This document shows positions 1 to 64,000 of a stretch of 64,000 nt of DNA, piece after piece (position 1 is the first letter of the stretch; the number at the start of each line of letters is the position of its first letter). This stretch comes from Roseinatronobacter thiooxidans. GTDB lineage: Bacteria > Pseudomonadota > Alphaproteobacteria > Rhodobacterales > Rhodobacteraceae. The stretch is taken from assembly GCF_001870675.1 (NCBI RefSeq), contig NZ_MEHT01000004.1, forward strand, positions 1 to 64,000, read 5' to 3'. Made by a program: the position numbers and the translations under genes. A model generated the notes under the pieces. The model was given only the letters and a program-made list of their open reading frames with translations. It was not told the origin of the DNA and ran no database searches.

Positions 1-307
1 AGCGCCCATGTCCTGATAACCTTCAAAAATCCCATGTCGATCACTCCATATGCTCCCAGCTGGTTCAAGCCGGAGCAAGGTTGCACATGGGTCAATTCTC
101 AGTGGCCATCAACAATCAGGGTCAAAAGTGCCCTGAGGTGGTTGAAGCGCAGGGACAGGTTGAAGATCCTGGTGTGGGGCGGCACCGGGATGGTGCTGTG
201 AGTCGCTCCGGTTTTATCTTAAGAGCTTATACGGAGGTTCTTTGCGATGCATATATCGATGAACGTCGGTAGACGAAATCAATTCTGTAAGCTGCGGATT
301 TAGCCTC
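1..307. other. Gene-free left edge upstream of arsR, possible IS remnant
   Basis: No intact gene is visible here. Read on the plus strand around positions 140-200, the translation RRDRLKILVWGGTGMVL resembles the central part of IS66-family TnpB accessory proteins, but it is short, ends at a stop and has no flanking IS66 features, so it can only be called a possible remnant. The last 80 bases are AT-richer and hold the promoter region of arsR. A CGAT-flanked ATATAT tract near 250-260 could be part of an ArsR operator, but no convincing dyad was found. Confidence 0.3.
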
Positions 308-631
308 ATGAGCGAGATTGATGACGAACTGCTTGCTGCGCTTGCCAAGGCGCTAGGGCATCCGGCGAGGTTGAAGATCCTGATGCTGCTGGCGCGCACG
401 CCCGGCTGCATCGGGGGGGACATCGTGCAAGCAGTGGGACTGGCGCAACCGACTGTGTCAGAGCATCTGCGCATCCTCAAAACTGCGGGTGTGATCGAGG
501 GGCAGATCGACCCGCCGCGCGTCTGTTATGCGCTTGCCCCCGATGCGCTCGCGCATCTCGCGGCGACGATTGCCGCGCTAGAGGCAGCATCTGCAAATCC
601 GTCCTGCTGTGTCACCCCTGCCTATAGCTGA
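308..631 (+). CDS. arsR: ArsR-family metalloregulator of the arsenic operon
   Basis: This 107-residue winged-helix repressor is expected to bind the ars promoter and release it on binding As(III). The helix-turn-helix segment is [20 protein letters not shown] (about residues 44-63). The classical CVCDL metal site of E. coli-type ArsR is absent. Instead cysteines are seen at residues 34 and 73 and as a vicinal pair at 100-101 close to the C-terminus, which recalls the AfArsR type where the sensing cysteines are C-terminal. The gene directly precedes and slightly overlaps the reading frame of the arsenite efflux pump, so it probably controls its own operon. The family call is firm; the metal specificity is inferred from context. 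Confidence 0.88.
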
Positions 632-641
632 AAGCCCGCTT

Positions 642-1661
642 ATGTCTGTCTTTGAACGCTATCTGTCGGTCTGGGTTGCCTCAAGCATCATTACAGGAAT
701 CGTATTGGCCACGCTGATGCCCGGCCTGTTTGGCTGGCTTGCGGCGTTGGAATACGCCTCGGTCAATCTGGTTGTTGCCGTGCTTATCTGGGCAATGGTC
801 TATCCGATGATGGTAGCGGTCGATTTCTCTAGCCTCAAACGTGTGGGCGAACGGCCAAAAGGGTTGGTCATCACTGTAACCGTGAACTGGCTGATCAAGC
901 CCTTCACCATGGCGGCCATTGGGGTGCTGTTCTTCCAATATGTTTTTGCCGATCTGATCGACCCTGCGGATGCAGGCCAGTATATCGCCGGGCTGATCTT
1001 GCTGGGGGCAGCACCCTGCACGGCGATGGTGTTCGTCTGGTCGCATCTGACCAAGGGCGATCCGAATTACACGCTGGTGCAAGTCTCGCTCAATGACGTT
1101 ATCATGGTCTTTGCTTTCGCCCCCATCGTCGCCCTTCTGCTGGGCGTGACGGAACTCAGCGTGCCGTGGGAAACGCTGATGCTGTCGGTGGTGCTCTATG
1201 TCGTGTTGCCATTGGCCGTGGGCGCATGGACCCGGGCGCGGCTGGTTGCAAGGGCTGGAGAGGTGGCTGTGTCCGAGTTTACCGCACGCATCAAGCCCGC
1301 ATCCATGTTGGGTCTGTTGCTGACCGTGGTGTTATTGTTTGGCTTTCAAGGCAATGTGATCCTGAACAACCCGTTCCTGATCCTGCTGCTGGCAACGCCT
1401 ATTTTGATCCAGTCCTATGGCATCTTCGCAATTGCCTATGCATGGGCGTGGAAATGGAATGTCCCGCATAATGTGGCCGCGCCTTGCGCACTGATCGGCA
1501 CTTCGAATTTCTTCGAACTCGCCGTGGCTGTGGCTATCGGGCTGTTTGGCCTGAACTCGGGCGCAGCGCTGGTGACAGTTGTTGGTGTGCTGGTCGAAGT
1601 GCCGGTGATGCTGTCGCTTGTCTGGTTTGCAAATCGCACAAGGCAAAGATTTCCAGCCTGA
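642..1661 (+). CDS. acr3: ACR3-family arsenite efflux permease
   Basis: This 339-residue inner-membrane protein of about ten hydrophobic segments belongs to the ACR3 (BASS superfamily) arsenite exporters, which use the proton-motive force to expel As(OH)3. Family signatures seen include the N-terminal FERYLSVWV, the segment [21 protein letters not shown] with the conserved cysteine, and the C-terminal [19 protein letters not shown]. The frame is open from a GTG at 609, but the ATG at 642 gives the usual family N-terminus. It lies 10 bases past the arsR stop, which implies one transcript. Identification is strong from full-length family features. Confidence 0.93.
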
Positions 1662-1694
1662 ACTGGACCAACCCTACACAGAAAGCCATGCAAT

Positions 1695-2216
1695 ATGCAC
1701 ACAGACCCCCATGACACACCGCAAATCACCGAAAAATACTTCGCTCCCATCGACCGTGACCGGCTGCTGCGCCCAGAAATCAGTGCGCACGCGCCGCGCA
1801 TCCTGATCTTGTATGGGTCATTGCGCGAACGCTCTTTCAGTCGCCTCGCCGCCGAAGAGGCCGGGCGCATCCTGTTGCGCCTGGGAGCAGAAGTGCGCAT
1901 CTCCGGGCGTTCGAGTTTTTTCGGCGGGGCACTGACCTTGGTTGTCTCGGATACCCTCAAATCCGCTGTTGTTTGCGCCTGCTTCCATGAACCGGCCGTG
2001 AACCGCAGCTACACCGAACTTGCCCAGCATGATGGCACAGCAATTCTTCCAGCGCGGCCCTATAAACCGAAAGCTAAATCTCGCGCGGAGGGAGGGGTCC
2101 TTCTGGTTCAGAGATGGATTGTCGCGAAGTTGCGCAATCAGGCTTTCTTCTCACTGGAGGAGCTGAATGCTGCGATCCGCGAGACGCTGTTACAGCTTAA
2201 AGCTTTTCGACTTTAA
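1695..2216 (+). pseudogene. arsH: arsH truncated and fused in frame to an IS21 IstA tail
   Basis: The first roughly 70 residues are ArsH (NADPH-dependent flavoprotein linked to organoarsenical resistance): [20 protein letters not shown] is the start of its flavodoxin-like fold with the phosphate-binding loop. After AEVRIS, near base 1915, the sequence switches to a typical IstA C-terminal part: [31 protein letters not shown], then [20 protein letters not shown]. The remaining two thirds of ArsH is missing, so the flavin and NADPH sites cannot form. The 173-codon open frame is therefore a chance chimera rather than a working ArsH. It sits directly downstream of acr3, where arsH would be expected. 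Confidence 0.85.
1915..2216 (+). mobile_element. istA: IS21-family istA transposase 3' remnant
   Basis: The translated frame matches the end of the IstA catalytic domain, with the segment [12 protein letters not shown] followed by the AE that carries the last acidic residue of the DDE triad, and the [13 protein letters not shown] segment. Only about 100 codons remain; no istB ATPase gene and no terminal inverted repeat was recognised, so the copy is dead. Its left edge marks the break point in arsH. Confidence 0.75.
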
Positions 2217-2421
2217 CCTGATAAATATCCGGCAGCGTGAAGGTAGTTCCAACACTGTTGTGGGCTGAACATGTCACAGACATCGTCGCGGGCTTTGGAC
2301 AAATCGCTTGAGCTTCGGGCGCCGATTTTGCGCAGTTTGCGAATGCGTACTCAATCGGGTTCAGGTCTGCTAAATATGGCGGCAGGTCGAGGAACCAGCT
2401 CCGGCAACGCCAGACGACCTA
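2213..2421 (-). mobile_element. IS630-family transposase C-terminal remnant
   Basis: On the minus strand the sequence reads SWFLDLPPYLADLNPIEYAF, then AKLRKIGARSSSDLSKARDD and MFSPQQCWNYLHAAGYLSG with a TAA at 2213-2215. This is the end of an IS630-type DDE transposase, whose family motif is LPPYSPDLNPIE. An in-frame stop lies just upstream near 2421 and the catalytic N-terminal part is missing. It abuts the IS21 remnant on the opposite strand, so at least two elements have inserted and decayed here. Confidence 0.75.
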
Positions 2422-2557
2422 AACCGGGATTTCGGCGTCACTCAGGCAAGTGATGTTGGCACAAATCAGATTTGCGGGCCACATCCACAACCCGAACCCC
2501 GGGGCTGAACCCTCCATCCAATCGACACGGCCCGCCTATACCAAAAGCGGCACACAG

Positions 2558-3019
2558 TCAGGATGCAGCGTCGACTGCTGCGATCAGTTCAGCGGCGCTT
2601 GGCTGGTTGGGATTGGGGGTAAGGCCGCGTTCTTTGGCGACAATCTCGCTGATGTAGCGGCGTTCGGCCCAGAACCGGGCTGTATCCAGATCACCTTCGG
2701 CCAGCGCATTCAGAGAGTTCCGCGATTGCCCACCCGCAGCGGCAAGCAATTCGTCATCAGTGCGGTCACGAAAGAGCGCAAGGGCATTTCTCTGTGCCAC
2801 GGGCACATGTCGCAAGAATTCGAAGCCATCCATAACGAAAATGCCATCCGAAACCCGCCCAGAGCTGAGCGCCGCGCCAATCGCGTCGCCCACGCTGGAG
2901 GTGCCAGTGCGCACAGCCGCAACACTTGTCAGGCCCAAGCCCACCAAAGCGGCTGTCAACACCACCCAGTCAACTGTCACAGCACCATCCTCGGCCTGCA
3001 GAAAATACGATAAGGACAT
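2558..3019 (-). CDS. Flp-pilin-like N-terminal module protein, copy 1
   Basis: This 153-residue protein begins MSLSYFLQAEDG and continues with AVTVDWVVLTAALVGLGL. The layout matches a Flp/Fap prepilin (short basic leader, glycine, then a hydrophobic helix), but the usual E+5 Y+6 is D W. The remaining hundred residues are hydrophilic (FVMDGFEFLRHVPV, DDELLAAAGGQS, FWAERRYISEIVAKERGL) and match no family I know. The ATG at 3019 is chosen because the paralogue starts at nearly the same place; its two-codon-earlier ATG is ACA here. It lies downstream of the type I secretion operon on the same strand and is one half of a tandem duplication. Function unknown; a surface or secreted protein is plausible. 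Confidence 0.7.
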   Translation of the reverse strand: MSLSYFLQAEDGAVTVDWVVLTAALVGLGLTSVAAVRTGTSSVGDAIGAALSSGRVSDGIFVMDGFEFLRHVPVAQRNALALFRDRTDDELLAAAGGQSRNSLNALAEGDLDTARFWAERRYISEIVAKERGLTPNPNQPSAAELIAAVDAAS

Positions 3020-3088
3020 TTTTGTTACCAAACCTGTGATCCCTCCAAATGCTGTTTTCTGACTCATAATCGTGGTGAAACTCTGGCG
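2874..3088. repeat. Tandem duplication, left copy
   Basis: Bases 2874-3053 align without gaps to 3577-3756 with 16 differences (about 91% identity). Weaker similarity continues to about 3088, with the shared GTGAAACT. The copied stretch spans the leader, the hydrophobic module and about 50 bases upstream of the two pilin-like genes, but not their C-terminal parts. Confidence 0.9.
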
Positions 3089-3296
3089 CGACCAAGGTTT
3101 CAGACGCGCGGCACCCAAAGCGAACATGACGCGCGGTCTGGATGCGACGTTGGCCCGATCAAGCGCTACGACTCTGGAAAGCCCGAGATGGAAGCCTGTC
3201 TGCGTTCACGCATGACAATTTCGCTTTTGCAGCGGTATTTTATCCAGAATCGCGGTGTTGTGGTGTTGCCTATGGGCCGCGCCGCGCTCTTGGGCA

Positions 3297-3728
3297 TCAG
3301 TTCCAACAGGCCATAGTATGCAGTTGGTCACAGCGCGTTGCACCTTCAGGTGCCTCAAGCGTCAACCCGCGCTTTGCCAATTCCTCCAGCCCGATCTGCT
3401 GTTGCATGGCGATGCTGTTATCACTGAATACTCCCCTTTTTTCTTCCCACCAATACCAGTGCATTCTCAAGCGGTTGTCCCCGAATCCTGCAACTTGCAA
3501 ACGCACGTTTTCAGCATGCGCAACAAGATCTACATCAAGGGTCCAAGGATGCGGCATCGTGTAATTCATAAGGCTCGCGCCAATAGCGTCGCCCACGCTG
3601 GAGGTGCCAGTGCGCACAGCCGCAACACTTGTCAGGCCCATGCCCACCAGAGCGGCTGTCAACACCACCCAATCAACTGTCACAGCGCCATCCTCAGCGC
3701 GCAGAAAATATGACAAGGACATCTTCAT
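3297..3728 (-). CDS. Flp-pilin-like N-terminal module protein, copy 2
   Basis: This 143-residue paralogue starts MKMSLSYFLRAEDG and shares the first 50 or so residues almost exactly with its neighbour, including AVTVDWVVLTAALVGMGL and VRTGTSSVGDAIGA. After GASL the sequence is unrelated: MHWYWWEEKRGVF, IAMQQQIGLEELAKRGL and a final HTMACWN. By analogy to Flp prepilins, cleavage would follow Gly14, with Asp at +5 and Trp at +6. The gene starts 117 bases after the hlyD-like gene on the same strand, so read-through from the secretion operon is possible. No function can be assigned from the C-terminal half. Confidence 0.7.
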   Translation of the reverse strand: MKMSLSYFLRAEDGAVTVDWVVLTAALVGMGLTSVAAVRTGTSSVGDAIGASLMNYTMPHPWTLDVDLVAHAENVRLQVAGFGDNRLRMHWYWWEEKRGVFSDNSIAMQQQIGLEELAKRGLTLEAPEGATRCDQLHTMACWN

Positions 3729-3792
3729 TGCGAAACCTGTGATCTCTCCAAATGCTCTATCTCTGGCGGGTAATCTTGGTGAAACTATGGCG
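3577..3792. repeat. Tandem duplication, right copy
   Basis: This is the second copy of the 2874-3088 segment, offset by 703 bases. The two copies keep the same length over 180 bases, and most changes inside the coding part are at third codon positions, which suggests the module has been kept under selection since duplication. Confidence 0.9.
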
Positions 3793-3845
3793 AAAACAGG
3801 GCTTTGGCCGCATGGATTCAGGTGGTATGCGCAGATAATGACAGG

Positions 3846-5156
3846 TCATTCCCGAAAGGCGCGATCCTTGACGCGGACAACTGGTGTCGTCAGGTATTCA
3901 AGCACCGATTTGCGGCCGGACAGCATGTCGATTTCTGTCACCATGCCCGGCATCACCTCGACCACCACCCCATCACGGTCGAGGAAGTTATCTTCCGTGC
4001 GGACATGAACAACAAAGAATTCTTCCGGATCACGTTCGGACCTTGTCACAGCATCAGCCCCGATGCGGGTAATCTCGCCATTCAGGCTGCCATAGCGCGA
4101 GAAGTCATAGGCGGTGACCTTCACCTTCACCGGCTGGCCGGGATAGACAAAGGCAATATCGGCAGGGCGCACATAGGCTTCGACCAGAAGCGTGTCATCC
4201 AGCGGCACAATCTCGATCAGGTCTTCGCCGGGCCGCGCAAGGCTGCCAAGGGTAGAGCGGTGAATGCGGTTCACCACCCCGCGCATGGGCGCGCGGATGG
4301 CGGCGCGGTCTGCGCGGTCGCGCAATGCAGGCAGGCTGGGTTCCAATGCCGCCAGTTCCGCTGTGGCAAGGGCCAGATCAGACAGGGCAGCGGCACGCCC
4401 GCGCGCGCGCAGGGCGCGGATCTGGTCATCAATCTCGTCCAGCCCCGCTTGCAGGCGCGCGATGCTGGCGCGTGCGCGGGTTTCGCGGCCACGCCACTCG
4501 GACTCGCGGCGGCGCATTTCCAGCAATGTGGTTTCCGGCTCGACCCGGCGGCGCACAAGCGGTTCCATCATGGCCCGTTCTTCCGACAGAATGACCAGCG
4601 TTTCGCGCGCGGTTTCCAGATCGACCTGCCCTTCGGCAAATTGTTCCTGCCGTTGGTTGCGCTGGCGTTCCAGAATGTTGATTTCTGAGGCGAGTTCGTC
4701 CTGTCGGGCATGATACAGCGCCGTTTCAGAACGCACGACCGCAGGGGCCTGTGCGATCAACACATCCGAAAAGGCCAGATCGACGCGGTCAATCTCTGCC
4801 TGCAACCGCTCGATCCGGGCCATCAGCCCATAGGCGCGTTGCTGTTCCTGATCCAGCTGGCTGGACAGTTGCGTCCCGTCCAGCTCCATCAGGATATGCC
4901 CCTCTTCGACAATGTCGCCTTCCGAGACATGCAGCGCTTGCAGCACCCCCGGTTCGGTGGCCTGAATAAGCTGCAAATCGCGCGAGGGGACGATGCGCCC
5001 TTCGGCGCGGGTGACATCATCAATCTCGGTGCGCGCGGCCCAGACGCCGGCTGACAGGAAGAACAGCAAGATCACCGCCAGCAACAGGCTGCCGCGCCAG
5101 CTTTGGCGGCCCTGCATTTCGCGCGCAAGGCTGTCGAGATCATGTCTGCGTGCCAT
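3846..5156 (-). CDS. HlyD-family type I secretion periplasmic adaptor
   Basis: This 436-residue membrane-fusion protein links the ABC transporter to the outer-membrane channel. A short cytosolic start is followed by one membrane helix (SLLLAVILLFFLSAGVWA), a lipoyl half-domain (ATEPGVLQALHVSEGDIVEEG), long coiled-coil hairpin helices rich in Glu, Arg and Leu (about residues 95-270), and the C-terminal beta-barrel (DDTLLVEAYVRPADIAFVYP, then MVTEIDMLSGRKSVLEYL). Its ATG overlaps the end of the ABC transporter gene by 17 bases and has a G-rich ribosome site directly upstream. Length and architecture are those of HlyD/LapC adaptors; the substrate is not shown by sequence. Confidence 0.93.
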   Translation of the reverse strand: MARRHDLDSLAREMQGRQSWRGSLLLAVILLFFLSAGVWAARTEIDDVTRAEGRIVPSRDLQLIQATEPGVLQALHVSEGDIVEEGHILMELDGTQLSSQLDQEQQRAYGLMARIERLQAEIDRVDLAFSDVLIAQAPAVVRSETALYHARQDELASEINILERQRNQRQEQFAEGQVDLETARETLVILSEERAMMEPLVRRRVEPETTLLEMRRRESEWRGRETRARASIARLQAGLDEIDDQIRALRARGRAAALSDLALATAELAALEPSLPALRDRADRAAIRAPMRGVVNRIHRSTLGSLARPGEDLIEIVPLDDTLLVEAYVRPADIAFVYPGQPVKVKVTAYDFSRYGSLNGEITRIGADAVTRSERDPEEFFVVHVRTEDNFLDRDGVVVEVMPGMVTEIDMLSGRKSVLEYLTTPVVRVKDRAFRE

Positions 5157-7308
5157 CTGCCCCCCCTTTTACACCACCACGCGACAGTATCGCTTTCGGC
5201 CCGTCCGCCGCCACGCGGCCCTGATCAATCACGATCACGCGGTCCACCAGTTCCAACAGGCTGGTGCGGTGGGTGACGATCACCAAGGTGCGGTCTGCCA
5301 TCTCGGTTTTCAGCCGCGCAATCACGCCCGCTTCATTTTGCACATCCATGCTCGATGTCGGCTCGTCCATCAGCATGATCGGGCGCCGCCCCAGCAGCGC
5401 GCGCGCCAGCGTGATCGCCTGTTTCTGGCCCCCCGACAGCCCTTCGCCGCGTTCGGCCAGCATCATGTCATAGCCCGAGGGGTGGCGGCGCACAAAATCC
5501 TCGACGCCCGCGATGCGCGCGGCCTCGATAATCTCGTGGTCGCGCGCCTGCATTGCCCCGATGGCGATATTCTCGCGCACCGTGCCCGAAAACAGCCAGA
5601 TATCTTGCAGCACAGATCCCATATTGCGCCGCAGATCGCCCGGATCGATCTGGCGGATATCGACGCCATCCACCAGAACCGCCCCTTCGCGGGGCTGGTA
5701 CAGCCCCAGCATCAGCCGCGCGACAGTGCTTTTGCCAGAGCCGATCCGGCCCAGAATAGCAACTTTCTCGCCCGGTTTGATGGTGAAAGAGATATCGCGC
5801 AGCGCGTCCACTGTCTGGTCGGGATAGGCGAAAGACACCCCGTCAAACTTGATCTCGCCATCCAGTTTTGGGCGCGAGATCCAGCCCTTGCCCTCTGGTC
5901 GCTCGCTCTCGGCCTTCATCAGCGCATCCAGACTGCGATAAGAGGTGCGCGCCTGATTGAACCGCGTCAGCGTCTGCGCAAGCTGCGCCAGCGGGGCCAA
6001 TGTGCGCCCTGTCAGGATCACGCCTGCAATCAGCGCGCCCATGCTGACCTCGCCCGCTGTGATCAGGAACACACCGTAGAACACGATCATCACCTGCGCG
6101 GCCTGCTGGGCAAAGGCAGTGGCGTTGATGGCAAATTGCGTCACAGCGCGGCTTTTCAAACCGTGATCAGACTGGCGCGCTATCGCGTCTTCCCAGCGCG
6201 CGCGCATCTGGCGTTGTGCGCCTGCGGCCTTGATGGTTTCCAGCCCTGACAGGGTTTCCACCAGAACCCCCTGCTTGGACTGCCCGTCTGCAAAGCTTTT
6301 CTCGGCCAGACGCGCCAGAACCGGCTGCACCGCGATGCCCACAATCAGCACAAAGGGCACCGCCAGCGCAGGCACAATCGCCAATGGCCCGCCGATCAGA
6401 TAGATCACCCCGATGAACAGCAGGATGAACGGCAGGTCCACCACAGCCACCAATGTGGCCGAGGTGAAGAAATCGCGCAAAGTTTCAAACTCGCGCAGGG
6501 TGCTGGCCAGCGCGCCAGTGGAACCTTTGCGCGCGCGCATCTGCAAATCCAGAATCTGGTCGAAAATCCGCCGCCCCATGACCAGATCAGCCCGCTGGCC
6601 CGCGCGGTCGATAAAGCCCGCGCGCAAGGATTTGATCAGGAAATCGAACATCAGCGCAATACCCACCCCCACGGTCAAGGCAATCAGCGATTCGATCGCT
6701 TCATTCGGCAAGACACGGTCATACACCACCATGATGAACAAAGACGTGGACAGGCTAAGGAAGTTCGCCAGCACGGCGGCCAGCAAAACCTGACTATAGG
6801 CCCAACGGTTTTCCGCCAGTGTGGACCAGAACCAATGCCCCTGCCGCCCGGTCGCATTCAGCGCAATATCTTCACGATGCTCGGCCCGCATCAGCAGCGC
6901 GAAACCGGTATAGGCCGCATCCAGCTTCTCGCGGGCAATCACCCCCACCCCCTGCCCCAAGGCAGGGTCAAAAAGGGCCAGCCGCTCATCTGCCAGCACA
7001 TCTTCCAGCACCACGGCGCGATCCTCATCCAGTATCAGGATGGCAGGCGTCAGGCTGGTGTCAAAATCCTTCAACGCGCGCCTGCCAAAACCGGCTTGCA
7101 GGCCCGCGCGTTCTGCGGCGGTGATGACATCGCGCAGCGTCACACTGCCCTTTGCCCCCGATTGCGCGGCCTGCAATGCCGCCAATGTCATGGGCCTGTC
7201 CAGACTGGCCGCGACATGCAGCGCGCAAGCTTCCAGCGCGGTCATATCATCAGGCTCAGTCCCGGTTGGCGCCGTTGCATAGGGTTCTATGTCGCGCTGC
7301 TCGTTCAT
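5140..7308 (-). CDS. Type I secretion permease/ATPase (LssB/LapB-like)
   Basis: This 722-residue half-transporter powers export. The first roughly 150 residues form a C39-peptidase-like domain without the expected catalytic Cys/His arrangement, so it probably recognises rather than cuts the substrate, as in HlyB and LapB. Six membrane helices follow (about 165-450). The nucleotide-binding domain has Walker A GRIGSGKST, signature LSGGQ, Walker B IMLMDEPTSSMD and the H-loop VTHRT. The start ATG overlaps the stop of the tolC-like gene in an ATGA arrangement, so translation is coupled. No RTX toxin or giant adhesin lies next to it, which is unusual for this subtype. Confidence 0.93.
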   Translation of the reverse strand: MNEQRDIEPYATAPTGTEPDDMTALEACALHVAASLDRPMTLAALQAAQSGAKGSVTLRDVITAAERAGLQAGFGRRALKDFDTSLTPAILILDEDRAVVLEDVLADERLALFDPALGQGVGVIAREKLDAAYTGFALLMRAEHREDIALNATGRQGHWFWSTLAENRWAYSQVLLAAVLANFLSLSTSLFIMVVYDRVLPNEAIESLIALTVGVGIALMFDFLIKSLRAGFIDRAGQRADLVMGRRIFDQILDLQMRARKGSTGALASTLREFETLRDFFTSATLVAVVDLPFILLFIGVIYLIGGPLAIVPALAVPFVLIVGIAVQPVLARLAEKSFADGQSKQGVLVETLSGLETIKAAGAQRQMRARWEDAIARQSDHGLKSRAVTQFAINATAFAQQAAQVMIVFYGVFLITAGEVSMGALIAGVILTGRTLAPLAQLAQTLTRFNQARTSYRSLDALMKAESERPEGKGWISRPKLDGEIKFDGVSFAYPDQTVDALRDISFTIKPGEKVAILGRIGSGKSTVARLMLGLYQPREGAVLVDGVDIRQIDPGDLRRNMGSVLQDIWLFSGTVRENIAIGAMQARDHEIIEAARIAGVEDFVRRHPSGYDMMLAERGEGLSGGQKQAITLARALLGRRPIMLMDEPTSSMDVQNEAGVIARLKTEMADRTLVIVTHRTSLLELVDRVIVIDQGRVAADGPKAILSRGGVKGGADGTQT

Positions 7309-8678
7309 GCGCCATCCCCGGTTATTGCCGGAACAGGCGCATCATCGGTCGGACTTGGCAGCGAGATTGCAAACGCATCCAGAATATCGCCCGTCAGCGC
7401 CAGCGCGGCATAGCCTGACAGCGCAACTTCGCGCTCGGCTGCGATCAGCGTCTCATTCGCTTCAAACAGATCGCGTTGCGCGTCCAGCAAGCCCAGAAGC
7501 GAGCGCCGCCCAATCGAGAATTCTTCGCGCGACGCATCGACCGTGGCGCGGTTGGCGGTTACGGCCTCGCGCGCTGCGGCAACACGCGCGGCCCCTGCCC
7601 GCTGGTCAGAGCGCAAATCGGCGAGCGCGCGCGCAATGTCACGCGCCAGCCCCTCACGCTCGGCGCGCACAGCATCCAGCTGCGCTTCGGCGGCGCGAAT
7701 GCGCGCTTGCTGGCTGCCCGGCGCACCGGGATCATACACCACATCCAGATTTGCACTGCTTGTGCCGCGCTGCGCTCTGCCTTCAACCTGTAATTGTGGG
7801 AACCGCTGTGATCTGGCGACAGCGACATCGGCCTTTGCAGCAGCAATTCGCGCCTCCATGCCCAGAATTCGCGGGCTGGTGACGATCAACTCTTCATCCG
7901 AGGCGCGCGGCAGATTCGGCGCGCGGGGCGGTTCCGGCAATGCAGGGCCGGGGCGCTGGCCGAAACTGGCACCAAAGCCTGCCTCGGCACGCTCGACCCG
8001 CGCATCCGCTTCAGCCGCACGCGCCCGTGCCGTGGCCAGACGCGCCCGCGCGGTCAACACATCGGACCCCGCGCCCGCGCCTGCATCCGCGCGCTCTTGC
8101 ACCTGCGTCAGAACAGTCTGATGCGCGCGGACATTTTCCCCCGCAATGCGCGCACGCTCGCGCGCGGCGCGCAGATCATACCACGCAGCGACCGAGTCCA
8201 GCGTCAGCGCTGCCGCCAGTTCCTGCCGCCCGCCGCGCTGCTCGAACACCCGCGCCTGTGCCGCGACCTGTTTGCTGGCCGATTCCCCGCCGTCAAACAC
8301 AAGCTGCATGACCTGCAAGACAGGGCTGATGCTGTTGCCGCTGACTGTTCCGTTTACAATCGATCCCAAGGTCGCGCCCAAAGAAAACCTTGGGTAAAAA
8401 CCGCGCCCCTCTGCCTCGGCGCGGGCTTGCGCGGCGCGCACGCCCGCACTGGAAGAGGCCAGTTGCGGATGGCTTTCAACCGCCTGCATCACTTGCCGGC
8501 CAAATGCGCTGCGCGCAACATCCGCCGACACACGCGCAGCCCGCATATCGGGCGGCGCATCAAAGCTGGCGCGAATCTCGTCCAGATCGGGTTTCGGGGC
8601 GCAACCGCTTAGCAACGCCACCCCCAGCAGCACCATTACAGCCTTGTGCGGCACGATAAACCCGGTGGCGGTGGTCAT
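7305..8678 (-). CDS. TolC-family outer-membrane channel lipoprotein
   Basis: This protein of about 457 residues is the outer-membrane part of the type I secretion system. The N-terminus MTTATGFIVPHKAVMVLLG leads to a lipobox LLSGC, so it is probably lipid-anchored. The rest shows two repeated helical halves rich in Ala, Arg and Glu, as expected of TolC/RND outer factors (for example VRAAQARAEAEGRGFYPRF in the first half and RIAAAKADVAVARSQRFPQL in the second). An upstream in-frame ATG at 8705 would add nine residues; the lipobox position fits either start. It is the first gene of the operon. Confidence 0.88.
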   Translation of the reverse strand: MTTATGFIVPHKAVMVLLGVALLSGCAPKPDLDEIRASFDAPPDMRAARVSADVARSAFGRQVMQAVESHPQLASSSAGVRAAQARAEAEGRGFYPRFSLGATLGSIVNGTVSGNSISPVLQVMQLVFDGGESASKQVAAQARVFEQRGGRQELAAALTLDSVAAWYDLRAARERARIAGENVRAHQTVLTQVQERADAGAGAGSDVLTARARLATARARAAEADARVERAEAGFGASFGQRPGPALPEPPRAPNLPRASDEELIVTSPRILGMEARIAAAKADVAVARSQRFPQLQVEGRAQRGTSSANLDVVYDPGAPGSQQARIRAAEAQLDAVRAEREGLARDIARALADLRSDQRAGAARVAAAREAVTANRATVDASREEFSIGRRSLLGLLDAQRDLFEANETLIAAEREVALSGYAALALTGDILDAFAISLPSPTDDAPVPAITGDGA

Positions 8679-8705
8679 CTTTGACCCGGAAAGCCTTGAA
8701 AACAT

Positions 8706-9059
8706 GCCCAGCTCAACCTTTATCTCAAATTCGTATCGCAAAATAATTTAACGTGAACGCTGTGTGGCCCCGCACTGAACACAACCAGCGACGATACCAG
8801 AGAATCTCTTTCAACTTCAGAAATAGTCCTAGTCCATTTTGCGCAACAGCGCCACGCCTACTGGTAAAAATCTCGGACAGAGACGGGTTTTCCACTGCGG
8901 CGGGGGTTTCACGCGTGCGCCCGTGTCGGAATTTTGTCCGAAATATAGACCAAAAACAGCTGAAGGGCACCCCTGCAAGGACGCACCTGACGCTATGAAG
9001 GCACTTTCTGAAACGCGCGAAAGATTAGCGCCCGTAGCAGCTGACGTCTGAAGGAAAAC
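8706..9059. other. Gene-free stretch between tRNA-Glu and the secretion operon
   Basis: This interval must hold the promoter of the minus-strand secretion operon. The 60 bases before the gene are AT-rich on the minus strand, but no hexamer pair with good spacing stood out. Short open frames here have no family features. I see no terminator with a T-run after the tRNA. Confidence 0.4.
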
Positions 9060-9134
9060 TGGCAGCCCGTAGGGGAATCGAACCCCTCTTTCCAGGTTGA
9101 AAACCTGGCGTCCTAACCGATAGACGAACGGGCC
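9060..9134 (-). tRNA. tRNA-Glu (TTC anticodon)
   Basis: The minus strand reads GGCCCGTTCGTCTA at the 5' end. The acceptor arm GGCCCGT pairs with ACGGGCT, the anticodon stem CCAGG/CCTGG encloses a loop with TTC, and the T-loop is GGTTCGATTCC. CCA is encoded in the DNA. The TTC anticodon reads GAA and GAG codons. Confidence 0.96.
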
Positions 9135-9222
9135 AGCTAGATTGAGAGCTACTTATTTAAAGCCACCAACCAGCGCAAGAGGGTATGCGCGCTTTTTTGC
9201 AATCGATCGCAGGATTATTGAC

Positions 9223-10983
9223 CTAGACCGCCGGGACCGCTGCATCATCCAGCCGCAACTGCACGCTGCGGCGCCCACCCCACTGGTTTATCTCGACTTT
9301 GCCAGCAAGATGCAGGCGCTTGCCTTGGGCGGCCGCAATCACAGGCCCCAACTCTGATTCGTATGCCCCGAAGGCCACAGCCTCCAGCATATTGCTTTGC
9401 CCATCTCCGAAGCGCAGCCGCAGATGCGTCTCGCCCATGCGCCGGATGGAATGTATCCGCATGTCAGGGAATGCGAAGCGCGGCGCGGGGGCTGAAGCCC
9501 CGAAGGGGCCAGCCGCCTCGATCTGCTCGATCAGCGCGACCGTCACGGCGCCGGGCATCAGCACATTGTCGATGCGCAGCTCGCGTGCGGCCCCTGCGGC
9601 CCCTGCCCCCTGCTGCGCCAGCAACTCGCCCAGCCGCGCCATTGCTTCATCGATCTGCGCGCGCGCCACTGTCAGGCCCGCGGCCATCTTATGGCCGCCC
9701 CCTTTCAGCAACAGCCCTTCGCGCACCAGCCTTTGCACTGCAGCGCCAAGATCGACCCCCGCAACCGAACGGCCCGAGCCTTTGCCCTCGTCTCCCTCCA
9801 GCGCGATCACGACAGAGGGCCGCGATGTGGCCTCTTTCAGCCGTGCCGCCGCAATGCCAATCACACCGGGGTGCCAGCCTTCGCCTGCGGCCCATGCCAG
9901 CGCGCCCTCGGTGCCGCGCGATTCGGCTTGGGCAAGCGCCTGTGCGCGCACGAAGGCTTCAATCTCGCGGCGTTCGGCATTCAGCAGCTCCAACCGCTCG
10001 GCCAGCGCCCCGGCCTGTGCGGGGTCATCGCAGGACAACAACCGCGCCCCCAGATCGGCGGCCCCGATGCGCCCGCCCGCATTCACTCTTGGGCCAAGCA
10101 CAAAGCCCAGGTGATAGGCCGTTGGCGCTGCCTCCAGCCGCGCAACATCGGCAAGCGCGCGCAGACCGACCCGATTGCGCGTGGCCATCACCCGCAAGCC
10201 CTGCCGCACAAAGGCCCTGTTCACCCCGATCAAGGGGGCGACATCCGCGACAGTCGCCAGCGCGACAAGATCCAGCAGCGACATCAGATCAGGCCCTGCG
10301 ACATGGCGCATGCGCAGCTGGCGGTTGGCTTCGACCAGCAACAGAAACACAACACCCGCCGCGCAAAGATGGCCCAGATCACCGCTTTCATCCTGCCGGT
10401 TCGGGTTCACAACGGCCAGCGCGGGCGGCAAGGTCTCTGCGCCCAGATGGTGGTCGATCACCACAACATCCGCGCCTTTTGCAGCTGCAATCGGCTCATG
10501 GCTGACGGTGCCACAATCGACACATACAATCAGATCATGGCTTTGCGCCAGCATCGCCATCGCGGCTGAATTCGGGCCGTAGCCTTCGTCGATCCGGTCA
10601 GGAATATACAGTGTCGCCTCGCGCCCAAGCGCGCGCAACCAGCAGATCAGCAGCGCCGCCGATGCGCCCCCGTCCACATCGTAATCCGCAAAGATTGCAA
10701 TCTTCTCGCGCCCATCCACCGCAGCCAGAACGCGCAAGGCGGCCATCTCCATGTCGCGCAAGCCACGCGGGTCGGGCAGCAGATCGCGCAGCGAAGGCGC
10801 AAGGTAGCTTTCTGCCCCCTCTGACGCCACGCCTGCACGCGCCAGAATCGTGCAGACCGCGCGCGGCAGGCCGGTTTGCTGCGCCATTGCATCTGTCAAA
10901 CGTTCCTGCATGGGGTCAGGCCCGCGCCAGCGCCGCCCCAGAACCGAGTGTTCAACCCCCAGAAACGCGGTTTCACTGTGCAT
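9223..10983 (-). CDS. recJ: Single-stranded-DNA-specific exonuclease RecJ
   Basis: This 586-residue 5'-3' single-strand exonuclease works in recombinational repair and mismatch excision. DHH-family motifs are clear: ADYDVDGGASAALL, CVDCG, and VVIDHHLGAE with the DHH triad. The DHHA1 part contains GGGHKMAAGLTV, and an OB-fold tail ends in QWGGRRSVQLRLDD. The length matches the family. It runs on the minus strand after glpX, separated by 158 bases containing one copy of the window's recurrent intergenic motif. Confidence 0.95.
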   Translation of the reverse strand: MHSETAFLGVEHSVLGRRWRGPDPMQERLTDAMAQQTGLPRAVCTILARAGVASEGAESYLAPSLRDLLPDPRGLRDMEMAALRVLAAVDGREKIAIFADYDVDGGASAALLICWLRALGREATLYIPDRIDEGYGPNSAAMAMLAQSHDLIVCVDCGTVSHEPIAAAKGADVVVIDHHLGAETLPPALAVVNPNRQDESGDLGHLCAAGVVFLLLVEANRQLRMRHVAGPDLMSLLDLVALATVADVAPLIGVNRAFVRQGLRVMATRNRVGLRALADVARLEAAPTAYHLGFVLGPRVNAGGRIGAADLGARLLSCDDPAQAGALAERLELLNAERREIEAFVRAQALAQAESRGTEGALAWAAGEGWHPGVIGIAAARLKEATSRPSVVIALEGDEGKGSGRSVAGVDLGAAVQRLVREGLLLKGGGHKMAAGLTVARAQIDEAMARLGELLAQQGAGAAGAARELRIDNVLMPGAVTVALIEQIEAAGPFGASAPAPRFAFPDMRIHSIRRMGETHLRLRFGDGQSNMLEAVAFGAYESELGPVIAAAQGKRLHLAGKVEINQWGGRRSVQLRLDDAAVPAV

Positions 10984-11061
10984 CCGACATGCCCCATCCC
11001 ATCACCAGTGCTGCACGGCACGCCACAGGCGCAAGGCTGCCTGCCGCGCGCACTCATCCAG

Positions 11062-11083
11062 CATTTTCTTGCCTTAAATACTC
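11062..11083 (+). repeat. Recurrent intergenic motif CATTTTCTTGC...AAATACTC, copy d
   Basis: This 22-base copy begins CATTTTCTTGC and ends AAATACTC. It lies between recJ and glpX (both on the minus strand). Three further copies are at 53111, 56016 (inverted) and 58690, all in short gaps directly after a gene. Confidence 0.7.
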
Positions 11084-11141
11084 AAAAAGGCAGGCCGCAA
11101 GCGCTGTGGCAGGATATTTTCTGCGCAAAGCCCCCCAGCAC

Positions 11142-12104
11142 TTACAAGGGTGTGCGGTAGCTCATGCGGCGCACGGACCCGGTTTTGGACCGCATCAACA
11201 GCGTATCTGTCGTCACCCAGCCCGGCTCGGTCTTGATTCCCCGCACGATCGACCCGTCCGTGACCCCGGTTGCCGCGAAGATCACATCACCCGTGATCAT
11301 CTCGTCGCGGGTATACACCTTGTCGAGGTCTTCAATACCTGCGCGCCTTGCACGGGCAATCTCGTCATCATTGCGAAATACCAGACGGCCATAAATCTGG
11401 CCACCCATGCATTTCAGGGCCGCCGCTGCCAGCACACCTTCTGGCGCGCCGCCCGAGCCCATATACATGTCGATGCCTGTAAGCTCTGTCTCTGCGCAAT
11501 GGATCACGCCCGCCACATCCCCATCCATGATCAGCCGGATCGCCGCCCCGGTCGAGCGCAGGTCCGTGATCATCGCGTCATGGCGCGGACGTTCCAGCAC
11601 ACAGACAGAAATATCCGACGGATCACAGCCTTTCGCCTTGGCCAATGCGCGCACGCGCTCGGATGGGGTCATGTCCATTGTCACTGTGTCAGGTGCAAAG
11701 CCCGGACCGATGGCCAGCTTGTCCATATAGACGTCAGGCGCATGCAGCATGGTGCCGCGCGGGGCCATCGCGATGACGGTCAGCGCGTTGGGGAAATCCT
11801 TGGCGGTCAGCGTGGTGCCTTCCAGCGGGTCCAGCGCGATGTCAACCTCGGGGCCGTTTCCATTGCCCACCTCTTCGCCGATATACAGCATCGGGGCCTC
11901 ATCGCGCTCGCCCTCGCCGATCACCACGCGCCCTTTGATGTCCAGCAGGTTCAGCTGGTTGCGCATTGCATCCACGGCCGCCTGATCGGCGGCTTTCTCG
12001 TCGCCCCGCCCCACCAACTTGGCCGAGGCCAGCGCGGCCGCCTCGGAGACGCGGGCAAGGCCAAGTGACAGCATACGGTCGTGAAATTCAGGTTGTGTGG
12101 TCAT
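11142..12104 (-). CDS. glpX: Class II fructose-1,6-bisphosphatase GlpX
   Basis: This 320-residue metal-dependent phosphatase converts fructose 1,6-bisphosphate to fructose 6-phosphate in gluconeogenesis, and possibly sedoheptulose bisphosphate as well. The metal and substrate motifs GEGERDEAPMLYIGEEVG and DPLEGTTLTA are present, with SGGAPEGVLAAAALKCMGG further on. The frame is open from 12164, but the ATG at 12104 (MTTQPEFHDRML) follows a GAGGG ribosome site and gives the standard family length. It lies downstream of hom, 114 bases away on the same strand. Confidence 0.95.
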   Translation of the reverse strand: MTTQPEFHDRMLSLGLARVSEAAALASAKLVGRGDEKAADQAAVDAMRNQLNLLDIKGRVVIGEGERDEAPMLYIGEEVGNGNGPEVDIALDPLEGTTLTAKDFPNALTVIAMAPRGTMLHAPDVYMDKLAIGPGFAPDTVTMDMTPSERVRALAKAKGCDPSDISVCVLERPRHDAMITDLRSTGAAIRLIMDGDVAGVIHCAETELTGIDMYMGSGGAPEGVLAAAALKCMGGQIYGRLVFRNDDEIARARRAGIEDLDKVYTRDEMITGDVIFAATGVTDGSIVRGIKTEPGWVTTDTLLMRSKTGSVRRMSYRTPL

Positions 12105-12218
12105 GGAACTATTCCCTCGGGTAATGATTTCCATCACGTCTAGCGGGTTGCAGGCACAGGACACAAGCCATTAGCGAACCGGCAGCGCTAACGGCGCGAT
12201 CTGCGCGGCAGATGGGAC

Positions 12219-13505
12219 TCAGTCTTCTTCAATCGCAAGGGCAACGGGTTCGCCCACCACAACGCCTGTTTTCATCGACAGGTCCACAGCATGGTCAATC
12301 GCATCTCGGGTGGTTTTATGGGTGATAATCAGCACAGGCGCGCGCGTGTCCTGATGGCCGTATTGGCGCATCCGGTTGATCGAAACGCCCGCATTGCCCA
12401 GGGCTTCGGCCACTTTGGCCAAAGCGCCGGGCTTGTCCATCAGGCCCATACGCAGATACCACGGCTTCGACCCCATTGCCTTGGCCGATACGGCCACGTC
12501 CAGCGTTGCCGCAGGTTGGCCGAAAACCGGCATGTGAAAGCCGCGCGCAATGTCGATCACATCGCCGATCACGGCGCTGGCGGTTGGCCCCTCGCCCGCA
12601 CCGGGGCCACGCAGGATGATCTGGTCAACCGCGTCGCCCTCGATCACGATCATATTCGTGCCGCCTTTCAGCTGCCCCAGCGGGCTGTCAGCCGGCACAA
12701 GGCAGGGCGTCATCGACTGCTCCAGCCCGCGCCCTGTCATCTGCGCCACGCCCAACAGCTTGATGCGCAGTCCCAGATCAGCAGCGGCGCGAATATCCTC
12801 GATCGAGATGCGCTGGATGCCTTCCAGTGCAATGGCGTCGAAATCGGGCCGGACACCAAAGGCGATGGCCGAGAGCAGGGTTAGCTTATGCGCCGCATCA
12901 ATCCCGCCCACATCCAGTGTGGGGTCCGCTTCAAGATAGCCCAGCTGGTTGGCTTCCTCGAACACTGTATCATAGGGCAGGCCCGCATCTTCCATCCGCG
13001 TCAGAATATAGTTGCAGGTGCCGTTCATCACACCCTTGATGCGGGTGATCCGGTTGCCTGCTAGCCCTTCTGCCAGCGATTTGATAACCGGAATCCCCCC
13101 CGCGACCGCCGCTTCATAGCGCAAGGACACGCCCTGCGCCTCGGCGGCTTCGGCCAGGGCCTGCCCGTGAATTGCCAAAAGCGCCTTATTGGCGCTGACA
13201 ACATGCTTGCCCGCTGCGATTGCGGCTTCGGTCAGGGCTTTAGCGGGGCCATTCTCGCCGCCCATCAACTCGACCACCACATCAATATCGGGGCGGCGCG
13301 CAAGGGCGACAGGGTCATCTTCCCATGCATAGCCAGAAATATCGACCCCGCGGTTGCGGGTGCGAGAGCGCGCGCAGACCGCCACAATCTCGACCGCGCG
13401 GCCTGCGCGGCGCGCCAGCAGATCGCCATTGGTTTGCACAATCTTGATCAATCCGGTGCCAACAGTGCCAAGCCCTGCAATTCCAAGGCGCAAAGGGGTG
13501 GTCAT
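12219..13505 (-). CDS. hom: Homoserine dehydrogenase
   Basis: This 428-residue enzyme reduces aspartate semialdehyde to homoserine on the way to threonine and methionine. The nucleotide-binding loop is GIAGLGTVGTGL, the catalytic core includes NKALLAIHG, AAVAGGIPVIKSL and GVMNGTCNYILTRM, and a C-terminal ACT domain (MDKPGALAKVAEALGNAGVS) suggests feedback control by threonine. It is the monofunctional long form, not fused to aspartokinase. Confidence 0.96.
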   Translation of the reverse strand: MTTPLRLGIAGLGTVGTGLIKIVQTNGDLLARRAGRAVEIVAVCARSRTRNRGVDISGYAWEDDPVALARRPDIDVVVELMGGENGPAKALTEAAIAAGKHVVSANKALLAIHGQALAEAAEAQGVSLRYEAAVAGGIPVIKSLAEGLAGNRITRIKGVMNGTCNYILTRMEDAGLPYDTVFEEANQLGYLEADPTLDVGGIDAAHKLTLLSAIAFGVRPDFDAIALEGIQRISIEDIRAAADLGLRIKLLGVAQMTGRGLEQSMTPCLVPADSPLGQLKGGTNMIVIEGDAVDQIILRGPGAGEGPTASAVIGDVIDIARGFHMPVFGQPAATLDVAVSAKAMGSKPWYLRMGLMDKPGALAKVAEALGNAGVSINRMRQYGHQDTRAPVLIITHKTTRDAIDHAVDLSMKTGVVVGEPVALAIEED

Positions 13506-13594
13506 GGCAAAGGCTCCGTCTGTGAACTGGGTGTTGGCGCTCTGTTAGCGGCTTGAGGGCTGGCTTGCAATGCGGCCTGTCGGCTGCGCGGGCC

Positions 13595-14395
13595 TCAGCG
13601 TGTCAGCGCGGTGATTTCGCGCAACAGGACAGCGCGCGAAATCTCGCCCACATGCACATGGGCCAGCATGCCATCCGCCCCCAGAAACAGCGTCACCGGC
13701 AGGCCGATCGTGCCGTAATGGCGCGCCAATGCACCTGCGGGGTCAAGCGCCATATGGGTTGGGCTTATGCCCGCATTGTTCAGATGCGCGGCAACAGTTG
13801 ACAGCGCCTCGCCCTGACTGGCCAACAGAAAGGTCACACCCCTGGTCTGTGCCGCCACATCGGCCAGCATCGGCAATTCGCGGCGGCAGGGCGGGCACCA
13901 TGTCGCCCATAGGTTAATCACCATGGGCTGCAATGGCGCATCCGCAAAGGCGAATTCGGCCCCCGAGACCATCGCCAATGTCAGATCAGGCGCAGCAGTT
14001 TCGGGACGCGCGCCTATATCCAGCGTCAAAGCGAACCACAGCACACCACCCACCCACAGCGCCCCGAACGCAGGCACGAAGGACAAACCACGCTGCCACG
14101 CAACAGCCGTCACCACCCCCACACCCAACGCCGCCCCCAGCGGTGAGAACCCGCCTTGCCATATGGCGACAACCAGCCACGGCTCTGCCAGAAAAACTTG
14201 GGGGAATTGCACAACATGGCCCAGCCGCGCGCCGATGAACCCCCACAGAACCGCCTGCCCTGCCCAAGTGCCAATCGCGGGCTGGCGCGAGACGCGCGCG
14301 ATCACTTCGGCCACCAGCACAAAGGCCAGCACGCTGACAATCGCTGCAAAACGGTCCCAGCCCAGAACGAGCGGGCCAAGTTGAATGGCGTTCAT
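13595..14395 (-). CDS. Membrane-anchored TlpA-like thiol:disulfide protein with an Lgt-like N-terminus
   Basis: The first roughly 120 of 266 residues carry four or five membrane helices laid out like the start of prolipoprotein diacylglyceryl transferase (MNAIQLGPLVLGWDRFAAIV; WGFIGARLGHVVQF), but the remaining Lgt catalytic parts are absent. The C-terminal half is a thioredoxin fold of TlpA/ResA type with the active site WATWCPPCRRELPM, cis-Pro segment IGLPVTLFL, and probably periplasmic orientation. It may reduce periplasmic disulfides, for instance in cytochrome c maturation. The ATG at 14395 is preferred over an upstream start at 14443. The gene stands alone between hom and the BASS transporter. 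Confidence 0.82.
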   Translation of the reverse strand: MNAIQLGPLVLGWDRFAAIVSVLAFVLVAEVIARVSRQPAIGTWAGQAVLWGFIGARLGHVVQFPQVFLAEPWLVVAIWQGGFSPLGAALGVGVVTAVAWQRGLSFVPAFGALWVGGVLWFALTLDIGARPETAAPDLTLAMVSGAEFAFADAPLQPMVINLWATWCPPCRRELPMLADVAAQTRGVTFLLASQGEALSTVAAHLNNAGISPTHMALDPAGALARHYGTIGLPVTLFLGADGMLAHVHVGEISRAVLLREITALTR

Positions 14396-14493
14396 ATGCC
14401 CCCCTGACGCGGTGGCCCGCTTATCGCTGGCGCGCGCGCCCATGTCCAGAGTGCGGCCTTGCAGCTATGCGCGATGCAAGGCCGCGATGCAGG

Positions 14494-15399
14494 TCAGGGT
14501 GCAGTGCCCAGTTTGGCCGCGTCGCGGGCCAAAGCCTCGCGCGTGGCGTTGCGGCGATACCACAGCGTGATGACTGTGGACGACAACACGATGAACAGCG
14601 AATACAGAATCGGGATCAGCAACACCTCTTGCTGCATCGCTGCGCTGAAACTCAGCGTGATGACCAGCACCGCAAGCGGCCCGTTCTGAATGCCGGTTTC
14701 AAGGCTGATCGTGCGCGATCGGCTGGTATCCTGCCCCAACCCGCGCGCGACCCAATAGCCGAACAACATGCCAATCAGGCCGATGCTGCTGGTCGCGGCA
14801 TAAACATGCGCGGGCGTTTCCAGCAGCAAAAGGTAGTTACGCGGCACCCATGTTGCAATCAGGAACACGATCACCGCCACCCCCATGAAAGAGCCGATCA
14901 ATTCGACCGTTGCGCCCACATTGGGGTTCAGCTTGCGCAGCACCATGCCCAAAGCCGTGGGCACCAGCAGCACGACAAGAATTTGCGCCACATTGCTTGC
15001 CGGAATGGCATAGTCACCCGACACACCGGCAAGTCCGCCATAGAAAGACAACAGCACCGGCACCATGAGCACAGCGGCCAGTGTTGAAACTGTCGTCATC
15101 ATGATTGACAGCGCCAGAACACCCTTGCTGAAATAGGCAAATATGTTCGAGGTGGTCCCCCCCGGCATACAAGCGATCAGCAACAGCCCCACCACCAGCG
15201 CAGGCGGCAAGCCCAGCGCCACGGCCAAAAGAAAGCCCAGAAACGGCATGACCGCAAACTGGCTGAGCAGCCCCACCAGAATGCCCTTGGGCTTGCGAAA
15301 GGCGATCAGGAAATCGCGCGGGGTCATGCTTGCGCCCATGCCCAGCATGATGACCATCATCATCACGCCCAAAAGTGTGGTTTCAAGTTCTGTCAGCAT
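14494..15399 (-). CDS. Bile acid:sodium symporter (BASS) family transporter
   Basis: This 301-residue protein has nine or ten hydrophobic segments. Family features are MTPRDFLIAFRKPKG in the second loop, LIACMPGGTTSNIFAYFSKG, and the ETGIQNGPLAVLV crossover segment. It is a sodium-coupled organic-anion carrier; the substrate is unknown. It starts three bases after the acyl-CoA ligase stop, so the two are co-transcribed, which hints at a carboxylate or 2-oxoacid substrate, but this is only a contextual guess. Confidence 0.9.
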   Translation of the reverse strand: MLTELETTLLGVMMMVIMLGMGASMTPRDFLIAFRKPKGILVGLLSQFAVMPFLGFLLAVALGLPPALVVGLLLIACMPGGTTSNIFAYFSKGVLALSIMMTTVSTLAAVLMVPVLLSFYGGLAGVSGDYAIPASNVAQILVVLLVPTALGMVLRKLNPNVGATVELIGSFMGVAVIVFLIATWVPRNYLLLLETPAHVYAATSSIGLIGMLFGYWVARGLGQDTSRSRTISLETGIQNGPLAVLVITLSFSAAMQQEVLLIPILYSLFIVLSSTVITLWYRRNATREALARDAAKLGTAP

Positions 15400-15402
15400 G
15401 GC

Positions 15403-17130
15403 TCAGACCTTTCCGGCGGCTTCGGCGCGTGCCTCTGCCTTGAGGTTCTTGCGAAGGATTTTCCCGATGGGCGATTTTGGCAACTCGTCACGCACCACCA
15501 CCGAGCGCGGCACCTTGTAGGCTGCCAGATATTTGCGGCAATGCGCGATCACCGCCTCTTTGCTAAGCGTGTCGGGCACGTCGGGGTTCTGGACGACATA
15601 GGCGCGCACTGCCTCGCCTGTGGAGGTGTCGGGCACGCCGATCACTGCCGCCTCAAGCACGGCATCAAGTTTGGACAGACAATCTTCAATCTCGTTGGGG
15701 TAGACGTTGAAGCCGGACACAAGAACAAGATCTTTCTTGCGGTCCACAATGGTCAGAAAGCCGTCTTCATCCATGACCGCCACATCGCCTGTGAACAGCC
15801 ACCCGTTCTGAAGCGTTTTGGCCGTATCGTCGGGGCGGTTCCAATAGCCGCGCATGACCTGCGGCCCCTTGACCAGCAATTCACCCGGTTTGCCCTGCGC
15901 GACCGGCTCGGCTGCGTCATCGACCAGCACCACATCGGTGCCCGGCACCGGCACCCCGATCGAGCCTGCGCGCACCGGCTGGTCCAGCGGGTTGAAACTG
16001 ACCAGCGGCGCGGTTTCGGTCAGCCCGTAACCTTCGGCCACCCGCGTGCCCGTGACAGCCTGCCAGCGTTCGGCCACCGCCTGATGCAGCGCAGTGCCCC
16101 CCGCAATCGCGGCTTTCAGTGTTTTGGGCGGATAGGCTGCGAACCATTCTTCATTCATCAGCCCGTTGAACAGGGTGTTGACGCCAGTGATCCATGTCAC
16201 CGGATAATTTTCCAGCGCGCGCTGGATGTTTTGCACAGGGCGCGGCGATGGCACCAGAATATTGCGCGCGCCCAGATCGAAAAAGGTCATCAGATTCGCG
16301 GTGAAGGCGAAGATGTGATACAGCGGCAGCGCTGTCAGCACACAATCCGCACCAGACATATGCCGCCCGCCCATGATCTTGACCTGTGCAAGATTGGCCA
16401 GAATATTGCCATGTGTCAGCATCGCGCCCTTGGCCACGCCTGTGGTCCCGCCGGTATATTGCAGCAGCGCCAGATCATCGCGGAGCAAGCTGTCCCAGTC
16501 ACCCACCTTTTCTGCACCCCGCCCGATGCGCAGCGCCTCGCGCAGGCGCAGCACCGGCACGGCCAGCGCCGGCACTGGCGGCAAGGTGCGCGACCAGAAT
16601 TTCTGCACCCCGCGCACAATGGTTTCGGGGATGCGGGGAAAGAACTCTGGCACGCCTGCAAGCACCACATGGCGGATACCTGTATGGGCGATCACCTCTT
16701 CCAGCTTGTCGGCGAACATATCGCTGATGACCAGCACCTCGGCGCCCGAATCCTTGAACTGGTGCACCATCTCGGACGGGGTATATAGCGGGTTGGTGTT
16801 GACCAAAACGCAGCCTGCCTTGAACACGCCAAAAGCCGCGACCGGATAGGCCAGCCCGTTGGGCAGTTGCACCGCCACCCGGGCGCCCGGTTCAAGGTTG
16901 CAATGGTGGCGCAGGAAGGATGCGAAATCATCCGACATCTCGCCCACCTGCCGATATGTCAGCGTGCCGTTCATCCCATTCGGCACAACACAGGTGAATG
17001 CGCGGCGCTGTGCATGGGTGGTGCAGGTCTGGTCGATCAGATGCGCCAGCGAGGCATGCTCTGGCGCTGGCAATTCGGGCGAAATATCGGTGCTATACGC
17101 CGCCAACCACGGGCGGTTCACTACTGTCAT
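15403..17130 (-). CDS. fadD: Long-chain acyl-CoA ligase (FadD-like)
   Basis: This 575-residue AMP-forming ligase activates fatty acids to acyl-CoA. Adenylation motifs are seen: LLQYTGGTTGVAKGAML (P-loop), EGYGLTETAPLVSFN, and GWLFTGDVAVMDEDGFLTIVDRKKD, with the catalytic lysine region SPIGKILRKNL at the end. Length and motifs fit FadD. It is translated just ahead of the BASS transporter on the same strand. Confidence 0.92.
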   Translation of the reverse strand: MTVVNRPWLAAYSTDISPELPAPEHASLAHLIDQTCTTHAQRRAFTCVVPNGMNGTLTYRQVGEMSDDFASFLRHHCNLEPGARVAVQLPNGLAYPVAAFGVFKAGCVLVNTNPLYTPSEMVHQFKDSGAEVLVISDMFADKLEEVIAHTGIRHVVLAGVPEFFPRIPETIVRGVQKFWSRTLPPVPALAVPVLRLREALRIGRGAEKVGDWDSLLRDDLALLQYTGGTTGVAKGAMLTHGNILANLAQVKIMGGRHMSGADCVLTALPLYHIFAFTANLMTFFDLGARNILVPSPRPVQNIQRALENYPVTWITGVNTLFNGLMNEEWFAAYPPKTLKAAIAGGTALHQAVAERWQAVTGTRVAEGYGLTETAPLVSFNPLDQPVRAGSIGVPVPGTDVVLVDDAAEPVAQGKPGELLVKGPQVMRGYWNRPDDTAKTLQNGWLFTGDVAVMDEDGFLTIVDRKKDLVLVSGFNVYPNEIEDCLSKLDAVLEAAVIGVPDTSTGEAVRAYVVQNPDVPDTLSKEAVIAHCRKYLAAYKVPRSVVVRDELPKSPIGKILRKNLKAEARAEAAGKV

Positions 17131-17272
17131 GGTTACAAATCCCCTCCCGCCCGCATATGCTGCGAGCCTCCTGCCGTTACTTTTCCCCAGAGTGTCGCAT
17201 CAGGCAAGAGTTGACGTGGCGCACCCGGTTTTATTTCCCTACGTCACACGCAGGAAGTCACGCCATTTCGTG

Positions 17273-18016
17273 CTATAGCGCCGCTATCAGGCTGCGCAAT
17301 TGGGCAACTGTCGTCTTGGCGGGCAGTGTTGGCCGGTATTCCAGCCCCACCACGCGAATGCCTGCATCCCGCGCGCAGCGCAGCAGCGCGGGCAGTTCCG
17401 GCATCTGGTCGGGCACAGGATCACCCCGATCCTGAATGCGGGCAAGCTGCATATGCCCGATATACGGGGCAAGGCGCTCCAGATGCGCCAAGGCGGCGGC
17501 GACACCTTCCATCGTGGCGATATGATACCAATCGAACATCAGTTTCAGGCGCGGGTGGGCAAGCTGGGCCAAAATCGCTTCGGCTTGGGCAAGGCTGCCC
17601 AGATGGTAGCCGGGCATGGCCTGCGGGCAGATCGGCTCGATCAGGATGGGGCATTGCGTCTGCGCCAAGGCACGCGTGAGTGCGGCAAGATACACTTCTG
17701 GCTGCCCGCCAATCCCTGCGGTGATATGAATAGCCCCCGCCCCAAGGGCCGTGGCGGCCGCAATCGCTGCATCAAGGTCGCCCGCGAATTCAGCCTGCGA
17801 CAGGGCCGCGCGCCCTAGTGTCGCGCCCATATGGGTGTTCAGCGCAATGACCCCCAAGCCTGTTTGCGCCAAGGCCTGCAACACCGGCCCCTGCGGGGTC
17901 GATTGGGGCTGGTCATGGAATTCGACCGCATCAAACCCCGCCTGATGCGCCGCATGAATGCGCGCGGCCAGCGGCAGGTCGGAAAACAAAAACCCCAGAT
18001 TTGCTGATAATTTCAT
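17273..18016 (-). CDS. hyi: Hydroxypyruvate isomerase-like TIM-barrel protein
   Basis: This 247-residue xylose-isomerase-like TIM barrel starts MKLSANLGFLFSDLP, as Hyi and OtnI proteins do. Metal and substrate residues are in PILIEPICPQAMPGYHLG, LKLMFDWYHIATMEG, HMQLARIQDRGDP and VVGLEYRPT. Hyi interconverts hydroxypyruvate and tartronate semialdehyde in glyoxylate metabolism. The ATG at 18016 fits the family start better than the frame opening at 18064. It is transcribed divergently from speA. OtnI (2-oxo-tetronate isomerase) is an alternative that sequence alone cannot exclude. Confidence 0.82.
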   Translation of the reverse strand: MKLSANLGFLFSDLPLAARIHAAHQAGFDAVEFHDQPQSTPQGPVLQALAQTGLGVIALNTHMGATLGRAALSQAEFAGDLDAAIAAATALGAGAIHITAGIGGQPEVYLAALTRALAQTQCPILIEPICPQAMPGYHLGSLAQAEAILAQLAHPRLKLMFDWYHIATMEGVAAALAHLERLAPYIGHMQLARIQDRGDPVPDQMPELPALLRCARDAGIRVVGLEYRPTLPAKTTVAQLRSLIAAL

Positions 18017-18154
18017 GATGTTGTCACATGTTGCACGATAGCCCTGCATAGCGGCTCCGCGCAAAACAAGGAACTCAACAGTTTTCCTTGCGTTTGTTTT
18101 GTGGATTTCATAATCGGGCGCTTCATGTCATGGGGTCAATATTGGGGGTACCAC

Positions 18155-20059
18155 ATGCAGGATCGTGTTTTCCAGAGTTACGGGGTTCATCGTTGGGGCG
18201 CAGGAATGTTTGCGCCACTGCCGAATGGCGATATGGGGTTGGTCAACCCCGCGCGGCCACAAGATACGCCAGCAAGTCTTCCGGAATTGCTGCACAATCT
18301 GGATGCGCGCGGCATCCACACACCAGTTCTGGTGCGCGTGGGCGCATTTCTCAAGCGTCAGCTTGAGATGCTGAACACCTCTTTCGCCAAAGCGATCGAG
18401 GCGAATGGCTACCAGGCCCCCTATCGCGGGGTGTTTCCCATCAAGGTCAACCAACAGGCCGAGGTGATTGACCGGATCGTGGATTATGGCCGCCCCTACC
18501 AGTTCGGGCTGGAAGCGGGGTCAAAGCCAGAGCTGATTCTGGCGCTCTCGCGCGATCTGCCAAAAGGCGCATTGCTGATCTGCAACGGGATCAAGGATGC
18601 CGAGTTCATCCGCTTGGGCATTCTGGCGCGCAAGGCGGGCATCAACTGTGTGCTGGTCATCGAAAGCCCCGGCGAAGCCGACACCGTAATCGCCGAGGCA
18701 AAGCGTCTGGGTGAAAAGCCCGCGCTAGGCGTGCGCATCAAGCTGACACGGCGCGTCACCGGCAATTGGGCCGACAGTTCCGGCGACCGCTCGACCTTTG
18801 GTCTGACCACCAAGGAAGTGGTTGATCTGGTCGATAAACTGCGCGCCGAAGATATGCTGGATTGTCTGGTATTGCAGCATTCGCATCTTGGCTCTCAGGT
18901 GCCGCAGATGATGGATATCCGTCAGGCCGTGGACGAGGCGTGCCGCTTTTACACCGAATTGCGCCGTCTTGGCGTGCCGCTGACCTATCTGGATTTGGGC
19001 GGCGGCCTTGGCATCGACTACACTGGCGAGGCGCGCGCCTCTGACAATTCGGTGAACTACACGGTCGAGGAATATTGCGCCAATATCGTTGAAACCGTGA
19101 AATACCAGATGGACGAGGCCGAAGTTCCCCACCCCACACTGGTCACGGAATCAGGCCGCGCGATTGTCGCCTATTCGTCCATGCTGCTGTCGGATATTCT
19201 GGAAGCCAGCTATTTCGACCGCTCTGCCCCTATCACGCCGGAAGCAGACGACCATCACATGCTGTCGGATATGGCCGCGATTACCGGCTACATGACCCCC
19301 AAGCGTGTGCAGGAATGTTTGAACGACGCCGAATATTACCGCGAGGAATTGCGCGCCCTGTTCCGTCGCGGCGTGATCGGCATTGAAGAGGTCGCGCGCG
19401 CCGAACAGATTTTCCTGTTCATCGTCGGGCGGATCAAGGATCTGGTGGCGCAGACGCCGGATGTCCCGCAAGAGGTGCTGGAAGCGCTGTCTGCGCATCG
19501 TGACATCTACCGCGCCAACTTCTCGCTGTTCCAGTCCCTGCCCGATGTCTGGGCGATTGACCAGCTTGTTCCCATCGCACCTTTGCAGCGGCTGAATGAA
19601 ACACCCCTGCGCCGCGCGGTCCTGTCGGACATTACCTGCGACAGTGATGGCAAGATCGACCAGTTTGTTCTGGGCGACGGGGTGGGCAACGCCCTGCCCG
19701 TCCATGAATTGCGCGCGGGCGAGCGGTATTTTATCGGGATTTTCCTGATCGGGGCCTATCAGGAAACGCTGGGCGATCTGCACAACCTGTTCGGCGACAC
19801 CAATATCGTGACAGTCGATTTCAACGATGATGGCGTGCTGGAAATCCTGCACGAGGTGGAAGGCGACACCGTGGCCGAGGTCATGGCCTATGTCGAATAT
19901 GAACCCAAGCAATGCCTTGACGCGTTCAAGCGCATTGTGGAACGCGGCGTGCAAGATGGCACGCTGAACCCGTCACAGCGGCGGATGCTGATGGAAACCT
20001 ACCGGCACGCGCTTGGCGGCTATACCTATTATGAACATGAGGAGCACACCAATGGCTGA
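18155..20059 (+). CDS. speA: Biosynthetic arginine decarboxylase
   Basis: This PLP enzyme of about 634 residues converts arginine to agmatine. The PLP lysine is in VFPIKVNQQ; the glycine loop is LDLGGGLGIDY; other marks are HSHLGSQVPQM and the C-terminal active-site region NITCDSDGKIDQF-like ITCDSDGKID. The ATG at 18155 (MQDRVFQSYGVHRWGAG) has a GGGGG site nearby and matches the family N-terminus; a GTG at 18101 and ATG at 18125 are alternatives. The end overlaps the next gene by eight bases. It opens a four-gene polyamine operon. Confidence 0.95.
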   Translation: MQDRVFQSYGVHRWGAGMFAPLPNGDMGLVNPARPQDTPASLPELLHNLDARGIHTPVLVRVGAFLKRQLEMLNTSFAKAIEANGYQAPYRGVFPIKVNQQAEVIDRIVDYGRPYQFGLEAGSKPELILALSRDLPKGALLICNGIKDAEFIRLGILARKAGINCVLVIESPGEADTVIAEAKRLGEKPALGVRIKLTRRVTGNWADSSGDRSTFGLTTKEVVDLVDKLRAEDMLDCLVLQHSHLGSQVPQMMDIRQAVDEACRFYTELRRLGVPLTYLDLGGGLGIDYTGEARASDNSVNYTVEEYCANIVETVKYQMDEAEVPHPTLVTESGRAIVAYSSMLLSDILEASYFDRSAPITPEADDHHMLSDMAAITGYMTPKRVQECLNDAEYYREELRALFRRGVIGIEEVARAEQIFLFIVGRIKDLVAQTPDVPQEVLEALSAHRDIYRANFSLFQSLPDVWAIDQLVPIAPLQRLNETPLRRAVLSDITCDSDGKIDQFVLGDGVGNALPVHELRAGERYFIGIFLIGAYQETLGDLHNLFGDTNIVTVDFNDDGVLEILHEVEGDTVAEVMAYVEYEPKQCLDAFKRIVERGVQDGTLNPSQRRMLMETYRHALGGYTYYEHEEHTNG

Positions 20060-21275
20060 AAACAAAGATGTTCTGGTCATCGGCGCAGGCGGCGTCGCAT
20101 CCGTGACCCTGCACAAGATGGCAATGAACCGTGACCTGTTTCCGGGCCGCATTGCGGTCGCCAGCCGCACATTGTCAAAATGCGAAGCAATTGCCGCAGC
20201 CATCAAAAGCCGCACCGGAATCGAGATCGAAACCTATCAGATCGATGCAGATGATGTGGAACAGACCGTCGCCCTGATCGAAGCCGTGCAACCCGCGCTT
20301 CTGGTCAATCTGGCGCTGCCCTATCAGGATCTGGCGCTGATGGACGCCTGCCTGAAAACCGGCGTGCATTATCTGGACACCGCGAATTACGAGCCACCCG
20401 AAGAAGCGAAATTCGAATACTCGCACCAGTGGAAGCTGCATGACCAGTTCAAGCAGGCAGGGCTTATGGCCACGCTGGGTGTGGGGTTTGACCCCGGTGT
20501 GACCAGCATTTTTGCCGCCTATGTGCGCAAACATTACCTGTCGGGCATTCGCCAGATCGATATTCTGGATTGCAATGGCGGTGATCACGGCCATCCTTTT
20601 GCCACCAATTTCAACCCCGAAATCAACATCCGCGAAGTCACGGCCGAAGTGAAGCATTGGGAAAACGGCGGCTGGGTGACCAGCCCTGCCATGTCCACCA
20701 AAGTGCCCTATGATTTCGAGGCGGTGGGCGAGAAGAACATGTATCTGATGTATCACGAGGAGTTGGAGTCGCTTGTGACCCATTTCCCCGAGATCGAGCG
20801 CGCGCGCTTCTGGATGACCTTTGGCGATGCCTATATCAACCATGTCACCGTGCTGCAAAATGTCGGCATGACAGGGATCGAGCCTGTCGAGTATCAGGGC
20901 CAGCAGATCATCCCGCTGCAATTCCTCAAAGCCGTGCTGCCAAACCCGGGCGATCTGGGCGAACGCACCAAAGGCAAGACCAATATCGGCGACATCATCA
21001 CCGGCCCCGCCAAGGATGGGTCTGGCGAGAAGACCTATTACATCTATAATATCTGCGACCATGAGGAATGCTTCCGCGAAGTGGGCTCTCAGGCGGTCAG
21101 CTATACCACCGGCGTGCCTGCGATGATCGGCGCGGCGCTGATGCTGAACGGCACATGGTCGGGTGCGGGCGTGTTCAACACCGAGCAGCTGGACCCTGAC
21201 CCCTTCATGGACCTGCTGAACAAGCATGGCCTGCCATGGCAGATCGTTGAAATGTCTGCGCCGGTCGATTTCTGA
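20052..21275 (+). CDS. Carboxynorspermidine/carboxyspermidine synthase (saccharopine dehydrogenase family)
   Basis: This 407-residue NAD(P)H-dependent enzyme joins putrescine (or diaminopropane) with aspartate semialdehyde to give carboxyspermidine (or carboxynorspermidine). The Rossmann loop is VLVIGAGGVASVTLHKMA. The body has NYEPPEEAKFEYSHQW, GVGFDPGVTSIFAAY and ILDCNGGDHG, all typical of CASDH rather than lysine-pathway saccharopine enzymes. The start ATG, preceded by GGAG, overlaps the speA stop. The next gene, its pathway partner NspC, supports the call. Confidence 0.9.
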   Translation: MAENKDVLVIGAGGVASVTLHKMAMNRDLFPGRIAVASRTLSKCEAIAAAIKSRTGIEIETYQIDADDVEQTVALIEAVQPALLVNLALPYQDLALMDACLKTGVHYLDTANYEPPEEAKFEYSHQWKLHDQFKQAGLMATLGVGFDPGVTSIFAAYVRKHYLSGIRQIDILDCNGGDHGHPFATNFNPEINIREVTAEVKHWENGGWVTSPAMSTKVPYDFEAVGEKNMYLMYHEELESLVTHFPEIERARFWMTFGDAYINHVTVLQNVGMTGIEPVEYQGQQIIPLQFLKAVLPNPGDLGERTKGKTNIGDIITGPAKDGSGEKTYYIYNICDHEECFREVGSQAVSYTTGVPAMIGAALMLNGTWSGAGVFNTEQLDPDPFMDLLNKHGLPWQIVEMSAPVDF

Positions 21276-22441
21276 TGGCAATGCAGACCCATGCGGGCGA
21301 TCCGGGCGCGTTTGCAGGGTTTGACCTGCACCGCGTCCCCTCGCCCTGCTTTGTTGTGGATGAAGCGCGGCTGGAGCAAAACCTGCGCGTGCTGGCCGAT
21401 ATACAGGCCCGTTCCGGCGCAACTGTTCTTTGCGCGCTCAAAGCCTTTTCCATGTGGTCGCTGGCGCCCTTGGTCAGCCGCTACCTGTCGGGCGTCTGCG
21501 CCTCTGGCCTATGGGAAGCGCGCCTTGGGCGCGAGCATTATGGCGGCATCGTTGAGACATATTCGGCGGGCTACAAGGCAGATGAAATGGCGCAGATCAT
21601 CGCGCTGTCAGACCATATCATCTTCAACACCCCCGCTGCGAAAACCCGCTTCCTGCCTATGATCGCTGAGTCGGGCCGCGACATCCATGTGGGCCTGCGC
21701 TTCAACCCCGGCCTGCCCATGGGGGAAGATGCGAAATACGACCCCGCCGCCCCCGGTTCGCGCCTTGGCACTCCGCTGGAGCAAATCGACGCGCAAGCGC
21801 TGGAAGGCGTGGACGGGTTGCATATGCACACGCTGTGCGAACAGGATCTGGAACCAATGCTGGCCATCTGGGACCATATCGCCCCGCGCATCCGCACCCT
21901 TGCACCGCATCTGAAATGGATCAATTTCGGCGGCGGCCATCACATCACCCGCGCCGATTATGACCGCGAGGGGCTGATTGCCTTTCTGCAACGCGTAAGC
22001 GCAGAGACGGGCCTGCACTGCTATCTGGAACCGGGCGAGGCTGTGGCGCTGGATTGCGGCATTCTGGTGGGCGAAGTGCTGGATGTGGTCGAAAATGACG
22101 GCCCCAATGCCATTCTCGACATCTCTGCCACCTGCCACATGCCCGATGTGATTGAAGCGCCCTACCGCCCTGCCCTGCTGGGCGAGGATGGCCCTGTCCT
22201 TGTCCGGCTTGGCGGGCCAAGCTGTCTGGCGGGCGATGTGATCGGGCGCTATGCCTTTGCCGCCCCGCCCCAGATCGGCAGCCGCATCGCCTTTCTTGAT
22301 CAGGCACATTATTCGATGGTCAAGACCACCACCTTCAACGGCGTGCGCCTGCCCGCAATCGCCATCTGGAACAGCGAGACTGACGCGCTGCGCGTCATCC
22401 GCGAATTCGACTATCAGGACTTCAAAGGCCGCCTCTCATGA
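21275..22441 (+). CDS. nspC: Carboxynorspermidine/carboxyspermidine decarboxylase
   Basis: This 388-residue fold-III PLP decarboxylase removes the carboxyl group to yield spermidine (or norspermidine). The PLP lysine sits in TVLCALKAFSMW, the diagnostic NspC segments are SGVCASGLWEARLG, WINFGGGHHITRADYD and YLEPGEAVALDCG, and the distal catalytic cysteine is in GPSCLAGDVIG. Start and preceding stop overlap as TGATG, so translation is coupled to the synthase gene. Confidence 0.94.
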   Translation: MAMQTHAGDPGAFAGFDLHRVPSPCFVVDEARLEQNLRVLADIQARSGATVLCALKAFSMWSLAPLVSRYLSGVCASGLWEARLGREHYGGIVETYSAGYKADEMAQIIALSDHIIFNTPAAKTRFLPMIAESGRDIHVGLRFNPGLPMGEDAKYDPAAPGSRLGTPLEQIDAQALEGVDGLHMHTLCEQDLEPMLAIWDHIAPRIRTLAPHLKWINFGGGHHITRADYDREGLIAFLQRVSAETGLHCYLEPGEAVALDCGILVGEVLDVVENDGPNAILDISATCHMPDVIEAPYRPALLGEDGPVLVRLGGPSCLAGDVIGRYAFAAPPQIGSRIAFLDQAHYSMVKTTTFNGVRLPAIAIWNSETDALRVIREFDYQDFKGRLS

Positions 22442-23295
22442 TCTTTCTCGATTCCGAACTGACCCAATCCGAACGCGGCCCCGAGGCGCGCTTTCAGATT
22501 GTGCCCATGCCGCTGGAGAAAACTGTCTCTTACGGCTCTGGCACCGCCGACGGGCCTGCCGCATTGATCGAGGCGTCCGACCAGTTGGAACGGCTCTGGC
22601 GCGGGATCGAGCCTTGCGCGGCAGGCATCACCACAACGCCTGCCATAGATTGCAGCGTGCCGCTGGAATACGCGCTCGACTCGCTTGCCGCGCGCACCGA
22701 ATCCATTGCGCGGGCGGGGCATATTCCTGTCACACTGGGGGGCGAACACAGTTTGACATGGGCGGCGGTCATCGGCGTCAAACGCGCGATTGATCGCCCT
22801 ATCGGGATTATTCAGATTGACGCCCATGCCGATCTGCGCCGCGCCTATCAGGGCTTCCGGCATTCCCACGCGTCCGTCATGCAACTGCTGGTCGAGGAAG
22901 AGGGCGTGGCCCTGGCCCAATACGGCGTGCGCGCCCTATGTCAGGAAGAGGCAGATATCCGCACGCAAAACAACGTCATCTTCATCGACGCGGAAGAATT
23001 GGTCACGGGCAATATCCATGACGTGACCCTGCCCGATGATTTTCCGCAAGATGTCTATATCAGCTTCGATGTGGACGGGCTGGATGCGGCCATCATGCCC
23101 GCCACCGGCACGCCGGTTCCGGGCGGCTTGGGCTATTACCAGTCGTTGGCGCTGGTGCGATCGGCCCTCAGGGGGCGGCGCTGCGTGGGCCTTGATGTGG
23201 TGGAACTGGCCCCGATTGCCGGTTGGGATGTCTGGAATTTCACCGCCGCGCAACTGACCTATGCGCTGATGGGCATTGTCCAGCAGAACGACTAG
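22438..23295 (+). CDS. speB: Agmatinase
   Basis: This 285-residue ureohydrolase converts agmatine to putrescine plus urea. The binuclear manganese ligands are in GGEHSLTW, IQIDAHADLRRAYQG and ISFDVDGLDAAIMP. The start overlaps the nspC stop (ATGA). With speA it supplies putrescine for the two enzymes encoded between them, which completes an arginine-to-spermidine path. A related guanidino hydrolase is possible, but the operon context favours agmatinase. Confidence 0.93.
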   Translation: MIFLDSELTQSERGPEARFQIVPMPLEKTVSYGSGTADGPAALIEASDQLERLWRGIEPCAAGITTTPAIDCSVPLEYALDSLAARTESIARAGHIPVTLGGEHSLTWAAVIGVKRAIDRPIGIIQIDAHADLRRAYQGFRHSHASVMQLLVEEEGVALAQYGVRALCQEEADIRTQNNVIFIDAEELVTGNIHDVTLPDDFPQDVYISFDVDGLDAAIMPATGTPVPGGLGYYQSLALVRSALRGRRCVGLDVVELAPIAGWDVWNFTAAQLTYALMGIVQQND

Positions 23296-23305
23296 GTGCA
23301 GCGCA

Positions 23306-23326
23306 GCCCCGGCCTTGCGCCGGGGC
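23306..23326 (+). terminator. GC-rich hairpin after speB
   Basis: GCCCCGGC and GCCGGGGC form a perfect eight-base stem around a five-base loop, eleven bases past the speB stop. There is no T-run, so intrinsic termination is likely but not certain. Confidence 0.6.
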
Positions 23327-23371
23327 CTCTGCGTCCACCGCCCTGAAACCGCTAAATCTTGTGGTCGGTGC

Positions 23372-23400
23372 GTGACAATCCCGCCAGAGACGCCTATAAG
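23372..23400 (+). promoter_or_regulatory. Predicted sigma-70 promoter of gyrB
   Basis: GTGACA (23372-23377) and TATAAG (23395-23400) are separated by 17 bases and lie about 30 bases before the gyrB start. Both hexamers differ from consensus by one base, and the spacing is ideal. Confidence 0.6.
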
Positions 23401-23413
23401 TGCGGCAGTCTAA

Positions 23414-25862
<2,449 letters not shown>

Positions 25863-25879
25863 CGCAGGTGTTTCTTAGC

Positions 25880-27520
25880 TCAGAATGATTCGGTAGAGGT
25901 TACGTTGCCGTCGACATCGCGGAAGATGCGTTGGGTCCGAATACCTACAACATAAATATCTTCGTATTGCCGCCCGTCATTATAGTTCACGATCGTATTA
26001 GAAATGCGGCCCATGCTGTCATACGAAGTGACCTGATCTGACCACCAGTGACGGTTCTGGACATCAACAACCGTCTGCTGCACAGGGCGATCAATGCCAG
26101 AATATGTGGTTACTGACTGGCGCCCGTCGCTATGGTTGATGTTGCGCAGCTGAATTCTGTTGAATTCATCAACCTGATACGTCCAGTCTGATGTACCGAC
26201 CACATTGCCTGCTGCGTTGAACTCGGTCCGATGGCTTATACGCCCCTGATCACGGGTCTCCAGATAAGAGGTGCCGTTGGTTCGCGTGACCGTGCGTTCA
26301 GCGATACGGTCGTTTTGATCAAAACGCAGGACCTCGGTTGCATACCCATGCTGATGCTGCGCGTGGGTAATCGTCTGTTCGGTACGCACACCGTTTTCGT
26401 GGGCTATAACAACCTGCCGTCCATCTGCGTGGCTGATATTCTGGCCAATCAGCCTGCCTGCTGCGTCCAAGGTGCGGGTTTCATTGCGCACAAACACGCC
26501 ATTCACGCCCGTATCTGTCAACGAGATCAGCCGCCCCGCTGCATCATATCCGCGCTCTTCCGTCGATACATGCTGATTATTGGCATCAAAGCGATTGGTC
26601 ATTGCAACGCGCCCGTCTGCATAGATGTGTTCGTTGCGTGTGCCGTCGTTGTTGGTGATATTGTGGCTGGCCACCTGCCCCTGTTCGTTCCAAGTCCAGT
26701 TCTGGTTGGTCCAGTTATGCGAATTGTCGGGGTCGGTCACAGTTTGCGACACGGCACGGCCATTTTCATATATCGTGTTCAGGATACGCCCGTCGCTATA
26801 ATCGATCCTGCGTTCCAGTTGCTGACCGTTTTCGGCCAGCACATAGCTATGCGCTTCGGTCGAGGTGATAATCCCTTCAGGGGTGCTGCGGACGCGTTCA
26901 ACCAACCGCCCGTCAACATGTTGATCCGCAATATTGTGGTTGTTGTTCAAAACCTCAAGTCTGGTCAGCATGCGGCCCTGCTCGTCATATGTCACATCGA
27001 TCGTTTTCCACGCATGGGCATTGTTTGGATCAGACCAATCCTGCGCGGTGCGCACACCATCTTCAAAGAATGTGTTGCGAATGCGCCCGTCATCATAATT
27101 GACATGTTCGGAAACCATCTGTCCGTTTTCGTCAAAATGTCTTACGATATTTTCCCAGTCATGGGTATTTTGCGGGTCGGTGATTTCAGTGCGGACCAGC
27201 TGACCGTCAACATAAACATCGGTCTGCACGCGCCCACCGGACAGAAGCGACGTTGAATAGGTTTCGATAACAGCTGGATCAATGCCGCTGAGACCCCCGA
27301 TATTCAAAGTCATCTCGCCCACCTGAACACTGTTGAGCGAATTCAGAATGCGCTGCCCCAGATCTTCAGACCCGTTGCGCACAACAACGGCCGAGCTGAT
27401 GCCCATCCCCACCGTCGCCGCCCCCAGAACGACCCAGTCAACTGTCATTGCGCCGCCTTCACGGCGGAAAAACTCCGCAATCAGTGCTGGTCGGACAATT
27501 TTGTTGAACAATCTAGCCAT
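25880..27520 (-). CDS. Flp-pilin-like leader fused to nine about 49-residue YD-like repeats
   Basis: This 546-residue protein shares the leader-plus-helix module of the two small proteins near 3 kb: FFRREGG then AMTVDWVVLGAATVGMGI, with Asp+5 and Trp+6 after Gly23. From about residue 97 to the end it is built from roughly nine units of 49 residues. Each unit has a DPxNxHxW segment, a YDExGRxxxxx segment and a closing DGR...ENG strand, resembling but not identical to RHS/YD beta-repeats; units are rich in Asn, Asp, His and Trp. The ATG at 27520 follows GAAAGG; a TTG at 27538 would add six residues. No adjacent RHS toxin, immunity or pilus gene is seen. It is probably an envelope or surface protein of unknown role. 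Confidence 0.75.
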   Translation of the reverse strand: MARLFNKIVRPALIAEFFRREGGAMTVDWVVLGAATVGMGISSAVVVRNGSEDLGQRILNSLNSVQVGEMTLNIGGLSGIDPAVIETYSTSLLSGGRVQTDVYVDGQLVRTEITDPQNTHDWENIVRHFDENGQMVSEHVNYDDGRIRNTFFEDGVRTAQDWSDPNNAHAWKTIDVTYDEQGRMLTRLEVLNNNHNIADQHVDGRLVERVRSTPEGIITSTEAHSYVLAENGQQLERRIDYSDGRILNTIYENGRAVSQTVTDPDNSHNWTNQNWTWNEQGQVASHNITNNDGTRNEHIYADGRVAMTNRFDANNQHVSTEERGYDAAGRLISLTDTGVNGVFVRNETRTLDAAGRLIGQNISHADGRQVVIAHENGVRTEQTITHAQHQHGYATEVLRFDQNDRIAERTVTRTNGTSYLETRDQGRISHRTEFNAAGNVVGTSDWTYQVDEFNRIQLRNINHSDGRQSVTTYSGIDRPVQQTVVDVQNRHWWSDQVTSYDSMGRISNTIVNYNDGRQYEDIYVVGIRTQRIFRDVDGNVTSTESF

Positions 27521-27760
27521 TGCAAAATAACCTTTCAAAACGCCTAAGCGATAGGAATTTGCAACTGGTAAGCGTTCTTTATGGTGTCACCAAGGCGCGA
27601 TTTGGGCATTTTTGCGAAGCATTGGCCGCTTTCATACCACATCTTTTGCGCAGCGGGGCACCAGCCCTGCGCCCGCTTGCGCCGCAGCTGACAGCCCACA
27701 AGACAGATTTCGGCGCGATGCCCAAGTGTGATTGCAGCCTGTCATGAAACGGCCCGCCAG

Positions 27761-28828
27761 TTAAATCGTGGCAGCACAGCGGTCCTGTCGTTGATCGACC
27801 AGAAAATCGGTCAGCGCCGCGCCGATCCACATGCACAGCAAAGCCAGCAAGGCTGTCGCGGCAAAGATCGACCCGCCCGTTACACCTGCACCAATTGCGC
27901 AGCCACCCGCCAGCATCCCGCCAAAGCCCATCAACCCTGCCCCCAGCAGCGAGCGGCGCATGGCATCCGCGCCGTCATAGCCCTGCCATTGCAATTCGCG
28001 GCTGACCAATGCCGCCAGAAATGCACCCAGCACCACACCGGGGACCAGACCGACATCAAAGCGCAAGCTTGGATTGGGGTTGAGAAAGAACATCAGCGTA
28101 TTGGCCGAGGGGCCGGTAAAGGTGGCCGAGGTCACATTGACCGGATCAAAGCTGACCTGCGCCAGATTCCATGTCATCATCCAGCCCAGCGCCACCGCGA
28201 ACCCCACACCAGAGGCAAAGACCAGCGGGCGCGCCCCAAGCTGGTTGCGCAGCGCAAGCGCAATGGCCAGCGCGGCCAGCGCCACACCGATCCACAGCGC
28301 CAAAGTTTCCGGCAGCTGCACCATCGCCAACAGATGCAGATTGCGCCCGTCCGGTGTGATCCACAGCGCGGCAAGGCTGTTGCGCAAGGGCGCAAGCCAG
28401 CCATACAGACTCATCTGTGCGACGATCGCAAAGACCATGCCCGCAATGACCGAACGCAGATTGCCTGTCGCCGCCAGCACCAGCAACCGCCCCGAGCAGC
28501 CGCGCGCCAGCACCATGCCCACCCCGAACAATAGCCCTCCGATTACTGCCCCCGACCAAGACCCCGGCACCGCCATCATGCGCGCATCACTGACGCGGAA
28601 CAGGCCCAAAGCCTGCGCGCCCTGCACCCAGACAACTGCGGTCGAGAAGGTCAGAAGCCAGATTGCCAGCCTTGGCCCGAACTGGCCGCGCGCAAATTCC
28701 ACTGTCGCCGCACGCAGGCAAAACCGCGAGCGTTGCGCCGCAACCCCGAACACAAGCCCGACCATCAGGCCCATCAGGGCCTCGATATTGCCTTCACCAA
28801 ATCTGTCGATAATGTCGTAAAGGTCCAT
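27761..28828 (-). CDS. soxT: YeeE/YedE-family sulfur transporter (SoxT-like)
   Basis: This protein of 355 residues has about nine membrane helices. The family's conserved cysteines occur in RSRFCLRAA, LARGCSGRLLVLAATG and MLAGGCAIGAGVTGGS. YeeE/YedE proteins such as TsuA take up thiosulfate or other sulfur species through cysteine relays. The ATG at 28828 (MDLYDIIDRFGEGN) is preferred to the frame opening at 28966. It lies just after soxR on the same strand, in the place of soxT of other sox clusters. Whether it imports substrate or signals to SoxR is not visible. Confidence 0.85.
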   Translation of the reverse strand: MDLYDIIDRFGEGNIEALMGLMVGLVFGVAAQRSRFCLRAATVEFARGQFGPRLAIWLLTFSTAVVWVQGAQALGLFRVSDARMMAVPGSWSGAVIGGLLFGVGMVLARGCSGRLLVLAATGNLRSVIAGMVFAIVAQMSLYGWLAPLRNSLAALWITPDGRNLHLLAMVQLPETLALWIGVALAALAIALALRNQLGARPLVFASGVGFAVALGWMMTWNLAQVSFDPVNVTSATFTGPSANTLMFFLNPNPSLRFDVGLVPGVVLGAFLAALVSRELQWQGYDGADAMRRSLLGAGLMGFGGMLAGGCAIGAGVTGGSIFAATALLALLCMWIGAALTDFLVDQRQDRCAATI

Positions 28829-28904
28829 CGCCGCCCCCCGCATGCAGCATTGCAGATGGCGGCTTATGCCACAGGGGCGGCGGAACGGGCCTTGATCTAA
28901 ATCA

Positions 28905-29294
28905 TCAAGGCGCTGTCGCGCGGAACAGGCGCTGCACCATTTGCACCGCCTCGCGCACGCGTTCATCTGCCAGAGAGTAGAAAATCTGGTTCCCCTCGCG
29001 CCGTGTTGTCACCAGTTTCTCATGGCGCAGACGGGCAAGTTGCTGGCTGACAGCCGCTTGGCGCGACATGATCAGGCGTTCCAGTTCCGCCACAGAATGA
29101 TCGCGCTCGCACAGGTAATACAGCATCAGAAGCCGGCCTTCATGGCCCATGGCCTTCAGGAATTCCGATGCCTCGCGCGCTTCGGCCTGCAATTCGTCCA
29201 ATGTCAGACCCGCTGTCGCGCGCTGCTGCCTGCGCCGCACAGCCATCTCATCCTCTGGGGGAAGAGTCTGTTCGCGATTTTGTCCGTCCGGCAT
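28905..29294 (-). CDS. soxR: ArsR-type sulfur-responsive repressor SoxR
   Basis: This winged-helix repressor of about 129 residues resembles SoxR/SqrR/BigR: AMGHEGRLLMLYYL, then SRQAAVSQQLARLRHEKLV and REGNQIFYSLAD. These proteins sense per- or polysulfide through two cysteines. Here the core has one cysteine (YYLCERD), set three residues off the usual place, and the C-terminal one is missing (it ends RLFRATAP). A GTG at 29348 would add 18 residues containing three more cysteines, so the start matters for mechanism. It lies between soxT and soxS and should control the divergent sox transcripts. Confidence 0.85.
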   Translation of the reverse strand: MPDGQNREQTLPPEDEMAVRRRQQRATAGLTLDELQAEAREASEFLKAMGHEGRLLMLYYLCERDHSVAELERLIMSRQAAVSQQLARLRHEKLVTTRREGNQIFYSLADERVREAVQMVQRLFRATAP

Positions 29295-29397
29295 GCATGA
29301 ACTTTCGGTCGCACAAGACTGCGTGAAGGCGGTGCAGTCTTGTTTCACCTGTCAGTTTAGCACATGCGCTTTGCGAAAGGTAGCGTTCAAGCCAAGG

Positions 29398-29808
29398 TCA
29401 CTGTGCAAGTCCTGCTTGCGCCGTTGAAATCATATCACTGATATAGGGCCAGAAGAAATCTTCGCCGGGAAAACCTGTCAGGCGTTCAATCTCGGCCCCG
29501 TCTGGGCCGATCAGAATAAATGTCGGCGTGACAAAGGGTTGCGTGTTCAGCACCACCCCTTCGGGTAGATCACCCCGAAGCTGCACATGCACCAAAGGCG
29601 CCGCCTGCCCCTCTGCCGATTTTTCATAAACCGGCGCGATATCGCGGTTAAAGACGCGGCAGTAATAGCATCCCGCCTGCTCGACCATCAGCAAACGCAA
29701 CTCCTGCGCCTGCGCGGAACCCATCGCAGGAAGCGACAACGCCAGCGCCACCACAAGGGCTTTCTGCACAGCAGCGGAAACAAGGGATTGACGCATAGAT
29801 GTAAACAT
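29398..29808 (-). CDS. soxS: Periplasmic thioredoxin SoxS
   Basis: This 136-residue protein has a signal peptide ending at AMGSAQAQ and a thioredoxin-like motif EQAGCYYCRVFNRDIAPVY, with FVTPTFILIGPDG as the cis-Pro segment. SoxS keeps the SoxY carrier cysteine reduced or active. The start is uncertain: ATG at 29808 or 29796, neither with a good ribosome site. The earlier start lies inside the candidate operator. It is divergent from soxV. Confidence 0.88.
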   Translation of the reverse strand: MFTSMRQSLVSAAVQKALVVALALSLPAMGSAQAQELRLLMVEQAGCYYCRVFNRDIAPVYEKSAEGQAAPLVHVQLRGDLPEGVVLNTQPFVTPTFILIGPDGAEIERLTGFPGEDFFWPYISDMISTAQAGLAQ

Positions 29809-29826
29809 ATGAACAAAGTAATATGT
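29805..29826. promoter_or_regulatory. Inverted repeat between soxS and soxV, candidate SoxR operator
   Basis: ACATAT and ATATGT are perfect six-base arms separated by ten bases containing ACAAAG. It sits in the divergent soxS/soxV control region, where SoxR operators lie in other sox clusters. A similar dyad is found before soxX. Confidence 0.5.
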
Positions 29827-29890
29827 CGATCTCTGGAAGGCAACCACAAGATGTCCTGTCGCAGCGCAAGACAAGCAAAGGTCACAACAC

Positions 29891-30628
29891 ATGTTTGATA
29901 TCAGCTATGGTGGGGCAGCGATTGCGGGGCTTTTATCGTTCCTGTCGCCTTGCATCCTGCCCATTGTGCCCTTTTACCTGTGCTATATGGCGGGCCTGTC
30001 CATGTCGGAATTGCGCGATGAACAGGGTCTGGCCCCCGGTGCGCAAAAGCGGCTTGTGCTGGCCTCGGTCGCCTTCGCACTTGGGGTGACGACGATTTTC
30101 ATGCTGCTTGGCATGGGGGCCACGGCGCTTGGGCAGACATTCATCGCCTACCGCGACATTCTGAAATGGGTCGCGGCGGGGGTTCTGTTCATCTTCGGGC
30201 TGCATTTTCTGGGGCTGTTGCGCATCTCCCTGTTGTATCGGGAAGCGCGGATTGAAACATCCACCGCGCCGAAATCGGTTATCGGGTCTTATGTCATGGG
30301 GCTGGCCTTTGGCTTTGGCTGGACGCCCTGTGTCGGCCCCGCTTTGGCCGCGATTTTGATGATCGCATCGGGCATGGGCAATATCTGGGAAGGGGCCGCC
30401 CTGCTGGCCGTCTATGGTCTGGCCATGACGCTGCCATTTGTTCTGGCCGCCCTGTTCGCGCGCCCGTTCCTGAACTGGGTGGGCCGCCATCGCAGCAAAT
30501 TGGCGCATGTCGAAAAGGTCATGGGCGCTATGCTGGTTTTATTCGCCGTGCTGATCGCCACTGATTCGGTGGCCTATATCGCCGAAGGCATGCTGGAAAT
30601 TTTTCCGTGGTTCGCCACCATAGGCTGA
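29891..30628 (+). CDS. soxV: SoxV, CcdA-like transmembrane electron transporter
   Basis: This 245-residue inner-membrane protein with six helices moves electrons from cytosolic thioredoxin to periplasmic SoxW/SoxS. The paired cysteines lie in LSFLSPCILPIVPFY and FGFGWTPCVGPALA, the CcdA/DsbD hallmark. It starts 64 bases beyond the candidate operator with an AAAGG site, and soxW follows after 24 bases. Confidence 0.94.
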   Translation: MFDISYGGAAIAGLLSFLSPCILPIVPFYLCYMAGLSMSELRDEQGLAPGAQKRLVLASVAFALGVTTIFMLLGMGATALGQTFIAYRDILKWVAAGVLFIFGLHFLGLLRISLLYREARIETSTAPKSVIGSYVMGLAFGFGWTPCVGPALAAILMIASGMGNIWEGAALLAVYGLAMTLPFVLAALFARPFLNWVGRHRSKLAHVEKVMGAMLVLFAVLIATDSVAYIAEGMLEIFPWFATIG

Positions 30629-30652
30629 CCACACCACAGGGGGGAGGATGAC

Positions 30653-31222
30653 ATGAAACTTCTGAATCTGATAAGCGCAGGGCTGTTGGCCTTGGTCGTG
30701 GCAGCACCTGTGCAGGCCACACCCGTGGGCGAGGACGGATTGCACAAACCCGACTGGCTGGTCGAGACATTCCGCGACATGCGCGATGACTTGGAAGACG
30801 CGCAGGCCGAAGGCAAACGCCTGTTGCTGATGTTCGAGCAGCGCGGCTGCATCTATTGCACGCGCATGCATGAAAATGTCTATCCCGACCCTGAAATCAC
30901 CCGCATGCTGACCGAGGACTTCATGGTGGTGCAGATCAATCTGTTCGGCAATGTGCCAATCACGGATTTCGATGGCACAACGCTGGATGAACGCGACATG
31001 GCGCGGCGCTGGGGTGTGGTGTTCACACCCACCATGATCTTCGCACCCGAGCACGTTCCCGAATCGGGCAGCATGCGCGATGCGGCCGTCATGACCATGC
31101 CCGGCGCGTTCGAGCGCGGGACGACGCGGCTGATGCTGCAATGGGTGCTGGAAAAAGGCTATGAGGGCGAGGAACATTTCCAGCATTACGTCGCACGCAT
31201 GCTGCAAGCCCGTTCGGATTGA
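30653..31222 (+). CDS. soxW: Periplasmic thioredoxin SoxW
   Basis: This 189-residue protein has a signal peptide cut after about VAAPVQA, a thioredoxin-type active site FEQRGCIYCTRMHENVY and the segment RWGVVFTPTMIF. It receives electrons from SoxV. A ribosome site GGGGGAGG precedes the ATG. A strong intrinsic terminator follows, so soxVW form one transcript unit. Confidence 0.93.
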   Translation: MKLLNLISAGLLALVVAAPVQATPVGEDGLHKPDWLVETFRDMRDDLEDAQAEGKRLLLMFEQRGCIYCTRMHENVYPDPEITRMLTEDFMVVQINLFGNVPITDFDGTTLDERDMARRWGVVFTPTMIFAPEHVPESGSMRDAAVMTMPGAFERGTTRLMLQWVLEKGYEGEEHFQHYVARMLQARSD

Positions 31223-31247
31223 GGTAAAATAATTCTTAAATCTCAAG

Positions 31248-31279
31248 GCCATGCCGCAGAAATCCGGCATGGCTTTTTT
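31248..31279 (+). terminator. Rho-independent terminator after soxW
   Basis: GCCATGCCG and CGGCATGGC form a perfect nine-base stem with an eight-base loop, followed by six T residues. It separates soxVW from soxX onward. Confidence 0.93.
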
Positions 31280-31288
31280 CGTTCATCA

Positions 31289-31308
31289 ATATTCACAAAA
31301 AACAATAT
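31289..31308. promoter_or_regulatory. Inverted repeat before soxX, candidate SoxR operator
   Basis: ATATT and AATAT are separated by ten bases that include ACAAA, closely similar to the soxS/soxV dyad. A TATACT at 31341-31346 may be the -10 box of the main sox promoter; no good -35 box was found. Confidence 0.45.
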
Positions 31309-31363
31309 GCAAAAAATCGAATTTTCATTTGCAGCATCGGTATACTGTGGTCTATTGTCGCAT

Positions 31364-31394
31364 AACGGTAAGCTTGGGAGAGCGCATTACCGTT
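31364..31394 (+). promoter_or_regulatory. Perfect 8-bp inverted repeat in the soxX leader
   Basis: AACGGTAA (31364-31371) and TTACCGTT (31387-31394) flank 15 bases, ending 21 bases before the soxX start. It is either a second operator or a leader hairpin; it differs in sequence from the AT-rich dyads. Confidence 0.45.
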
Positions 31395-31415
31395 TAACCG
31401 TCTGGGAGGGCTTTC

Positions 31416-31910
31416 ATGACAAGACGATCACTTTCCGCAGCCTGTGCCGCCACGGCAGTGATTTGGGGCGGAGCAACATTTGCCGAAATTTCACCGGCGG
31501 ATATAGTCTGGGAAGATGAAATCGCGATTCCCGCATCGCTATCTGGAACACCGGGTGATCCGGTCGCTGGCGCAGTTACAGTTTCCAGCCGGTCAGCGGG
31601 GAATTGCCTGTCCTGCCACCAGAATACAGCGATGCCGGAACACGATTTCCAAGGCAATATCGGCCCCTCGCTAGACGGGTCGGGGGCCAGATGGTCCGAA
31701 GCAGAATTGCGCGGGATCGTGGCCAATGCCAAGCGCGTGTTTCCCGAAAGCATGATGCCCGTGTTTTACAATGACAACCCCGAAGACTATATTCGCCCCG
31801 GCGAGGCGTACACCGCCCGCGCCTATAACCCTGAAACCTTTTCCACGCTTCTGACAGCCCAGCAGGTTGAAGATGTCGTGGCCTATCTGATGACGCTGAC
31901 CGACTGGTAA
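31416..31910 (+). CDS. soxX: SoxX, c-type cytochrome subunit of SoxXA
   Basis: This 164-residue protein has a signal peptide ending near GGATFAEI, one haem site SAGNCLSCHQNTAMP and a likely distal methionine in FPESMMPVF. With SoxA it oxidatively attaches thiosulfate to the SoxY carrier cysteine. A GGGAGGG site precedes the ATG. First gene of the structural operon soxXYZABCDEF. Confidence 0.95.
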   Translation: MTRRSLSAACAATAVIWGGATFAEISPADIVWEDEIAIPASLSGTPGDPVAGAVTVSSRSAGNCLSCHQNTAMPEHDFQGNIGPSLDGSGARWSEAELRGIVANAKRVFPESMMPVFYNDNPEDYIRPGEAYTARAYNPETFSTLLTAQQVEDVVAYLMTLTDW

Positions 31911-31968
31911 CAGCGCCATCCCGCAACGGGACAGTTCCCTGAAGCACCAATCATGAGAGGATAATTCA

Positions 31969-32385
31969 ATGCTGACAAGACGCGATACCATGGCACTGGG
32001 CCTTGGCGTAGCAGCTGTCGCAATGGTCCCCGGCGTAGCCAGCGCCTCGGCCGTTGACGATGCCATTTCCGCTTTCACCGGCGGTGCTTCCGTCACTGAT
32101 GGCGGCGTAACAATCAGCGCACCCGAAATCGCGGAAAACGGCAACACTGTGCCAATCGCGGTAGATGCACCGGGCGCGACCGAGATTTTGCTGCTTGCCG
32201 CTGGCAACCCGACACCGGGCGTGGCCAAATTCGGCTTTGGCGAGGGTGCGGCCACATCGCGCGCGGCCACCCGCATCCGCCTTGGCGGCACACAGGACGT
32301 TGTTGCAATCGCTAAAATGAGCGATGGCAGCTTTGCGCGCGGCGCTGTGGAAGTGAAGGTCACCATCGGCGGTTGCGGCGGCTAA
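31969..32385 (+). CDS. soxY: SoxY, sulfur-compound carrier subunit
   Basis: This 138-residue carrier has a twin-arginine type signal (TRRDTMALGLGVAAVA) and ends in TIGGCGG, the swinging arm whose cysteine holds the sulfur intermediates. It is exported together with SoxZ, which lacks a signal. Length and the C-terminal GGCGG are diagnostic. Confidence 0.97.
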   Translation: MLTRRDTMALGLGVAAVAMVPGVASASAVDDAISAFTGGASVTDGGVTISAPEIAENGNTVPIAVDAPGATEILLLAAGNPTPGVAKFGFGEGAATSRAATRIRLGGTQDVVAIAKMSDGSFARGAVEVKVTIGGCGG

Positions 32386-32432
32386 GGGCCTGCCAGCATC
32401 GCCTTTCCATCCCTATTCTAGGAGAAAAAGAT

Positions 32433-32759
32433 ATGTCTGACGTCAGACCCCGCATCCGCCTTCCACGCTCTGCCAATGCTGGCGACGTGATCGAGGTGAA
32501 AACCCTTATCAGCCACAACATGGAAACCGGCCTGCGCCGCGATGGTTCGGGCAACGCGATCCCGCGCCAGATCATCAACCGCTTCACCTGCGAATATGCA
32601 GGGCAGATGGTGCTTGATGTGACGATGGAACCTGCGATTTCGGCCAACCCGTACATGGAATTCGATGTGCAGGTCGACGAGTCCGCAGACTTTGTTTTCA
32701 CATGGTATGACGATGATGGCTCTGTCTATTCCGAGACACAGAGTTTCGAAGTCAGCTGA
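32433..32759 (+). CDS. soxZ: SoxZ, sulfur-carrier partner of SoxY
   Basis: This 108-residue immunoglobulin-like protein shows VIEVKTLISHNMETGLRRD and the closing FTWYDDDGSVYSETQSF. It has no signal peptide, consistent with piggy-back export with SoxY. The ATG at 32433 follows AGGAGAAAAAG. Confidence 0.96.
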   Translation: MSDVRPRIRLPRSANAGDVIEVKTLISHNMETGLRRDGSGNAIPRQIINRFTCEYAGQMVLDVTMEPAISANPYMEFDVQVDESADFVFTWYDDDGSVYSETQSFEVS

Positions 32760-32795
32760 TACGACAGGTCACAGCCAGTCTGGGAGGAGACACGC

Positions 32796-33653
32796 ATGAA
32801 GACCATGACCAAGCTTTGGGCCACTGTGGCAATTTGCGGGGCTATGCTAAGCAGCACAGCCTTTGCAGACCCGCATCCCGATGCTGAACTGATTATCGAG
32901 GGTGAGTTGCACATCGCCACCCGCGCAGAGCCGCCCGAGCATCTGGGCGGCGTCTTGCCCGAGATTTATTCCGGCTGGCTGTTCCGCACGGATGAAACCC
33001 GTGAGTTGCAAATGGATGATTTCGACAATCCCGGCATGTTATTTGCCGAACGTGGTGAAGACCGCTGGGAATTGGCGGAAGGCACGGCAAACCAGTCTTG
33101 CGCCGATTGCCACGGCGATGTTGAATCGATGGCAGGCGTGCGCGCTGTCATGCCAAAGGTCAATGAAAACGGCGAGTTGTGGTCGATGCAGAACTACATC
33201 AACAACTGCCGGACAGAACGCATGGGCGCCGACGCTTGGGGCTGGAACAGCGAGCCGATGAAAGACGTCACCTCGCTGATCTCGTTGCAGTCGCGCGGCA
33301 TGCCGGTTGCTGTCAAAATCGATGGCGAAGCGGCTGAATTCTGGGAAAAAGGGCGTGAAATGTATTACACGCGCTTTGGCCAGTTGGAACTGTCTTGTGC
33401 CAATTGCCACGAAGACAACTGGGGCCGGATGATCCGCGCAGACCACCTGTCACAGGGCATGTCGAACGGCTTTCCGACCTACCGCCTGAAGAACGCGTCG
33501 ATCGTACCGCTGCACCAGCGTTTCCGCGGATGTATCCGCGATACGCGCGGGGAATCCTTCGCTGAAGGGTCGCAAGAGTTCCGCGAGTTGGAACTTTATG
33601 TGTCCTCTCGCGGTCTGGGCCTGCCGGTCGAAGGCATCTCGGTTCGTCAGTAA
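32796..33653 (+). CDS. soxA: SoxA, dihaem cytochrome c L-cysteine S-thiosulfotransferase subunit
   Basis: This 285-residue protein has a Sec signal ending SSTAFA, two haem sites (NQSCADCHGDV and LSCANCHEDNW) and the catalytic cysteine in RFRGCIRDTRGE, which carries a persulfide in known SoxA. It pairs with SoxX. The two-haem form is the type seen in Paracoccus and Rhodovulum. A GGGAGGAG site precedes the start. Confidence 0.96.
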   Translation: MKTMTKLWATVAICGAMLSSTAFADPHPDAELIIEGELHIATRAEPPEHLGGVLPEIYSGWLFRTDETRELQMDDFDNPGMLFAERGEDRWELAEGTANQSCADCHGDVESMAGVRAVMPKVNENGELWSMQNYINNCRTERMGADAWGWNSEPMKDVTSLISLQSRGMPVAVKIDGEAAEFWEKGREMYYTRFGQLELSCANCHEDNWGRMIRADHLSQGMSNGFPTYRLKNASIVPLHQRFRGCIRDTRGESFAEGSQEFRELELYVSSRGLGLPVEGISVRQ

Positions 33654-33661
33654 CCAATCGC

Positions 33662-33685
33662 GGGCGCGGGCATAGCCTCGCGCCC
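33662..33685 (+). other. Stable hairpin between soxA and soxB
   Basis: GGGCGCG and CGCGCCC form a perfect seven-base stem eight bases past the soxA stop, with further pairing inside. There is no T-run. It may tune expression between the upstream and downstream parts of the operon rather than stop transcription. Confidence 0.45.
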
Positions 33686-33794
33686 CACTCGGCCAGAGGA
33701 CTGACTCTGCCAAATAATATTCACACTTTCGCAGATTGGCATATGGCGATCTCCTCCCCGCCATGTGCCAGACCATCCTCAAGGAGCACTTCAC

Positions 33795-35492
33795 ATGATA
33801 TCCCGGCGCGAATTTCTGCAAGCGTCCATCGCAGCCTCGGCGCTGTATGGCATCTCGGGTTTTGGCAACTGGTCGAAACTCTCTGCCCAACAGGCGCTGA
33901 CGCAAGATGATCTGCTGCGCTTTGACACGTTCGGGAATGTGTCGCTGATCCATATCACCGATATTCACGCCCATCTGAAACCCATCTGGTTCCGCGAACC
34001 GGAATGGAATATCGGCGTGGGCGGCGTGAAGGGCAAACCACCGCATGTCGTGGGCAAAGACTTCATCGAGATGTTCAACCTTACACCCGGATCAGCTGAT
34101 GCCTATGCGCTGACCTATGTGGATTTTGAAGCACTTGGGCGCACCTATGGGCGCATGGGCGGCATGGACCGCGTGGCGACCGTGGTCAACGCCATCCGCG
34201 CCGACCGCCCCGATGCGCTGCTGCTGGATGGCGGCGATACATGGCACGGCTCCATGACCAGCTACCTGACCAAGGGTCAGGACGTGGTCAATGTGATGAA
34301 TGCTTTGGGCGTAGAGGCAATGACCTCGCATTGGGAATGGACCTTCGGCCAAGACCGCGTGCGCGAGATTGTGGCCGACCTGCCCTTCCCTTTCCTTGGC
34401 CAGAACATCTTTGACAATGAATGGAATGAACCCTCGGAAGAATTCGACCCCTATACATGGTTCGAGCGCGGCGGCGTCAAAATCGCGGTTATCGGGCAAG
34501 CCTTTCCTTATATGCCCATCGCCAATCCCGGTTGGAAATTCCCTGATTTCAGCTTCGGCATTCGTGACCAACGCATGCAGGAAATGGTTGATGAAGTGCG
34601 CGCGCAAGGGGCCGATCTGGTTGTCGTGCTGTCGCATAACGGCTTCGACGTGGACCGCCAGATGGCCAGCCGCGTCACCGGCATTGACGTTGTGCTGACC
34701 GGCCACACCCATGACGCCCTGCCAGAGCCGGTGATCGTGGGCGAGACGCTGCTCATCGCATCGGGCAGCCATGGCAAATTCGTCACGCGCCTTGATCTGG
34801 ATGTGCGCGACGGGCGCATGATGGGCTTCCGCCACAAACTGATCCCGATCTTTGCAGATGTCATCGCCCCAGACCCCGAAATGGCCGCCCTGATCGACAA
34901 TGAGCGCGCGCCCTATAAGGACCAGCTGGAAGAAGTCATCGGCCACACAGACTCGCTTCTGTATCGTCGCGGCAATTTCAACGGCACTTGGGACGACCTG
35001 ATCTGCGAAGCGATCATGGAAGAGCGCGACACAGAAATCGCCATGTCACCCGGCGTGCGCTGGGGTGCCAGCCTGCTGCCGGGCGATGCAATTACGCGTG
35101 AAGACATCCATTCTGTCACCTCGATGACCTATGGCGAATGCTACCGCACCGAGATGACGGGCGATTTCCTGAAAGTCGTGTTGGAAGATGTGGCCGATAA
35201 CATCTTCAACCCCGACCCCTATTTCCAGCAAGGCGGCGACATGGTCCGCATCGGGGGTCTGGGCTACCGTGTCGATGTCTCGGCCCCGGTGAACCAGCGT
35301 ATTTCCGATATGACGCTGCTCTCCACAGGTGAGGCGATTGACCCTGCGCGCAATTATGTTGTGGGCGGCTGGGCCTCGGTGAACCCTGAAACCGAAGGCC
35401 CCCAGATTTGGGATGTCGTCGAAAACCATATCCGCAAGATTGGCCGCGTGGCGCTGGAACCGAACACATCGGTACAGGTCACAGGGCTGTAA
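33795..35492 (+). CDS. soxB: SoxB, sulfate thiol esterase
   Basis: This 565-residue dimanganese enzyme of the 5'-nucleotidase type releases sulfate from SoxY-bound S-thiosulfonate. It starts with a Tat-like signal SRREFLQASIAASAL. Metal motifs are HITDIHAHLKP, LLDGGDTWHGS, VVLSHNGFDVD and VLTGHTHDALPEP. The ATG at 33795 follows AAGGAG. Length is that of the family. Confidence 0.97.
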   Translation: MISRREFLQASIAASALYGISGFGNWSKLSAQQALTQDDLLRFDTFGNVSLIHITDIHAHLKPIWFREPEWNIGVGGVKGKPPHVVGKDFIEMFNLTPGSADAYALTYVDFEALGRTYGRMGGMDRVATVVNAIRADRPDALLLDGGDTWHGSMTSYLTKGQDVVNVMNALGVEAMTSHWEWTFGQDRVREIVADLPFPFLGQNIFDNEWNEPSEEFDPYTWFERGGVKIAVIGQAFPYMPIANPGWKFPDFSFGIRDQRMQEMVDEVRAQGADLVVVLSHNGFDVDRQMASRVTGIDVVLTGHTHDALPEPVIVGETLLIASGSHGKFVTRLDLDVRDGRMMGFRHKLIPIFADVIAPDPEMAALIDNERAPYKDQLEEVIGHTDSLLYRRGNFNGTWDDLICEAIMEERDTEIAMSPGVRWGASLLPGDAITREDIHSVTSMTYGECYRTEMTGDFLKVVLEDVADNIFNPDPYFQQGGDMVRIGGLGYRVDVSAPVNQRISDMTLLSTGEAIDPARNYVVGGWASVNPETEGPQIWDVVENHIRKIGRVALEPNTSVQVTGL

Positions 35493-35547
35493 GATCAACG
35501 AAGGGCGGGCCATTTGCCCTGCCCCCAAAACCAGAGGAACCGACGTC

Positions 35548-36834
35548 ATGACTGATACGCCGAATGACGCCGCCAAGACGCCACGCGGCACCTCCCGCCG
35601 TGATTTCCTGCGCACTGCAGGTCTGGCCGCAGGGGGCGCAATGGTCGGGGCCGGTGCGAAAGCCGCAAGCCCCGACCCGCTGATTACCGAAGTGCAACCC
35701 TACGCCTCTTTCCTTGGCGAAGGGGTGGATGCAACGCCCTACGGCATGCCGATCCATTTTGAAGATCACGTCGTGCGCCGCAATGTGGAATGGCTGACCG
35801 CTGACCCCATCAGCTCGATCAACTTCACACCGATCCATGCGCTGGATGGCACGATCACCCCGCAGGGCTGCGCGTTCGAGCGCCACCATTCCGGCGCGAT
35901 CGAGATGAGCAAGGACGAATACCGCCTGATGATCACAGGGCTGGTAGACAAGCCGCTGGTCTTCACCTTTGGTGATCTGATGCGCATGCCGCGTGTGCAG
36001 CACACCTATTTCTGCGAATGCGCGGCCAATGGCGGCATGGAATGGGGCGGCGCGCAGCTGAATGGCGCACAATTCACCCATGGCATGATCCATAACATGG
36101 AATATACCGGCGTCAGCTTGCGCACGCTGCTGAATGAAGCCGGTGTAAAGCCCGAGGGCACATGGGTCTATGTCGAGGGGCATGATGCGTCGTCCAACGG
36201 CCGCTCTATCCCGATGGAAAAGGCGCTCGATGATTGCATCGTCGCGTTTTACGCCAATGGCGAGGCGCTGCGCATGGAACATGGCTATCCTGTGCGGCTG
36301 GTCGTGCCGGGCTGGGAAGGTAACATGTGGGTCAAATGGCTGCGCCGCATCGGCGTGCATGACGGCCCGATTGAAAGCCGCGAGGAAACCTCGAAATACA
36401 CCGACCTGATGCCGGATGGGCGCGCGCGCAAATGGACATGGGTGATGGATGCGAAATCCGTCATCACCTCGCCCTCGCCGCAAGTGCCCGTCAGCCACGG
36501 GCCGGGACCGATGGTCATTACCGGGCTGGCATGGTCGGGCCGGGGCAAGGTCACACGGGTGGATGTCTCCGTTGATGGTGGCGTGAACTGGCAAGAGGCG
36601 CGCATCGCGGGCGACCCGCAAAGCATGGCCGTGACGCGGTTCTATTTCGACCATGTCTGGGACGGCGCGCCGATGTTCCTGCAAGCCCGCGCGATAGACG
36701 AGACTGGCTATGTACAGCCCACCAAGGAACAGTTGCGCGCCATTCGCGGGCTGAACTCGATCTATCACAACAATGCAATCCAGACTTGGTATGTCAATGA
36801 AAACGGGGACGCTGAAAATGTCGAAGTGTCGTAA
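35548..36834 (+). CDS. soxC: SoxC, molybdenum sulfane dehydrogenase subunit
   Basis: This 428-residue sulfite-oxidase-type molybdoprotein has a Tat signal SRRDFLRTAGLAAGGA. The molybdenum-ligating cysteine is in TYFCECAANGGMEW, and the dimerisation domain follows with GPGPMVITGLAWSGRGKV. With SoxD it oxidises the outer sulfane sulfur on SoxY in a six-electron step, so sulfur globules need not form. The start at 35548 follows AGAGGAACC. Confidence 0.95.
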   Translation: MTDTPNDAAKTPRGTSRRDFLRTAGLAAGGAMVGAGAKAASPDPLITEVQPYASFLGEGVDATPYGMPIHFEDHVVRRNVEWLTADPISSINFTPIHALDGTITPQGCAFERHHSGAIEMSKDEYRLMITGLVDKPLVFTFGDLMRMPRVQHTYFCECAANGGMEWGGAQLNGAQFTHGMIHNMEYTGVSLRTLLNEAGVKPEGTWVYVEGHDASSNGRSIPMEKALDDCIVAFYANGEALRMEHGYPVRLVVPGWEGNMWVKWLRRIGVHDGPIESREETSKYTDLMPDGRARKWTWVMDAKSVITSPSPQVPVSHGPGPMVITGLAWSGRGKVTRVDVSVDGGVNWQEARIAGDPQSMAVTRFYFDHVWDGAPMFLQARAIDETGYVQPTKEQLRAIRGLNSIYHNNAIQTWYVNENGDAENVEVS

Positions 36835-37897
36835 TCTACTCGCCTCAACGGCCCTTTTGACACTGGGTGCGGTCCCGGCCCTGGCAGAGCCTTTGGGCAT
36901 AGGCCGCGCGGCCCTGCCCGAGGAAGTGGCAGCCTGGGATGTTGCGATCATGCCAGACGGGCGCGGCTTGCCACAAGGCGGCGGCAATGTGCTGGATGGC
37001 GAAGACCTGTGGATCGAGCAATGCGCCGTGTGCCATGGCGATTTCGCCGAAGGTGCAGGCAACTGGCCGCAAATCGTGGGTGGCCTTGGCACGCTTATGG
37101 ATGACCGTCCGGTCAAGACAACCGACAGCTATTGGCCCCACCTGTCGACTGTGTGGGATTATGTCAACCGCTCCATGCCTTTTGGGGCGGCGCAAACCCT
37201 GACCGGCGACGAGGTCTATGCCATCACCGCGTACATTCTGTATTCGGGCGGTCTTGTGGATGACGATTTCGAGTTGACGCACGAAAACTTCACATCGATC
37301 ACACTGCCCAATGCGGACGGCTTCTTTGTCGATGACCGTGACGACGTGGAACTGCCCTTGTTCACGCAAGAGCCGTGCATGAGCGATTGCCGCGCGCCTG
37401 TGTCCATATCGGCCCGCGCGACCGATATTGACGTCACGCCGGAATTCCCGATCATCCGCTTCACCTATTCCGATGGCAGCGCCCCCGCGCCTGCCCCGAC
37501 GGACACAGTGGAAGAGGCATCTGCCGAACCCGAAGCGGCACCCGCAGAGGAGGCCGTGCAGATGGCATCGCTTGATCCGGCGCTGGTCGCCGCAGGCGAG
37601 GCCGCTTGGCGCCAATGCCGCACCTGTCACCAGCTGGGCGACGGGGCACGCAATGGCACAGGCCCGCAGTTGAACGGTGTTGTCGGGCAAGCCGCAGGCC
37701 ATGCGGACGGGTTCCGCTACTCGCCCGCCCTGATCGAGGCATCCGAGGGGGGGCTGGTCTGGACGGAAGAAACACTTGACGCCTTCCTTGAAAATCCGGC
37801 AGGTTTGATCCCAAGAAACCGGATGTCCTTCCGTGGTGTGCGCAGCGAGGATGAACGGGCGGCACTGATTGCCTATCTGATGTCGTATTCCAACTGA
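36818..37897 (+). CDS. soxD: SoxD, dihaem cytochrome c subunit of sulfane dehydrogenase
   Basis: This 359-residue protein has a signal peptide ending VPALAEP, haem site one QCAVCHGDFAEG, a Pro/Ala/Glu-rich linker (about residues 220-250) and haem site two QCRTCHQLGDG. It takes electrons from SoxC. The reading frame overlaps the soxC end by 17 bases, so the two are translated together. Confidence 0.95.
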   Translation: MSKCRNLLASTALLTLGAVPALAEPLGIGRAALPEEVAAWDVAIMPDGRGLPQGGGNVLDGEDLWIEQCAVCHGDFAEGAGNWPQIVGGLGTLMDDRPVKTTDSYWPHLSTVWDYVNRSMPFGAAQTLTGDEVYAITAYILYSGGLVDDDFELTHENFTSITLPNADGFFVDDRDDVELPLFTQEPCMSDCRAPVSISARATDIDVTPEFPIIRFTYSDGSAPAPAPTDTVEEASAEPEAAPAEEAVQMASLDPALVAAGEAAWRQCRTCHQLGDGARNGTGPQLNGVVGQAAGHADGFRYSPALIEASEGGLVWTEETLDAFLENPAGLIPRNRMSFRGVRSEDERAALIAYLMSYSN

Positions 37898-37911
37898 AAC
37901 ACGGTGGTCTA

Positions 37912-38631
37912 TTGTTTGAGAAACTGAAAATCCTACTCTGCATCGGGGCTGTTATGGCCCCGACACTCGCCTTGGGGCAAGCCACCCCCATTGGCGATGC
38001 GGCCGCAGGCGCGCAAGTGTATCAGCGTGAATGCGCCAGTTGTCACCAAATCGGAGAGGGGGCAGTGCACCGCATCGGCCCGCATCTGAACCGCATTTTC
38101 GACCGGCGCGCAGGCAGCCATGACGATTTCCGCTATTCCGAAGCGCTTGTCCGTCAGGGGCGCGATGGGCTGGTCTGGGATCTGGTGCGCTTGCATGCCT
38201 ATATCGAAAACCCGCGCGCCTTGGTTTCCGGCACCCGCATGTCCTATCGTGGCCTGAATGATGCAGACAGGCGCGCAAACCTTATCGCCTATATGCGCGC
38301 CTATTCTGATCAACCCCAGAACATCCCCGAAGCCTCGCCCACCGCCATCGCGCGCGAGGTGGAACTTCCCGCAGAAACCCTCGCCCTTGAGGGGGATGTT
38401 GAATATGGCGAATTTCTGAGTGCGGAATGCACCACCTGCCACCAGCGCAGCGGCGACCATTCCGGCATTCCCGGAATCTTGGGCTGGCCGCAAGAAGACT
38501 TTGTTGTGGCGATGCATGCCTATAAGCAGAAACTGCGCCCGCATGAGGTGATGCAATCTGTGTCACAACGCCTTGATGACGAAGAAATTGCCGCACTTGC
38601 GGCGTATTTTTACAAACTGGGCCGTGAATAA
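37912..38631 (+). CDS. soxE: SoxE, dihaem cytochrome c
   Basis: This 239-residue protein has a signal peptide ending LALGQA and two haem sites, RECASCHQIGEG and AECTTCHQRSGD. SoxE pairs with the flavoprotein SoxF as the cytochrome half of a flavocytochrome c sulfide dehydrogenase-like complex. The start is a TTG 14 bases after the soxD stop with GGTGG just upstream; no ATG gives a signal peptide. Confidence 0.9.
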   Translation: MFEKLKILLCIGAVMAPTLALGQATPIGDAAAGAQVYQRECASCHQIGEGAVHRIGPHLNRIFDRRAGSHDDFRYSEALVRQGRDGLVWDLVRLHAYIENPRALVSGTRMSYRGLNDADRRANLIAYMRAYSDQPQNIPEASPTAIAREVELPAETLALEGDVEYGEFLSAECTTCHQRSGDHSGIPGILGWPQEDFVVAMHAYKQKLRPHEVMQSVSQRLDDEEIAALAAYFYKLGRE

Positions 38632-38641
38632 GAATAGTGTT

Positions 38642-38661
38642 GCACTGGCGCAGGCCGGTGC
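38642..38661 (+). other. Hairpin after soxE
   Basis: GCACTGGC and GCCGGTGC pair with one G-T wobble around a four-base loop, 10 bases after the soxE stop in the 201-base soxE-soxF gap. The rest of that gap holds no gene; soxF has a GGAGAG site. Confidence 0.35.
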
Positions 38662-38832
38662 AGCACATGCACGCGATTGGCACGCGGGCAGCTATACATC
38701 GTTCCTGAAAAAATCGCGCTCCTAGGAATGATGTTCCCGTCAAGACCTGCCTGAAACCACGCGAGGCTCTGGACAAACCGGGAGGGAGGGCGCGAAATCA
38801 GCCTTGTAAAAGGCGCCAATGGGAGAGACTTC

Positions 38833-40095
38833 ATGATACTGAACAGACGCAGATTTCTGGGCACGGCGACCGCAGCCTCGGCAGCCCTTTCAGCCCCCAT
38901 GGCCTTGGGTCAGGCCAAGCCCCGCGTCGTCGTCATTGGCGGTGGGTCGGGCGGCGGAACAGTTGCGCGCTACATCGCCAAAGACAGCAATGGCGCAGTC
39001 GATGTGACCCTGATCGAGCCATCGCGCATGTATTACACCTGCTATTTCTCGAACCTGTATCTGGGCGGGTTCTGGGACTTTGACGCGCTTGGCCATGATT
39101 ACGGCAATATCGCGCGCACAGGTGTGAATGTTGTGCATGACTGGGCCGTGGGTGTGGACCGCGATGCACAGACTGTGGCGCTGGCCTCTGGCGAATCCAT
39201 TGCCTATGACCGTCTGGTTGTGGCCCCCGGCATCGATTTTGTCGAAGGCTCGGTTCCCGGTTGGGATGTGTCGCAGCAAAGCAAAATGCCCCATGCCTAT
39301 AAATCCGGCACGCAGGCGCAACTGCTGAAACACCAGATCGAGAATATGCGCGAAGGCGGCACATTCTGCATGGTAGCGCCCCCGAACCCCTATCGCTGCC
39401 CCCCCGGCCCGGGCGAGCGTGTATCGATGGTGGCGCATGTCCTGTCACAGACCAACCCGACCGCCAAAATCCTGATCGTGGACCCGAAGGAAAATTATTC
39501 CAAACAGGCCCTGTTCGAAGAAGGCTGGGAACGCCACTACCCCGGCATGGTCACCCGCATCGGCCCCGATTTCGGCGGCAACAATGTCGAGGTGCGCCCC
39601 GACTCCATGGAAGTGGTGATCGATGGTCAGGTCGAAGCTGTCGATGTGTGCAACGTAATCCCTGCACAGAAAGCCGGTAAAATTGCGGAGCTGGCGGGGC
39701 TGACCGATGCATCGGGCTGGGCACCTGTTCTGCCATCGGACATGCGCTCGCGCATGGATGAGAATGTCTTTGTACTGGGCGATGCCAGCGCACAGGGTGC
39801 CATGCCGAAATCGGGCTTCTCGGCCAATTCGCAGGCCAAGGTTGTGGCAAACGTCATCCGGGGCGAGTTGACGGGCAGCCGCATCTTCCCTGCGCGCTAT
39901 TCCAACACCTGCTGGTCGCTGATCGCCACCAATGACGGTGTGAAAGTCGGCGCGAATTACGAGGCAGGCGCAGACCAGATCGAATCCGTCTCCAGCTTCA
40001 TAAGCCAGACGGGCGAGGATGCAGAGCTGCGCCAGCAGACCTATGAGGAAAGCATCGGCTGGTATAACGGGATCGTGGCCGATATTTTCGGGTGA
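38833..40095 (+). CDS. soxF: SoxF, FAD-binding sulfide dehydrogenase subunit
   Basis: This 420-residue flavoprotein resembles the FccB subunit of flavocytochrome c. It has a Tat signal NRRRFLGTATAASAAL, an FAD loop VVVIGGGSGGGTVARYI, and the two redox cysteines in NPYRCPPGPGERVSM and YSNTCWSLIATND, with VFVLGDASAQGAMPKSGFSA near the end. It oxidises sulfide and passes electrons to SoxE. A strong terminator follows, ending the operon; soxG and soxH are not present. Confidence 0.94.
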   Translation: MILNRRRFLGTATAASAALSAPMALGQAKPRVVVIGGGSGGGTVARYIAKDSNGAVDVTLIEPSRMYYTCYFSNLYLGGFWDFDALGHDYGNIARTGVNVVHDWAVGVDRDAQTVALASGESIAYDRLVVAPGIDFVEGSVPGWDVSQQSKMPHAYKSGTQAQLLKHQIENMREGGTFCMVAPPNPYRCPPGPGERVSMVAHVLSQTNPTAKILIVDPKENYSKQALFEEGWERHYPGMVTRIGPDFGGNNVEVRPDSMEVVIDGQVEAVDVCNVIPAQKAGKIAELAGLTDASGWAPVLPSDMRSRMDENVFVLGDASAQGAMPKSGFSANSQAKVVANVIRGELTGSRIFPARYSNTCWSLIATNDGVKVGANYEAGADQIESVSSFISQTGEDAELRQQTYEESIGWYNGIVADIFG

Positions 40096-40120
40096 TCTGG
40101 ACTCAGTCAATGACGAGTAA

Positions 40121-40150
40121 GGGCGAGGCTGCGGCCTCGCTCTTTTTTTT
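40121..40150 (+). terminator. Rho-independent terminator after soxF
   Basis: GCGAGGC and GCCTCGC pair around TGCG and are followed by eight T residues after TC. It closes the soxXYZABCDEF transcript. Confidence 0.93.
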
Positions 40151-40186
40151 AGTGGTAGCTGCTATGCGGGACGTTTCAGCGGTTCG

Positions 40187-40356
40187 CCTGCGCGGAATAG
40201 AGGGCCGTAGGCCCGCCGCGCATCGCCGGGCCGCCCCCGGCACGGCGATTTGGCTTGGCTATGCGCAAAGCCTTGATCTTACGCGGATTTGGCTGGCATA
40301 AAGTGCTGTAGCAGGACGCCAGGATCGCCGCACCACGGCCCGACGCTGCGCGGCTT
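40187..40356 (+). repeat. Dispersed about 170-bp intergenic repeat, copy 1
   Basis: This segment starts CCTGCGCGGAAT and ends CTGCGCGGCTT. It matches 44658-44829 with 13 substitutions and one two-base gap (about 91%). It is GC-rich with small palindromes such as GGGCC-GTA-GGCCC. It fills most of the 303-base gap between soxF and the next gene; no gene is evident in it. Confidence 0.88.
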
Positions 40357-40398
40357 GAGTCAACAGTCAATGGTACCTTACGCCCTCGAACCGCCCCC

Positions 40399-41901
40399 TC
40401 AGCCCCCGCGCCCCAGAAGGCGGTCAATCGGCGCGAAGTCATCTGTCAGCACAATCGCGCGGCGGTCCTCGATAATCCCTTGCAGCGAGGATGCCGCGAT
40501 CCGCACGGCCTGACGCGGTTCCGGCCCGTCATGGCGGATCTGGCTGACAGGCGAAGGGCTGGCCCCCGCCACCATCAGAAACACCCGCCGCGCCTGACTG
40601 GTATCATGGCTGGGATCGGCCCAGATTTCGACCACGTCAAACACTTCGCGCGCGGTCACACTTAGCGAGGCCAGAACATCCAGCCGGTCCATATGGTCGA
40701 TGATTGTCATCAGAAACGCGCCATCATGGTTCAGCCGTGACGCCGCCAGATCAAAAAACTCGCGCGTGATCAGATGCGGCGGGGCCGCGATATCGGTAAA
40801 GGCATCGCCAAGGATCAGGTCATAGGTTGTGTCCTCGCGCGCCAGCACATTGCGCGCATCGGCATGGACCACGCGCATGCTATCCGGGTCGAACCAGAAG
40901 CTTTCAGCCGCCACTTGCGTCACTGCAGGGTCCACTTCGGCGACAGTCACATCCACTGGCTCGCCCATCTCGACCCATGCGCGCGGCACCGTATAGGTGC
41001 CGCCCCCGATGATGAACCCGTCCCAATGCGTGCGCCCTGCCATGCGCATGCGCGACAGCCCGTCCTGCATCATGCCATGCGGGGTCAACATGGCGCTGGC
41101 ATCTGTCCCGTCCGAGATGCCATGCACCAGGTGGTCCAGCACCATCAGGCGCACGGGTTCATCTGCGGTGGCGGAAATATCGACCACACGGATGCAGAAA
41201 TAATCGCTCTCGACTGTGCAAGGGTCAGGCCGGTACAGGGCGGCACCGGCCAAGGCCAGCGGCACCAGCGATGCAACCGCCCCCTGCACCAGCCAACGGC
41301 TGACACCGTTTGCCGCCATGAAGCTGTAGAAAGCGACAGCAATGTAAACCACTGTCACCACAGTCAGCGTTCCCACCGACCCCAGCCAAGAGATGAACAC
41401 AAACCCCGCCGCCAGCGTCCCGATAATCGCGCCCCATGCGCCTGCGGCAAACATCGCCCCCAAAGCGCGGCCAGAGCGTTCGGGGTGGCGCATGACAGCG
41501 ATCTGCGACAGGATCGGTGCTGGAATACCTGCAAAGAAGGATGGCAGGAAGAACACCAGCATGGTCAGCGCGACAATCGCGGCGACAGGGTCTTCCAGCA
41601 CTGTAATCACTGGCCCCGCCGTGACCCGTAGCAAGAACACCGCGCCCGCGGTTGTGACTGCGGCCAGCAGCATGGCCCATGCATTCGCGCGCAAGGCGCG
41701 GTCAGCGGGCCATTCCGCCAGACGCCCGCCCACCCAATGGCCTGCGGAAAACCCTGCCAGCACCACGGCAATCACCGATGTCCATGTATAAAGCGACATG
41801 CCCACATAGGGGGCCAGCATCCGCCCCGCCACAATCTCCACCACCAGCGAGGCTGCCGCAACTGTGGCCTGAATGGCAACCAGAACCCATAACTTGTGCA
41901 T
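40399..41901 (-). CDS. Membrane protein fused to a spermidine-synthase-like methyltransferase-fold domain
   Basis: The 500 residues start with about seven membrane helices (LWVLVAIQATVAAASLVVEI; AGRMLAPYVGMSLYTWTSV). From about residue 230 a soluble spermidine-synthase fold follows: DGFIIGGGTYTVPRAW, VTVAEVDPAVTQVAAE, VVHADARNVLA and YDLILGDAFTDIAAPPHL. Such fused proteins are common and mostly uncharacterised. The catalytic acidic residue pattern of true polyamine synthases is only partly kept, so a role in polyamines is unproven even though the window holds another polyamine route. Confidence 0.8.
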   Translation of the reverse strand: MHKLWVLVAIQATVAAASLVVEIVAGRMLAPYVGMSLYTWTSVIAVVLAGFSAGHWVGGRLAEWPADRALRANAWAMLLAAVTTAGAVFLLRVTAGPVITVLEDPVAAIVALTMLVFFLPSFFAGIPAPILSQIAVMRHPERSGRALGAMFAAGAWGAIIGTLAAGFVFISWLGSVGTLTVVTVVYIAVAFYSFMAANGVSRWLVQGAVASLVPLALAGAALYRPDPCTVESDYFCIRVVDISATADEPVRLMVLDHLVHGISDGTDASAMLTPHGMMQDGLSRMRMAGRTHWDGFIIGGGTYTVPRAWVEMGEPVDVTVAEVDPAVTQVAAESFWFDPDSMRVVHADARNVLAREDTTYDLILGDAFTDIAAPPHLITREFFDLAASRLNHDGAFLMTIIDHMDRLDVLASLSVTAREVFDVVEIWADPSHDTSQARRVFLMVAGASPSPVSQIRHDGPEPRQAVRIAASSLQGIIEDRRAIVLTDDFAPIDRLLGRGG

Positions 41902-41977
41902 CGTGTCTTCCTGTCTCTTCCCTGTCGCGCAGCTTAGGGTGTCAGTTTATATGGTGCAATCCGAATATATGAAGACC

Positions 41978-42847
41978 TTACGCCTTGCTGACGCGCGCGC
42001 GCCACAGCGTGAACAGCCCCGCCCCCACAACGACGCCTGCGCCAATCAGCACATTGGTGCGAATGGCCTCATGGAACACAAGTATTCCAAGGGCTGCCGC
42101 GAAGGGCAGTTGCAAATAGGCAAAGGGTTGCACGGCGCTGGCCTCTGCCACCTCATAGGCGCGGATCAGCAGGTAATGGCTGAAAGCCGAGGTCAGGCAT
42201 AAAAGCCCCATCCACAGCCAGTCGCTTTGCACCATCGGTTCCCAAAACCAGATGCCGATGGCGGTCATCGTCACAGCGCCCGTAGTGCCTGTCCAGAAAA
42301 AGCTGACAGCAGCGCTGTCATCGCGCGCGACATAGCGCGTCAGCAGGCCATACAGCGCGAACATGAAGGCGGCCAGCAAGGGGATCAGCGCGGCAGGCTG
42401 GAACACCCCAAAGCCCGGCTGCAAGATGATCAACACCCCCAGAAACCCGATCCCAATGGCAACCCAGCGCCGCCAGCCCACCTTTTCCCCCAAAACCGGC
42501 CCGGAAAGTGCTGCAATCAGCAACGGATAGACCGCAAAGACGGCATGGCTTTCAACCAGCCCAAGCACGACAAAGGCCGTAACCATCACACAGATTTCCA
42601 GCGCCAACAGCACGCCGCGAAAGATCTGCACAAGCGGCTGTTTCGTCGCCACTGCGCTGCGCAGCCCCCCCGCCTGCCGCGCGGCTACCACGATTACGAA
42701 ACTGGCAAAGAACCAGTAGCGGATCATGATGATCATGAAGACATTATATTCCCCTGCCAGATGGCGCGACAGCCCGTCTTGCATGGCAAAGACAAAGGCT
42801 GTGGCAATCATCAGCCAGATGCCAAGGGTGTTGTTCTGCTCGGTCAT
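41978..42847 (-). CDS. DMT-superfamily (EamA) transporter
   Basis: This 289-residue protein has ten hydrophobic helices in two EamA halves: MIATAFVFAMQDGLSRHL opens the first and LLTRYVARDDSAAVSFFW lies in the second. The substrate of this metabolite exporter family is unknown. Its ATG overlaps the mnmD stop (ATGA), so the two genes are co-translated. Confidence 0.88.
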   Translation of the reverse strand: MTEQNNTLGIWLMIATAFVFAMQDGLSRHLAGEYNVFMIIMIRYWFFASFVIVVAARQAGGLRSAVATKQPLVQIFRGVLLALEICVMVTAFVVLGLVESHAVFAVYPLLIAALSGPVLGEKVGWRRWVAIGIGFLGVLIILQPGFGVFQPAALIPLLAAFMFALYGLLTRYVARDDSAAVSFFWTGTTGAVTMTAIGIWFWEPMVQSDWLWMGLLCLTSAFSHYLLIRAYEVAEASAVQPFAYLQLPFAAALGILVFHEAIRTNVLIGAGVVVGAGLFTLWRARVSKA

Positions 42848-43500
42848 GGTTTGTGGCCTGTGCTCATGTGGCGTTTGCGCCCGTATCCGGCGCTGCGGGT
42901 CACGTCGAAGCCTGCCGCGCTGAGTGCGCGGCGCACATGGCCTGCGGCGGTATAGGTGGCGAAACTGCCGCCCCGTGCAGTGTGGCGGCCCACTTCCAGC
43001 ATCAAAGCGTCTGACCACAGTTCGGGGTTCTTCGCGGGGGAGAAGCCGTCCAGATACCACGCATCTGCAAGGCCCTGCCAGCGCGGCAGGGTTTCGCGCG
43101 CATCACCGATGATAATCTCAACCTCTGCCCCGCCCAAAGTGAAGCGCCGCGCGCCGCTGCCCCATGCGGCCAGCAAAGGGGCCGCATCCAGCATGGGAAA
43201 GGCCGCCAGCGCGCGCGCCATATCTGGCCCCGACATCGGAAACGCCTCGAAACTTGTGTAGCGGACAGGCCCACGGTCGCCCAAGGCGGCCAGCGTGGTC
43301 AACAGGTTCAGGCCGGTTCCGAAACCAAGCTCTGCGATGTGAAAATCCGGCCCCGCGCGTTCGGGCAATCCGTTGCCGCGTAAGAACACATGGCGCGTTT
43401 CCTCCAGCCCGCTTTCAAGCGAGAAATAGGGGTCATCGAAGCGGGTCGAGATGGGAATCTCGCCCTCTCTCCAGTCGAGTTCTGCGTGCTGGTCGTTCAT
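42844..43500 (-). CDS. mnmD: tRNA 5-methylaminomethyl-2-thiouridine methyltransferase (MnmD/MnmC1)
   Basis: This 218-residue methyltransferase matches the N-terminal domain of bifunctional MnmC. The SAM loop is IAELGFGTGLNLLTT, and the catalytic region is WYLDGFSPAKNPELWSDAL; it opens with LDWREGEIPISTRFDDPYFS. It adds the last methyl group at the wobble uridine of certain tRNAs. The FAD domain of MnmC is not fused; a possible counterpart lies divergently 58 bases away. Confidence 0.92.
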   Translation of the reverse strand: MNDQHAELDWREGEIPISTRFDDPYFSLESGLEETRHVFLRGNGLPERAGPDFHIAELGFGTGLNLLTTLAALGDRGPVRYTSFEAFPMSGPDMARALAAFPMLDAAPLLAAWGSGARRFTLGGAEVEIIIGDARETLPRWQGLADAWYLDGFSPAKNPELWSDALMLEVGRHTARGGSFATYTAAGHVRRALSAAGFDVTRSAGYGRKRHMSTGHKP

Positions 43501-43558
43501 GCCGGTCTGCTTTATGTCACATGTGAAACAGTCATGCAGAGCGCGAAGGGAAATGACA

Positions 43559-44593
43559 ATGGCCGATGTAACGATCATGGGCGCGGGCGTGTTCGGGCTG
43601 GCGCTGGCGCTGGTCTGTGCCGAGCGCGGCGCGCGGGTGCATGTGATCGAGAAGCGCCATATCGGGGCGGGGTCCAGCGGTGGGCTGGTCGGCGCGCTGG
43701 CCCCGCATGTGCCGGAAAACTGGAACGACAAAAAGGCGTTCCAGTTTGAGGCGCTGCGCATGGCGGCATCTTTCTGGGCGCGGGTGGCAGGGGTGTCTGG
43801 GGTTGATCCGGGCTATGCGCGGCTGGGGCGCGTGCAGCCTGTCTCTGCCGATGCGCTGGCGCTTGCGCACGCCCGCGCGGACAATGCCGCCCATTTGTGG
43901 AAGGGCTTTGCAACATGGCAGGTCATGCGCGCGCAAGACGCGCCGGGCCTGCCACTGGTCACCCCCTCGGGTTGGGTGATCCATGACACGCTGAGTGCGC
44001 GGTTACACCCAAGGCGCGCAGGGCAGGCGCTGGCTGGGGCGGTGCAAGCATTGGGGGGCACGATCAGCACAGGCGAGGTGCCGCAGGGTGATGGGCTGAC
44101 TGTCTGGGCCACGGGCCATGAAGGGCTGGATGATCTGTCAGCGGCACTGGGCCGGCCCATCGGGTCCGGCGTCAAGGGGCAGTCGATCCTGCTGCGCCAT
44201 GCCAGCCCCGACGCCCCGCAGATATTTGCCGACGGCTTGCATATCGTTCCCCATGCCGATGGCACTGTGGCCATAGGCTCCACCAGCGAGCGGGAATTTA
44301 CCGACGCCGCTGGCGTGGACGGGCAATGTGACACACTTTTGGCGCGTGCACGCGCCACCTGCCCCGCCCTGCAAGACGCCCCTGTGATAGAGGCATGGGC
44401 AGGCGTGCGCCCCCGCGCCAAAAGCCGCGCGCCGCTGCTGGGCGCATGGCCGGGGCGCGAGGGGCATTTTGTCTTCAATGGCGGTTTCAAGATCGGCTTT
44501 GCAATGGCCCCTGTCCTTGCCGGATGCATGGCCGATCTGGTGCTGGAGGGGCGCGATACGATCCCCCAAGGCTTCGGCTTCAGCGCGCTGTAG
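43559..44593 (+). CDS. FAD-dependent oxidoreductase of the DAO family, MnmC2-like
   Basis: This 344-residue flavoprotein starts with a dinucleotide fold VTIMGAGVFGLALALVCAERG and the DAO pattern GAGSSGGLVGALAPHVPENW. Other marks are GVRPRAKSRAPLLGAW and FNGGFKIGFAMAP. The APH segment and the neighbour mnmD suggest the oxidase half of MnmC, which removes carboxymethyl from cmnm5U, but glycine-oxidase-like functions are possible. The ATG at 43559 is eight bases after GAAGGG; the one at 43553 is too close. Confidence 0.75.
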   Translation: MADVTIMGAGVFGLALALVCAERGARVHVIEKRHIGAGSSGGLVGALAPHVPENWNDKKAFQFEALRMAASFWARVAGVSGVDPGYARLGRVQPVSADALALAHARADNAAHLWKGFATWQVMRAQDAPGLPLVTPSGWVIHDTLSARLHPRRAGQALAGAVQALGGTISTGEVPQGDGLTVWATGHEGLDDLSAALGRPIGSGVKGQSILLRHASPDAPQIFADGLHIVPHADGTVAIGSTSEREFTDAAGVDGQCDTLLARARATCPALQDAPVIEAWAGVRPRAKSRAPLLGAWPGREGHFVFNGGFKIGFAMAPVLAGCMADLVLEGRDTIPQGFGFSAL

Positions 44594-44914
44594 GCATTTG
44601 GTGTTGTGCACCTCACGCAAGAGTCCTAACGGCTGCAAGGCGGGCTTGGGGGCATACCCTGCGCGGAATCAAGGGCCGCAGGCCCGCCGCGCATCGCCGG
44701 GCCGCACCATCGGCACGGCGATTTGGCTTGGCTATGCACAAAGCTTTGATCTTACGCGGATTTGGCCAGCATAAAGCGCTATAGCAGGGCGCGAGGATCG
44801 CCGCACCGCGGCCCGACGCTGCGCGGCTTAGTACCCATAACTGCTATGTCCGCAAAGTCCCGCTTTACCGACCTTCGTGACCGATTGGCGGCACCCAATG
44901 ACAGTTGCACAACA
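44594..44914. other. Gene-free gap holding repeat copy 2
   Basis: No gene is seen between the MnmC2-like gene and the convergent P450 gene. Most of the gap is the dispersed repeat at 44658-44829; the rest shows no clear terminator. Confidence 0.5.
44658..44829 (+). repeat. Dispersed about 170-bp intergenic repeat, copy 2
   Basis: This is the second copy of the 40187-40356 segment in the same orientation. Both copies share the ends GCGCGGAAT and GCGCGGCTT, and the conserved core GCGATTTGGCTTGGCTATGC. No target-site duplication could be assigned. Confidence 0.88.
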
Positions 44915-46282
44915 TCAGCGGCGCGCGCGCAGATCAAGCCAGATCCCATCGCGCGCGCGCACGGTCATTTGGGCCATCGGCACCGGCACGCGGCCTGCGA
45001 CGGGGCGAAACTCGTAGTCGCAGAGCAGGCGCGCCAAAATCAGCACAGCCTCGGCCATGGCAAAGCCTGCACCCGGGCAAACCCGCGCACCCACCGAAAA
45101 GGGCAAAAACCCGTCACGCGCGCAGGCTTTTGTGTCGTCCTGCTGCCAGCGTTCGGGGCGGAACTCATGCGGGTCGGGCCAGATGTTTTCATTCCGCCCC
45201 ATATGCCACAGCGACACCACCACTTGCGTGCCCCGTCCCAGTTTGCGCCCGCGAAATGCCTCTCTCTGTGCGGCCTCTCGCACCAGCATCGGCACAGGCG
45301 GATAAAGACGCAACGCCTCTCGGAACGTGTCACGGATCAGGGGGAAGCGGCGCAGCACACCGAAATCTGGCGCGGTGCCTGCCTCCAGATAGGGGCGCAG
45401 GGCTTGGGCTTCGTCGGCCAGTTGCGCTTGCCAGTCGGGGTGGGTGGCGATCAGATACAGCGCCCAAGCCAGCGCAGAGGCGCTGGTTTCATGGCCCGCC
45501 AGAAAGAAGATCGCCACCTGATCGACCATTTCATCCGTGTCGAACCTGTCCCCCGTCACCGGATCGCGGGTGGTCATGATCTTGGTCGCCAGATCATCTG
45601 GGGCGGTGCCATCGCGGATTGCGCCCATGCGCGCTGCGGTCATCTGTGTGATCAAGGCGCGGATTTGTGCTGCGGTATCGCGCGTCTTGCGTGAAAAAAC
45701 GCGCGGAAAGACCTTTGGCAAGCGCACAAATGCGGCAAGGTTCAGGATCGGGGCAGAGCGTTGATGGGCACGGAATGTCTGATAGACCTGCCGGGCCGTG
45801 TCATCTTCAATCGGCACCGAAAACAGGGTGCGGAAAATGACATCGGCGGCGGCATGGCTCATCACCGCCTCAATCTCAGTCGGGCCTTGGGGCAAGCGGG
45901 CTGCCGCGCCTTGGGCAGCGTCCCACATGGCGGGGAATGTATCGCGCAGGCGCCCCCCCTCGAAGGCGGGGTCGATCATGCGGCGCTGGCGTTCCCACAG
46001 GGGGCCGTTGGTGACAAAGACCGAATTGCCCAGCAAAGGCCGCAACCCTTCGCGCACACGTTCGGATTTCGGGAAATCGCGCGGGCGTTCCTGTAACACC
46101 AGACGCACCAGATTTGGCGTATTCACCATGACAGAATGCAGAAACGGCAGCTTCACTTCGGCCATTTTCGCCCGATACAGCCGCGCAGGCTGGGTGGACA
46201 GAATATCGCGCCGGAACATGGCCAGATGCTGCCAGAACCGAATGCGCTCGGGGCGGTGGTCGGGCATGGGGGGGCGTGTCAT
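44915..46282 (-). CDS. Cytochrome P450
   Basis: This 455-residue P450 has the I-helix AGHETSASALAWAL, the ExxR helix FREALRLYPPVPM and the haem loop FSVGARVCPGAGFAMAEA with the cysteine ligand. The start MTRPPMPDHRPERIRFWQ has no membrane anchor, so it is probably soluble. The substrate is unknown; the sequence style recalls bacterial fatty-acid or alkane hydroxylating P450s. Its ATG overlaps the stop of the upstream hydrolase gene (ATGA), which suggests joint function. Confidence 0.93.
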   Translation of the reverse strand: MTRPPMPDHRPERIRFWQHLAMFRRDILSTQPARLYRAKMAEVKLPFLHSVMVNTPNLVRLVLQERPRDFPKSERVREGLRPLLGNSVFVTNGPLWERQRRMIDPAFEGGRLRDTFPAMWDAAQGAAARLPQGPTEIEAVMSHAAADVIFRTLFSVPIEDDTARQVYQTFRAHQRSAPILNLAAFVRLPKVFPRVFSRKTRDTAAQIRALITQMTAARMGAIRDGTAPDDLATKIMTTRDPVTGDRFDTDEMVDQVAIFFLAGHETSASALAWALYLIATHPDWQAQLADEAQALRPYLEAGTAPDFGVLRRFPLIRDTFREALRLYPPVPMLVREAAQREAFRGRKLGRGTQVVVSLWHMGRNENIWPDPHEFRPERWQQDDTKACARDGFLPFSVGARVCPGAGFAMAEAVLILARLLCDYEFRPVAGRVPVPMAQMTVRARDGIWLDLRARR

Positions 46283-47514
46283 GTCAAGTGCTGGCTTTTG
46301 GGTAAATAGCAGGCCGTGCTGACACTGGCCGAGGGTTTGCGCCCCCTATAGCGGTCGGCCAAGCTGCGCGGGCCTGCGGTAATCAGGAAATAATCGTAAT
46401 CCTTGGGCGCATCAAACGCGCAGAGATACTGGAAATGCAGCCGGAAATAGCGGCGCTTGTATTTGCGGTAAGTTTGCGGCGTCAGGCTTTGGGTAAAAGC
46501 GGCCGAGATCATCAAGGGCCAGCGCTTGCCGCTGGCAGGCGCGGCCCCGGAACACGACACCGGATCGCATAGCGCGTAGCAGCACCCATCGCCGGGGGCG
46601 GTCACATCCAGCCAGAACAGCTCGTCGCGCTGCGACAGGTAGCGCAGATCCGCGCGCAAGCCCTGTGCCTCTGGCAGGTAGGATTGCATTGGCACAGCAT
46701 GGCCCAAGGACAAAAAGGCCAGTTTCTGATGTGCTCCTGCATGGCCCGCGCGGATCACCCGCGCCAGCACCGACACGCCCAGATGCACGCCGGACGAATG
46801 GCCCACGACCAACACTTCATCAAGGCTCTCATCGTGCAGGGCGGCGGCGATCAGGTCTACAAATTCATCCAGCCGCGCTTCCAGTTCGGGCGGGTTGCGG
46901 CCCTTGTGCTTGGCGGTAAAGGCGAAATCCAGCAGCAGGTAATGCACGAAAAACCGGCCATCAATCTTGCGAAACCCGTGCAGGACTGGTGGGATAACCC
47001 CAAGGCCCAGCACATAGGCCAGCCATGGGGGCATGAGCGCAGCCAGACCCCAGCCCACCAGCCCCGCTGCCAGAATCGCAATCGCCAACTGGCCCAGCAG
47101 CATGACCACCGGATACATCGCCGCAATGCCCGGACCCGCGCGCAGCCGGAACAGCCGGAACAACACCCCTGTGGACAAATAGACCCATGCGGTTTTCACC
47201 AAAAGCAGATAGGTGGCAAATATACCGGCCTGCATCGAATCCTTCACGATGTCGGACCATTGTAGAATATTGATCTCGCTCTGGGTGTGGTGCCCGTCAA
47301 CATCTGTGGTGACCACCCAACCATATGGCCCGCTGCCTGATTTCGGGCGCTGGGTGATCTGGTAGCCGGAAATGCGCGCCTGATCGGTCGATTCGCAGCG
47401 GTATAATTCGCGGTAGCGGCGCGGAGGAAACGGGTCATAGCCGGGAATATAGAAAACACGCCTACGGCGCACGTTTTGCGGGGAAGGGGAAGAAATGTCC
47501 CGAATGCTTTGCAT
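46279..47514 (-). CDS. Membrane-embedded alpha/beta-hydrolase-like protein
   Basis: This 411-residue protein opens with VFYIPGYDPFPPRRYRELY, an HG-like oxyanion region. Two or three membrane helices follow at about 100-190 (YPVVMLLGQLAIAILAAGLV). The nucleophile elbow is VLVVGHSSGVHLGVSVLARV. The C-terminal part has a Cys-rich DGCCYALCDPVSCSG and a possible catalytic Asp/His region. It looks like a lipase/esterase interrupted by membrane segments. No named family is known to me. It is translationally coupled to the P450 gene. Confidence 0.7.
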   Translation of the reverse strand: MQSIRDISSPSPQNVRRRRVFYIPGYDPFPPRRYRELYRCESTDQARISGYQITQRPKSGSGPYGWVVTTDVDGHHTQSEINILQWSDIVKDSMQAGIFATYLLLVKTAWVYLSTGVLFRLFRLRAGPGIAAMYPVVMLLGQLAIAILAAGLVGWGLAALMPPWLAYVLGLGVIPPVLHGFRKIDGRFFVHYLLLDFAFTAKHKGRNPPELEARLDEFVDLIAAALHDESLDEVLVVGHSSGVHLGVSVLARVIRAGHAGAHQKLAFLSLGHAVPMQSYLPEAQGLRADLRYLSQRDELFWLDVTAPGDGCCYALCDPVSCSGAAPASGKRWPLMISAAFTQSLTPQTYRKYKRRYFRLHFQYLCAFDAPKDYDYFLITAGPRSLADRYRGRKPSASVSTACYLPKSQHLT

Positions 47515-47591
47515 CTAAAAATCCTGCCGTCATTGCGCGAATGATACCGGGGAAAAACGGCAAGAATAAGCCAATCCGGCTTTTGGACAAC

Positions 47592-47658
47592 CAAGATTTC
47601 AGACAAATCTTGATGCGCCACGGTAGCGACACGGAGACCCCGGATCAAGTCCGGGGTC
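47592..47658. repeat. Two adjacent palindromes downstream of hisG
   Basis: CAAGATTT-CAGAC-AAATCTTG (47592-47612) is an eight-base perfect dyad. GACCCCGGA-TCAAG-TCCGGGGTC (47636-47658) is a nine-base perfect dyad. The second has the form of the CCCCGGATCAAGTCCGGGG palindrome scattered in many alphaproteobacterial genomes. Both follow the minus-strand hisG and could end its transcript. Confidence 0.65.
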
Positions 47659-47686
47659 ATGGCGCGCCGGAATGGGACGCCCCGCT

Positions 47687-48409
47687 CTAGCTGTCTTGCA
47701 GGGACATCTCTTGCGGCAGCGTGATGCCAAGGCGCTGCGCCAGCTTTGCCATTGGCGCGGCCACCTGCCCCCAATCCGCGCCCCGCGCTGCAAATAGCGT
47801 GGCTTGCGAGCAATGCACCGGCGCATCGCGCAGGATTTTCAGATGATTGGCGCGCAATGTCTCGCCAGTGGAGGTGATGTCGGCAATTGCCTCGGCGGTC
47901 AGGTTCTTGACAGTGCCTTCGGTCGCGCCCTGACTGTCCACCAGTTGATAATCCGCCACCCCATGCGCGCGCAGATAGTCGCGCACCAGCCGATGGTATT
48001 TCGTGGCAATCCGCAGCCGGAACCCGTGCTGTGCCCGAAACGCGCTGGCGACCGCATCCAGATCATCGAGCGTTTCAACATCGACCCATGCTTTGGGCAC
48101 CGCCACGATCAGATCGGCATGGCCAAAGCCCATCGGGGCCAGTTCCGCCACTTGCGCGGACCAATCCGCCAGATCCTCGCGCACAAGGTCAGAGCCGGTG
48201 ACGCCCAAATGAATCCGCCCCGCTGCCAGTTCGCGCGGGATTTCAGAGGCAGAGAGCAAGACCAGCTCGACCCCCTCGACCCCGTCGACCGCACCGGCAT
48301 ATTCGCGCGCCTCGCCTGTGCGCGACAGGCTGACACCACGCGCGGCGAACCATTCAAAGGTTTTCTCCATCAACCGCCCCTTGGACGGGACACCCAGTTT
48401 CAGGGTCAT
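47687..48409 (-). CDS. hisG: ATP phosphoribosyltransferase, short form
   Basis: This 240-residue enzyme does the first step of histidine synthesis. It starts [17 protein letters not shown]. Substrate motifs are VTGSDLVRED and VDSQGATEGTVKNLTAEAI (PRPP loop). It lacks the C-terminal regulatory domain of long HisG, consistent with the partner HisZ encoded just upstream, with an ATGA overlap. Confidence 0.95.
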   Translation of the reverse strand: MTLKLGVPSKGRLMEKTFEWFAARGVSLSRTGEAREYAGAVDGVEGVELVLLSASEIPRELAAGRIHLGVTGSDLVREDLADWSAQVAELAPMGFGHADLIVAVPKAWVDVETLDDLDAVASAFRAQHGFRLRIATKYHRLVRDYLRAHGVADYQLVDSQGATEGTVKNLTAEAIADITSTGETLRANHLKILRDAPVHCSQATLFAARGADWGQVAAPMAKLAQRLGITLPQEMSLQDS

Positions 48410-49491
48410 GCTGCGCCCTCCAGTGCGGCCAGGGTTCCGGGGCGGATCACCCCGCCCACTGCCGGAATGGCGCGCCCCTGCCCCAGCACAGCCGTCAGCG
48501 CGTCATAGCGCCCGCCGCTGGCCACAGGCGGCAGGTCGTCGCGCGCAGAGACAAAACCGAACACGAAGCCATCGTAATATTCCATTGTCGTGCGCCCGAA
48601 ACTGGCCTCGAATGGCAGGTTGGCACTGTCAATGCCAGCCGCGTCCAGCGCATCCAGACGCGCCTCCAGCCGGTCAAGCGCGGGGGCAAGGGCGGCCCAG
48701 TTCTGCACGCGCATCGCAGCCAGCGCCGCACGCGCAGGCGCTTTGAGCGATAGCAGGTTTTCCAGCGCCGCCACCTGTGCGCGCGGGATGGGCGGTGTCG
48801 CGGCATCTGCCAGCAATGTGGTGATGCGCGCGCGAATGTCATCTTCACTGCGCAGGCCCACCATCTGGCCTGCCTCTTGCAGCAGCGCGTCAGCAGGGCG
48901 GCTGCGCAATTGCGCAATCAGGTCGGCGCGGGCCTGCGCCAAGGGGCCATGCCCGCCCATCCGCTCCAGCAGCGCGCGAAAGCGCTGGGGCCGCCAGATA
49001 TGGCGCAGCAGTGCGGCCTTGCGCTGGGGGCTTGTCTCCAACCCTGCCACAGCGGCTTTCAATATGCCCATGTCACCTGTCACAGGCCGCAAGTCGTACT
49101 CTGCCAGCAGCCGCGCAAACAGCGCGAACACTTCCGCATCTGCGCGCGCGGGGTCATCGCGGGCAAACACCTCATAGCCCACTTGCAGATATTCGCGCGC
49201 CCGCCCGCCTGCGCGCTCTTGCTTGCGAAACACCGCGCCCGAATAGCAATAGCGCGCAGGCTCTGCCCCCTCGCGCATATGCGCCTGCACCACCGGCACT
49301 GTAAAATCCGGCCGCAACATCATCTCGCCCAAGGCGGGGTCATGGGTGACATAGGCGCGCGCGCGGATATCCTCGCCATACAGGTCCAGCAGCGTTTCCG
49401 CAGGTTGCAGGATATCCGCCGCTACAGGCAGCGCGCCCGCATCCTGCATCTGCGCCAGCAAGGCGCTTGCAATGGCTTGGGCGCGTGTCAT
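48406..49491 (-). CDS. hisZ: ATP phosphoribosyltransferase regulatory subunit HisZ
   Basis: This 361-residue HisRS-like paralogue activates short-form HisG and mediates histidine feedback. It shows class II synthetase-like segments [31 protein letters not shown]-type ([17 protein letters not shown]) and [13 protein letters not shown]. The ATG at 49491 ([12 protein letters not shown]) overlaps the hisS stop. Alternative identity as a tRNA synthetase is excluded by the true hisS next to it. Confidence 0.93.
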
Positions 49492-50978
49492 CCGTGCCGC
49501 CCCATAATCTCGCGCACTGTCGCCACCAGATCGGCGCGCGGCACTTCCACTTGCGCGGGCTGGGATTTCCATTCTTCAACTGTGGCATCAACCGCCAGCT
49601 TTGCGCCAAGGATCAGGTCTTTCACCTGCACCACATCGCGCGCGGCCTCATCCTCGCCCTGAATGATGGCGACAGGGCTTTGGCGTTTATCGGCATATTT
49701 CAACTGGTTGCCGAAATTCTTGGGGTTGCCCAGATACATTTCGGCGCGGATGCCTGCGGCGCGCAGCTCATTCACCATGCCCATGTAATCGGCCATGCGG
49801 GTGCGGTCCATGACCGTCACCACAACCGGCCCAAGTGCTGCATCGTCCAGCCGCCCCTTGGCCGCGAGTGCGGCGAGCAGCCGGTCCACGCCAATACTGA
49901 CGCCAGTTGCAGGCACAGACTGGCCGGTAAAGCGCTTGACCAGATCATCATAACGCCCGCCACCCGCCACAGAGCCGAACTGGCGCGGTCGGCCTTTTTC
50001 ATCAAGGATTTCAAAGGTCAGTTCAGCCTCGAACACAGGGCCGGTGTAGTAGCCAAGCCCGCGCACCACCGAGGGGTCGATGATGATGCGGTCGGGGCCG
50101 TAGCCTTGGGAGTCAAGGAGGGCGGCAATTTCTACCAACTCGCCCACACCTTCCGTGCCGCCCTGTGAACTGCCCACCAGTTCCCGAAGGCGCGCACAGG
50201 TTGCAGCGCCGCTGTCGCGCAGGGCATCCATGAAACCCATCACCACATCTGACTGAACAGCACCCAGCCCCGCCCCCTTCGTGAAATCCCCACTCTCATC
50301 CTTGCGCCCCTCGCCCAGCAACGCGCGCACCCCTTCAACCCCAAGCCGGTCCAGCTTGTCGATGGCGCGCAGCACGATGCCGCGCTCGTGCTCGAACTTT
50401 GACGGATCAGCGGGGTCCAGTATCCCCGCAACCTCCATCACCCCGTTCAGCACCTTGCGGTTATTGACGCGGATCACATAATCCCCGCGCGGAATGCCCA
50501 CCTCTTCCAAGGCATCCGAGAGCATGGCGCAAATCTCGGCATCGGCGGCCACGCTGGCCGCCCCCACTGTATCCGCATCACATTGATAAAACTGCCGGAA
50601 CCGCCCCGGCCCGGGTTTCTCATTGCGCCAGACCGGCCCCATTGCATAGCGGCGATAGGGGCTTGGCAGATCGTTGCGATATTGCGCCGCCACGCGGGCC
50701 AACGGCGCTGTCAGATCATAGCGCAGCGCCAGCCAGTCGGCATCTTCTTCCCATGCAAACACGCCTTCATTCGGGCGGTCCACATCGGGCAGGAACTTGC
50801 CCAATGCCTCGACCGTTTCCACGGCGGAAGTTTCCAGCGCGTCGAATCCGTAGCGATGATACACCGCCGCGATCCGGTCCAGCATGGCCTTGCGCGCGGT
50901 CACTTCCGCGCCGAAATAGTCACGAAAGCCCTTGGGCGTCTCTGCCTTGGGGCGTCTGGGGCCCTTGTTCTTCGCCAT
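49488..50978 (-). CDS. hisS: Histidyl-tRNA synthetase
   Basis: This 496-residue class II synthetase charges tRNA-His. Motif 2 is [26 protein letters not shown]-like (key residues R and E in [10 protein letters not shown]), with the histidine-specific segments [14 protein letters not shown] and [15 protein letters not shown] and an anticodon-binding tail. It leads the hisS-hisZ-hisG operon, each pair overlapping by four bases. Confidence 0.95.
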
Positions 50979-51122
50979 GCGCGCGCACTCCTTGGCCTCG
51001 GGGTCGGCTTGGCCTTAGCCCAAGGGGCGGCAAGGGGCAAGAGCGCAGGCCATCGGCCCCCTGCCTCTCGCGCGCCGCCCCTGCATTTTGCGGCACAAAC
51101 ACGCCGCCCCACCAGATAAAGC

Positions 51123-51131
51123 TTATCCACA
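51123..51131 (+). promoter_or_regulatory. Consensus DnaA box upstream of dnaB
   Basis: TTATCCACA is an exact match to the DnaA-box consensus. It lies 89 bases before the dnaB start in the divergent hisS/dnaB control region. It is a single box; no cluster typical of an origin is seen. Confidence 0.55.
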
Positions 51132-51219
51132 GGCAACCCACAGGCTTATACAATTTGCCTGCCCCCCCTGCCATCTGCTATCACACCCCCAATCAAAAGC
51201 AGGTCAGGCAGGTGGCACA

Positions 51220-52701
51220 ATGAACGAGATCACGGCGATCCGGTCGCAAAACGATGGCACAGCCAATCCGATGCCCCATAACATCGAGGCAGAGCAGCAG
51301 CTTCTGGGTGCGATTCTGGTCAATAACGATGTCTATGACCGCATCTCGTCGCTGGTGAAGCCCGAACATTTCCACGACCCTGTGCACCAGCGCATATTCG
51401 AGATAGCCAGCACCCGCATCCGCAAGAACGCGCTCGCCTCTCCGGTCACGCTCAAGGCGTTCATGGAAGAGGATGAGGGGCTGAAGGAACTGGGCGGCCC
51501 CGCCTATCTGGCCCGCATCGCGGCGGCTGCGATTTCCGCCTATGCCGCGCGCGATTATGCACAGATGATCTACGAATTGGCAGTGCGGCGTGACCTGATC
51601 CGCCTTGGACAGGACATATCCGCCCGCGCCGCCCAAATGGATGTCACGTCCGAGCCGAAAGAACAGATCGTCGAGGCCGAACAGCGGCTGTATAAACTGG
51701 CCGAACAGGGCGTGGCCGAACGCGGCTTTCAAAGCTTCCTCAAGGCGGTGACAGATGCGGTGAACATGGCCAATGCCGCCTATCAGCGCGAAGGCGGGCT
51801 TGCGGGCATTTCAACCGGGCTGATCGATCTGGACAAAAAACTGGGCGGGCTGCACCCGTCCGACCTGATCATCCTTGCCGGACGCCCCTCGATGGGCAAA
51901 ACCTCTCTGGCCACAAACGTCGCTTTCAACATCGCCAAAGCCTATAAACACGGGCTGAAACATGACGGCTCCGAAGGGGCTGTGGATGGCGGGGTGGTGG
52001 GCTTTTTCAGCCTTGAGATGAGCGCCGAGCAGCTGGCCGCGCGCATCCTGTCCGAGGCCTCCGAGGTGCCCTCGGAACAGATCCGGCGCGGCGACATGAC
52101 CGAGGGCGAATTCCGCCGCTTCGTCGAGGCCGCCAAGGCACTGGAAGCCTGCCCGCTTTACATTGACGACACGCCCGCCCTGCCCATCAGTCAGGTTGCG
52201 GCCCGCGCGCGCCGCCTCAAGCGCACGCATGGGCTGGATGTGCTGATGGTGGACTACCTCCAGCTTCTGCGCGGCACCTCGAAGGAAAGCCGCGTGCAGG
52301 AAGTCTCGGAAATCACCCAAGGGCTAAAGGCCATCGCCAAAGAGCTGAACATCCCTGTTATTGCGCTATCGCAGCTGTCGCGGAACGTGGAATCGCGCGA
52401 AGACAAACGCCCGCAACTGTCGGACCTGCGCGAATCCGGCTCGATCGAGCAGGATGCCGATGTGGTGATGTTCGTCTACCGCGATGAATATTACCGCGAA
52501 CGCGAAAAACCCGGCGAGGACGAGCACGAAAAGATGGCCACATGGCAAGCCAAGATGGAAACCGTCCATGGCAAGGCCGAGGTGATCATCGGCAAGCAGC
52601 GCCACGGCCCCATCGGCACGGTCGAACTCAGCTTCGAGGGGCGCTTCACCCGCTTTGGCAATCTGGCAAAGGCATGGCAGCAGGGCGAGCAGAATTTCTG
52701 A
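51220..52701 (+). CDS. dnaB: Replicative DNA helicase DnaB
   Basis: This 493-residue hexameric helicase unwinds DNA at the replication fork. The N-terminal primase-binding domain starts MPHNIEAEQQLLGAIL. The RecA-like core has Walker A LAGRPSMGKTSLA, Walker B LDVLMVDYLQLL and DLRESGSIEQDADVVMFVYR. An AGGTGG site precedes the ATG. It stands alone and is divergent from hisS. Confidence 0.96.
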   Translation: MNEITAIRSQNDGTANPMPHNIEAEQQLLGAILVNNDVYDRISSLVKPEHFHDPVHQRIFEIASTRIRKNALASPVTLKAFMEEDEGLKELGGPAYLARIAAAAISAYAARDYAQMIYELAVRRDLIRLGQDISARAAQMDVTSEPKEQIVEAEQRLYKLAEQGVAERGFQSFLKAVTDAVNMANAAYQREGGLAGISTGLIDLDKKLGGLHPSDLIILAGRPSMGKTSLATNVAFNIAKAYKHGLKHDGSEGAVDGGVVGFFSLEMSAEQLAARILSEASEVPSEQIRRGDMTEGEFRRFVEAAKALEACPLYIDDTPALPISQVAARARRLKRTHGLDVLMVDYLQLLRGTSKESRVQEVSEITQGLKAIAKELNIPVIALSQLSRNVESREDKRPQLSDLRESGSIEQDADVVMFVYRDEYYREREKPGEDEHEKMATWQAKMETVHGKAEVIIGKQRHGPIGTVELSFEGRFTRFGNLAKAWQQGEQNF

Positions 52702-52717
52702 TGGCGGCAGCGCGCCA

Positions 52718-53110
52718 ATGATCACCGGCGTCAACCATATCACTTTGGTGGTTGCCGAAGTGCCGCGCGCCGTGACATTCTATACCAGCATCCTTGGCAT
52801 GTCGCTGCGCGCACAAGGGCCGTGCTCGGCCTATCTCGAAAGCGGCAGCCTTTGGCTGTGTCTGGAACAGGGCACACCGTCCCATCGGGCCGATGACAGC
52901 CATATCGCGCTGTCCTGCACCGCCGAAGATTTCAAGACCCTTTGCGCGCGGCTGACAGACTGGCGGCAATGGAAAACCAACCGCTCGGAAGGTGCCTCGC
53001 TCTATCTGCTGGACCCGGATGGCCATAAGCTGGAGCTGCATTTGGGCAGTCTTGAATCCCGCCTTGCCCATTACCGCCTATCCCCGCCGGACGGGATGCA
53101 AGTATTCTGA
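52718..53110 (+). CDS. FosA-like glutathione transferase (VOC fold)
   Basis: This 130-residue protein lines up over its length with FosA fosfomycin-glutathione transferases. The metal ligands match: His7 (GVNHITL), His62 (DDSHIAL) and Glu106 (HKLELHLG), with Thr9 in the catalytic place. The fosfomycin and potassium loop WKTNRSEGASLYLLDPDG is kept, as is SRLAHYRLSPPDGM. It starts 17 bases after dnaB. Chromosomal FosA-like proteins may have other substrates; the pattern predicts real FosA chemistry. Confidence 0.82.
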   Translation: MITGVNHITLVVAEVPRAVTFYTSILGMSLRAQGPCSAYLESGSLWLCLEQGTPSHRADDSHIALSCTAEDFKTLCARLTDWRQWKTNRSEGASLYLLDPDGHKLELHLGSLESRLAHYRLSPPDGMQVF

Positions 53111-53132
53111 CATTTTCTTGCTGAAAATACTC
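53111..53132 (+). repeat. Recurrent intergenic motif, copy a
   Basis: This 22-base copy begins directly after the fosA-like stop codon with CATTTTCTTGCTG and ends AAATACTC. It lies in the 62-base gap between convergent genes, next to two hairpins. Confidence 0.7.
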
Positions 53133-53141
53133 TGGGGGGAA

Positions 53142-53172
53142 TGCGGCGCAGCCGCAGGGGGGCAAAGCCCCC
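53142..53172. terminator. Two small hairpins between convergent fosA-like gene and recR
   Basis: TGCGGC-GCA-GCCGCA and GGGGGC-AAA-GCCCCC are perfect six-base dyads. The second abuts the recR stop. Together they can end transcription from both sides. Confidence 0.55.
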
Positions 53173-53772
53173 TTACACCGCCTTGCGCGCGCGCAAGGCA
53201 GCCCCGATGGTGCCATCGTCCAGATAATCCAGCTCGCCCCCCATGGGCACGCCTTGCGCCAGCGCCGTGACCTGCACATCCAGCCCCGCCAAGGCGTCTG
53301 CGATATAATGCGCGGTGGTTTGTCCATCGACTGTGGCGGCCAGCGCAAGGATCACTTCGCGCGCCCCTTCGGCCTGCACCCGCGCCACCAGTTCGGGAAT
53401 GCGCAACTCTTCCGGGCCGACCGCATCCAGTGCCGACAATGTGCCCCCCAACACATGATAGCGCCCGACAAAGACACCGCCACGTTCCATCGCCCAAAGA
53501 TCGGCCACATCCTCGACCACGCAAATCTCGCCTGTGGCGCGTTTTGGCGCGGTGCAAATCTCGCAGACAGGCAGGGTCGAGATATTGCCACATGCGCTGC
53601 AGGTCTGCGCGCTTTGCGCCACGCGATCGAGTGCTGCCAGAAGCGGGCGCAGGCTTTGGTCGCGGCGCTGGATCAGGTGCAACACAAGCCTGCGCGCCGA
53701 GCGCGGCCCCAGACCGGGAAGCCGCGCGATCTGCGCGATCAGCGCCTCTATCTCGTTGGGCGCGCGCTCCAT
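53173..53772 (-). CDS. recR: Recombination mediator RecR
   Basis: This 199-residue protein helps load RecA at gaps with RecF/RecO. It has the helix-hairpin-helix [19 protein letters not shown], a four-cysteine zinc site [17 protein letters not shown], and a TOPRIM domain [14 protein letters not shown] with [16 protein letters not shown]. It ends the dnaX-ybaB-recR operon, 13 bases after ybaB. Confidence 0.96.
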
Positions 53773-53785
53773 TCCCTTGCGCGGC

Positions 53786-54130
53786 TCAGAATGGCAGGTT
53801 CATGTCGCGCGGCAGGCCCATGGCCTCGGTCAGTTTGCCCATTTCTTCTTTGGCACGCGCATCCGCCTTGACCTGCGCATCCTTGATCGCGGCAAGGATC
53901 AGGTCTTCCACCACTTCCTTGTCGTCGGAATTGAAGATCGAGGGGTCAATATCCAGCGCGGTCAACTCGCCCTTCGCGGTGGCCGTCGCCTTGACCAGCC
54001 CTGCGCCGGATTCGCCGGTCACAGTGATCGACTTCAAGTCATCCTGAAGCTGCGCCATTTTGCCCTGCATATCCTGCGCGGCTTTCATCATCTTGGCCAT
54101 ATCGGCCATTCCGCCCAAACCTTTCAACAT
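53786..54130 (-). CDS. ybaB: YbaB/EbfC nucleoid-associated protein
   Basis: This 114-residue protein begins with coiled-coil-forming [20 protein letters not shown] and has the core [20 protein letters not shown]. YbaB/EbfC dimers bind DNA without much sequence preference. The position between dnaX and recR is conserved across bacteria. Confidence 0.94.
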
Positions 54131-54145
54131 TTTGTCAGCCTTTCT

Positions 54146-55909
54146 TCATGTTTCTTCAAACGGGTCCCAGTCGGGGTCAAACACGTCTTCCACCTCGGGC
54201 AGCGCTTCGGCGGCAGCGGCGGTTTCAGCATCTTTCAAATCCCTGATCTCGGATATCTTGGCATTGGGAAAGCACTGAAACACGGCCGCCACAAGGACAT
54301 TTTGCAACGCCACATCTTCTTTCACGCCCAGTTCTGTGGCGCGCTGCTCGGCCAGTGTCGCGCCGCCGCCTGTTGCAGTGACAGATACCCCCCAGCGCGC
54401 CCCTGTCCAGCCCTGCAAGCGACCTGCAAGCCGTGCTGCCAGATCGGGCGCGGCAGTCTCGGTCGGTTGGAACTCGATCCGGCCGGGAGAGTATTTTACC
54501 AGCCGCAAACAGGTTTCCACCTCCATCAGCAGCGCCATGTCGCGCTTCTCGCGGATCATTGCAACCACGGCGTCGAAATCGGGATAATGCGCCAAGGCGG
54601 ACACAGGCTCGGCCAAGGCGGCCTGCGCCCCGCCCCCCCGCCCGCCGCCACCGGAGCGCTGCGCAGACGGCCCCGCGCCGGCAGGTTCTGGCGCACGCGC
54701 TGGCCTGTCCGCCCCCCCGCCCGGCGTTGTGCCGGGCGGGGGCGGTGTCTGGTCATGCCATTTGCGCACCAGCTCTTCGGGGCTGGGCAGGTCGGCCACA
54801 TGGGTCAGGCGGATGATCGCCATCTCGGCGGCCATCATCGCATTGGGGGCGCTGGCCACCTCTTCCAAAGCCTTTAGCAGCATCTGCCATGTGCGTGTCA
54901 GCGTGCGCATCGGCAGGGCCTGCGCCATGGCGGCACCCCTGTCGCGTTCTTCAGGGCTCAGGGTGGGATCATTGCCCGCATCCGGGGTGATCTTGGTCAC
55001 ACTCAGCCAATGGGTAATCTCGGCCAGATCACGCAGCACCGCCATCGGGTCCGCGCCATCGGCATATTGCGCGGCCAGTTCGGCCAAAGCCCCGCCCGCA
55101 TCGCCCCGCATGATATGGTCGAACAGGTCCAGCACCCGCGCGCGGTCCGCAAGCCCCAGCATCGCGCGCACCTGATCGGCGCTGGTCTCCCCCGCACCAT
55201 GGCTGATCGCCTGATCCAGAAGGCTCATCGCGTCGCGCACCGACCCTTCGGCGGCGCGGGTGATCAGCGCCAGCGCGTCTTGCGCCACCTGCCCCCCTTC
55301 GGCCTGCGCCACACGGTCCAGATGCGCGATCATGATTTCCGGTTCGATCCGGCGCAGGTCAAACCGCTGGCAACGCGACAGAACCGTGACCGGCACTTTG
55401 CGAATCTCGGTGGTGGCGAAGATGAATTTCACATGCGCTGGCGGTTCTTCCAATGTCTTGAGCAGCGCGTTGAATGCGTTGTTCGACAGCATATGAACTT
55501 CGTCGATGATGTAGATCTTATAGCGTGCCGAGGCCGCGCGATAGGCGACCGAGGCGATGATCTCGCGGATATCATCCACACCCGTGCGCGAGGCCGCGTC
55601 CATTTCCAGCACATCGACATGGCGGCCATCGGTAATCGCGCGGCAATGCTCGCACACGCCACACGGCTCGGTCGTGGGGCCGCCCTGCCCGTCTGCGCCA
55701 ATGCAGTTCAGCCCCTTGGCGATGATCCGCGCTGTGGTGGTTTTGCCGGTGCCGCGAATGCCCGTCATGACGAAAGCATGATGGATGCGGTCTGCCGCGA
55801 ATGCATTACGCAAGGTGCGCACCATCGCATCCTGCCCGATCAGATCGGCAAAACTCTCGGGGCGGTATTTGCGCGCCAGAACCTGATAGGGGGTTTGCGT
55901 CTCGCTCAT
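54146..55909 (-). CDS. dnaX: DNA polymerase III subunits gamma/tau
   Basis: This 587-residue clamp-loader ATPase starts YQVLARKYRPESFADLIGQ. It has Walker A GIRGTGKTTTARI, a zinc module with CGVCEHCRAI, Walker B KIYIIDEVHMLS, and the sensor TTEIRKVPVTVLSRCQRFDLR. A Pro/Gly-rich linker at about 390-430 precedes the tau C-terminal domain. No obvious poly-A frameshift site for a separate gamma form was seen. Confidence 0.95.
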   Translation of the reverse strand: MSETQTPYQVLARKYRPESFADLIGQDAMVRTLRNAFAADRIHHAFVMTGIRGTGKTTTARIIAKGLNCIGADGQGGPTTEPCGVCEHCRAITDGRHVDVLEMDAASRTGVDDIREIIASVAYRAASARYKIYIIDEVHMLSNNAFNALLKTLEEPPAHVKFIFATTEIRKVPVTVLSRCQRFDLRRIEPEIMIAHLDRVAQAEGGQVAQDALALITRAAEGSVRDAMSLLDQAISHGAGETSADQVRAMLGLADRARVLDLFDHIMRGDAGGALAELAAQYADGADPMAVLRDLAEITHWLSVTKITPDAGNDPTLSPEERDRGAAMAQALPMRTLTRTWQMLLKALEEVASAPNAMMAAEMAIIRLTHVADLPSPEELVRKWHDQTPPPPGTTPGGGADRPARAPEPAGAGPSAQRSGGGGRGGGAQAALAEPVSALAHYPDFDAVVAMIREKRDMALLMEVETCLRLVKYSPGRIEFQPTETAAPDLAARLAGRLQGWTGARWGVSVTATGGGATLAEQRATELGVKEDVALQNVLVAAVFQCFPNAKISEIRDLKDAETAAAAEALPEVEDVFDPDWDPFEET

Positions 55910-56015
55910 GCGGGCCTGCCTGTTGTCGGATGCTCCACCCTAGCGCGCCCGAGGCGGGATGGGAAACGGGTTTTCACACCCCCATCCTCGCCCGTGTTGG
56001 CAGGCGGGGTTATTT

Positions 56016-56037
56016 GAGTATTTTTAGCAAGAAAATG
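56016..56037 (-). repeat. Recurrent intergenic motif, copy c
   Basis: This copy is on the minus strand. Read in reverse it starts CATTTTCTTGCT and ends AAATACTC. It lies in the gap between dnaX and the upstream hydrolase gene, 14 bases past the hydrolase stop. Confidence 0.7.
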
Positions 56038-56050
56038 AGGCATGCGCCAA

Positions 56051-56839
56051 TCACTCCAGCCCGTGTTTGTGGATGAACCCCGTCAGGATTTCAGCATATC
56101 TCCGGGGCTGTTCCACATGCGGCAGATGGCCTGCACCCCGGATCAGTGCAAACTCAGCGCCGGGCACCAGATCGACCGTCTCGCGCACCAGATCAGGCGG
56201 GGTCGATCCATCCCGGTCCCCTGCAATGCCCAAGGTTGGCAGGCGCAGGCTGGCCGTGGTGGTGTAGAAATCGGTTCCCGCAATGGCCGCCGCACCGCCC
56301 AGCCAGCCGTCCAGCGGAGCCCCTACGAACATGGCGCGCCACTGCGCCACGTCTGGGCTGGCGCGAAAGGCAGGCGAGAACCAGCGCGCGAGCGAGGCAT
56401 CGGCCAGCGCTTCCAGCCCGCCTGCGCGGGCAAGGCGCGCCCGCTCTTCCCAGATGTCTTTGGTGGCGATGCGCGCGGCCGTGTTCGACAGGACAAGCGC
56501 GCGGATCAGATCGGGGCGCTTGACGGCCAGCCCTTGCGCAACCATGCCCCCCAGCGACAGGCCGACAAAGACGCATGCGCGCAGGCCCAGATGATCCAGC
56601 AGCGCTTCGGTATCGCGCACCAGCTGGCCCATGGAATAGGGGGGCGGTGCGATATCGGATTGCGCGTGCCCCCGCCTGTCATAGCGTAGGATGCGCCAAT
56701 GTGGCGGCAGATGCGGCATCAGCGGGTCCCACATGTGCAGATCGGTTCCAAGCCCGTTCGAGAACACCACAGGCAGCCCACCCTCGGGGCCAGTGAACTG
56801 GTAGTGCAGACGGATTTCGCCAAGATCAGCCAGCGGCAT
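56051..56839 (-). CDS. Alpha/beta hydrolase, 3-oxoadipate enol-lactonase-like
   Basis: This 262-residue hydrolase has an oxyanion segment VVFSNGLGTDLHMWD, the nucleophile elbow VFVGLSLGGMVAQGLA, acid GIAGDRDGSTPPD and His in IRGAGHLPHVEQP. The layout is that of PcaD (beta-ketoadipate pathway), but no other pathway gene is near. The ATG at 56839 overlaps the end of the PLP dehydratase gene, so the three-gene set 58621-56051 is translated as an operon. Confidence 0.8.
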   Translation of the reverse strand: MPLADLGEIRLHYQFTGPEGGLPVVFSNGLGTDLHMWDPLMPHLPPHWRILRYDRRGHAQSDIAPPPYSMGQLVRDTEALLDHLGLRACVFVGLSLGGMVAQGLAVKRPDLIRALVLSNTAARIATKDIWEERARLARAGGLEALADASLARWFSPAFRASPDVAQWRAMFVGAPLDGWLGGAAAIAGTDFYTTTASLRLPTLGIAGDRDGSTPPDLVRETVDLVPGAEFALIRGAGHLPHVEQPRRYAEILTGFIHKHGLE

Positions 56840-57821
56840 ACGCGTCCCCCATTGCCAAGGCGCGCTGGAACACAGCGCAGTCCACATTCCCGCCCGAGGC
56901 GGTGACGATCACAGCCTCACCTGCAATCTGGCCGGGGTGGAACAGGGCCGCCGCCAGCGCCACCGCGCCGCCTGGCTCCAGCACCAGTTTCAGCCGGTCA
57001 TGCGCCAGCGCCATCGCGCGCAGCGCCTCATCATCGCTGACCACCAGCCCCGGCCCGCACAGACGCTGCAAAATGGGCCATGTCAGCCTGCCCGGGCGCG
57101 GTGTGACAATCGCATCGCACAGGCCAGAGCGTGTGGGGTTTTCCACCACCCGGCCCTGCGCCAGCGATTGGGCCACATCGTCAAACCCCTCCGGCTCGAC
57201 CGTGCGGACACGCATCTGTGGCGCGACCTGTTCCAGCGCAAGGGCAATGCCCGAGGTCAGCCCCCCACCTCCGCAGCACACCAGAACCTGCGCCTCTGCG
57301 ACGCCCTCGCAGCGCGCCTGATCGGCAATTTCCAGACCTGTGGTGCCCTGCCCCGCGATCACCTGCGGATGGTCGAAAGGCTGGATCAATTCCAGCCCGC
57401 GTTCCGCGGCCAGCGCCGCGCCCAGCGCATCGCGATCTTCACTCGTGCGGTCATAGAGCACAACTTCTGCCCCCAAGGCGCGGGTATTGGCGATCTTCAC
57501 CGCAGGCGCATCTTGCGGCATAATGATCAGCGCAGGCAGCCCGCGCAGCCGCGCGGCATAGGTCACCCCCTGCGCATGATTGCCAGACGAAAACGCAATC
57601 ACCCCGCGCGCAGCCTCTGGCAGCGCGGTCATGGCCGACCATGCACCCCGGAACTTGAAGCTGCCGGTATGTTGCAGGCATTCCGCCTTTACATAGACAC
57701 GCCGCCCCGCGATCTTGTCCAGAAAGGGTGAAGACAGCAGTGGCGTGCGCCGCGCATGGCCGTCAAGGCGGCGCGCGGCTGCCGCGATCATTTCATAATT
57801 CACAGGCAATTCCCCAGCCAT
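56826..57821 (-). CDS. PLP-dependent threonine/serine dehydratase-like protein
   Basis: This 331-residue fold-II PLP enzyme has the lysine in ECLQHTGSFKFRGAWSA, the substrate loop AFSSGNHAQGVTYAARL, and the phosphate loop CCGGGGLTSGIALALE. It lacks an ACT domain, so it is of the catabolic threonine dehydratase or serine racemase/hydroxyaspartate dehydratase kind; sequence alone does not choose. It overlaps both neighbouring hydrolase genes. Confidence 0.86.
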   Translation of the reverse strand: MAGELPVNYEMIAAAARRLDGHARRTPLLSSPFLDKIAGRRVYVKAECLQHTGSFKFRGAWSAMTALPEAARGVIAFSSGNHAQGVTYAARLRGLPALIIMPQDAPAVKIANTRALGAEVVLYDRTSEDRDALGAALAAERGLELIQPFDHPQVIAGQGTTGLEIADQARCEGVAEAQVLVCCGGGGLTSGIALALEQVAPQMRVRTVEPEGFDDVAQSLAQGRVVENPTRSGLCDAIVTPRPGRLTWPILQRLCGPGLVVSDDEALRAMALAHDRLKLVLEPGGAVALAAALFHPGQIAGEAVIVTASGGNVDCAVFQRALAMGDAYAAG

Positions 57822-58621
57822 TCATGAATAACTTGCAGCGACGGACGCTCGTCCAGAAACGGAATATGCCCGCGCCCCGGCACTTCGGCGAACAGCATAT
57901 CGGGGCGCAAGTGCTGCATCTCGGCGGCGGTTGCCGCACTCAGCAGGTTGGAATTGGCCCCACGGATCAGCGCCAAGGGCATCCCCGCACAGGCTGCGAA
58001 CATGGGCCACAGGTCGCCCCCGCCCCCCTCCATCGCGGCCAGAAAGGCCTCGCGCAAGGCGGGGTCGTAGTTCAACTCCAGCCCCTGATCGGTTGCAATG
58101 AAATGCCGCCGCGCTTCTTGCAGCCATCGCCCCTCGGGCACATCAGAGAATTCGGGAAAAGCGCGTTCAAGCGCGATGGCCGCCTGTGCATGCGTGCGCG
58201 CAGACGGGGTCTGGCCAATATAATCGGAAATCCGCGCCAGCCCCTCTGCCTCTATCACGGGCCCCACATCATTCAGGCACAGGCCCCGCACCCTCTCGCG
58301 CGCCACCGCCGCCAGATACATGCCAATGATCCCCCCGCGCGAGGTTCCCAGAATGGCCACCTGATCCAGCCCCAGATGGTCCAGCAGCGCCACAACATCT
58401 GCGCCTTCCTGCACCACCGTATAGCTGTCCGCGCCGGTCCAGTCCGAGCGCCCGCGCCCGCGATAATCCAGCCGGATCAATCGAAGGGGCGGCAGATGGG
58501 GGGCCAGATAGTCGAAATCAGACCCGTTGCGCGTCAGTCCCGACAGGCATAGCAGCGCGCGGCCATGCCCTTCATCTGTATAATGCAGCTTCGCCCCGTC
58601 CGGAGTTGTGAAATACGGCAT
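57800..58621 (-). CDS. Alpha/beta hydrolase
   Basis: This 273-residue hydrolase starts MPYFTTPDGAKLHYTDEG, with oxyanion segment LLCLSGLTRNGSDFDYL, the nucleophile elbow AILGTSRGGIIGMYL and His in VPGRGHIPFLDERPS. The family includes esterases and C-C hydrolases; no substrate can be named. It is the first gene of the three-gene operon, overlapping the dehydratase by 22 bases. The ATG at 58621 is preferred over 58666 because it gives the usual start. Confidence 0.82.
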   Translation of the reverse strand: MPYFTTPDGAKLHYTDEGHGRALLCLSGLTRNGSDFDYLAPHLPPLRLIRLDYRGRGRSDWTGADSYTVVQEGADVVALLDHLGLDQVAILGTSRGGIIGMYLAAVARERVRGLCLNDVGPVIEAEGLARISDYIGQTPSARTHAQAAIALERAFPEFSDVPEGRWLQEARRHFIATDQGLELNYDPALREAFLAAMEGGGGDLWPMFAACAGMPLALIRGANSNLLSAATAAEMQHLRPDMLFAEVPGRGHIPFLDERPSLQVIHEWLGNCL

Positions 58622-58689
58622 GGTCCTGCCCCCTGCTGATCGTGCCTGCAAGAAGTGACACGCCAAGGATGAAAGGAAAACCCTTCCTT

Positions 58690-58712
58690 CATTTTCTTGC
58701 TAAAAAATACTC
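58690..58712 (+). repeat. Recurrent intergenic motif, copy b
   Basis: This copy begins CATTTTCTTGCT and ends AAATACTC with one extra A in the middle. It lies between the hydrolase operon and hisD, both on the minus strand. Confidence 0.7.
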
Positions 58713-58742
58713 AACGACGCGCCGCCTGCCGCATGTGCGCCG

Positions 58743-60044
58743 TTAGCGGTTCAGGCGCTCCAGCCTTGCGCGCACACTCAGCCCATGCGCCTCCAGGCTC
58801 TCGGAGATGGCAAGCTGTTCGGCCGCAGGGCCGATGGCTGCCAGTGCCTCTGGGGTCATGCGCGCAAGGGTTGTGCGCTTCATGAAATCCAGAACCGACA
58901 GGCCAGAGGAGAACCGCGCCGAGCGCGCAGTGGGCAGCACATGGTTGGGGCCGCCGACATAATCGCCAATCGCCTCGGGCGTCCAATGGCCCAGAAACAC
59001 GGCGCCCGCGTGGCGGATCTGGCCCAGCAGCGCTTCGGGGTCGGCCACGCAAAGTTCCAGATGTTCGGGTGCGATCCGGTCTGACAGCGCGGCGGCCTCG
59101 GCCAGATCGCGCACAAGAATCACCGCGCCGTAATCGCGCCAGCTTGCCCCCGCAATCGCGCGGCGCTCCAATGTCTCAAGGCGTTTGTCCACGGCCTGCA
59201 TGACCGCGCGGCCAAATGCTTCATCCGTGGTGATCAGCACCGATTGCGCGCTTTCGTCATGTTCGGCCTGCGACAGCAAGTCCAGCGAGATCCAGTCTGG
59301 GTCGTTGTCGCTGTCTGCGATGACCAGTATCTCTGACGGGCCTGCGATCATGTCGATCCCGACACGGCCAAAGACGCGGCGCTTGGCCGCAGCGACATAG
59401 GCATTTCCGGGGCCGGTGATCTTGTCGACCGGCGCGATTGTTTCTGTGCCATAGGCCATTGCGGCCACAGCCTGCGCGCCGCCAATGCGGTAGACCTTTT
59501 CGACGCCGGACAATCTTGCCGCCAGCAGCACCAGCGGGTTGACCACCCCGCCCGGCGTGGGGGCGCAGATCACAAGCCGCTCGACCCCTGCGACCTGCGC
59601 GGGAATCGCGTTCATCAGCACCGAAGACGGGTAGCTTGCCAGCCCCCCCGGCACATACAGCCCCGCCGCGCCCACCGGCCCCCAGCGCCAGCCCAGTTCT
59701 GCGCCATATTCATCGTGCCAGCGCTTGTCTTCGGGGCGCTGGCGGGCGTGATAGGCGCGGATGCGGGCGGCGGCCAGTTCCAGTGCGGCGCGCTCATGCT
59801 CGGGGACGCGGGCGCATTCGGCGTCAATCTCGTCTTCAGAAAAGGCCAGCGTGTCCGGCGTCAGCTGCAGGCGATCGAACTTCAGGGTCAGGTCAATTAC
59901 GGCGGCGTCACCGCGCGCGCGCACATCTGCAATGATGGCCGCGACCGTGTCATCCACATCGACGGCATCTTCGCGCTTGGCCCCAAGCAATGCGGCAAAG
60001 CCCGCGTTGAAGCTGGCATCACGACTGTCAAGAAACACGGGCAT
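58743..60044 (-). CDS. hisD: Histidinol dehydrogenase
   Basis: This 433-residue zinc enzyme makes histidine from histidinol in two NAD-linked steps. Family segments are YVPGGLASYPSSVLMNAIPA, KITGPGNAYVAAAKRRVFG and IDMIAGPSEILVIAD, then GPNHVLPTARSARFSSGLSV with the catalytic His. It starts directly after the DUF2948 stop. Confidence 0.96.
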   Translation of the reverse strand: MPVFLDSRDASFNAGFAALLGAKREDAVDVDDTVAAIIADVRARGDAAVIDLTLKFDRLQLTPDTLAFSEDEIDAECARVPEHERAALELAAARIRAYHARQRPEDKRWHDEYGAELGWRWGPVGAAGLYVPGGLASYPSSVLMNAIPAQVAGVERLVICAPTPGGVVNPLVLLAARLSGVEKVYRIGGAQAVAAMAYGTETIAPVDKITGPGNAYVAAAKRRVFGRVGIDMIAGPSEILVIADSDNDPDWISLDLLSQAEHDESAQSVLITTDEAFGRAVMQAVDKRLETLERRAIAGASWRDYGAVILVRDLAEAAALSDRIAPEHLELCVADPEALLGQIRHAGAVFLGHWTPEAIGDYVGGPNHVLPTARSARFSSGLSVLDFMKRTTLARMTPEALAAIGPAAEQLAISESLEAHGLSVRARLERLNR

Positions 60045-60530
60045 TCAGCTGTCCTTATCCAACGGGTGTTCAGGGGCCTTGCGCGAGGGCGCGCGGTAGG
60101 GCCGCGTGACGTCAGATAGTGCGACATCGAGACATTCCACCTCCAGCCGGATTTCGCCATCTCCGGCAAGGATCAGCGACAGATGGCCTGCACCATCTGC
60201 GCTGGCCCGAAACTCCAGCGCCAGCAGCGACAGGATCAGGTCTGCATCCGCGCGGTCAAAGCCTGTGGTTGCCGCACCCATCACGTCATTGACCAAAAGC
60301 ACCGATTGCACGCGCTCGAAATCGCCGCCCCGCTCTGCGCGCGGGCGGTCTTCCCAGCGGAAGCGGTTGATCAGCAGTGCAAAGCGGCGGCGCTTGCGGT
60401 CAAAGGTCATTTCGGGGGTGGGGAAAACCGCATCCTGCACCAGCGCCGAGATCACCTTCAGATCATCGGCATCCAGCGCTTGCAGGCGCAGCGGGCGTTC
60501 GGCCCCATCCTCGAAACGTGCATCAGTCAT
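60045..60530 (-). CDS. DUF2948 family protein
   Basis: This 161-residue protein is of the DUF2948 kind found between murA and hisD in many Rhodobacterales. It shows [36 protein letters not shown] and a C-terminal [20 protein letters not shown]. No catalytic motif, signal or membrane helix is seen. It overlaps the murA stop by four bases. Function unknown. Confidence 0.85.
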
Positions 60531-61795
60531 GTGTGCTTGATCCGTTCTATTCTGGCCCCGCAGGCGCCCAGCTTGTCTTCAACATGCTCATATCCGCGAT
60601 CAAGATGATAGACTCGGCTCACCACTGTTTCACCTTCCGAGGCAAGGGCGGCAAGGATCAGCGACACAGATGCCCGCAAATCGGTGGCCATGACGGGCGC
60701 GCCCCGCAGCTTGGGCACACCAGTCACAGTTGCGGTGCCGCCATGCACCTCAATCTGCGCACCCATGCGCGTCAGTTCCGGCGCATGCATAAAGCGGTTC
60801 TCGAAAATATGCTCTTCCAGCACCGACACACCATCGGCGGTGCACATGGCGGCCATGAATTGCGCCTGCAAATCGGTCGGAAAACCGGGGAAAGGTTCGG
60901 TGGACACATTGACAGGGCGCAGCCGGTCAGAGTTGCGCGTCACGCGCAAGCCGCGCGCCGTTTCTGTCACCTCGACACCGGCCTCTTGCAGCTTGTCGGC
61001 GAAAGCCTGCACCAGATCCAGCCGCCCGCCCAGACATTCGACCGACCCGCCCGCGATGGCAGGGGCCAGCATATAGGTGCCCAGCTCGATCCGGTCGGTC
61101 ACCACAGGGTGCGTGGCCCCGCCAAGGCTGGCCACGCCCTGAATGGTGATCGTGCCTGTCCCCTCGCCCTCGATCTGGGCACCCATGCGGCGCAGACATT
61201 GCGCCAGATCGACGATTTCCGGCTCGCGCGCGGCGTTTTCCAGAATGGTTGTGCCCTTCGCCAAAGTGGCCGCCATAAGCGCGTTCTCGGTCGCCCCGAC
61301 CGACACGATGGGAAAGCGGAACCGCGCGCCCTTCAGGCCGCCGGGCGCTTTCGCATGCACATAGCCATCGCGCAGGCTCAACTCTGCGCCCAGCGCCTCA
61401 AGGGCGCGCAAATGCAAATCCACAGGGCGCGCACCGATCGCGCAACCACCGGGCAGCGACACCACAGCATGCCCGTCGCGCGCCAGCATCGGCCCCAGAA
61501 CAAGGATCGAGGCGCGCATCTTGCGCACGATGTCGTAATCCGCGCGGTGCGAGGTCAGGTCATGGCTGGACAGGGCCAGCACCTTGCCATCTTGCAAACT
61601 GGCCACCTCGGCCCCAAGCGAGCCAAGCAGATCGGACATGGTTGCAATATCGGACAGGCGCGGCGCGTTGGTCAGCGTCAGGGGCGCATCTGTCAGCAGC
61701 GTGGCGGGCATCAGGGTCAGGCAGGCATTCTTTGCCCCTGCAATCGGGATCTCCCCTTTCAGCGGGCCGTTTCCAGTAACAACAATCGAATCCAT
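60527..61795 (-). CDS. murA: UDP-N-acetylglucosamine 1-carboxyvinyltransferase
   Basis: This 422-residue enzyme does the first committed step of peptidoglycan synthesis by transferring enolpyruvate to UDP-GlcNAc. The lysine near the start is in [17 protein letters not shown], and the catalytic cysteine loop is [18 protein letters not shown]. The Cys form predicts fosfomycin sensitivity. It heads the murA-DUF2948-hisD operon. Confidence 0.96.
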
Positions 61796-61807
61796 CTACT
61801 CTGCCCT

Positions 61808-61972
61808 TCACTCTTTATCTTTTGGCGCGCCATCATCGGGCGCGTCTGTTCTTGCGCGGGACTGCGCCTTGCGCTTGGCGATATTCGCTTTCAGGGCCGC
61901 TTTCAACCGCGCGGCCCGTGCCGCATCGCGGGTTTTTGCTGTCCCTGCCTTATTTGCCTTTGCATCACTCAT
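61808..61972 (-). CDS. Small basic Lys/Ala-rich protein
   Basis: This 54-residue protein starts MSDAKANKAGTAKTRDAARA and is nearly half Ala, Lys and Arg, ending in an acidic tail. It is predicted to be one helix that could bind nucleic acid. The ATG at 61972 follows GAGGGGG; the longer frame reaches into the tRNA region and is not real. It lies 12 bases before murA on the same strand. Similar short proteins occur upstream of murA in relatives, but no function is known to me. Confidence 0.65.
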   Translation of the reverse strand: MSDAKANKAGTAKTRDAARAARLKAALKANIAKRKAQSRARTDAPDDGAPKDKE

Positions 61973-62068
61973 GCCCCCTCGTAACGCAAGTTTCAAAAAC
62001 CGTCCAGATAAGGGTTGCACAGCGCGAAAATTCCGACTACCTAGCCGCGGCAAGCGCCGGTTGGCCAT

Positions 62069-62143
62069 GCTGTGGTAGCTCAGTGGCAGAGCACACCCTT
62101 GGTAAGGGTGAGGTCGAGAGTTCAATCCTCTCTCACAGCACCA
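62069..62143 (+). tRNA. tRNA-Thr (GGT anticodon)
   Basis: The acceptor arm GCTGTGG pairs with the 3' end before ACCA, the D-arm is GCTCAGTGGCAGAGC, the anticodon stem ACCC/GGGT surrounds loop TTGGTAA with GGT at 62101-62103, and the T-arm is GAGAGTTCAATCCTCTC. CCA is encoded. The gene is followed by a T-run and then an integrase gene, so its 3' end is a likely attachment site. Confidence 0.96.
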
Positions 62144-62199
62144 TCTTTTTCCCTTTAATAGCAAAAAGATAGGCAATATTAGTGGGTTGGATGATGCTC

Positions 62200-62224
62200 G
62201 GTTCTACACCGAGGTTCTACACCG
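62200..62224 (+). repeat. Tandem 12-base repeat before the integrase start
   Basis: GGTTCTACACCG occurs at 62200-62211 and again at 62213-62224, one base apart. It could be a slippage product or an arm-type site for the recombinase. Confidence 0.5.
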
Positions 62225-62238
62225 CTATGGTTTTACAC

Positions 62239-63762
62239 ATGTCTCGACCAGTCAAAAACTCCAAGACCGGCGTATTCTATTTCCGCCAAAAAACCCCCGC
62301 CGATCTGCGTCGGACTTTCGGGAAGGCAGAGGTGAGCTGGTCACTCAACACGAAAGATGAGGCCGAAGCCAAGACGCGGCATGCCGAGGCGTTCCAGAAG
62401 CAGGCGCGCGTCTGGCAGGCTTTGCGGGCAAAACCGGAGCCCATTCCACACAAGAAGATCATGACCATGGCGGGAGGTTTCTACAGAACCCTCGTCGCTT
62501 CAGTCGAAGATGAACCCGGTGAGCCCTCAATGTGGACGACAATGCTCGACAAGTTCGACAAAAACCAGTTGACAGATCAAGTTATCGAAAAATGGTTTGG
62601 CCCCGAAGCTGATCGCTTGCTCCTCGAAGAAGGCCTTTCAACCGATACCTACAGTCATAATCGGTTATGTGCAGCCTTGCATGATGTCTGGCTGCAATGG
62701 TCGGAATTCCAACTGAAGCGCTCACAGGGCGATTACAGCCCCGACCAAAAGGCGGACCGGTTCCCCCTCTCTCAGCACCCGAGGGCTGCCTCCAAGGCAC
62801 CTTTAAAGGCTCCTGAAGAGGTGACAATCACATCCTTGTTCGAGCTGTGGGAACGAGATCACCTTGCAAACGACAAGCCGCAGAAAACGGCAGATGACTT
62901 CCGACAGAAAATCAACGATCTGAAAGCCTTTCTCGGACACGATGATGCCCTGCGCACCACGGGGGAGAACATAGCAGATTGGTGCGACCACCTTCGCCAT
63001 GAAAAGGAGTTTGCCCCCAAGACCGTCAGGGACAAATATCTAGCAGCCGCAAAGTCCGTGTTTAACGCGGGCACTGGCAGGCGAAAGCTTGCAACGAACC
63101 CGACAGATGGCGTGAAGGTCTCGGTTCCAAAAACCAAGAAGACCCGATCTAAGGGTTTCACAGATGACGAGGCCAGCGCCATCCTTGCCGCTACACTTTG
63201 TGACCCGTCCACCTTTGGGGCGATGGAAGAACGCAACAAAATGGCAATTCGCTGGGTGCCATGGATATGTGCCTTTTCGGGGGCACGCATCAGCGAGATT
63301 ACCCAGATGCGCCGCGAAGACCTGCTCGAGGATTACGGAATAGCCTGCATTCGCATCACCCCTGAAGCTGGCTCTGTTAAAACCGGGAACTACCGCATTG
63401 TCCCTTTGCATCCGCAGTTGATTGCGATGGGTTTGCTAGAATTCATCCAGTCACAACCCGATGGACCCATTTTCTACTCCCCAAAGAAGGCTGATGAGAA
63501 TTCTGGCACGAGAGCAAAGAACGCAGGCAAAAAGATCGGGCAATGGGTGCGAGGCGTTGCAGGCGTTACTGACTTACGCGTCTGGCCAAACCATGGATGG
63601 CGTCACAGGTTCAAGACACTGGCACGTGATTTCGACATCGACACAGAATATAGTAACGCTATCACCGGGCATGAAGATGGCAGGGTGAGTACAGACTATG
63701 GCGAAACGACTGTCAAAGCCCTTTGGCGGGAAATACAGAAGCTGCCGCATTATGACGTTTAG
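62239..63762 (+). CDS. Tyrosine recombinase (integrase) next to tRNA-Thr
   Basis: This protein of about 507 residues starts MSRPVKNSKTGVFYFRQKTP, the N-terminal domain of phage/island integrases. A SAM-like core-binding domain lies at about 200-290 (ENIADWCDHLRHEKEF). The catalytic residues are Arg in SGARISEITQMR, His and Arg in HGWRHRFKTL, His in ITGHEDGR and a Tyr in STDYGETTV. An earlier ATG at 62227 with a distant GAGG is possible. Base composition is lower in GC than neighbours. It probably integrates an element into the tRNA-Thr 3' end. Confidence 0.9.
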   Translation: MSRPVKNSKTGVFYFRQKTPADLRRTFGKAEVSWSLNTKDEAEAKTRHAEAFQKQARVWQALRAKPEPIPHKKIMTMAGGFYRTLVASVEDEPGEPSMWTTMLDKFDKNQLTDQVIEKWFGPEADRLLLEEGLSTDTYSHNRLCAALHDVWLQWSEFQLKRSQGDYSPDQKADRFPLSQHPRAASKAPLKAPEEVTITSLFELWERDHLANDKPQKTADDFRQKINDLKAFLGHDDALRTTGENIADWCDHLRHEKEFAPKTVRDKYLAAAKSVFNAGTGRRKLATNPTDGVKVSVPKTKKTRSKGFTDDEASAILAATLCDPSTFGAMEERNKMAIRWVPWICAFSGARISEITQMRREDLLEDYGIACIRITPEAGSVKTGNYRIVPLHPQLIAMGLLEFIQSQPDGPIFYSPKKADENSGTRAKNAGKKIGQWVRGVAGVTDLRVWPNHGWRHRFKTLARDFDIDTEYSNAITGHEDGRVSTDYGETTVKALWREIQKLPHYDV

Positions 63763-63849
63763 TGACGAGTAGCTGCTTGAGGCTAGTGCTCTGCACCCTC
63801 CCGCATTATACGCAATCACAATAGGTTCAGGGTTGGGGGCTACAAGAAG

Positions 63850-64000
63850 CTAGACACGGCGATTGAGCGCACGCTTGAGAATATCCAAATCTGCCTCAGC
63901 CAAGGCCTCCGTTTCTCGCGCGAAAATGAAATCTTTAGCACGCTGTTTGGTCATATGTGTAGAATCCAAACTCATAGTCTCAATCGTCCAAGTTCCTCGG
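63850..64000 (-). CDS. Partial open frame at the right edge
   Basis: On the minus strand the frame reads MSLDSTHMTKQRAKDF from an ATG at 63975 to a TAG at 63850-63852, ending LDILKRALNRRV. The frame stays open to the window edge (RGTWTIET precedes the ATG), so this may be the end of a longer gene. The 41 codons after the ATG are charged and helical; no family is recognised. Its place beyond the integrase makes it a likely cargo gene of the element. Confidence 0.4.
   Translation of the reverse strand, partial: RGTWTIETMSLDSTHMTKQRAKDFIFARETEALAEADLDILKRALNRRV

What the first reader, a model, noticed from the sequence alone, without database searches (positions are those of the whole stretch)
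25880..27520. About nine 49-residue repeats behind a pilin-like leader
The units keep DPxNxHxW, YDExGR and a closing DG with near-constant 49-residue spacing (two units counted at exactly 49). They resemble RHS/YD repeats, but the period is more than twice as long and the Asn-His-Trp signature is not one I know. Joined to the leader, this could be a fibre-like surface protein.
Basis: partly seen in the sequence, partly recalled or inferred. Interest (0 to 1): 0.65.

Follow-up and report, generated by a model that had tools for sequence, protein, structure and literature searches.

The report
Pilin-anchored ribbon of beta-hairpin repeats
An alphaproteobacterium carries an extra gene that joins the front end of a Tad-type pilus subunit to a long ribbon of 18 beta-hairpins, a repeat that its relatives otherwise attach to secreted proteins; it is probably a domain grafted onto a pilus to give it an adhesive or spacer-like arm.

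Summary
Window 25883-27520 (-) encodes 546 aa: a pilin-type leader, then aa 103-546 made of 18 beta-hairpins that alternate about 26 and 23 aa, which is nine 49-aa units' worth. The period is long because one unit is two hairpins. The Asn-His-Trp signature is this protein's version of a wider motif (D-x2-[DN]-x3-W). The same 49-aa unit, again at modal spacing 49, sits in other alphaproteobacterial proteins: RTX proteins, serralysin-type peptidases and giant open frames. No Pfam or NCBIfam model describes the unit. AlphaFold2 gives a confident single-layer antiparallel beta-ribbon (pLDDT 95.7 for four units), closest to OspA's exposed sheet, with local similarity to Rhs/teneurin hairpins. The leader belongs to a family-wide set of short pilins, one of which heads a complete tad locus in this genome. 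The gene is absent from all congeners searched; nine of them have gyrB and the transporter gene adjacent, so it is a lineage-specific insertion. Best reading: a modular Tad-type minor pilin displaying an elongated beta-ribbon (adhesin or spacer). Processing, pilus incorporation and binding are inferred, not shown.

The parts
25883..27520 (-). Whole gene, 546 aa (stop codon 25880-25882)
   Evidence: ORF and translation; RBS-like AAAGG upstream of ATG 27520
27320..27490 (-). Pilin-type leader: basic N-terminus, predicted processing site after Gly23 (GG|AMTVDW, Asp at +5), hydrophobic helix about aa 25-48
   Evidence: Leader profile match in own genome at these coordinates, E 4.4e-25; leave-one-out 68.9 bits against 8.5 for the best shuffle; hydropathy peak
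27215..27319 (-). Linker between pilin helix and repeats (aa 68-102)
   Evidence: Position between matched regions; low pLDDT to aa 84
27068..27214 (-). Unit 1 (aa 103-151), keeps DPQNTHDW
26921..27067 (-). Unit 2 (aa 152-200), keeps DPNNAHAW
26771..26920 (-). Unit 3 (aa 201-250), degenerate
26624..26770 (-). Unit 4 (aa 251-299), keeps DPDNSHNW
26402..26623 (-). Unit 5 with one extra hairpin (aa 300-373, 74 aa)
26255..26401 (-). Unit 6 (aa 374-422)
26105..26254 (-). Unit 7 (aa 423-472), degenerate
25955..26104 (-). Unit 8 (aa 473-522), keeps DVQNRHWW
25883..25954 (-). Terminal half-unit (aa 523-546)
25837..25860 (.). Perfect 10-bp hairpin GGACGCCTGA-gtga-TCAGGCGTCC between the convergent stops of gyrB and this gene; possible shared terminator
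   Evidence: read directly from the sequence

Best explanation
The gene encodes a modular Tad-type (type IVc) minor pilin. Its leader is cut by the prepilin peptidase of the tad locus on contig C45 and its first helix packs into, or caps, a Tad pilus (inferred). Through a short linker it then displays about 440 residues of a 49-aa two-hairpin repeat that fold into one open, single-layer antiparallel beta-ribbon of 37 predicted strands, roughly 18 nm long at 0.48 nm per strand. The ribbon acts outside the cell as an adhesive or spacer arm (inferred). The same repeat module is used by relatives at the ends of RTX and peptidase proteins of the type I-secreted kind, so the gene is a domain graft onto a pilin. 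It entered this lineage recently, between gyrB and a YeeE/YedE-like transporter gene. Shown computationally: repeat, fold prediction, leader family, tad locus, empty site. Inferred: cleavage, incorporation, location at tip or shaft, binding function.
For: Leader: leave-one-out match to the DW pilins, 68.9 bits. The family is present in 124 of 149 genomes of the bacterial family, mostly as 65-125 aa frames, often in tandem. In this genome a 71-aa member lies about 160 bp upstream of rcpC/cpaB in a locus with secretin, CpaE-like, TadA/CpaF, TadB, TadC, TPR (TadD-like) and Peptidase_A24 genes. That A24 peptidase is the only one detected in the genome. Four further paralogues carry other C-terminal parts of roughly 85-200 aa beyond the leader. 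Repeat. Same repeat in proteins bearing RTX nonapeptides and Peptidase_M10_C and in giant frames; all 18 other regions match this one by BLAST, 3e-7 or better. Two Cys in 6856 aa of repeat sequence, none here. Fold: pLDDT 95.7, pTM 0.83 for four units; best VIA Z 12.4 to OspA single-layer sheets. Precedent for grafted tips on Tad pili: CpaL pilin plus vWA (PMC12607857) and exchangeable Kil tips (PMC12075869); modular pilins (PMC10191384).
Against: The gene is not in a tad locus and was found in one genome only. The leader does not match Pfam Flp_Fap and is only weakly similar to the canonical Flp of the same genome (hhalign probability 17.5%); it has Asp, not Glu, at +5. No data on cleavage, expression or location. 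AlphaFold gave the leader low confidence, no leader homologues being in that alignment. BLAST values within the repeat family were computed without composition correction.
Confidence: 0.55

Rival explanations
1. The leader only anchors the protein: it stays in the inner membrane, uncleaved or cleaved, and the beta-ribbon works in the periplasm as a spacer or cell-wall contact, without entering a pilus.
For: Not encoded in a tad locus; Asp instead of Glu at +5; very long C-terminal part.
Against: The short family member in the tad locus has the same Asp-Trp, so Asp at +5 is evidently tolerated there; the same repeat elsewhere sits in RTX and peptidase proteins of the exported kind.
Confidence: 0.22
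2. A recently acquired orphan gene with little or no function in this strain, on its way to decay.
For: Absent from all congeners searched, with an empty gyrB-transporter site in nine; GC 0.53 and GC3 0.60 against 0.57-0.63 and 0.71-0.75 of neighbouring genes; several degenerate units.
Against: Intact frame with plausible RBS; hairpin pattern and predicted fold kept even in degenerate units.
Confidence: 0.15
3. An Rhs/YD-type protein: the repeats build a closed shell that carries or protects a cargo, as in Rhs, Tc C-subunit or teneurin proteins.
For: Foldseek top matches of the full model are Rhs cores, E 3.4e-13; YD_repeat_2x passes NCBI's cut-off.
Against: Global superposition favours open OspA sheets (Z 12.4-12.8) over Rhs/Tc (best Z 8.3 at 33 A rmsd); only 18 hairpins, no domain after the repeats, no DPxG core motif in the sequence; RHS_repeat is below Pfam's cut-off.
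Confidence: 0.04
4. A type I-secreted protein like its RTX relatives, the pilin-like leader being incidental.
For: The repeat's other carriers have RTX or serralysin domains; two paralogous leader genes lie beside a type I secretion operon in this window.
Against: No RTX nonapeptides; a hydrophobic N-terminal helix matching a large pilin family is not expected of a type I substrate; the C-terminus lacks the FLF/LLG-like endings of several relatives.
Confidence: 0.04

Closest known systems
Tad tip minor pilins with grafted domains (Caulobacter CpaL, TadG, Myxococcus KilN)
   Same: Pilin-type N-terminus followed by a large displayed module (PMC12607857, PMC12075869)
   Different: Module is a beta-hairpin ribbon, not vWA; leader is of the short Flp-like DW type; gene lies outside tad loci
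Flp-type major pilins (PF04964)
   Same: Leader layout: Gly before a helix with an acidic residue at +5 followed by an aromatic; the short family member heads a tad locus
   Different: No PF04964 match; Asp-Trp in place of Glu-Tyr; some 470 extra residues
Rhs/YD repeats (PF05593, TIGR01643), teneurins
   Same: Hairpin-forming Y-D-x-x-G-R units of 20-odd aa; local structural match
   Different: Two alternating hairpin types giving a 49-aa period; open sheet rather than shell (predicted); below PF05593 cut-off; no core motif or cargo
Borrelia OspA single-layer beta-sheet, natural and engineered
   Same: Best global structural match: free-standing antiparallel sheet exposed on both faces
   Different: No PF00820 match above cut-off; pilin leader instead of a lipoprotein signal; longer; 49-aa period
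MORN repeats (PF07661)
   Same: Open single-layer beta-meander, VIA Z about 8
   Different: MORN_2 score 13.2 against 29.6 needed
Uncatalogued 49-aa repeat at the ends of alphaproteobacterial RTX and serralysin-type proteins
   Same: Same unit, consensus and spacing
   Different: Those proteins carry RTX or peptidase domains and no pilin leader

Membership tests
49-aa two-hairpin repeat family (defined here) | Consensus with G4, D13, W20, G31, D41, G43 and period 49 | tested here: met
   Nine profile matches of 18-58 bits in this protein; 37 of 63 successive pairs in the set are spaced exactly 49
Rhs/YD repeat | PF05593 gathering score 22 | tested here: not met
   19.4 bits
Rhs/YD repeat | TIGR01643 cut-off 15.8 | tested here: met
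   21 bits here, but 12.0 for the near-perfect relative L047
Rhs/YD repeat | DPxG-type core motif and C-terminal cargo behind the repeats | tested here: not met
   No DPxG in the sequence and no domain after the repeats; the motif itself is recalled from knowledge of Rhs proteins
Rhs/YD repeat | Closed beta-shell | tested here: inconclusive
   Predicted model superposes best on open sheets; no solved structure
Modular Tad-type pilin | Pilin leader with Gly before a hydrophobic helix and acidic residue at +5 | tested here: met
   GG|AMTVDW; leave-one-out 68.9 bits to the DW pilin set
Modular Tad-type pilin | Grafted domain known outside pilus proteins | tested here: met
   Same repeat in RTX/serralysin proteins and giant frames
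Modular Tad-type pilin | Prepilin peptidase and Tad machine in the genome | tested here: met
Modular Tad-type pilin | Cleavage by the peptidase and presence in pili | not testable with these tools
   needs the bench
Flp_Fap (PF04964) | Pfam gathering score 32.2 | tested here: not met
   The gene is not among the genome's PF04964 matches; the short DW pilin of the tad locus is not either
RTX / type I secreted | PF00353 nonapeptide repeats | tested here: not met
   No PF00353 in this protein
OspA family (PF00820) | Pfam gathering score 25 | tested here: not met
   14.9 bits
Single-layer beta-sheet fold (OspA type) | Structural superposition of the predicted model | tested here: met
   Z 12.4, 6.5 A over 176 residues (3eex); Z 11.9, 3.0 A over 114 (5ys7); the tool warns that for repeats Z under about 13 may mean only a common arrangement
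MORN_2 (PF07661) | Pfam gathering score 29.6 | tested here: not met
   13.2 bits

The most novel reading that the evidence does not exclude
Rhodobacteraceae-type bacteria use a distinct Asp-Trp pilin leader as an exchangeable platform for grafting different domains onto Tad pili, and in this strain the graft is a free-standing single-layer beta-sheet ribbon about 18 nm long, so that a fibre is displayed on a fibre; the ribbon's 49-aa repeat is an undescribed extracellular module shared with type I-secreted proteins.
Probability: 0.4. Interest if true: 0.65.

Novelty: new variant of a known kind. Interest (0 to 1): 0.5.

Why it matters
It ties a widespread but uncatalogued extracellular repeat to a predicted fold, and shows that repeat grafted onto a pilin, which suggests how Tad pili of a large bacterial family may acquire new surface functions. 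Free-standing single-layer beta-sheets this long are rare among the solved structures matched here, where the long ones are engineered OspA; a natural 37-strand example would test how such sheets stay soluble. The DW leader family with varied C-terminal parts gives a concrete list of candidate minor pilins.

Tried and rejected
One search was a placeholder DNA query that only served to learn the genome handle. A single-protein scan of genome contigs found no relative, and tblastn of this protein found none in plasmids, nor of the repeat in phages: exact-peptide or pairwise searches miss this repeat, profiles do not. Pfam matches of the highly repetitive L047 stretch to DUF2644, PmbA_TldD, Argonaute and others were rejected as artefacts of near-identical repeats: mutually incompatible families, mostly with no single stretch passing. 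The sequence-profile match to OspA in the PDB (3e-7) was not taken as homology, because for the best chain no single stretch passes and engineered repeats dominate; the structural comparison was used instead. MAFFT stacked overlapping blocks of one protein on themselves, so non-overlapping blocks were used for folding. The antisense ORF 26231-27256 (+) was rejected as the gene. Literature searches for Tad pilins in Rhodobacter(ales/aceae) gave nothing specific.

Full report
The thing itself. The gene at window 25883-27520 on the minus strand (stop 25880-25882) encodes 546 aa. The ATG at 27520 has an AAAGG box ten bases upstream; the listed TTG start at 27538 overlaps it. Residues 1-67 are a pilin-type leader (FFRREGG|AMTVDWVVLGAATVGMG...), 68-102 a linker, 103-546 repeats. 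The protein has no cysteine, one lysine after the predicted processing site and pI about 5.

The repeat. Autocorrelation of the region peaks at lags 99, 49 and 148, with a minor peak at 26. The region divides without remainder into 18 consecutive segments that mostly begin with an aromatic residue and a D/N-G turn, alternating about 26 aa (A, carrying DPxNxHxW in the best copies) and about 23 aa (B, ending in a DG turn and a strand). Eight full A+B units, one extra hairpin inside unit 5 and a terminal half-unit make nine units' worth. Every unit is recognised by a profile made from the others, far above 500 shuffles each.

Where else it occurs. A profile of eight units found matches in 18 of 395 genomes of the family, including the window's own, many in long open frames (10320, 8365, 6401, 3474 and 2500 aa). 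After iteration the set has 138 matches with consensus YEDGVRTSVTVTDTADAFAWSSITTTFDAAGRLASRETTYDDGR plus five variable residues; 37 of 63 successive spacings are exactly 49. G4, D13, W20, G31, D41 and G43 are at least 90% conserved. All 18 other repeat regions match this protein by BLAST, from 3e-7 to 1.5e-41, with composition correction switched off. A wider profile reached other families of the same class, some with a shorter, about 38-aa spacing. Named examples are Loktanella, Antarctobacter, Sagittula and Maliponia, Leisingera, and plasmids of Rhizobium, Agrobacterium, Ensifer and Phyllobacterium, where products are called hypothetical, adhesin, Ig-like or Hint-domain protein. In the named genome loci the repeat lies at the C-terminus of proteins with RTX nonapeptide repeats and, in three, a Peptidase_M10_C domain. 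None of the carriers other than the window protein has the pilin leader within the DNA held. In the window's own genome the repeat occurs only in this gene.

Is it catalogued? Pfam: RHS_repeat 19.4 (needs 22), MORN_2 13.2 (29.6), Lipoprotein_1 14.9 (25). NCBIfam: YD_repeat_2x 21 (15.8), so this protein would be labelled YD repeat-containing, but the near-perfect relative L047 scores only 12.0. I found no model of the 49-aa unit in either library.

Fold. AlphaFold2 on the full protein with five relatives gave a regular meander of 37 strands from aa 98 on, pLDDT mostly 74-94 except around aa 210-230 and 450-460, and an unreliable leader. Four units alone, with seven sequences, gave pLDDT 95.7 and pTM 0.83, 16 strands in 197 residues. 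Foldseek ranks Rhs cores first for the full model (3.4e-13) and OspA first for the four-unit model (1.7e-8). Superposition favours the free-standing sheet of OspA (Z 12.4 over 176 residues at 6.5 A; Z 11.9 over 114 at 3.0 A), with CPAP/TCP10 and MORN sheets below; Rhs and Tc proteins superpose poorly (Z about 8 at 33 A). The tool cautions that for repeats such Z values may mean only a common arrangement, so I claim an open single-layer beta-meander, not kinship. The length of about 18 nm is my arithmetic from 37 strands at 0.48 nm.

The leader. The window's genome has five further genes with the same leader: 71 aa on C45, 160 aa on C7, 258 aa on C41, and two in this window at 3297-3728 (143 aa) and 2558-3127 (189 aa). 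A leader profile built without this protein recognises it at 68.9 bits (best shuffle 8.5), while the canonical Flp pilin of the same genome scores only 9.3. The family occurs in 124 of 149 genomes of the bacterial family, mostly as short frames, often in tandem. The 71-aa member lies about 160 bp upstream of an rcpC/cpaB gene in a locus with secretin, CpaE-like ATPase, TadA-type ATPase, TadB, TadC, a TPR protein and a Peptidase_A24 gene; that peptidase is the only one the genome search found. A second cluster on C17 has the canonical Flp. From context, the DW leader marks a Tad pilin subfamily that Pfam does not capture.

Genomic setting. The gene lies between gyrB and a YeeE/YedE-like transporter gene (naming of the latter by eye). 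In nine congeners, including two with 96-97% identical GyrB ends, gyrB and the transporter gene are directly adjacent; no congener searched has this gene. GC is 0.53 and GC3 0.60, against 0.57-0.63 and 0.71-0.75 for neighbours, a DW gene of the window (GC3 0.60) excepted. It is a lineage-specific acquisition.

Mechanism. Type 4 filaments are known to carry modular pilins in which domains not restricted to pili are grafted onto a pilin (PMC10191384). For Tad pili, CpaL of Caulobacter is predicted to be a pilin module fused to a vWA domain at the tip (PMC12607857), and the Kil pilus of Myxococcus has exchangeable tips (PMC12075869). The protein described here has the same logic with another graft: the leader would direct processing and membrane insertion, the helix would dock into the filament, and the ribbon would project. 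Steps shown here are computational only: leader family, tad machine, repeat kinship, predicted fold. Cleavage, incorporation, place along the filament and what the ribbon binds are inferred. I hold the pilin reading at 0.55, against membrane anchoring without pilus (0.22) and an idle recent acquisition (0.15).

Novelty. The kind (modular pilin with a displayed arm) is known; the leader subtype, the uncatalogued 49-aa two-hairpin repeat and their fusion are new variants. I found no description of the repeat in the open literature searched, which was limited.

Noticed in passing
window 2558-3127 (-) and 3297-3728 (-): Two further DW-leader genes (189 and 143 aa) lie directly downstream of, and on the same strand as, a type I secretion operon (TolC-like 7305-8741, ABC 5140-7308, HlyD 3846-5156); whether the systems are linked is unknown.
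   Followed up: partly
G000:C41:246352-246609, L082:3749-6616: A 258-aa DW-leader protein with a C-terminal part that looks jelly-roll-like by eye (no Pfam match) sits next to a ParE/GyrB-like gene, while the gene reported here sits next to gyrB; possibly coincidence.
   Followed up: no
L047 (G124:C6): A 10,320-aa open frame ends in about 11 copies, several near-identical, of the 49-aa repeat.
   Followed up: partly
L069, L087, L102, L106: A variant of the repeat with about 38-aa spacing occurs in other proteins, some in other families of the same class.
   Followed up: partly
L079 and L080: The genome has two tad-type clusters, one headed by the DW pilin (C45) and one with canonical Flp (C17), which suggests two Tad pili.
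   Followed up: partly
window 25837-25860: Perfect 10-bp hairpin across the gyrB stop codon, 20 bases from this gene's stop: probably a shared terminator.
   Followed up: no
window 26231-27256 (+): A 341-aa antisense ORF mirrors the repeat region; taken as a by-product of codon usage.
   Followed up: no
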